Below, in pieces: positions 1 to 32,590 of a stretch of DNA of 32,590 bases. This stretch comes from Chloroflexota bacterium (GTDB lineage Bacteria > Chloroflexota > Dehalococcoidia > Lucifugimonadales > UBA3495). The number at the start of each line of letters is the position of its first letter. Positions within the stretch are counted from its first letter, which is position 1. Below the pieces are notes generated by a model. That model was not told the DNA's origin and did not search any database. It worked only from the letters and a program-made list of their open reading frames with translations. The stretch lies in contig JADFJS010000004.1 in assembly GCA_022566155.1 (NCBI GenBank), positions 1 to 32,590 on the forward strand, in the 5' to 3' direction. Position numbers and translations under genes: made by a program.

Positions 1-2
1 TG

Positions 3-89
3 GAAAGGCTGATCGAATACATCAAGACCTTCCCCAACGTAGAGTTCATGCGCGCCATCGACGTGGCCGAGATGTGGGCCGAACGGTAG
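3..89 (+). CDS. C-terminal fragment of a polysaccharide deacetylase-like protein (5' end outside the window)
   Basis: Open frame from the window edge: ERLIEYIKTFPNVEFMRAIDVAEMWAER*; resembles the C-terminus of polysaccharide deacetylase/allantoinase-like proteins. Confidence 0.5.
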   Translation, partial: ERLIEYIKTFPNVEFMRAIDVAEMWAER

Positions 90-160
90 AAGCCAATCCG
101 ATAAACAAATCCTGAGCGCAATCTCTGGAGAGGGTAGGCTCAAGGCCAAAGGAGAACCTA

Positions 161-463
161 ATGCCAAAACCGCATGACCGGGGTAGTTGGCCCACCGATG
201 AGCCCATAGACCGGGACGAGCACCCCCACGCGGACTGGGAGCTAAGGGTTCATGCCCTGCACCAGGTCCTGGGCCGTAAAGGGCTGCGGCGGACCGACGA
301 GTTGCGCCGCGCCATCGAGAGCCTGGATTCGGACACTTATCAGTCTCTCAGCTACTACGAGAGGTGGACGGCGGCCCTGGAGATCCTGGTCGTGGAAAAA
401 GGAATACTGTCCACCGAAGAGATCGACCAGAAGATGGCCGATCTGGCAAGCGTGGGCCGGTAG
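161..463 (+). CDS. Nitrile hydratase beta subunit N-terminal-half-like protein (ScnB/thiocyanate hydrolase beta-like)
   Basis: 100 aa ORF with the motif SYYERWTAALEILVVEKGILSTEEIDQKM typical of the NHase beta N-terminal domain; immediately upstream of the beta C-terminal half and alpha subunit. Confidence 0.8.
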   Translation: MPKPHDRGSWPTDEPIDRDEHPHADWELRVHALHQVLGRKGLRRTDELRRAIESLDSDTYQSLSYYERWTAALEILVVEKGILSTEEIDQKMADLASVGR

Positions 464-471
464 GGACAGGC

Positions 472-777
472 ATGGCTCAAACAAACCGCTATCGACCCGG
501 CGACCGGGTGCGGGTGCGGGTAGACTCGCCAACCCACCACTTTCGCACTCCAACCTACATCCAGGGCAAACAGGGCCAGGTGGTGGCCCTTTGCGGGACG
601 TTTTCCAACCCGGAATCCCTGGCCCACGGTGGGTCGGGCCTGCCTAAAATACCCCTGTACCGGGTGGAATTCCCCCAGACCGAGGTGTGGGCCGAATACC
701 ACGGCCCCGCAGCCGACACAGTGTTGGTCGACATCTACGAGCACTGGCTGGACCCTGCCAATCAGGAGGTACGATGA
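472..777 (+). CDS. Nitrile hydratase beta subunit C-terminal-half-like protein (ScnA/thiocyanate hydrolase alpha-like)
   Basis: MAQTNRYRPGDRVRVR...HFRTPTYIQGKQGQV...LYRVEF...VWAEYHGPAADTVLVDIYEHWL, typical of the SH3-like NHase beta C-terminal domain; overlaps the next start codon. Confidence 0.85.
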   Translation: MAQTNRYRPGDRVRVRVDSPTHHFRTPTYIQGKQGQVVALCGTFSNPESLAHGGSGLPKIPLYRVEFPQTEVWAEYHGPAADTVLVDIYEHWLDPANQEVR

Positions 778-1421
778 CGGAAGCCCATGACGGCCATCAG
801 CACCCCGGCATAGACGGAGATGACGGACAAACCTATTACGCCCGCCGCGCCCAGGCTATAGAGGCGCTGCTGGTGGCAAAAGGAATCTGCACCACCGGCG
901 AGGTCCAGCTTGCGATGGAACAGGTGGAGGCCCGCTCGCCGGCCGACGGCGCCCGCGTTGTGGCCCACGCCTGGGTTGACGCCGGATTCAAGACTCGCCT
1001 GCTGTCCGATCCCATACCGGCCCTGGCCGAGCTGGGATACGCATTGGCGGAGACCACCACCCAGCTAGAAGTGGTGGAGAACACCGATGAGGTCCACCAC
1101 CTGGTCGTGTGCACCCTTTGCTCTTGCTACCCAAGCACGCTACTGGGCAGGCCCCCAGACTGGTACAAGAGCCTTGCCTACCGCTCCCGGGCCGTGGCCG
1201 ACCCCCGCGGCGTCATGCGCGAGTTTGGGCTGAATGTGGCGGAGGAGGTCAAGGTCCGGGTCCTGGACAGCACGGCGGACCTGCGCTACCTGGTTCTCCC
1301 CCGGCGGCCCGCCGGAACGGAGGGGTTGAGTGAGGAGGAGCTGGCCAAGCTGGTTACCCGGGACTGCATGATCGGAGTCACCGACGCCCTGAGCCCGGTT
1401 TCGATGGCCTCTTCCGCATAA
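774..1421 (+). CDS. Cobalt-type nitrile hydratase alpha subunit / thiocyanate hydrolase gamma-like
   Basis: VVCTLCSCYP metal-binding claw motif (cysteines at 1110-1130), then PPDWYKSLAYRSR...VRVLDSTADLRYLVLPRRPAGTEGLSEEELAKLVTRDCMIGV, the NHase alpha signature. VCTLCSC is the Co-type variant. Confidence 0.92.
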   Translation: MTEAHDGHQHPGIDGDDGQTYYARRAQAIEALLVAKGICTTGEVQLAMEQVEARSPADGARVVAHAWVDAGFKTRLLSDPIPALAELGYALAETTTQLEVVENTDEVHHLVVCTLCSCYPSTLLGRPPDWYKSLAYRSRAVADPRGVMREFGLNVAEEVKVRVLDSTADLRYLVLPRRPAGTEGLSEEELAKLVTRDCMIGVTDALSPVSMASSA

Positions 1422-1537
1422 CCGATGCCAGGCGGCGAGAGACGTTACAGCGGTCCTAACCTCGCGTTTTGCTCGATCCTCCGTCCGATGCCGATGCGGC
1501 GAAGAACCGATCTAGGCGCAGGTTCTCGAGTGGTTAC

Positions 1538-2350
1538 TCAGTCTCTGCGGCCCAATAGCCGGGTGGGCAGGTCACCCAGGAATAGCTCTACATCCCCCAT
1601 ATCCTCGGAACCGCCCATGCCTGGGCGCAGTGGCGTAACGGATATGCGGTTGTTCTTCAGCGCCCAGATATCCGTGTCTTCAGCAGGGTTGCCGGGGATC
1701 GGGCGGTTGCGGGCGATCCAGTACCGTTTGTCCGCTCCGGCGCTCTCCTGGCGTACCGACTCCCCATAGGAGCGGTCGCCCAGCCGGGTAACCTGAACGC
1801 CGGAGATCTGATCCACGGCCAGATTGGGCACGTTTATGTTCAGAAAATAGCTGGAGTCCGGCGGATCGTCCCTCAACCGTTGGCCCAGGTATTGAAGAAA
1901 CTGGGCCGCGACTTCCAAGTGAGGGTTCTGCACCGCGCCGACGGATATGGCGACGGTGGGGAACCCGCGCACGTAGGCCTGTACCGCCCCTCCAACCGTG
2001 CCCGAAACCATCACATCCCACCCCAGGTTGGAGCCAGGGTTTATCCCGGAAACCACCAGGTCCACCGACCCAACGATGCTTTCCAGGGCCAAAACGCAGC
2101 TATCCGCGGGCGTCCCTTCCACGGCGTAGACGGTTACCGAGTTTGGGGCATCACCGTCCTCGGCAAGGTATGTTTGCGCCGGAACTTCCCGCACGCGCAC
2201 CGGAGCGTGGAGGGTCAGGGCGGTGCCCACCCCGCTCTGCTGCCGGTCGGGGGCCACGACGAACACGTCTCCCACCTGGCGCAAAGCACGGGCAGCCGCC
2301 CATAAGCCTGGTGCGTCAACGCCGTCGTCGTTGATTAGCAGGATTTTCAA
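1538..2350 (-). CDS. surE: 5'/3'-nucleotidase SurE
   Basis: MKILLINDDGVDAPGLWAAARAL...VVAPDRQQSGVGTALTL...VVSGINPGSNLGWDVMVSGTVGGA, SurE signature. Confidence 0.95.
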   Translation of the reverse strand: MKILLINDDGVDAPGLWAAARALRQVGDVFVVAPDRQQSGVGTALTLHAPVRVREVPAQTYLAEDGDAPNSVTVYAVEGTPADSCVLALESIVGSVDLVVSGINPGSNLGWDVMVSGTVGGAVQAYVRGFPTVAISVGAVQNPHLEVAAQFLQYLGQRLRDDPPDSSYFLNINVPNLAVDQISGVQVTRLGDRSYGESVRQESAGADKRYWIARNRPIPGNPAEDTDIWALKNNRISVTPLRPGMGGSEDMGDVELFLGDLPTRLLGRRD

Positions 2351-2361
2351 GCGGCAGGACC

Positions 2362-3246
2362 TTAGTGGTGGGCTAGCCCGATGGCATGCATCAGCGCGTG
2401 CCGGGTCTCTACGGCAGCCATGGCCTTCCGGTAGTCGGCCGAGGCATAGAAGTCACCCATGAGACTGCCGCTCAGGTCGTTGGCTACCAGATCGGCCGCC
2501 GCTCTGACGGACTCGGCGTTTAGCTGCTGGCCCACCAGGGCGCTTTCCACCGATGACGCCCGAATCGGGTTGGGCACCATCCCGCCCACGGCGATACTGG
2601 CCGCGGTACAACGATCATTCTCCACGGTGATGACAACCGATGCGCCGACCACGGCGTAGAATGACGCCGGGTGGGCCATCTTGGCGTACTCCGCAAGCTG
2701 GTTGGAATTCAGACGGGGCACCTCGATCGCCGTCAGTACCTCGTTCTCTTTCAAGTCCGTCTCGAATAAGCCCTTGAAAAAGTCGCTGGCGTTGACGGTT
2801 CGGGTGGCTCTGTGGGTGATGCCCCCCGGACCCTGTATAACGAAGCGGGCATTCAGGGCGGTCAACACGGTTGGCCAGTCGGAAGCCGGGTCGGAGTGGA
2901 CCACGTTTCCGCCGATGGTGCCCCGGTTTCTGACCTGTGGGTCACCGATCCCTTCAGCCGCCTCGGCCACAACCATGCAGGCATTCTGAATGTCTTGAGA
3001 GGCGGCGATCTCCTGATGGGTGGTCAAGGCCCCGATGGTCACCGTGCCGTCGTTGACCGTGATTCCCTTCAGTTCGGAGATCCCACCGATGTCGATCAGC
3101 GCCGTTGGGTTGGCCAAGCGCATCTTGAGCATTGGGAGCAGGCTGTGACCTCCGGCCAGGAGCTTGGCGTCCGGGTACTGGCCAAGCATCTGGATAGCCT
3201 CCGCCACCGAAGACGCCTTATGATAGTCGAATTCTGCCGCGTACAT
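2362..3246 (-). CDS. FAD-binding subunit of a xanthine dehydrogenase/CO dehydrogenase-family hydroxylase (CoxM-like)
   Basis: AGGHSLLPMLKMRLANP and RNRGTIGGNVVHSDPASDWP FAD-binding motifs; adjacent to the large subunit. Confidence 0.92.
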   Translation of the reverse strand: MYAAEFDYHKASSVAEAIQMLGQYPDAKLLAGGHSLLPMLKMRLANPTALIDIGGISELKGITVNDGTVTIGALTTHQEIAASQDIQNACMVVAEAAEGIGDPQVRNRGTIGGNVVHSDPASDWPTVLTALNARFVIQGPGGITHRATRTVNASDFFKGLFETDLKENEVLTAIEVPRLNSNQLAEYAKMAHPASFYAVVGASVVITVENDRCTAASIAVGGMVPNPIRASSVESALVGQQLNAESVRAAADLVANDLSGSLMGDFYASADYRKAMAAVETRHALMHAIGLAHH

Positions 3247-3257
3247 TTCTTATCCCC

Positions 3258-5603
3258 CTATCCGCGCTGATGGATGGCCCGCCACACCTTCTCCGATGTC
3301 AGCGGCATATCCAGGTGAGTTACGCCCAAGGGCTTTAACGCGTCGAGAACGGCATTGTATATAGTGATGGTAGACGCGATGGTCCCTGTCTCTCCGATCC
3401 CTTTGACCCCCAGTGGGTTGTGCGGCGATGGGGTTACCGTGGAGAGGGTTTCGATGTCGGGGAGCATGTGGGCCCGCGGTAGCGCGTAGTCCATCATGGA
3501 GCCGGTGAGCAGCTGGCCATTATCGTCATACACCGCTCCCTCCCACAGGGCCTGGCCCGCCCCCTGTACCACTCCTCCGTGCACCTGGCCCGCCACGATC
3601 ACCGGATTTATCTGCGGGCCGCAGTCATCCACCGCCAAATAGCTCCGCAACTCGATGTGGCCATTCTCCGGATCCACCATCACCACCGCCACGTGGGTGC
3701 CGAAGGGATAGGTGAAGTTTGGCGGATCATAAAAGGCGCTGGCCTCCAGTCCCGGCTCCATACCTTCGGGCATGTCATATGCCAAGTTGGCCATGAGCGC
3801 GATGTCCTGGATGGTCTTGCTCTGGTCGGGCGAGCCGCGTACGAAGAACTTTCCGTCTTCGTATTCGATGTCCGCCTCGGCGGCCTCCAGCAGGTGGGCA
3901 GCCAGGGCCTTGCCCTTGTCCCGGATTTTCCGGGCGGCGAGGGCAACGGCGACTCCTCCGACAGCGGTGGTACGGCTGCCGTAGGTGCCCCATCCCTGGG
4001 GAGTAGTGTCGGTGTCACCGTGGATCACCTCGATGTCATCCACCGCCACGCCCAGCTCGTCGGACAGTATCTGGGCGAAGGTGGTCTCCTCCCCCTGGCC
4101 GTGGGGCGAGGTGCCCACGAATATGTTGACCGTACCGGTGGGGTGAAAGCGGATGGTAGCGCTCTCCCACAGGCCGGCGCCAAACCCCACGGCGTGGGCC
4201 ACCTGGGAAGGGCCAAGTCCGCAGATTTCGCAGTAGCAGGTGACGCCGATGCCCATATATTGGTTGCTCTCCCTGAGCCGGGCTTGCTCCTCACGAAGCT
4301 GCTGATAGTTGACGTGTTCCAGGGCCATATCTAAGGTCAACTCGTAGTCTCCGCTGTCGTAAGTGATGCCCATGGCTACGTCGTGTCCGTCCTCGAACTT
4401 GGGAATCAGGTTGCGGCGTCGTACCTCCACCGGGTCCAGACCCAGCTCATCGGCCAGGAGGTTGACCAACCTCTCAAGCAGGAAGGTCGCTTCCGGACGG
4501 CCGGCGCCTCGATAGAGGTCCACGGGAGTGGTGGTAGTGAAGACGCCGTAGATGTCCGCTTTGACGTTGGGGATATCGTAGGTGCCGGCGTAGATCAGGC
4601 CGTGGAGAATCGTGGGAATGCCGGTAGCCGCCGTGGACAGGTAGGCGCCCATGGCCGCATAGACCTTGGTCCGGAGCCCGGTGATCTTGCCCTCCCTGGT
4701 CGCCGCCAACTCCACGTACTCGACGTGATCCCGCCCGTGTATCGTGGCTTGGTAATTCTCCGACCGGGTCTCGGTCCACTTGACCGGCCGGCCCAACCGC
4801 ATGGAGCAGAAGCACGCGATCATTTCATCGGCGTATATCGGCGTCTTGCTGCCGAAGCCTCCGCCCACTTCGGGAGCGATGACCCTGATCTTGTGCTCCG
4901 GTACGCCGGTTACCAGGAACGTGACGAACCGGCAGATGTGGGGGTTCTGGCTGCTGCTCCACAGCGTCAGCTCACCAGTCGCACTTAGCCAGGTTGCAAC
5001 CGCAGAGCGGGGCTCTATCGCGTTGGGGATGAGCTTCTGCTGGATTATCGTTTCCCGAACCACAACCTCGGCCGAGCTGAAGGCGGCGTCGGTGTCACCA
5101 CCGGACGCTACCCAATGGAAGGCCTGGTTGTTGGGGGCATCTTCATGGAGCTGTGGGGCGCCATCTTGCATGGCCGCCTCGGGGTTGACCACCGCGGGCA
5201 AGGTCTCGTAGTCAACATTGATGAGGTCGATGGCATCCTCGGCCTGGTAGCGGCTTTCCGCCACCACCACCGCCACCGCGTCGCCCACGTAGCGGACCAC
5301 GTCCTTGGCTATGGCCGGATGGGGCACAGTTTTGACGTCCGAGTCGGGAACTACCCAGGCGCAGGGTATGGGATTGAGCACCCCATCGGTGTCGGCGCCG
5401 GTATAGACCGCTACTACGCCGGGCGCCGACAGGGCGGCACTGGTGTCGACGCTTCTGATTCTGGCGTGGGCGTGGGGGCTTCGCTTGATGGCGGCGTAGG
5501 CCATATGCTGAAGCTTGATGTCATCGGTGTAGGTGGCCTGCCCGGTGATCAGCCGGGGGTCTTCCCGCCGGCGGATGCCGGAGCCGAAAATTCTGGAAGT
5601 CAT
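3258..5603 (-). CDS. Molybdopterin-binding large subunit of a xanthine oxidase-family hydroxylase (form II CoxL-like, active-site loop YRGAGR)
   Basis: 781 aa; GSGIRRREDPRLITGQATYTDDI start, EVGGGFGSK, VDLYRGAGRPEATF, and C-terminal GVKGIGETGTIAS with the conserved Glu. Confidence 0.94.
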   Translation of the reverse strand: MTSRIFGSGIRRREDPRLITGQATYTDDIKLQHMAYAAIKRSPHAHARIRSVDTSAALSAPGVVAVYTGADTDGVLNPIPCAWVVPDSDVKTVPHPAIAKDVVRYVGDAVAVVVAESRYQAEDAIDLINVDYETLPAVVNPEAAMQDGAPQLHEDAPNNQAFHWVASGGDTDAAFSSAEVVVRETIIQQKLIPNAIEPRSAVATWLSATGELTLWSSSQNPHICRFVTFLVTGVPEHKIRVIAPEVGGGFGSKTPIYADEMIACFCSMRLGRPVKWTETRSENYQATIHGRDHVEYVELAATREGKITGLRTKVYAAMGAYLSTAATGIPTILHGLIYAGTYDIPNVKADIYGVFTTTTPVDLYRGAGRPEATFLLERLVNLLADELGLDPVEVRRRNLIPKFEDGHDVAMGITYDSGDYELTLDMALEHVNYQQLREEQARLRESNQYMGIGVTCYCEICGLGPSQVAHAVGFGAGLWESATIRFHPTGTVNIFVGTSPHGQGEETTFAQILSDELGVAVDDIEVIHGDTDTTPQGWGTYGSRTTAVGGVAVALAARKIRDKGKALAAHLLEAAEADIEYEDGKFFVRGSPDQSKTIQDIALMANLAYDMPEGMEPGLEASAFYDPPNFTYPFGTHVAVVMVDPENGHIELRSYLAVDDCGPQINPVIVAGQVHGGVVQGAGQALWEGAVYDDNGQLLTGSMMDYALPRAHMLPDIETLSTVTPSPHNPLGVKGIGETGTIASTITIYNAVLDALKPLGVTHLDMPLTSEKVWRAIHQRG

Positions 5604-5606
5604 GTC

Positions 5607-6080
<474 letters not shown>

Positions 6081-6268
6081 ATTCCCCCCCAACCGGCTGG
6101 ATACCTATATATAAACCGGAAAAATCACCGGCTTGAACGCACCGGAGTATATACGCGCGCCTAGCCGGAGTCAACGGATTCGCCAGCTTGCGCAACCACC
6201 GGCGCTGAGCCTATCATGCAGGTGTCCCAAGCTTTCCGCCGAGAGCTGTTCGCTGGAGTATAACTTCC

Positions 6269-7576
6269 ATGTTTCCACAAACCGTATTCCCCGAAACTGC
6301 CCGCATCAACGAGGACGGCCAGCTACTCATCGGCGGCTGCAACACCCTGGAACTGGCCGATCAGTACGGTACCCCTGTGTACGTGCTGGACGAGGTGACC
6401 CTGCGCGCCCGTTGCCGCAGCTTCGTCCAGGAGTTCCAGCAACGCCATGCCGCGTCCCAGATAGTGTACGCGGCCAAAGCTTACATCAACCCGGCGCTGG
6501 CCCAGATATTCGACCAGGAGGGTCTGGGCCTGGATGTGGTCTCCGGCGGTGAGTTGGCTATCGCCAGGGCAGCCGGCTTTCCCCTGGAGCGGGTGTATTT
6601 TCACGGGAACAACAAGGGCCCCGAGGAGCTGGCCGAGGCTGTCGCGCAAGGCATTGGACGGGTGGTGGTGGACAGCTTCCACGAGCTGGAGCTGCTGGAC
6701 CGGATAGCCGCCGATGCCGGCAAGGTACAGGACATACTCCTGCGGGTGTCGCCTGGCATCGACCCTCACACCCACTCGCACACCACTACCGGTATCCTCG
6801 ACTCCAAGTTCGGCATCCCCATCGAGACCGGAGACGCCGCCGCGGCCATCCGGCAGGCCCTTGCCGCCAGTAACCTGAAGCTCCAGGGACTGCACTTTCA
6901 TCTGGGTTCGCCCATTTTCGAGTTGGAACCATACCGCGCCGCCACCGAGCTGGTGCTGCGATTCGCCGCCGGGTTCCGCGAAGAAGGCCTGGAGCTCCGA
7001 GAGTTCAGCCCCGGCGGTGGCTTCGCCATCGCATACACTCGCGACCAGAAGCCCCCGGAGGTTGGCGAGTACGCCGAAACCATCGTGTCCACCATGATTT
7101 CCACCTGCCGGGACCTGGATATGGCGCTCCCTCAGCTGATCATAGAACCGGGCCGCTCCATCATCGGGCCGGCCGGGGTAGCGCTGTACCGGGTCGGTGT
7201 CATTAAAGACATTCCCGGCGTACGCAAGTACGTGTCGGTGGACGGCGGCATGGGAGACAACATCCGCCCCGCCCTATACCAGGCGGTCTACGAGGTAGTT
7301 GCCGCCGGAATGGCCGACCGGGAGCCGGAGGAGAAGGTAACGATTGCCGGCAAGTATTGCGAGTCCGGAGACCTGCTGGCCACCGACATAATGCTGCCCA
7401 GGGTTGGGGCAGGGGATATCATCGCCATCCCAGCCGCCGGGGCCTATTGCCCATCCATGGCCAGCAACTACAACCTGAATCCCCGCCCGCCCATCATATT
7501 GGTGAAAGACGGGGAAAGCCGGCTCATCCGCCGCCGCGAGAGCTACCAGGACATGATGCTCTGCGACGTGATTTAA
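6269..7576 (+). CDS. lysA: Diaminopimelate decarboxylase
   Basis: PLP-dependent decarboxylase fold III motifs: YGTPVYVLDE, YAAKAY, SGGELAIARAAGFP, HFHLGSPI, EPGRSIIGPAG, CESGDLLATDI, GAYCPSMASNYN. Confidence 0.95.
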   Translation: MFPQTVFPETARINEDGQLLIGGCNTLELADQYGTPVYVLDEVTLRARCRSFVQEFQQRHAASQIVYAAKAYINPALAQIFDQEGLGLDVVSGGELAIARAAGFPLERVYFHGNNKGPEELAEAVAQGIGRVVVDSFHELELLDRIAADAGKVQDILLRVSPGIDPHTHSHTTTGILDSKFGIPIETGDAAAAIRQALAASNLKLQGLHFHLGSPIFELEPYRAATELVLRFAAGFREEGLELREFSPGGGFAIAYTRDQKPPEVGEYAETIVSTMISTCRDLDMALPQLIIEPGRSIIGPAGVALYRVGVIKDIPGVRKYVSVDGGMGDNIRPALYQAVYEVVAAGMADREPEEKVTIAGKYCESGDLLATDIMLPRVGAGDIIAIPAAGAYCPSMASNYNLNPRPPIILVKDGESRLIRRRESYQDMMLCDVI

Positions 7577-7702
7577 AGCAGTGAGCAGTCGAAGATCAGC
7601 GGTAAGCTACCTGGCTAAATGCTGATAGCAACAGCAAGAATACGACGTTCTGCATTATACCTTTCGCCGCAGAGTCCAGGCGGCGGGTCAGAGGGGCGAG
7701 AA

Positions 7703-7888
7703 ATGGCATCCGCAAAAGAACAAATGGCAAAAATCGTTCAGGAGCAACCCGATGATAGCTCCTATGATGAAATTCTTCGGGAGTTGGCATTGGCCCGCAT
7801 GATTGAGCGTGGATTGGCGGATTCCTATGCCGGTCGCACCATCAGTGATGATGAAATGAGCCGTAGAATCAGGACATGGCGCAAATAA
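7703..7888 (+). CDS. Putative antitoxin of a ParE/RelE-type module
   Basis: 61 aa protein MASAKEQMAKIVQEQPDDSSYDEILRELALARMIERGLADSYAGRTISDDEMSRRIRTWRK; overlaps the toxin start by 13 nt. Confidence 0.75.
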   Translation: MASAKEQMAKIVQEQPDDSSYDEILRELALARMIERGLADSYAGRTISDDEMSRRIRTWRK

Positions 7889-8172
7889 GCTGGACGGTCG
7901 AAGCAGAGCGATGGCTTCGGGACATTTACGACTACATTGCTGAAGATAACCCAGAAGCAGCGACTCGCGTCATCCGGGGTATTATCCAAGAGGTACAGAT
8001 ATTACGCCGCTTCCCAGAACTGGGGCATAGATACGATCGACACCCGGATCAGCAAATTCGCATTCTGTTATACGGGCACTACAGGATTGCCTATCTCATC
8101 AAGTCTCATAGCGATATTGACGTCTTAGGTGTGTTCCACGGCGCACTAGACATCGACCGCTACCTGTTTTAG
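7876..8172 (+). CDS. ParE/RelE-family toxin
   Basis: WTVEAERWLRDIYDYIAEDNPEAATRVI...FPELGHRY...IRILLYGHYRIAYLI...DVLGVFHGALD, characteristic RelE/ParE pattern. Confidence 0.88.
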   Translation: MAQISWTVEAERWLRDIYDYIAEDNPEAATRVIRGIIQEVQILRRFPELGHRYDRHPDQQIRILLYGHYRIAYLIKSHSDIDVLGVFHGALDIDRYLF

Positions 8173-8286
8173 CGCTTGGCCGACCGTGCACGTGAGCGGG
8201 TCCACTTGCTCGCCCTGCCCTAGGGTATACTGAAAGAACGCTCAGGTCAGCCTCAAAGTATGCAGGCCGACCGCCCGGGATTAGTT

Positions 8287-9369
8287 ATGTGGCAAATATA
8301 CGGCCAAGACCATATTCTCCGCCAGCTGGAGCCGGCCCTGGCGGGGGACCATCTATCCCACGCCTACCTGCTGGTTGGCCCGCCCCATGTGGGTAAGATG
8401 ACCCTGGCCTTAAACCTGGCCCAAAGCGTTAACTGTCTAGAGGGCCCCGGTGTGCCCTGCGGCGCCTGTACGCAGTGCTCCCGCATCGCCGCGGGGCACC
8501 ATGCCGACGTTCGCATCGTGGCCGTTGGCCGCCGCGATACGACCGGTGAATCGGATGACGGCTCAGGGCGCGCCGATACCCCCGCCGATTCCGACGAAGC
8601 CGCGCGGCCAGCTCAGAGCACCGTCATACATATAGACGACGTCAGAGACGTATTGCATCAGGTCAATCTGAAACCCTTCGAGGGTTCCCGGATCGTTGTG
8701 ATATTCGACGGCGCCGAATCCCTGAGCGAGGCGGCGGCCAACGCCCTGCTAAAAACCTTGGAAGAGCCGCCGCCCCAAGTTCTGATCCTGTTGCTCACCA
8801 CCAACGAAGAATCTTTACCTTCCACCGTCCTCTCGCGATGTCAGCGGCTGGTTCTTCTGCCGCTGTCCCAGATACAGCTTGCGGAAAGGCTGGTGGCGGA
8901 CCATCAAGCCGGGGCCGAAGAAGCACAGCGCCTGGCCCGATTATCGCGCGGCTGCCTGGGTTGGGCCATCGGCGCCCTGGAAGACCCACAGGTGTTGGAA
9001 CAAAGGGAGGCCGAGCTAGATCGGCTCAGGGAGGCTTGCGAGGCGGGGATTTCACTGAGATTCGGCTACGCCGCCGAGCTGGCCACCCTGTTCTCCAAAG
9101 ACCGGGAAGCCACCATCCAGCTCTTGTACCTGTGGTTGCGCTGGTGGCGCGACCTGATGCTGATCAAGGAAGGCGTCCAGGAATTTGTTACAAACGAAGA
9201 CCAGCTCAGCGAGCTAAATCTTCAGGCCACCCAACTCACTACCGGGCGGATCGTTCAAGTCATCAAGAGGGTGATCCACACCATTGAAGCCCTGGATCAC
9301 AACGCAAACGCCAAGCTAACTCTGGAGGCATTGATGGTGGGTCTGCCCAGAATGAAGGCACAGATATGA
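8287..9369 (+). CDS. holB: DNA polymerase III delta' subunit
   Basis: MWQIYGQDHILRQLEPALAGDHLSHAYLLVGPPHVGKMTLALNLAQSVNC..., cysteine-rich zinc module CGACTQC, ALLKTLEEPPPQVLILLLTTNEESLPSTVLSRCQRL. An ORF start at 8260 is possible. Confidence 0.88.
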   Translation: MWQIYGQDHILRQLEPALAGDHLSHAYLLVGPPHVGKMTLALNLAQSVNCLEGPGVPCGACTQCSRIAAGHHADVRIVAVGRRDTTGESDDGSGRADTPADSDEAARPAQSTVIHIDDVRDVLHQVNLKPFEGSRIVVIFDGAESLSEAAANALLKTLEEPPPQVLILLLTTNEESLPSTVLSRCQRLVLLPLSQIQLAERLVADHQAGAEEAQRLARLSRGCLGWAIGALEDPQVLEQREAELDRLREACEAGISLRFGYAAELATLFSKDREATIQLLYLWLRWWRDLMLIKEGVQEFVTNEDQLSELNLQATQLTTGRIVQVIKRVIHTIEALDHNANAKLTLEALMVGLPRMKAQI

Positions 9370-10181
9370 ATCGAATCGTAGGGATACGCTGGCGCAAAGG
9401 TGAACCTGTGGTATACGCCGATGCAGGCGATCTGGCGATGAAGCGAAATACCATGGTGGTGGTGCAGGCCGTCAAGGGCCAGGAGCTGGGAATAGTGGTG
9501 CGGGAGCCCGCTACCATAGTCTGGTCTGATTCCCCGGAGCCACCGGCGCTGACCGTGCTGCGCAGGGCCACCGCTTCGGACATAGGACGGTTACAGCAGA
9601 ACCGGGAGATGGAAGACCTCGCCTTCAAGTTGGCGCGGAACAAGGTCAGAGAGCTTACACTGCCCATGAAGATAGTTGAGGCCCACTATACCTTCGACCG
9701 CAGCCGGCTAACGGTGTCCTTTGGCGCGCAAGGACGCGTGGATTTCCGCCCTTTGCTCCGGGCGCTTGGCTCGGAATTGCGCTGCCGGGTCGAGTTGCGC
9801 CAGATCGGTGAACGGGATGTCGCCAAGATTATCGGCGGACTGGGCCGCTGCGGCCGCACTCTATGCTGCGACTCTTGGCTGGATAAATTTAACGCAATCT
9901 CGATTCGTATGGCTAAAGAGCAGGCCTTGCCCATCAGCGCCGAGGGCCTGGCGGGGGCATGCGGAAGATTACGCTGTTGCCTTAGATACGAATACGAGCA
10001 GTACCGGCAGGTCAACCGCGCCCTGCCACGCATCGGCGAAGAGGTGAATACACCTGATGGATTGGCCACGGTTATCGTAGGTCACCGCATCAAGGAGACG
10101 GTGTCGGTACGGTATGAGGACAACAAGGTCCTGGAGTGGCCGCTAGCCGAGGTGGAACGGTCGTCCTCTTCCAGAAACTGA
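9366..10181 (+). CDS. ricT: PSP1-domain protein, RicT/YaaT-like
   Basis: ATGA overlap with holB; cysteine-rich GGLGRCGRTLCCDSWL...AGACGRLRCCLRYE and the holB-neighbour context typical of yaaT/ricT. Confidence 0.88.
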   Translation: MNRIVGIRWRKGEPVVYADAGDLAMKRNTMVVVQAVKGQELGIVVREPATIVWSDSPEPPALTVLRRATASDIGRLQQNREMEDLAFKLARNKVRELTLPMKIVEAHYTFDRSRLTVSFGAQGRVDFRPLLRALGSELRCRVELRQIGERDVAKIIGGLGRCGRTLCCDSWLDKFNAISIRMAKEQALPISAEGLAGACGRLRCCLRYEYEQYRQVNRALPRIGEEVNTPDGLATVIVGHRIKETVSVRYEDNKVLEWPLAEVERSSSSRN

Positions 10182-10231
10182 TACCTCAAACCGATGGCCC
10201 GGTGAAGGATGCTTTCTGCGATGAATACCGC

Positions 10232-11005
10232 CTAGACCTGGACAGTCCAGGGCAGGTATTGCCGCCACTCCTCAAGGATCACCCGGTTCTGTAAGATCAG
10301 GTAAGGATTGGGGTCCGGCGCTTTTGGCGCCTTGCCCAGGGTCATCCTCGCCTCCATGGGCGTCCTTCCCGCCTTGCGCAGATTGCATCGGTTGCAGGCA
10401 GCCACCACGTTGTCCCAGGAGTGGCCACCTCCCTGCCGGCGGGGCACTACGTGGTCCACCGTGAGGTCCGGAGCCTTCTTGCCACAGTACTGGCAAGTAA
10501 ACCTATCCCTCAGGAAAACTTCCTTCTTCGACAGCTTGCGCGGCAATAGAGGCTTTCGAACGAGGTAAACCAGGCGGACGATGGAGGGAGCCTCGATAAC
10601 GCTGGAAACGGTGTGCAGATCTGCCTGGTGGTTCTCCAACAACTCCGCCTTGCCTTTGTCCACCAAGACTATCGCGCGGCGAACCGTGCACACATTGAGG
10701 GGTACGTAATTCAAGTTGAGGACCAGGGCAGGAGCTTGGACCAGTTGGCGCCAGTTCAGAGCAGGCCCGCCAACCCCATCATCCACTCCGGCGGATATCC
10801 CGTCATGCGCTACCGATGCATCAGCATGTGATTGGCCGTTGTGCGAATCATTTGCCACTGAGAACAGCACCTTTGCCCGGCTTGCGCCGCGGGCCGTCCG
10901 GGATGCCGCCGGAACGATCGGCTCACCCCCCGGGTGGCGCTTCTCCAGAGATATTAGCCTCGAGATAAGGCCCTCAGGTACCACGCCGCCTACATGGTAG
11001 CACAT
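10232..11005 (-). CDS. HNH endonuclease family protein
   Basis: FTCQYCGKKAPDLTVDHVVPRRQGGGHSWDNVVAACNRCNLRKAGRTP HNH core; N-terminal part is low-confidence and the start may be further downstream. Confidence 0.85.
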   Translation of the reverse strand: MCYHVGGVVPEGLISRLISLEKRHPGGEPIVPAASRTARGASRAKVLFSVANDSHNGQSHADASVAHDGISAGVDDGVGGPALNWRQLVQAPALVLNLNYVPLNVCTVRRAIVLVDKGKAELLENHQADLHTVSSVIEAPSIVRLVYLVRKPLLPRKLSKKEVFLRDRFTCQYCGKKAPDLTVDHVVPRRQGGGHSWDNVVAACNRCNLRKAGRTPMEARMTLGKAPKAPDPNPYLILQNRVILEEWRQYLPWTVQV

Positions 11006-11033
11006 GGAACAAGGGCGGACCCATCGTCTTCAG

Positions 11034-11549
11034 TTATTGGACGATTTTCTCCAGTTGATTGTCCCAGTCACCGGGTATCAGGCCTACACCACGGATCACA
11101 ACGTCGAAGTTGTCCGCCAGGAAGGCGCCCAGTACCGATTCGTCGATGTCTTTGACCAGGCCGTCATTGGCCGGGAACTTCTGAACGCTCGTCAGCACGC
11201 CGGACAGGAGCACAAAGCCAACTATAAAACCCGCCGCCAGTCCAGCCATCTTATTTGCCATACCGCCGAGGGGGATAAAGGCCAGCATCGTGCGCAGCAT
11301 AAATCCGGCTATCGAAGCCACGATAAATAGGCCCACGAAGACCAGAATAAAACCGGCAATGGCCTGATAGTCTTCGTTGCCGGTGAAGGGAGAGAACAGG
11401 TTGCCCATCGAGTCGGAGATCCGGCTGGCAACTGCCAGTCCCACCAGTACAGTAACCAGCGGGATAACCAGTTGGATCAGCCCGGCCGTGTAACCCCAAC
11501 CCGAGGTCAAGCCCCATACCACCAGGATCGCCAAGTCTATCCAGTTCAT
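11034..11549 (-). CDS. CvpA family membrane protein
   Basis: MNWIDLAILVVWGLTSGWGYTAGLIQLVIPLVTVLVGLAVASRI..., multi-TM pattern of CvpA/colicin V production proteins. Confidence 0.82.
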   Translation of the reverse strand: MNWIDLAILVVWGLTSGWGYTAGLIQLVIPLVTVLVGLAVASRISDSMGNLFSPFTGNEDYQAIAGFILVFVGLFIVASIAGFMLRTMLAFIPLGGMANKMAGLAAGFIVGFVLLSGVLTSVQKFPANDGLVKDIDESVLGAFLADNFDVVIRGVGLIPGDWDNQLEKIVQ

Positions 11550-11698
11550 AATCGTCCCCCTGCCCAGGATAGATTCCTAGATCGGCGTTAGCTTACGTGT
11601 CAGTCTATCATGGCGAAAACTACTTGCGGCAAGTGCAGATCTTCTGTCTTGGAGGCAACATACCACGTAGGAACCATGGCCTGCCGGCGCCCGAGCAC

Positions 11699-12379
11699 CT
11701 AAACGTTGACCAGCGCCGATGTTGGCCGCCTGTTAGGCAGCCGGTTGCGCAGCCAAACCAGGCCCAGGAGGGCCATGATGCCAAATAGGTACCCGCCCAT
11801 CACATCGCTGGGCCAGTGAACACCCAGGTACACCCGGGACAGGCCCATGACCAGGATCAGCAACGCCAATAACGCTTGAAAACTGCGGCGAATCGGCGTC
11901 GAAACGGGTAGCTCATTGACCAGCACAATCAAAAGACCGCCAAAAAGCATGGCATAGAGGGAATGGCCGCTGGGAAAACTGGGGCTGTTGGGCGCGAAAT
12001 TGGTGATGAAGTACTCCGGCCGGGCCCGTCCTATCAAGTCTTTGAGCAAGACCCCAAGGCCGATTGGGATTCCACTGAGGGCGACGATCAGTGCGTCGGC
12101 CCGCCGGCACAGAACGACCAGCGACGCCACGGTAGTTGCAATCAACACCGTGGCAACCGGCGTCCACCCCAACCTGGCAACGCCAAGCGCCGCCCCATCC
12201 AGCCATCCCGTCTGGATCTTCTGCAACCACCTTAGGGCTTCCTCATCGCCGGGGAATGTGGCGAAATACCAAGCCAGGAGAAAGATGCCCAGCGTGATCA
12301 GCAGCCCGCCAGCCATGCAGTATGGGCGCCAACGGAGCCTGCAAAATAGTTGGCATTTTTCAACCACGGGGGATTTCAA
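11699..12379 (-). CDS. PAP2-family phosphatase
   Basis: LKDLIGRARPEYF ... FPSGHSLYAMLFG ... GLSRVYLGVHWPSDVMGGY, the three-part acid phosphatase motif. Confidence 0.9.
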   Translation of the reverse strand: MKSPVVEKCQLFCRLRWRPYCMAGGLLITLGIFLLAWYFATFPGDEEALRWLQKIQTGWLDGAALGVARLGWTPVATVLIATTVASLVVLCRRADALIVALSGIPIGLGVLLKDLIGRARPEYFITNFAPNSPSFPSGHSLYAMLFGGLLIVLVNELPVSTPIRRSFQALLALLILVMGLSRVYLGVHWPSDVMGGYLFGIMALLGLVWLRNRLPNRRPTSALVNV

Positions 12380-12583
12380 ATCCGGACATTACCCATATCG
12401 TTGATGGCTATTCTACGCAGGTTCCACGGCGGTAGATTCCAACTGCATCACTCTCCGAAGGACGATCGAAACCCGATGATATGCAGATATTCTAGCATCG
12501 CTTTTCCTTAAATTATAGGCATTAGCCCAGGCAACCCAATGCGGAGGCATGTACAACGGCGCACCGGCACCAGCAAGCGTATC

Positions 12584-12614
12584 AGCACTCCCCGATCCGG
12601 CCGAGTGCTATAAT
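12584..12614 (+). promoter_or_regulatory. CIRCE-like inverted repeat AGCACTC-N12-GAGTGCT overlapping a TATAAT -10 hexamer (12609-12614)
   Basis: Perfect 7-bp arms at 12584-12590 and 12603-12609; TATAAT immediately follows and overlaps the right arm. Confidence 0.45.
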
Positions 12615-12645
12615 GCCATGGCTGATTGTGTTGCGAGGTACCCCC

Positions 12646-13314
12646 TTGTCCGGTAAAGTGAGTGTCATCGCCCTGGACGGCCCGGTGGCCTCGGGCAAGT
12701 CCGTCGTGGGCCGGGAGTTGGCCCGGCGGCTCGCGTTCCGTTATCTGGATACCGGGGTGATGTACCGGGCCATAACGTGGCTTGCACTGCGCTGCGGCAC
12801 GTCCCTGGCAGACGAAGAAAGCCTTGGCAATCTCGCCAATCGCCATCCGATACGCCTGAGTGGCACGGAAAGCAATCAGGTCTGGGTGGGCGAGCATCAA
12901 TTAGGCCCTGAGCTGCGGGATGCCCGGGTAGAACGCCAAGTTTCTCTGGTCTCCCGGATGCCCCAGGTACGCCGGGTCCTGGTTCAGCAACAGCGAACTC
13001 TCGCCAAGGAAGGAAACATCGTGATGGTGGGCCGGGACATCGGCACCGTCGTTTTGCCCAACGCCGACGTTAAAGTGTATCTCTCGGCCTCACCGGAAGC
13101 GCGGGCTCACCGGCGGTTGAAAGACCTGGTTGACCAGGGCCAAGACGTTGACTTTCAGCAGGTACTGGGGGAAACCATACAGCGGGATGATATGGATTCC
13201 AACCGAGCCGACTCCCCGCTACGGCCGGCCGAAGATGCCCTAACCCTGGACACCGGGGAGCTAACGATCGACCAGGTGGTGGAGCAGATCCTCGCGCAAG
13301 TCCACCGGTGTTGA
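12646..13314 (+). CDS. cmk: Cytidylate kinase
   Basis: VIALDGPVASGKSVVGRELARRLAFRYLDTGVMYRAITW; VGRDIGTVVLPNADVKVYLSASPEARAHRR. Start ambiguous (ATG 12613, TTG 12646 or GTG 12658); ATG 12613 overlaps the candidate -10, so 12646 is preferred. Confidence 0.92.
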   Translation: MSGKVSVIALDGPVASGKSVVGRELARRLAFRYLDTGVMYRAITWLALRCGTSLADEESLGNLANRHPIRLSGTESNQVWVGEHQLGPELRDARVERQVSLVSRMPQVRRVLVQQQRTLAKEGNIVMVGRDIGTVVLPNADVKVYLSASPEARAHRRLKDLVDQGQDVDFQQVLGETIQRDDMDSNRADSPLRPAEDALTLDTGELTIDQVVEQILAQVHRC

Positions 13315-14027
13315 TCAGCACACGGCACGCAGGCTGGATGTACCGGGCCGGACACTGGCTGGGCCTATTCTGCTTAAGTAATTTCGGCCGCCTGGAAGTA
13401 CTGGGCCGAGAATCCGTGCCACCCTACGGGCCGCTGATAGTGGTGGCCAATCACGTATCATACAACGACCCGCCGATGCTGCTGGCCAGCATCCCCCGGG
13501 CACTGCATTTCATCGCTAAGCAGGAACTGTTCAACTTCACCTTGACCAACTATTTTTTGAAGCAATTCAACGTGTATCCGTTCAACCGCACCGGTCACGG
13601 GGTCGATGCAATGCGGCTGATGCTACGATTGTTGGCGGAAGACCGCGCCGTGGTGATCTTTCCGGAGGGCCACCGAAGCCCGGACCATGCCATGAGAAAG
13701 GCCATGCTGGGGGTGGCATATCTGGCCCACAGGAGCCAGGCCCCTATACTTCCTGTAGGGATTACCGGCACCGAAACATTCCCGGTCTGGCGCCTGCCCA
13801 TTCCCCTGCGCCACATGCGGGCCAATATCGGCCAACCCTTTACCCTGCCTATGATAGAGGGCAATCCCAGCCGGCAGGTGCTTGAGAGCTTGCGAGACAT
13901 GGTCATGGGCCGCGTCGCCGCCATGCTGCCCGAGGAATACCGTGGCGTGTACGCCACCGCCCAAGGTCCGAGAGAAGACCTTGCCAACATAACGCCGGCC
14001 GCCGGTGAAGGAAATGGGCCATCTTAG
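13308..14027 (+). CDS. plsC: 1-acyl-sn-glycerol-3-phosphate acyltransferase
   Basis: NHVSYNDP (HX4D), PFNRTG, FPEGHRSPD motifs; overlaps the cmk 3' end. Confidence 0.88.
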   Translation: MLISTRHAGWMYRAGHWLGLFCLSNFGRLEVLGRESVPPYGPLIVVANHVSYNDPPMLLASIPRALHFIAKQELFNFTLTNYFLKQFNVYPFNRTGHGVDAMRLMLRLLAEDRAVVIFPEGHRSPDHAMRKAMLGVAYLAHRSQAPILPVGITGTETFPVWRLPIPLRHMRANIGQPFTLPMIEGNPSRQVLESLRDMVMGRVAAMLPEEYRGVYATAQGPREDLANITPAAGEGNGPS

Positions 14028-14105
14028 GGTCGATCGGCGCTGCGGCGATCTTCAGCGAGAACTCCAACCCAAATCACCTAAAGCCAGACTGAAGGGATGA
14101 CAAGT

Positions 14106-14324
14106 ATGCAACAGGCTTCCAAATTCGGCATTTACCTAAATTCCAAGGAAAACAAGGTCGTCCGCATAAACTCCCCATACTGGATACCCGAGGAACCCGA
14201 CTGGGTCTTCCTGACATCCGAGGTCAACTCCACCCTGCTGCAAATCCGTGACATGGCCAAGGAGCAAGGGCAATCCTCGGAGTCGGAGTCCATCACTTGG
14301 GGTACCATCCCTCTCCGGGATTAG
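14106..14324 (+). CDS. Small hypothetical protein (about 72-75 aa)
   Basis: MQQASKFGIYLNSKENKVVRINSPYWIPEEPDWVFLTSEVNSTLLQIRDMAKEQG...; plausible composition; no recognised family. ORF can also start at 14097. Confidence 0.55.
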   Translation: MQQASKFGIYLNSKENKVVRINSPYWIPEEPDWVFLTSEVNSTLLQIRDMAKEQGQSSESESITWGTIPLRD

Positions 14325-14431
14325 CTAACTGTCGCCGCTTAAGGCAGCCACAAGCGATGCGAGAGATGGGCCGGACGCTCTTCCAGCAATAGGTTGCCGA
14401 GGCGCCTCTTGTTTAAGCGGGTTGATTAAAT

Positions 14432-14474
14432 AAGCCCTGGGCCGACCGGGGACTTCCCCGAAGCACCAGGGCTT
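14432..14474. terminator. Nested inverted repeat between convergent genes, possible terminator
   Basis: Outer stem AAGCCCTGG/CCAGGGCTT (14432-14440 / 14466-14474) enclosing hairpin CGGGG-ACTT-CCCCG (14447-14460). Confidence 0.5.
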
Positions 14475-14547
14475 TGAAAGCATATCACCTCAGGCGGACC
14501 TTTCCGGCGGGAGGCTGAGCACCTAGGGCCTGGAGAGGACCATTCCT

Positions 14548-14712
14548 CTAGCCCTCCGGAATGACCCCGAGCTGCTGCATCATGGCCATGTCGTCCTGGT
14601 TGCCCCAATGCTCTATCGCCTTGCCGTTGACGATCCAGACGATGTGGGTCTCGCTAAATGTGACCCGCTTGCCCGTGGCCTTGACGCTAAATCGCTGGTA
14701 GGGTGTCCGCTG
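14548..14712 (-). pseudogene. 3' remnant of a SnoaL-like/ester cyclase gene
   Basis: TPYQRFSVKATGKRVTFSETHIVWIVNGKAIEHWGNQDDMAMMQQLGVIPEG*, C-terminal signature of SnoaL-like polyketide cyclases/ester cyclases without the N-terminal two thirds; the frame runs upstream only into the overlapping SDR. Confidence 0.65.
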
Positions 14713-14716
14713 GCGA

Positions 14717-15640
14717 TTAACTCGGTGGCTGGTTCGGCGCAGGGTTAAACAGCTCCAACCCGATGGTGGGCGGGAAAACCTTGGCCAGCTCCTCCACCGT
14801 CCACCTGCCATTCTTGCTGATGGTCTTCACCGGCTCCGGCTCGTTCATCAGGGTCACCAGGCCCTCGGTGACGTGGAATACATGGCCGTTCACGTGGGCT
14901 GCTTCGTCGGAAGCCAGCCAGGTAACGAAGGGCGCCACGTCATCCCCTTCCCCCCGCATCCTGGGAGCCGAACCGGAGGGACCGCCGATACCCCGGGCAG
15001 CCCTCAGGGTCCGGGCTTCATCGGGGACCGTCTGGGTCATTCTGGTTCCGGCGGCGGGCGAAATCGAGTTGGCCGTCACGCCGTACCGTCCCATGTCGCG
15101 GGCCAGCACCCGGGTAAGCCCGGCAATGCCATCCTTGGCCGCACCGTAGTTGGCCTGGCCCGAGTTGCCATACAGGCCGGAGGTGGAGGTAAAGGTGATG
15201 ATCCGCCCGGACCGCTGCTGCCGGAAGAGTATGCAGGCGTGTTTGGCCACGGTGAAGGTGCCCTTCAAGTGTACCGCAATCACGTCGTCCCACTCCTCCT
15301 CGGACATGTTGAACACCATGCGGTCCCGCAGGATCCCGGCGCAGGTGACTATGATGTCTAGTTTGCCGAAATTGTCCACCGCGGTCTGGACGATCTTTTC
15401 GCCGCCGGACATGGTGGCCACCGACTCGGTGCTACCAACGGCGGACCCGCCGGCATCCTTGATCTCATTCGCCACAATATCGGCAACCGACTGGTCGAAA
15501 CCGGTACCGTCGACGTTTACACCCAGGTCGACCACCACCACCTTGGCGCCTTCTTCTGCCATCAACATGGCAACGCCCCGGCCGATCCCCCGGCCGGAAC
15601 CGGTCACTATAGCTACTTTATCTTTTAACGAATTGCCCAT
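14717..15640 (-). CDS. Short-chain dehydrogenase/reductase, copy 1
   Basis: VTGSGRGIGRGVA glycine motif, CAGILRDRMVFNMSEEEWDDVIAVHLKGTF, NYGAAK catalytic YxxxK. Confidence 0.92.
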   Translation of the reverse strand: MGNSLKDKVAIVTGSGRGIGRGVAMLMAEEGAKVVVVDLGVNVDGTGFDQSVADIVANEIKDAGGSAVGSTESVATMSGGEKIVQTAVDNFGKLDIIVTCAGILRDRMVFNMSEEEWDDVIAVHLKGTFTVAKHACILFRQQRSGRIITFTSTSGLYGNSGQANYGAAKDGIAGLTRVLARDMGRYGVTANSISPAAGTRMTQTVPDEARTLRAARGIGGPSGSAPRMRGEGDDVAPFVTWLASDEAAHVNGHVFHVTEGLVTLMNEPEPVKTISKNGRWTVEELAKVFPPTIGLELFNPAPNQPPS

Positions 15641-15708
15641 CAGAACTATACCTCGCTCGAAACAATTGCTTTATTATCACCGTCACGCACCGCAGGCTGA
15701 TTGCCTGG

Positions 15709-16638
15709 CTACGACCTTGCCTCTTGGGGAGGCGCCGGGTTGGTAATGCCTCTGGTGAGCACATCCCGGGCCATGGGCGCCAGTTCCTCCATGCTCCAAT
15801 GGCCATTCGGGTTGTAGATGGCCTGCATGGGCCTGGGTTGGGACATCAGCGACACGGTGTCGCCGTGAACCAGGAAGATCTGACCATTGACGTTGCTGGC
15901 ATAGTCGCTGGCCAGATAGCAGATAAATGGAGCGATGTGTTCCGGGTCCCTCGTCTCGGGCGCGCGGTCGGCGGACAAAGAGGCGACCCCGCTCCGTTGC
16001 CGAAGCTCGGCCGCGTTATCGGGAATAGCGCCGATCATGCGGGTTTCAGCGCGAGGTGCGATGGAGTTGGCCGTTACGCCGTAGCGCCCCATATCCCTGG
16101 CCAGCACCTTGGTAAATCCGGCGATGCCCGACTTGGCCGCGCCATAGTTGGCCTGGCCCGAGTTGCCCACCAATCCGGACTCCGAGCTGAAGGTGATGAT
16201 CCGCCCGGAGCGCTGCTGCCGAAACAGGATGCATGCGTGCTTAACGACGGTAAAGGTCCCCTTCAGGTGCACGGCGATAACATCGTCCCACTCCTCTTCC
16301 GACATGTTGAACACCATGCGGTCGCGCAGGATACCGGCGCAGGTCACCACGATGTCCAGTTTGCCGAAGCTATCTATCGCGGTCTGGACGATCTTTTCGC
16401 CGCCGGACATAGTGGCCACCGATTCCATGCTTGGAACGGCTTTGCCGCCGGCCTCACGAATCTCCGACGCCACTTGCTCGGCCACCGAGTGATCCAGCCC
16501 GGTGCCGTCCACGTTCACGCCGGGGTCGACAATAACCACGCTGGCGCCTTCTTCGGCCATCATCATGGCCACGCCGCGGCCGATGCCCCGGCCGGAACCG
16601 GTCACGATGGCCACCTTATCTACCAGTGAGTCACCCAT
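15709..16638 (-). CDS. Short-chain dehydrogenase/reductase, copy 2 (tandem paralogue of copy 1)
   Basis: MGDSLVDKVAIVTGSGRGIGRGVAMMMAEEGASVVIVDPG...; near-identical central region to copy 1 at protein level. Confidence 0.92.
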   Translation of the reverse strand: MGDSLVDKVAIVTGSGRGIGRGVAMMMAEEGASVVIVDPGVNVDGTGLDHSVAEQVASEIREAGGKAVPSMESVATMSGGEKIVQTAIDSFGKLDIVVTCAGILRDRMVFNMSEEEWDDVIAVHLKGTFTVVKHACILFRQQRSGRIITFSSESGLVGNSGQANYGAAKSGIAGFTKVLARDMGRYGVTANSIAPRAETRMIGAIPDNAAELRQRSGVASLSADRAPETRDPEHIAPFICYLASDYASNVNGQIFLVHGDTVSLMSQPRPMQAIYNPNGHWSMEELAPMARDVLTRGITNPAPPQEARS

Positions 16639-16781
16639 CAGGTCCTCCTCGTTATTTTCGTGGCCCTCGTCGGCCGGACAGCGGCCAAGAGTAGCCTGGG
16701 GTACAGGCCAACACGACATCCAACCGAATTCAACGGCGGCGGCGGTTAGCCTCGAAGGCTTTGGAAATTATCGGGCAAGAA

Positions 16782-17210
16782 CTATCGAGAGGGCAGGGCA
16801 ACGGTAGCCGACCCCGGCGTGGTCCGTTGACCCTCGGGGTTTTCCAGCCATATCTCGCAGTCCACCAGGTTCTGGCCCTCGGACTTGTAGGTGCGGAGAA
16901 CCTTACCCTTGGCGGTGATGGTGTTGCCCGGGAAATCCATGCCACGGTACTGGCAAGCCAGCCGCTTCAGGGCCCCCAACGGGCCCATCCATTCCGTCAT
17001 GAATTGGCCTAAAAAGGCATTCTTCAAGGCGCCGTGGAGTATCACACCGTCCAACTGATTGCCTTGGGCGAAATCCTTGTCGTAATGGATCTGGTAAAAG
17101 TCCCCCGACGCCCCGGCGTAGCGAACCAGCTGCTGGGTGGTGGGGTTCTTAACCAGGGGTGGCATCTCCATCCCTTCGGACACGTCTTCCCAATAAACTT
17201 GCTCAGCCAT
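16782..17210 (-). CDS. MaoC-like hydratase domain protein
   Basis: MAEQVYWEDVSEGMEMPPLVKNPTTQQLVRYAGASGDFYQIHYDKDFA hot-dog hydratase motif with D...H. Confidence 0.88.
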   Translation of the reverse strand: MAEQVYWEDVSEGMEMPPLVKNPTTQQLVRYAGASGDFYQIHYDKDFAQGNQLDGVILHGALKNAFLGQFMTEWMGPLGALKRLACQYRGMDFPGNTITAKGKVLRTYKSEGQNLVDCEIWLENPEGQRTTPGSATVALPSR

Positions 17211-17221
17211 ACATCCTTCCC

Positions 17222-17680
17222 TCAGTATCGGATACCGGTTGTAGTCTGGGTTGCCACCACCTGGTCGAACTGGTTGGTGTAGGTGGTCACGGTGGAGGTG
17301 ATGATCATCACGCCCATGCGGCCGGACCGTTCCTGCATGTCGGTTATGCGGGAAACCGTCGTGATCAGGTCTCCAGGCCGTACGGGTTCGAAATACTCCC
17401 AATCGCTGCCGCCGTCCAACGCATTATTGAAGGGTATATCGAATGGGACCTCCCGGCGAGAGGACCGGATCGATCGCAGGAAAGTTGGGGGCGCGATCAG
17501 CCCACCGTACTGGCTTTTCCTGGCAGCCTCTTCGTCGTTGAAGACCGGATTGTCGTCCTCGATCGCCTGGGCAAACCTGATGATGGCGCCCTTTTCTATC
17601 TCCGTGGTAACCGGAGGGCCTTCCAAACCAATGGCCTGTTGACGCATTTCTTCGGTCAAGAAAGTAGTAGGTGTAGACAC
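17222..17680 (-). CDS. MaoC N-terminal-domain (FAS1-like dehydratase) protein
   Basis: AIEDDNPVFNDEEAARKSQYGGLIAPPTF; hot-dog non-catalytic half pattern; paired with the downstream MaoC gene. Confidence 0.85.
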   Translation of the reverse strand: MSTPTTFLTEEMRQQAIGLEGPPVTTEIEKGAIIRFAQAIEDDNPVFNDEEAARKSQYGGLIAPPTFLRSIRSSRREVPFDIPFNNALDGGSDWEYFEPVRPGDLITTVSRITDMQERSGRMGVMIITSTVTTYTNQFDQVVATQTTTGIRY

Positions 17681-17860
17681 GGCGGACCTCCCTGGCTGGG
17701 TGCAGGCAAAAGTCTACAGGCGGCGGCAAGTAGTGTCAAGAAGAACCGATAATCGGCGCATAGCCCACCCAACTATTATCAGGCAAAATCATGCGCAGAG
17801 TTGCTCGTACCGATCAGTACGGGTAACGCATAATAAACAAAGGGATATAGTATTATATAG

Positions 17861-17875
17861 TGGGATAATATCCCA
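17861..17875. repeat. Perfect palindrome TGGGATA-A-TATCCCA in an AT-rich promoter region
   Basis: 7-bp arms with a 1-nt centre. Confidence 0.5.
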
Positions 17876-17922
17876 TATACGGCTGATTACATACGAGAAA
17901 TATTTCACAAATACGAAAATAG

Positions 17923-17952
17923 TTGACATGCCGCTTGGGACTAATATATATT
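17923..17952 (+). promoter_or_regulatory. Candidate sigma70-type promoter of the UspA gene
   Basis: TTGACA at 17923-17928; TATATT at 17947-17952 (18 nt spacer), or TATATA at 17945-17950 (16 nt). Confidence 0.5.
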
Positions 17953-18048
17953 GTGCTCCATCCTCTAGTTTTCCATGGCGAGGCGTCGCCCATAGCTAAA
18001 AAAGCCTGCCAAATTGCCAAATGGGATCAAAGATTCGAGGGGTGGAGC

Positions 18049-18474
18049 ATGTACCGAAAGATACTGATACCACTAGATGGATCTACGGAGGCCGAAGCTG
18101 TCCTGCCCATAGCGCAAGAACTCATAACCCCGGACAGCGACGTAATCCTGTTTCAGGTCATCGCTCCCGGCAGGTCACGCGCGTTCGGCGAGTATACCGT
18201 TCGCCGGGAGGCCATCAGATATCTCAGGCAGGTCATCAGCAAGCTTGTTGAGCCGCCAGGCACATGGCGCTGTGATGCGGCGGTGTCTGGTTCCGTGGCC
18301 GATGGAATAGTCGACTACGCCCACCGGGAAGAAGTCGACCTCATCGCCATGTATACCTACGATCGCAAGGGACTGTCCAAGCTGATCAAAGGAAGCGTAG
18401 CCGAAAAGGTGCGTAAATTGGCGTCTGTCGAGGTTCGAGTAGTCAAGGCTAGCGACCTGGTGCCCGCGGGATAG
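18049..18474 (+). CDS. Universal stress protein UspA family
   Basis: MYRKILIPLDGSTEAEAVLPIAQEL...VDLIAMYTYDRKGLSKLIKGSVAEKVRKLASVEVRVVK. Confidence 0.9.
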   Translation: MYRKILIPLDGSTEAEAVLPIAQELITPDSDVILFQVIAPGRSRAFGEYTVRREAIRYLRQVISKLVEPPGTWRCDAAVSGSVADGIVDYAHREEVDLIAMYTYDRKGLSKLIKGSVAEKVRKLASVEVRVVKASDLVPAG

Positions 18475-18683
18475 CCCCAAAATAGAGCCTGCTGTTTGTT
18501 GCCAGCAGCGAGCCTTCTCTACGTTCAAGGCATCGGCGGTGTCTCCAAAGATTCCCATCTAGCAATGCCAGAGGTCCCTCTCTGGTTTCCTAGTTGCCAT
18601 TTGCCGGCGCCCTTTCTTTAATTATGAAAAGCCGGCGCACCTGAACCACCTATCCCCGCCAGAGAACAGCCTCGGTGATTCAC

Positions 18684-18708
18684 ACTCCCGGGCGGCATGT
18701 CCGGGAGT
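18684..18708. terminator. GC-rich hairpin ACTCCCGG-N9-CCGGGAGT in the intergenic region after uspA
   Basis: 8-bp perfect arms; no obvious downstream T-tract, so function is uncertain. Confidence 0.3.
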
Positions 18709-18974
18709 CCGCCGATCTCCATTTCGTTCGGCAACGCCCCTACTCCCCCGGCATCAACACCATTCGAGCAACAGGCCAACAGCCGGCTACCGCGTTGGAC
18801 ACGATGCCTGAATCGAGATATAGTTTTGTGGATCCTGCGGGCTACAGCATATATAGTCAGACGGCCTGCGGCCTACCACTTCCCTACACCCGATTTGACT
18901 CACCGATCTGGCCGGCGGCGCCGTAGATCGCCAAGTCCAGAACTGGGATTTGCTAACGGCTTGGGAGGCCCGCC

Positions 18975-19913
18975 ATGGAATTCGGATTCTATCTTCCCAG
19001 CAGTGGTCCCACCGCCCGGCCCGAACCGCTGGCGGAGATCGCGCGGCGGGGAGACCGGCTTGGATTCCACTGCATGGTGGCGGGCGATCACATCCTGGTG
19101 CCCAAGACTATCGACTCCCCCTACCCCTACACCGTTGGAGGTGAGTTTCCCAGCGGCGCCAGCGGAGAATTTCTGGAGCAATTGACCCTGCTTACCTTTC
19201 TGGCCGGCATCACCACGAATATCAGGTTGGTGCCCAGCGTGATGATTGTCCCCTACCGCAATCCCCTGCTGGCGGCCAAGATCTTGGCGACCCTGGACGT
19301 ACTGTCCAACGGCCGTCTCACCCTGGGAGTGGGCGTGGGTTGGATGGAAGAGGAGTTCCTGGCGCTGAATGCTCCTCCCTTTGCCGAGCGCGGCGCCGTG
19401 ACCGACGAGTACCTGATGGCGTTCAAGGAGCTATGGACCAGCGACAACCCTACCTTCAACGGCAAGTACTACCAGTTTTCCGACATCAGATTTTTGCCGC
19501 ACCCCGTACAGAAGCCCCACCCGCCCATCTGGGTAGGCGGTCAGAGCCGCCGGGCTATCCGCCGGGCCGCCCAGCTTGGAAACGGTTGGCATCCGGTGGG
19601 GGCCATCCCGGCAGCCCCATTGGAGCCGGAGGAGCTGGCCCAGGGCATTGTTGCCCTCAACCGTTACGCGGAAAGAGCGGGACGCGACCCGGGGGAGATC
19701 GACGTGGCCATGAAAGCCCCGCTCTACGACCCAGGAACCAACCCCGGCGGCGTCCGCCGCCGCTTTTCCGGTGAGACCGAGCAGATTTTACAGGATGTTC
19801 AGACCTACTCCGGCGTGGGCGTCACCCACACCATATTCGACATCCGTAGCTCTGACTTGAACCAGACCCTGGACCGAATGGCCTGGTTCGCGGAAGAGAT
19901 CATAGCAAGCTAA
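18975..19913 (+). CDS. LLM-class (luciferase-like, probably F420-dependent) oxidoreductase
   Basis: MEFGFYLPSSGPTARPEPLAEIARRGDRLGFHCMVAGDHI...VPYRNPLLAAKILATLDVLSNGRLTLGVGVGWMEEEFLAL...HPPIWVGGQS. Confidence 0.92.
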   Translation: MEFGFYLPSSGPTARPEPLAEIARRGDRLGFHCMVAGDHILVPKTIDSPYPYTVGGEFPSGASGEFLEQLTLLTFLAGITTNIRLVPSVMIVPYRNPLLAAKILATLDVLSNGRLTLGVGVGWMEEEFLALNAPPFAERGAVTDEYLMAFKELWTSDNPTFNGKYYQFSDIRFLPHPVQKPHPPIWVGGQSRRAIRRAAQLGNGWHPVGAIPAAPLEPEELAQGIVALNRYAERAGRDPGEIDVAMKAPLYDPGTNPGGVRRRFSGETEQILQDVQTYSGVGVTHTIFDIRSSDLNQTLDRMAWFAEEIIAS

Positions 19914-19941
19914 GGAAGAACAAACACCTGGAGGGACCGCT

Positions 19942-20742
19942 TTGACAACACTAGACGAGCGATACGAGCGCGGGCAGGAAATGCGGGCCCTGATGGCCAA
20001 GGGGGACCCCAGCCACTTCACCCTGCCGGGCATCGATCAGCTTGCCCCCGACCTGAAGCGCATCATCGACGAAGCGCTCTTTGGGTCGATCTGGTCCCGT
20101 CCCGGGCTGGACGTGACCCAAAGAGCCATCTGCACCACTTCGGCGCTGATGGCACTGGGACAGCTCCCCTTGTTGCGCCGCCATATCGAAAGGTGTCTGA
20201 ACTTGGGCCTGACACCGGATCAACTGGTGGAGGTTTTCATCCAACTGACCTTCTACGTGGGGGTTCCGGCGGTGGAGGCGGCCATGCGCATCACCAAGGA
20301 GATCTTCGAGGAGCGGGGTATCAAATTTACTCCAACCCAGGTTTACGACACCAAGCAAACGGTAGACGAACTCCACGAGGCCGGGCACCGCAGCCATGAA
20401 GAGCACATCGGCGACATAACCGAGTACTACACCGATGACCCCGACTCCCAGGAGATGCAGCTCGACCGGCTGATCAACGAATACCTGTGGGGCGCCATCT
20501 ATACACGGCCCAACCTGGACAGCAAGAGCCGGGCCATCTGCGCTCTGTCGGCGATGACCGTATTGGGGCAATACGACCGCCAGATCCGCCGGCGCATCGA
20601 GGGAGCCCTGCGGGTGGGGATGACACCCACGGAGATCATGGAGGTGTTCATCCAGGTAACGCTCTACGGCGGTTACTTCACCACCCGCACCGCCATGCGC
20701 ATTGCCCGGTCGGTGTTCACCGAGCAGGGTCTCACCGCCTGA
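19942..20742 (+). CDS. Two-domain carboxymuconolactone decarboxylase family protein
   Basis: TTG start; two homologous CMD domains: RPGLDVTQRAICTTSALMALGQLPLLRRHIERCLNLGLTPDQLVEVFIQLTFYVGVPAVEAAM and RPNLDSKSRAICALSAMTVLGQYDRQIRRRIEGALRVGMTPTEIMEVFIQVTLYGGYFTTRTAM. Confidence 0.92.
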   Translation: MTTLDERYERGQEMRALMAKGDPSHFTLPGIDQLAPDLKRIIDEALFGSIWSRPGLDVTQRAICTTSALMALGQLPLLRRHIERCLNLGLTPDQLVEVFIQLTFYVGVPAVEAAMRITKEIFEERGIKFTPTQVYDTKQTVDELHEAGHRSHEEHIGDITEYYTDDPDSQEMQLDRLINEYLWGAIYTRPNLDSKSRAICALSAMTVLGQYDRQIRRRIEGALRVGMTPTEIMEVFIQVTLYGGYFTTRTAMRIARSVFTEQGLTA

Positions 20743-20778
20743 TCGCCGCTTCACTTGGCACCAGGACCCATTTCGCAT

Positions 20779-20806
20779 GTGGTTCGACAAGCTCACCACG
20801 AACGGG
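20779..20806 (+). repeat. Hairpin repeat arm A: gtggttcgacaagctcaccacgaacggg
   Basis: Internal stem GTGGT/ACCAC; 23/28 identical to the reverse complement of arm B. Confidence 0.8.
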
Positions 20807-20875
20807 AGGAGGCGCCTTTTTAGTCACGAATGAGGGGTGGCGTCTTCTTCACCACGAACGGATCGCGAGATCTTT

Positions 20876-20903
20876 CCCGTTCGTCCTGAGCCTGTCGAAG
20901 GAC
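20876..20903 (-). repeat. Hairpin repeat arm B: cccgttcgtcctgagcctgtcgaaggac
   Basis: Reverse complement gtccttcgacaggctcaggacgaacggg; internal stem GTCCT/AGGAC. Confidence 0.8.
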
Positions 20904-20997
20904 ACGTCAGCCGGGTGATTAGAATATTTAAATAACCTCCCCCTTTCGGAGAAAGACGGCCGCTCCCAAAATCGCAGGAACCCCCCAGGAGGTCCAA

Positions 20998-21801
20998 ATG
21001 AGGCTGGCCTTGGCGGACGGCGCCGAACTATTCTACAAGATCGACGATTTTACCGACCCATGGACCGAGCCGGAGACGATTGTCCTGCACCACGGCATGG
21101 CCAAGAATCACAAGATGTGGTTCGGCTGGATGCCGGTGCTGGCCCGCCACTATCGGGTGGTACGCTTGGACATGCGGGGGATGGGCCAATCGTCGGTCCC
21201 CGAGCCGGGGTATCCCTGGTCCCTGGACAACTTTGCCGACGACCTGCTGGGCCTGCTAGACGGGCTGGGTCTGGATAAAGTGCACCTGATCGGGGAAACG
21301 GTGGGCGGTTCCATCGCCATGCGCTTCGCCACCCTGCACCAGGAACGGTTACTGTCTCTGTGCGTTTGCACTTCACCCACCAGCTTCCTGGACCCCCACC
21401 ACGTGGAAAGCGCCGACCTAATAGACCGCGAGGGCGTGGCCGCCTGGGTGGAGAGCACCATCACCCGGCGGTTGGACCCCCAGATCGTCGACCCAGCCTA
21501 CATCCGCTGGTATGCCGACCAGATGGCCGCGACGCCGGCCCATGTGGTCAGCGGTTTTCAGCGCAACGCCCCCGGCGTTGACATCGGGCCCTTGCTGAAA
21601 GATGTTCAGACACCCACCCTGGTCCTGGCCGCGGCAAGCCTGCGCGAGGAAGTCCTGGGCGATTTCCGGGGCGCCGCCGACCTGTTCCCCAACGGGCGAG
21701 CGGTGATCTTTCCCGGCGTTTCAGGCTTCATCCAGCATATCCTGCCGGTGCCCTGCGCCCGGGTCTGGCTGGACTTCGCCCAGGGCCTGGACCGCGTCTA
21801 G
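20998..21801 (+). CDS. Alpha/beta hydrolase fold protein
   Basis: TIVLHHGMAKNHKMWFGWMPVLARHYRVVRLDMRGMGQSS...FADDLLGLLDGLGLDKVHLIGETVGGSIAMRFA. Confidence 0.88.
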   Translation: MRLALADGAELFYKIDDFTDPWTEPETIVLHHGMAKNHKMWFGWMPVLARHYRVVRLDMRGMGQSSVPEPGYPWSLDNFADDLLGLLDGLGLDKVHLIGETVGGSIAMRFATLHQERLLSLCVCTSPTSFLDPHHVESADLIDREGVAAWVESTITRRLDPQIVDPAYIRWYADQMAATPAHVVSGFQRNAPGVDIGPLLKDVQTPTLVLAAASLREEVLGDFRGAADLFPNGRAVIFPGVSGFIQHILPVPCARVWLDFAQGLDRV

Positions 21802-21803
21802 AA

Positions 21804-22457
21804 GTGGTGAGAGGAAGGGACTCGACGCCAGGGGAAGATGAACGATCACCGGTTGGTCCTCCTCCCGGACAACCCGGTTCGGCCGGTGCGTCTAAGGGTC
21901 AAATCCGTCTGCTGCCCCAACGTTTGGCGGAGAGGCTGCACCTACCATCCCGAGTCAGGGTCGTAGACCCCCAGTTCTCTCAGCACTCCCACCGCTACCT
22001 GATCCAGGCAGGTCTGGCCGCCCTGGGCATGCTGGCTATCCTGGTATTCGTGGACTCTCTTTCCGACGCCGCGCTGGCCGCCGGTCTGGGATCCAGCGTC
22101 GTAATCGTATTCATCCATCCCTCCAGCCATGCGGCCCAGGCACGCTCGTTGGTGGGCGGCCATGGTCTGGCGATACTGGTGGGCTCCGCATTGTCCTTGG
22201 TCCTATTTGCCGCCCCGGTGACAGACTTTCTCGACGACCTCGGCCTATTAAGAGACCTGAGCTTGGCCCTATCCGTGGGAATCTTGATCCTGATTATGGC
22301 GGTGACCGACACCGAGCATCCTCCAGCGGCAGGCACCGTATTGGGTTTCTCCACCCGCGGTTGGGACCTCTCAACCACGGTAATAATCATCGCCGCCGTT
22401 GTCCTTCTGGCGGTGATCAAACGCCTGCTCACCCCATATCTGCGGGACTTGATCTAA
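21804..22457 (+). CDS. HPP family membrane protein
   Basis: AALAAGLGSSVVIVFIHPSSHAAQARSLVGGHGLAILVGSAL...TDTEHPPAAGTVLGFS, HPP motif and four-TM pattern. Start may be downstream. Confidence 0.8.
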   Translation: MVRGRDSTPGEDERSPVGPPPGQPGSAGASKGQIRLLPQRLAERLHLPSRVRVVDPQFSQHSHRYLIQAGLAALGMLAILVFVDSLSDAALAAGLGSSVVIVFIHPSSHAAQARSLVGGHGLAILVGSALSLVLFAAPVTDFLDDLGLLRDLSLALSVGILILIMAVTDTEHPPAAGTVLGFSTRGWDLSTTVIIIAAVVLLAVIKRLLTPYLRDLI

Positions 22458-22635
22458 CGCCCTTCCAAAGGATCGCTGACCCATTGATCGCCCGTCTTGG
22501 GGCCGGCTCCGCATTGGCGCGTAGGTACGCCCCGGCAACAGCCGCGTTTGACCATGCCTCGCTCCAAGGCATACAATCTCCCCTGGCCGGCACGGCCCCA
22601 CGCCGGCCCGCCTAACCTCTTGTAGGATCAAGACC

Positions 22636-24039
22636 ATGCCAGACTCCCTTAGCCGGACCCTCGCCCGATTCGTGGTTTCCCTCAATTACGAGTCCCTGCC
22701 TCCGCAGGTTGTAGACAAGATCAAGGCGTCGTTGCTGCACGCCCTGATCATCTCCATCGTCGGCGCCGGCACAAACCACGGCGCGGCTTCCATTCGGCTG
22801 GTCAAAGAGGAGGAAGGCAAATACAACGGCGCCACCATCCTGGTGGACGGCGGCCGGGCCACGCGTGCCGGCGCCGCCTTTGCCAACAGCAAGCTGATGC
22901 ATGCCACCAACCAGTCGGACTCCTACCGCATGCTCATTCATCCCGGCCCATGCGTTATCCCGGCGGCGCTGGCCACGGCAGAGATGGAGGGCCGGGACGG
23001 CCGGGACCTTCTCACCGCACTGGTGGCCGGTTACGAGGTGGAATCCCGCATCGCCGGCGACTTCATTCCATCGACGCAGGCCCGTGGGTTTCGCTCCAGT
23101 CCCGTCTATGGGACTCTGGGGGCTTCGGTGGCCTGCGGTAAGCTCTTGGGCCTTACCGAGGACCAGCTGGTAACCGCCCTGGCCCTGGCTTGCACCTTCA
23201 CCGGCGGCACCACCGAAGGGGCCCGCTCCGGCGGCCGCGAGATGATGTTCCACGAGCCCAATGCCACCCGCAATGGAGTCATGGCCGCCCTGCTGGCCCG
23301 GGAGGACGTGGCCGGCTCCGAATTTGCCCTGGAAGGAGACGCCGGTTTCTACAACGCTTTCACCGGCAACAACCGGGGTGAGCTCTCCTACGTTTTCCAA
23401 GGGCCTCTACAGACTTCGATAGAAGATGTGGCCGCAGACCTGGGCTCACGCTGGGAACTGATGCACGTGACGCCCAAGATATACCAGACCGCGGGCTACA
23501 ACTGCCCGGTGATAGAGCTGATGACTCAGATCCGTGCCAGCCACACCATAGCCCCAGGCGATATCGAGTCAATCACCGTTGACATGAACTGGCTGGAGAC
23601 CCTATACCCCTCGCCGGCTTTCCCCAGCGCCACCCGGAGCGCTCCGGGGGTGGGCAGCACCCACTATTTCGCCGCCTATACCTGCGTCCACGGCAGCTAC
23701 CCGCCGCTCAAACCCAGATTGGAACCGGGGGAGCAGACCTCGGGCGAGGACCCGGACGTGATGAGCCTGCTCAAGAAGGTTGAGGTGGTCGGCCACCAGG
23801 ACCGAACACCCTTTGCTCCTAGAATCACCATCCGGCTGATAGGCGGCACCATATACCAGGGCGAGTACCAGGGCGACGAACTGGAGTGGGACCTGGCCAC
23901 GGAAACCCGGCGGATCAGCGAGCTATTTGAGGCCCTGCCCTGGCCCAGGGAACAGCTGGATAGCATAGTCCACACGGTATCCCGGCTGGAAGAAGAGACC
24001 ACGGTGGACAACCTGATACGGCTCTGCGTCCGGAGATAG
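22636..24039 (+). CDS. MmgE/PrpD family protein
   Basis: MPDSLSRTLARFVVSLNYESLPPQVVDKIKASLLHALIISIVGAG...; HATNQSDSY, HPGPCVIPAALATAE, FRSSPVYGTLGASVACGKLLGL; PrpD-like layout. Confidence 0.9.
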   Translation: MPDSLSRTLARFVVSLNYESLPPQVVDKIKASLLHALIISIVGAGTNHGAASIRLVKEEEGKYNGATILVDGGRATRAGAAFANSKLMHATNQSDSYRMLIHPGPCVIPAALATAEMEGRDGRDLLTALVAGYEVESRIAGDFIPSTQARGFRSSPVYGTLGASVACGKLLGLTEDQLVTALALACTFTGGTTEGARSGGREMMFHEPNATRNGVMAALLAREDVAGSEFALEGDAGFYNAFTGNNRGELSYVFQGPLQTSIEDVAADLGSRWELMHVTPKIYQTAGYNCPVIELMTQIRASHTIAPGDIESITVDMNWLETLYPSPAFPSATRSAPGVGSTHYFAAYTCVHGSYPPLKPRLEPGEQTSGEDPDVMSLLKKVEVVGHQDRTPFAPRITIRLIGGTIYQGEYQGDELEWDLATETRRISELFEALPWPREQLDSIVHTVSRLEEETTVDNLIRLCVRR

Positions 24040-24255
24040 CTCTGTCCCGGCCCACTAACCACGGTATCTTTCCCCCTGCCGCAGCGATCGCCGGACAGCG
24101 AAAACCCCTGGAAGAGATGCGGGACGGGAGGCCTTCCGATGATATCGATTTGGCACGGGCCACAAGGATCTGATCCATCACTGTTCGGCGTATGGCCTTA
24201 GAAGCTCGGCGTCAAGGCAGCACGGTTAGCAAGTCGACAAGGAGGCTGAATCCGC

Positions 24256-25188
24256 GTGGTCCACAAGCTTAGGCCCGGCCTGCTCATCCTCATCGGTGGT
24301 CTGCTGGTGTTTCTCCTGGCCGCCTGCACGGCTTCCCCAACATCGACGCCCCTGGGCATATCTCCAACCTCGACTCCCCTGCCCACCGGCCCGGAGGTCG
24401 GTGTGATCGTCATCAGTACCGACCTGGCGGTTGGCGTCAACCGGGTGGTATTCGGGCTGGTGGACCGGGAAGGCATGCCGGTGCGATCTTCCGGGGGCCA
24501 AGCCGAGGTGCAAGCGGCGATCTTTATCTCAGGGCAAGAGGCCGCAGAGGTACGGCACTCGGCCACCGCCCGGTTCATGCGCTGGCCTACGGGTTCTCAG
24601 GGCGTCTTCACCGCCAGCCTGGAGCTGGATACGGCGGGGTTCTGGCAACTGCAGGTAAGCATCGCCAGCGAGGACAGAGGGCTGGTGGAGGCGGTTGGAG
24701 CTTTCGAGGTTAAGGAGAGATCCGATACCCCGTCCATCGGGGAACGGGCCCCGGCCAGTATAACCCCCACACTGGCCGGCGTTGAAGACCTTGCCACCAT
24801 CACCAGCTCTCCGGTTCCCGACCCGGACCTGTACCGGCTATCCGTTCACCAGGCCCTGGAAGCAGGCAAGCCTCTGGTGGTCGTGTTCGCCACTCCGGCA
24901 TTCTGCATAACCGCCACGTGCGGCCCCCAGGTTGAGGTAGTATCCCAGCTCAAGGAGCGATTCCAAGACCGGGCCAACTTCATCCACGTGGAGGTGTTTG
25001 AGGATCCCCACGTGATCGAAGGAGGCCGCCCCACCGGTGGATTCGTACCAGCGGTTTTGGAATGGAACCTGCCCACGGAGCCGTGGACCTTTGTCCTGGA
25101 CCGGGCAGGCCGGGTGCAAGCCAAGTTCGAGGCATTTACCACCCTAGAGGAGCTTGAGGACGCGTTGCAGAAAGTCCTAGATTCCTAA
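24256..25188 (+). CDS. Lipoprotein with C-terminal thioredoxin-like domain (CITATC)
   Basis: Signal/lipobox LLVFLLAAC; C-terminal GKPLVVVFATPAFCITATCGPQVEVVSQLKERF...EPWTFVLDRAGRVQAKFEAFTTLEELEDAL. GTG start. Confidence 0.8.
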   Translation: MVHKLRPGLLILIGGLLVFLLAACTASPTSTPLGISPTSTPLPTGPEVGVIVISTDLAVGVNRVVFGLVDREGMPVRSSGGQAEVQAAIFISGQEAAEVRHSATARFMRWPTGSQGVFTASLELDTAGFWQLQVSIASEDRGLVEAVGAFEVKERSDTPSIGERAPASITPTLAGVEDLATITSSPVPDPDLYRLSVHQALEAGKPLVVVFATPAFCITATCGPQVEVVSQLKERFQDRANFIHVEVFEDPHVIEGGRPTGGFVPAVLEWNLPTEPWTFVLDRAGRVQAKFEAFTTLEELEDALQKVLDS

Positions 25189-25225
25189 CCCTGATAGTCC
25201 GGATATATCGGCGCCCGGACCACCG

Positions 25226-25567
25226 CTAGTCCGTTATCTCCGTAATCAGCAACCGGTCCCCCCGGGCGAGGTAGGAGACCAGAAGGGTCTGTCCCAGTAC
25301 CTGGTGCAAACGGGCGTGAGAGGCGGTGAGCTCAACTTCCACCTCGGCGGTGAAGGTCCAGACCCTTCCCGATGCGTCGCGTATCCGCAACCCGGTCAGC
25401 ACATCGTCCCCCCGCTCCACCACCGCCAGGATATGTCCCCGCACCTGACCCTCAGGTACAATAGTTGGCGTAGACCCCGGTGCGCCGCAAGCCCACATCA
25501 AGAGCAGGGTCGCTGTCATCCAACCCGCCCACATCGTCCGCGCTCTTAGTCTTCCGGTCATATACAA
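25226..25567 (-). CDS. Small putative lipoprotein
   Basis: 113 aa with lipobox-like LLLMWACG and a compact C-terminal domain; no recognised family. Confidence 0.6.
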   Translation of the reverse strand: MYMTGRLRARTMWAGWMTATLLLMWACGAPGSTPTIVPEGQVRGHILAVVERGDDVLTGLRIRDASGRVWTFTAEVEVELTASHARLHQVLGQTLLVSYLARGDRLLITEITD

Positions 25568-25675
25568 AATATCATCACCAGGATCTTGCCGGCTGGCGGT
25601 GCCCCTCGCCCTCTATAACGGGCGGCTCTTGCCGCAGCGGGGATTCTATCACGTGCCCTGTCCGGCCTCGTTCCG

Positions 25676-25704
25676 TTGACAAGGCAGTACCACTATGTTA
25701 CTTT
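25676..25704 (+). promoter_or_regulatory. Candidate promoter upstream of the ctaA-cox cluster
   Basis: TTGACA (25676-25681), 17 nt spacer, weak -10 TACTTT (25699-25704). Confidence 0.3.
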
Positions 25705-25881
25705 TCAAAATGACCCTTTAGGCCTGTTCAGGCGAGAATTTCCCAGGTCTGTCGATGATACCAATGACGGTCGGAACGTTCCATCTGATTCCATGAGCTT
25801 CCCCCTAACCAACCGTTTCACCGCCGGCTCCCCTTCGGCAAGTATCACGTTATTTTCTCACCGGCTGACCCTCACACTCCG

Positions 25882-26865
25882 ATGGCGATAGCCCAAGCCA
25901 GTTCCCCTATGCCTCAGGCCAGGGGTGTGTCCACCTGGTATCGCAACCTGGCCTTGCTGACGGCGTTGTCGGTGTTCGCGCTGGTGGTGCTGGGCGGCGT
26001 GGTGCGAGTAACCGGATCTGGGCTAGGCTGCCCGGACTGGCCTCTATGTTACGGCGGGATTCTCCCGCCGCTCCAGACCGAAGCGATCGTGGAATTCTCT
26101 CACCGGCTACTGGCCTCGGCGTTGGTCGGACCCTTGGTATTGGCCCTCTGCGTAGCCGCCTGGATCTTCCACCGCGATAAGGGCTGGCTGCTTGTCCCGA
26201 CTACCTTGGCTGTAGTCCTCACGCTGGGGCAGGCTATCCTTGGAGGAGCAACGGTGCTAAACGAGCTCCCGGCAGGGGCGGTGGCTGCCCACCTGGCCCT
26301 GGGCGAAGCCCTGCTGGGGTGTATGGTCTTTATCCTTATAACGGCCTGCGTCGGTCCACCTTTGTTTGGGTCCACCGCCGTCAGGAGAGGGGGCAGCGGA
26401 GCCTTCCCAAAGCTGGCCGTGGCTTCCGCGTTGGCCGTCTATGGCATTCTGCTCACCGGCTCCTACGTCGCCGTCTCCAACGCCACCTGGGCCTGTACCG
26501 ATTGGCCTTTATGCAACGGCAACTTATTTCCAACCGAAAAACTCGCTGCGATTCACATGGCCCATCGTATGGCAACCGTGGTCCTGGGCCTGTTCGTCAT
26601 GTACGTTCTGCACCTGGGCTTGCGCCGAGGACGCCAGCCGATGGACGTACGGCTGCTCTCCATGGCGGCGACCGCCCTGTTCCTGGCCCAAGTTATAGTG
26701 GGAGCGCTGACCATCTGGCTGAAATTTCCGGAGGAGATTCGGGCTTTGCACCTCGCCCTGGGAACCGCGGTATGGGCGGCAATGGCAGGACTGGCGGCGC
26801 TAAGCCTGGCCCCGAGGGATCAGGCTGGATGGGATCAGGCCGGCTCGGAGACGGTCCATGCTTGA
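25882..26865 (+). CDS. ctaA: Heme A synthase (COX15/CtaA family)
   Basis: GGVVRVTGSGLGCPDWPLCYG...EFSHRLLAS...; second half GSYVAVSNATWACTDWPLCNG...HMAHRMATVVLG. Confidence 0.92.
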   Translation: MAIAQASSPMPQARGVSTWYRNLALLTALSVFALVVLGGVVRVTGSGLGCPDWPLCYGGILPPLQTEAIVEFSHRLLASALVGPLVLALCVAAWIFHRDKGWLLVPTTLAVVLTLGQAILGGATVLNELPAGAVAAHLALGEALLGCMVFILITACVGPPLFGSTAVRRGGSGAFPKLAVASALAVYGILLTGSYVAVSNATWACTDWPLCNGNLFPTEKLAAIHMAHRMATVVLGLFVMYVLHLGLRRGRQPMDVRLLSMAATALFLAQVIVGALTIWLKFPEEIRALHLALGTAVWAAMAGLAALSLAPRDQAGWDQAGSETVHA

Positions 26866-27775
26866 CCAGAGACCGCTGGCAGCACCAAATCTGGCCAAAT
26901 TGGCGACGGCGGCAAAGGTCGCTAACGATTATCTGACCCTGACCAAGCCGCCCATCATCCTATTGTTGTTGGTAACCGCCCTGGGTGGCATGTTCCTGGC
27001 CGCTCAGGGATTTCCCTCGCTCAGGGTGGCCATACTTGTTTGCTTGGGCGGCGCCCTGGGTGCCGGAGGCGCAAACGCACTGAACCATTTCCTGGACCGC
27101 GACATCGACCAATTGATGTCCCGCACCGCGCAGCGTCCGGTGCCGTCGCAACGGATCTCACGCCGAGACGCCTTCGCCTTCGGTATCCTGCTGAACCTGC
27201 TCGCATTCCTGATCTTGGCCGCCTGGGTCAACCTGCTTGCCGCCATACTCACCCTGGCGGCGACGCTGTTCTACATCCTGGTCTACACCAACTGGTTGAA
27301 GCGCACAACGCCCCACAACATCGTCATCGGCGGCGCGGCCGGGGCCATACCCCCTCTGGTGGGTTGGGCCGGCGTTACCGGCGGGCTCGACCTGCCCGCA
27401 CTGTACCTGTTTACAATCGTATTTTTCTGGACTCCTCCCCATTTCTGGGCCCTGGCTCTGCTTATTCAGGACGACTACCAGCGCGCCGGTATTCCGATGC
27501 TGCCGGTGGTTGCCGGCCGGGAATACACCGTTTTAAACATCTTTCTCTACTCCATCGTCCTGGCAGCCCTCGCCATGATGCTGGCGATCACACCTGCCGC
27601 CGGTTGGCTCTACCTGGGGTCGGCGGCGCTGCTGGGCGCCGTGTTCCTGGCCCTCGCGTGGCGGTTGAAACGAGACCCGTCTACCCGGCACGCCAAGAAC
27701 CTGTACCTTTATTCTCTTCTGTACCTGGCGCTGCTATTCGTTGCCATGATGGTGGACAGCACGGTAAGATTATGA
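26858..27775 (+). CDS. ctaB: Protoheme IX farnesyltransferase
   Basis: TKPPIILLLLVTALGGMFLA; NALNHFLDRDIDQLMSRTAQRPVPSQRI; FFWTPPHFWALAL. Overlaps the ctaA 3' end by 8 nt. Confidence 0.95.
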   Translation: MLDQRPLAAPNLAKLATAAKVANDYLTLTKPPIILLLLVTALGGMFLAAQGFPSLRVAILVCLGGALGAGGANALNHFLDRDIDQLMSRTAQRPVPSQRISRRDAFAFGILLNLLAFLILAAWVNLLAAILTLAATLFYILVYTNWLKRTTPHNIVIGGAAGAIPPLVGWAGVTGGLDLPALYLFTIVFFWTPPHFWALALLIQDDYQRAGIPMLPVVAGREYTVLNIFLYSIVLAALAMMLAITPAAGWLYLGSAALLGAVFLALAWRLKRDPSTRHAKNLYLYSLLYLALLFVAMMVDSTVRL

Positions 27776-27933
27776 AGTTGGCCGTGGAACCATGGAGCAT
27801 CCCAACGCCAGCTATCCGGCTGTGCCACGATCCCAGACGCGTTGACACTGGAAGCCCCCTGTGATATTGTCCCAGCCGTTAGTGAAAAATTGCACATGCG
27901 GGGTCGCAACACTGTGCAAGAGGTAGCCTAACA

Positions 27934-29145
27934 ATGGGGTGGTTCGCCATCCGGCCAGCATATTCTAAGGCTCCGGCCAGGCTTCCTACATCTTCTCTGC
28001 GTGAGAAAGAGGGGGAAGCACACCCTATTCCTCATAAAGCACTTATCAGCCGCCGCTGGGCGCATCTGGGCATAATGGCCCTCTTTTTGTTGCTGGCGGT
28101 CGGCTGCTCAACCGCCCGGCAGTCCACCTTTGACCCGGCAGGCCCGGTTGCCAGCAAGCAGCTAGAGCTGTTCAATGTGCTGCTGTGGGTGATGGTAGCG
28201 GTGTTTATCCTGGTGGAAGGGGCGCTGCTCTACGCCATAATTCGCTTCCGCCGCCGCCCCGGCCAGGAACTACCGGCTCAGACCCACGGGCATCTAACCC
28301 TCGAGATTGTCTGGACCATCGTGCCGACCATCCTGATAATGGCTCTCGGGATCTGGACGGTTTTCGCCATATTCGATCTGGAAGAGCCGCCGGCTTCGGC
28401 GGACAACATTCTGGACGTCACGGTGACGGCCCACCAATGGTGGTTTGAATTTGAATACCCAGATGCGGGAGGCGGCAAACGAATCACCACCGCCAATGAG
28501 CTGAGAATACCGGTGGACGTTCCGGTAAGGCTCACTTTATTGAGCGATGATGTGATCCACAGCTTCTGGGTCCCCAAACTTGCCGGCAAACTCGACATGA
28601 TCCCCACACGGTCCAACCAGATGTGGTTGCAGGCCGACGCCAACAAAATCGACGAATATCCGGCCACATTCTTCGGCCAATGCGCCGAGTTCTGTGGCAT
28701 AGCCCACGCCCTTATGAGGTTCCGGGTTATCGTTTTTGAGCAGGATGAATACGATGCATGGGTTCAGAATTACGGCGAGCCTCCGGCAACATCTGAACAG
28801 GCTCAGCGAGGCAAGGCGGTCTTCGGCCAATGTGTGATGTGCCACACCATTGATGGCGGGGATGACCGAGAGTTGCAAGCTGGCCGGCTGGACGCCTTTC
28901 TGATAGGGGGCGCCCTGGTTCCCGCGCCAAACCTCACCGACCTGCGCACAAGAAGTACCTTGGGCGCCGGACTGATGGACTTGAATACGGAAAATCTGCG
29001 TTTGTGGTTAAAGAACCCAGACGATGTGAAGCCGGGGAACAGCATGTCGGATCGGGCTGCCCATCTTTATTCTGATGGGTCCGATATCTCCCTCAGCGAG
29101 GACCAGCTGAACGACATCATTGCTTACCTTTTGAACTTGCAGTAG
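27934..29145 (+). CDS. coxB: Cytochrome c oxidase subunit II with C-terminal cytochrome c domain (caa3-type)
   Basis: CuA motif GQCAEFCGIAHALM; CVMCH heme c motif at 28831-28845 with downstream KPGNSM; lipobox-like LLLAVGC. Start may be 28075. Confidence 0.94.
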   Translation: MGWFAIRPAYSKAPARLPTSSLREKEGEAHPIPHKALISRRWAHLGIMALFLLLAVGCSTARQSTFDPAGPVASKQLELFNVLLWVMVAVFILVEGALLYAIIRFRRRPGQELPAQTHGHLTLEIVWTIVPTILIMALGIWTVFAIFDLEEPPASADNILDVTVTAHQWWFEFEYPDAGGGKRITTANELRIPVDVPVRLTLLSDDVIHSFWVPKLAGKLDMIPTRSNQMWLQADANKIDEYPATFFGQCAEFCGIAHALMRFRVIVFEQDEYDAWVQNYGEPPATSEQAQRGKAVFGQCVMCHTIDGGDDRELQAGRLDAFLIGGALVPAPNLTDLRTRSTLGAGLMDLNTENLRLWLKNPDDVKPGNSMSDRAAHLYSDGSDISLSEDQLNDIIAYLLNLQ

Positions 29146-29240
29146 ACTGATTTGACACTACTTCCTGCGGCATTATTGAAAGCAAGCGGCCGGTCTGGGA
29201 CCGGCTTTACATGGACCTTGGGGAGCATCGGAGACGGGCG

Positions 29241-31082
29241 ATGGCAGCGATAACAGACGTACTGGCTAGGCCCACCGGCTACAGCGGAATCTGGAGTTGG
29301 CTGACCACGGTGGACCATAAACGCATCGGCCTTTTATACGGCTTTTCCGCCTTTGCCTTCCTGTTGATCGGCGGGATTGAAGCCGGGGTCATGCGCATGC
29401 AGCTATCCCAGGCCGACAACAGCCTGGTGGATCCCGCAACCTTCAATCAGATGTTCACCATGCACGGCACCACCATGATCTTCATGGCGATCATGCCGTT
29501 GAGCGCCGCCTTCTTCAACCTGATAGTTCCCCTGGCAATCGGCGCCCGTGACGTAGCTTTCCCCCGGTTGAATGCATTCAGTTACTGGGCCTTCCTGTTC
29601 GGCGCCCTGCTGATGCATTCCAGCTTCCTGGTAAACCAGGTCCCCGACGCGGGCTGGTTCTCATACGCCAACCTGACGGAAAAGCCCTTCAGCGGCAACG
29701 ACGCCATGGACTTCTGGGCCCTTGGCTTGCAGGTGCTGGGAATCTCATCGCTGGCCGCCGGGTTCAACTTCATTGTCACTATCATCAACATGCGTGCGCC
29801 CGGCATGCATCTGATGCGGATGCCCGTATTCATCTGGATGACCCTGATCACATCCATCCTGCTGGTGCTGGCGTTCCCGGTAATCACCGTGGGCCTTATC
29901 GAATTGACCATGGACCGGAACTTCGGCACCCACTTCTTCATCCCGGCCTCCGGCGGCGACCCGATACTCTGGCAGCACCTGTTCTGGGTGTTTGGCCACC
30001 CCGAAGTCTACATCCTGATCCTACCGGCGATGGGGATAGTGTCCGAGGTATTTCCGACCTTCTCGCGAAAGCCCTTGTTTGGCTATCCTTTTATAGTTTT
30101 CTCCGGGATCGTCATCGGGATGATGGGCTGGGCCGTGTGGAGCCACCACATGTTTACCGTGGGGCTGGGCTCCATCGCCACGTCCGTATTCGTGATCACC
30201 ACCATGTTGATCGGCGTGCCCACCGGGGTCAAGATATTCAACTGGATCGCAACCATGTGGGGCGGATCGATCACCTTCAGCACGTCCATGTTGTTCGCCA
30301 TCGGCTTTGTGGCCCTGTTCATCGTCGGAGGTCTCAGCGGGGTGTCCCACGCCGTGGCGCCTTCGGACCGGCAGCAGCAAGACACCTACTACATAGTGGC
30401 CCACCTCCACTATGTGCTCTTCGGCGGATCGCTCATGGGGCTGTTTGCGGGCGTCTACTACTGGTTCCCCAAGTTCACCGGCAAGTTGATAAGCGAAAAG
30501 CTCGGCAAGTGGCACTTCTGGCTGTTCTTTATCGGGATGAACGTCACCTTCTTCCCGATGCACTTCGTCGGCCTCAACGGCATGCCGCGCCGCATCTATA
30601 CCTACTCCTCCGATTACGGTTGGGAGTGGCTGAACATGCTGTCATCAGCGGGCTACTTCATAATCTTCCTGGGGGTCATCATATTCATGGTCGCGTTCGT
30701 TCGCGCCATGCGTAATGGCCGCCCCTCCGGCCACGACCCCTGGGACGCCCCTGGCCTGGAATGGAGCATCTCGTCGCCTCCGCCCGAGTACAACTTCGCC
30801 GAGATCCCTCAGGTAGAGGGCCTCGACCATTACTGGATCATGAAGCGCCGGGCTGCCGCCGAAGGCAACCCTATCACGCGGCCGGAGCCCCACGTGGACC
30901 CACGTACGATCCACATGCCCAGCCCATCCTACTGGCCTCTGATAGTAGCCTTTGGCACGATCTGGCTCGCGGGAGGCCTATTGACCCACTACGCCCTGAG
31001 CTTCATGGGCGGGATAATCGTCATCATCGGAATCGTGGGATGGGGCAACGAACCGCCCACCGCCCGCGATCCCCAACATTAG
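29241..31082 (+). CDS. coxA: Cytochrome c oxidase subunit I
   Basis: TTVDHKRIGLLYG, MHGTTMIFM, FGHPEVYILILPAMG, WSHHMFTVG, DTYYIVAHLHYVLFGG. Start at 29211 also possible. Confidence 0.96.
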   Translation: MAAITDVLARPTGYSGIWSWLTTVDHKRIGLLYGFSAFAFLLIGGIEAGVMRMQLSQADNSLVDPATFNQMFTMHGTTMIFMAIMPLSAAFFNLIVPLAIGARDVAFPRLNAFSYWAFLFGALLMHSSFLVNQVPDAGWFSYANLTEKPFSGNDAMDFWALGLQVLGISSLAAGFNFIVTIINMRAPGMHLMRMPVFIWMTLITSILLVLAFPVITVGLIELTMDRNFGTHFFIPASGGDPILWQHLFWVFGHPEVYILILPAMGIVSEVFPTFSRKPLFGYPFIVFSGIVIGMMGWAVWSHHMFTVGLGSIATSVFVITTMLIGVPTGVKIFNWIATMWGGSITFSTSMLFAIGFVALFIVGGLSGVSHAVAPSDRQQQDTYYIVAHLHYVLFGGSLMGLFAGVYYWFPKFTGKLISEKLGKWHFWLFFIGMNVTFFPMHFVGLNGMPRRIYTYSSDYGWEWLNMLSSAGYFIIFLGVIIFMVAFVRAMRNGRPSGHDPWDAPGLEWSISSPPPEYNFAEIPQVEGLDHYWIMKRRAAAEGNPITRPEPHVDPRTIHMPSPSYWPLIVAFGTIWLAGGLLTHYALSFMGGIIVIIGIVGWGNEPPTARDPQH

Positions 31083-31094
31083 GAGATTCTAGAA

Positions 31095-31712
31095 GTGGCT
31101 CACGCCGCCGAACACGAATACACCACCACCGGGCTCAACCACCGCAAGCTGCTAATGTGGGTGTTTCTTGGGTCCGACTGTATGTTCTTTGCGTCTCTGA
31201 TCGCCACCTACATGGTCTACCGGGGACAGAGCCTTAACGGCCCATACCCGATAGATATCATCGACGTTCCGCTAACCACCATCAGCACCTTCGTCCTGCT
31301 CATGAGCAGCTTCGCAATGGTGCAGGCCCTCTCGGCCACGAACGCCAACAACCAGCGGGGCATTCGTATCTGGCTGTTTGTCACCATCATCTTGGGTGGG
31401 ATATTCATCGCATTCCAGGCGTACGAGTTCAACGCTTTCAAGAACGAAGGCCTGACACTGGGCGTCAACCTCTTCGGCGCCACATTCTTCACCCTGACCG
31501 GTTTCCACGGGGCTCACGTGGCGCTGGGATTGATCTGGTTGACCGCCCTCTTGATCCTGGGATTCAAGGGCCGATTGAGCCCCGCAACTAGCCTGGACGT
31601 GGAGATTGCCGCTCTTTACTGGCACTTCGTGGACATCGTCTGGATCGTCATCTTCACGCTGCTCTATCTCATTGCCGGGTTCGATACAGGGCCGGCGATC
31701 GCCGCCGGTTGA
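31095..31712 (+). CDS. coxC: Cytochrome c oxidase subunit III
   Basis: HRKLLMWVFLGSDCMFFASLIATYMVYRG...FTLTGFHGAHVALGLIW...YWHFVDIVWIVIFTLLYLI. Confidence 0.94.
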   Translation: MAHAAEHEYTTTGLNHRKLLMWVFLGSDCMFFASLIATYMVYRGQSLNGPYPIDIIDVPLTTISTFVLLMSSFAMVQALSATNANNQRGIRIWLFVTIILGGIFIAFQAYEFNAFKNEGLTLGVNLFGATFFTLTGFHGAHVALGLIWLTALLILGFKGRLSPATSLDVEIAALYWHFVDIVWIVIFTLLYLIAGFDTGPAIAAG

Positions 31713-31749
31713 TGCCGCAGATTGTGTTTCCGACTGAGAAGATATTTGC

Positions 31750-32535
31750 ATGACAGATAGCCATGAGGTGCAACACGACCGTCACCCCACCTTCCTCCAG
31801 TACGTGGTGGTGGCGATCCTATTGTTTGCAATAACCATAGTCGAGTTCCTGTTGATCTGGCAGCCTGCAGGCATCGTCGACAATCTAGGCGCGTCCAAGG
31901 TGCCGCTTCTGATCGGCCTGTCCACGGTCAAGTTCGCCGTGGTCATAATGTTCTACATGCACCTCAAGTTCGAATCCTGGATCTTCTCCGGCGTATTTCT
32001 AGCCGGACTGGTGCTGGCTTTCGCCGTCGGCATAGCTGTACTGAGTCTATTCGTGGCGCTGGGAGGGGAACCTAGAGAATTCGCCGAAGCTAACCGCGTC
32101 GCCTACGCGCATGAAGACGAGGAGGCCGCGCCGGCTGCGGCCGAAACAGCCACGGCGCCCCTAGCGGCGGGCGCAACTTTGTCCATTACCACCGAAGGCG
32201 ACGCCCTGAAATTCAGCGTCGGCACGTTAACCGCCAAGGCCGGCGGGGAGGTGGTTCTGACGTTCACCAACGCAGCCGCCACCCAATCCCACAACTGGGT
32301 ATTGGTGAAGGCCGAAGACAAGGCAGGCGTCGTTGCCGACGGCACCGGTGCCGGACCGGCGAACGACTGGATCAAGCCGGATGACTCCAGAGTGATCGCC
32401 CACACCAAGCTTGTCGGCCCCGGAGAATCCCAAGAGCTGCGCTTCCCCGCCCCGCCTGCCGGCGCTTACCAGTTTGTGTGCACCTTCCCCGGGCACGCTG
32501 GAGGCATGACCGGGGAATTCCAGGTAACTCCGTAA
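31750..32535 (+). CDS. Cytochrome oxidase subunit IV-like membrane protein fused to an azurin/auracyanin-like cupredoxin domain
   Basis: N-terminal three-TM region with VKFAVVIMFYMHLKFE (COX4/CyoD-like) followed by cupredoxin SHNWVLV...DWIKPDDSRVIAHTKLVGPGES...YQFVCTFPGHAGGMTGEFQVTP with His/Cys/His/Met type-1 copper ligands. Confidence 0.9.
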   Translation: MTDSHEVQHDRHPTFLQYVVVAILLFAITIVEFLLIWQPAGIVDNLGASKVPLLIGLSTVKFAVVIMFYMHLKFESWIFSGVFLAGLVLAFAVGIAVLSLFVALGGEPREFAEANRVAYAHEDEEAAPAAAETATAPLAAGATLSITTEGDALKFSVGTLTAKAGGEVVLTFTNAAATQSHNWVLVKAEDKAGVVADGTGAGPANDWIKPDDSRVIAHTKLVGPGESQELRFPAPPAGAYQFVCTFPGHAGGMTGEFQVTP

Positions 32536-32590
32536 GCTGCTCCGCCGGCACTTTCCTCCGACGGCCTAGCCGCCGGTTTTGGTGAAGCTC

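Follow-up and report, generated by a model that had tools for sequence, protein, structure and literature searches.

The fourth subunit of bacterial oxidases is commonly regarded as a small protein free of cofactors, and we know of no caa3 oxidase carrying a cofactor on it. Sulfocyanin (SoxE), which works with the SoxM oxidase of Sulfolobus, is a blue copper protein serving a heme-copper oxidase, but it is a separate protein and the domain described below is of azurin type. The caa3 oxidase of Rhodothermus marinus resembles the locus studied here in its subunits I to IV and in a subunit II that bears both CuA and heme c; it works with alternative complex III (ACIII), ActE has been postulated as its donor, and the ActA of that organism lacks the sixth heme (PMC8552683). 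In Chloroflexus, ACIII is described as a menaquinol:auracyanin oxidoreductase, with auracyanin its partner (PMC3150298), and in Roseiflexus electrons pass from ActE to auracyanin (PMC8552683). The auracyanins of these two genera come from the same phylum as our locus, provide its nearest solved fold and are among its nearest sequences, but they are separate soluble or membrane-anchored proteins. Chloroflexi nitrite reductases fused to a cupredoxin or a cytochrome c share the phylum and the trend of adding redox domains; the enzyme is different, and the part of that source covered here describes no subunit IV fusion (PMC8756737).

We analyzed a 32,590-nucleotide stretch of a Chloroflexota genome (hereafter the window) that contains an oxidase operon on the forward strand, in the order ctaA-ctaB-coxB-coxA-coxC-subunit IV. 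The first two genes encode a heme A synthase (25882–26865; Pfam COX15-CtaA) and a UbiA-family prenyltransferase of heme O synthase type (26858–27775; Pfam UbiA), the role of the latter being assigned by gene order. They are followed by coxB (27934–29145; Pfam COX2, COX2_TM and Cytochrom_C), with a CuA motif and the CxxCH of a C-terminal heme c domain, by coxA (29211–31082; Pfam COX1, and NCBIfam CtaD_CoxA above its cut-off) and by coxC (31095–31712; Pfam COX3). With subunits I and III present and a subunit II combining the CuA motif with a fused heme c, the gene content is that of a caa3-type oxidase. Upstream of ctaA, positions 24256–25188 (+) encode a lipoprotein-like protein of 310 aa whose C-terminal half looks thioredoxin-like, with a CITATC motif; its Pfam matches, YtkA and Redoxin, are sub-threshold only, and it is possibly a candidate copper or thiol assembly factor of the oxidase.

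The last gene of the operon (31750–32535, +) encodes subunit IV fused to a cupredoxin. Its single unbroken frame of 261 aa had been noticed in an earlier, sequence-only reading, which saw in residues ~1–105 an oxidase subunit with three membrane helices, in the C-terminal part a cupredoxin with all four type 1 copper ligands, and an Ala/Glu-rich linker between the two; each of these elements was borne out. COX4_pro (PF03626) matches residues 19–92 (31804–32025; E 3.6e-9, 37.3 bits against a cut-off of 28.9), and hydropathy finds three hydrophobic segments (residues 12–43, 48–72 and 74–108), in line with the helices of the AlphaFold2 model; the Pfam match, the three helices and the position after coxC are those of a prokaryotic subunit IV. 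Copper-bind matches residues 145–259 (E 5.3e-14), also above the curated Pfam cut-off. Between the two lie a post-membrane motif, EPREFAEANRVAYAH (residues 107–121, 32068–32112), recognized when related sequences were set side by side, and the linker (residues 117–139, 32098–32166), modelled as disordered with pLDDT below 50.

The cupredoxin domain occupies residues 140–261 (32167–32532) and is modelled with pLDDT of about 82–95. Its predicted copper ligands, H181 (32290–32292) and C244, H249 and M253 of the CTFPGHAGGM loop (32479–32508), are invariant in an alignment of 14 copper-type proteins. By sequence, the nearest solved structures are the lipid-modified azurin of Neisseria (3ay2) and auracyanin A (2aan), and the top Foldseek matches of the model are auracyanins and azurins, with TM-scores of 0.90 and 0.93 on the target for auracyanins 6kol and 2aan and an rmsd of 1.2 Å. 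Together, the Copper-bind match, the fold and the His/Cys/His/Met ligand set fit a type 1 cupredoxin that is predicted to bind copper.

The likeness to azurin noted in the initial reading can be refined. The ligand spacing and the KPDD..VIAHTKL region are shared with the azurins and lipid-modified azurins of Pseudomonas and Neisseria, and an azurin is among the nearest sequences; unlike azurin, however, the domain is fused to a membrane subunit, has a single Cys, so that no disulfide can form, and scores 81.3 bits with the NCBIfam azurin equivalog TIGR02695, below its cut-off of 105.1. Because of this score, the domain was not filed as an azurin, and "azurin/auracyanin-type cupredoxin" is the safer name. 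The sulfocyanin family SoxE (PF06525) gives no Pfam match in the window protein.

To place the fusion in its evolutionary context, we sampled 50 genomes from 17 genera of the window's family of SAR202-related Chloroflexota, nearly all of the genomes compared being metagenome-assembled. Subunit IV was found in 45 genomes, and in all 45 it bears a C-terminal redox domain, a cupredoxin in 14 and a cytochrome c in 31. The copper fusion occurs in four genera (g1, g3, g5 and g7), each time in one frame without internal stops, and its recurrence in 14 genomes rules out an assembly or frameshift artefact as its source. The 31 proteins of the second type have a CxxCH cytochrome c at the equivalent site, confirmed in examples by Pfam Cytochrom_C, with a Met following about 58–66 residues on. 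Cofactor ligands are complete in both types and the membrane core is common to them. Where known caa3 oxidases have, to our knowledge, a subunit IV free of cofactors, that of this family has its own copper or heme domain. After the third helix, both types have in most genera the motif PRx(F/Y/W)(A/S)...(A/V)xP(Y/F), weak at most in genus g14 and absent from the plain subunits IV that were set beside them from the order's other families.

Subunits IV of this kind were not found in five of the 50 genomes. No CoxA was matched in two of these, the incomplete genomes G017 and G452, and in G019 the contig ends at the site. The other two, G005 and G015, lack any recognized subunit IV of related sequence, and the sole CoxA found there (L180 and L181) shares 41–42% identity with that of the window; this CoxA evidently belongs to a different oxidase, though both genomes keep ActE. 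Two further genomes deserve mention. G031 has a subunit IV with two tandem cupredoxins, both with complete copper ligands (L129:5860–7191, +; the same protein as L071 and L004), and G012 has two nearly identical heme-type operons on two contigs (L110 and L111), which may have been duplicated recently or may stem from redundant strains in the assembly.

We studied the history of the exchange with a phylogeny calculated from a concatenation of CoxB, CoxA and CoxC. The window's family forms one clade (100/100), within which the heme-type genera g14 and g15 are nested in a copper-rich clade that is itself supported at 100/100. Grouping the family's copper types into a single clade was rejected (AU p 1.2e-9), which implies, if the trees are right, at least three module changes within the family. 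In a tree of the subunit IV cores alone, based on a short alignment, the single copper clade was not rejected (p 0.10); there, the core nearest to the window's by tree path is a heme-type protein of g15 (L122), and the nearest by percent identity is copper-type (L127, 66% over 119 columns). The direction may have been a single replacement of heme by copper with two returns, or several gains of copper.

The modules themselves were also compared. The g15 heme module groups with the other modules of the family, and that of g14 is very divergent. An origin of the subunit IV heme modules by copying from CoxB is unsupported, as they form a clade separate from the CoxB hemes (100/99). The cupredoxin tree, whose sequences are short and whose branches are long, speaks weakly against a single origin of the family's fused domains (p 0.017), and any number given for separate fusion events depends on such short domains.

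The copper domain does not stand in for the heme c of CoxB. In the operons surveyed, heme c is retained on every readable CoxB, and the CuA motif is present in all of them except L110 of G012. Since CoxB keeps its own heme c, the redox module on subunit IV is an addition to the usual relay and no substitute for it, and the proposal of two redox relays outside the membrane held at the level of the sequences. Why a second arm should be needed beside the CoxB heme c and CuA is not obvious.

The domain is probably an extra electron-entry arm of the caa3-type oxidase, a tethered type 1 copper module that can be exchanged for a cytochrome c, as genera of the same family suggest. We infer the outer-side location, the direction of electron flow and the docking partners. 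As the attachment of heme c takes place exclusively outside the membrane, its presence at the equivalent site in sister genera points to an outer location; three helices with a presumed inner N-terminus, as in CyoD of Escherichia coli, would point the same way. The C-terminus of subunit IV would thus lie on the outer (P) side and hold the copper domain on a flexible tether. There, electrons originating from ACIII could reach it either from ActE or by way of free azurin-like proteins, and would go on to CoxB, to its heme c or its CuA. Within the family the arm is exchangeable: most genera have a cytochrome c in this place, and others have a cupredoxin.

The proposed source of electrons can be examined in the genomes. 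In that of the window, ActE is matched at G000:C122:8135–8620, and the same contig bears an act-type operon that encodes, beside other act-type products, an ActA-like protein with five CxxCH motifs, lacking the sixth heme as in Rhodothermus; the window's genome encodes ACIII. ActE was matched in 47 of the 50 family genomes, the exceptions being G002, G017 and G024. In two genomes (G005 and G019), the act cluster contains an ActE-like mono-heme cytochrome c fused to an azurin-like cupredoxin (L135:5671–6726, +, and L136:5373–6347, −), the gene in G005 adjoining one that matches Pfam ActD. Among the genomes on the tree, 13 of the 14 copper-type and 4 of the 25 heme-type ones encode free azurin-like proteins (Fisher p 3.5e-6), of which several have lipoprotein-like N-termini and one lies at G000:C112 in the window's genome. 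This is an association that, with phylogeny respected, comes down to three independent pairs (1–3 agreeing, none opposing) and is not significant.

These data bear on whether the arm receives electrons from ACIII at all. It could instead be a port for another donor, a separate oxidation pathway acting through free azurin, with ACIII using the heme c of CoxB; that heme is retained and could serve ACIII alone, and the free azurin-like proteins do go with the copper type. The ActE–cupredoxin fusions, however, tie this type of cupredoxin to ACIII, and beside the few free azurins examined we found no gene for a donor enzyme. We therefore consider such a port unlikely, although donors other than ACIII might also reduce the copper domain.

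The sequence-only reading had left open whether the domain delivers electrons or stores copper. A copper store or chaperone, supplying CuA or CuB during assembly, would suit a copper protein encoded within the operon of a copper enzyme. The exchange of copper for heme argues for electron transfer and against storage, as the cytochrome c that occupies the site in the 31 heme-type genomes cannot store or supply copper, and the invariant H, C, H, M ligands make up the closed type 1 set of electron-transfer proteins. Electron delivery is the half of the earlier alternative favored by the sequences, and storage is very improbable. We give least credence to a mainly structural domain, a handle docking ACIII to the oxidase with a metal dispensable for turnover: it would agree with the modelled flexible tail and with the known ACIII–oxidase supercomplexes (PMC8552683), but pure docking would not require the full conservation of cofactor ligands seen here in two unrelated folds.

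Redox modules on subunit IV are also found outside the family. Within the same order, families f10, f12, f13 and f15 have heme-type subunits IV. An azurin-type fusion was found in SP4220 (L007), which groups with a plain-subunit-IV genome at 100/100; the most plausible view is accordingly that this fusion arose separately. Two genomes of g180, a genus of the class that belongs to family f33, have a subunit IV with a different, sulfocyanin/SoxE-like cupredoxin (L183:6089–6844 and L184:5992–6708, both +) with the loop CNVPGHYQLGM; Pfam identifies Copper-bind and SoxE, the latter as PF06525 in L183, and the fusion is independent of that in the window's family. No further full-length match was seen among the 44 genomes of f33, with G377 masked there. 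In wider samples, where the longest open frames alone were inspected, 20 long-frame candidates from the class yielded fusions in g180 only, and 20 examined from 400 genomes drawn across the phylum yielded none, their long frames being overlaps or N-terminal extensions.

In the open-access literature, which leaves most subscription journals outside, we found no report of a copper or a heme fusion to subunit IV, nor anything on the fusion among works on SAR202 with cupredoxin, auracyanin or azurin. A redox domain on subunit IV whose metal is exchanged in place constitutes a natural experiment on the interchangeability of heme c and blue copper at one enzyme, and offers a concrete model for the wiring between ACIII and the oxidase in uncultured SAR202-related bacteria. 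More tentatively, subunit IV could be a recurrent outer-side landing place for heme c, azurin-type and sulfocyanin-type modules that switch with the pool of mobile carriers between ACIII and the oxidase, giving the enzyme two covalent entry arms; we regard this wider reading as possible, with the balance somewhat against it.

Azurin-like cupredoxins attached to other proteins were also observed in genomes labelled Opitutia and Akkermansia (L016:5929–8745, +, and L031:1975–6396, +), one cupredoxin being C-terminal on a 1473-aa protein and the other N-terminal on a 680-aa protein.
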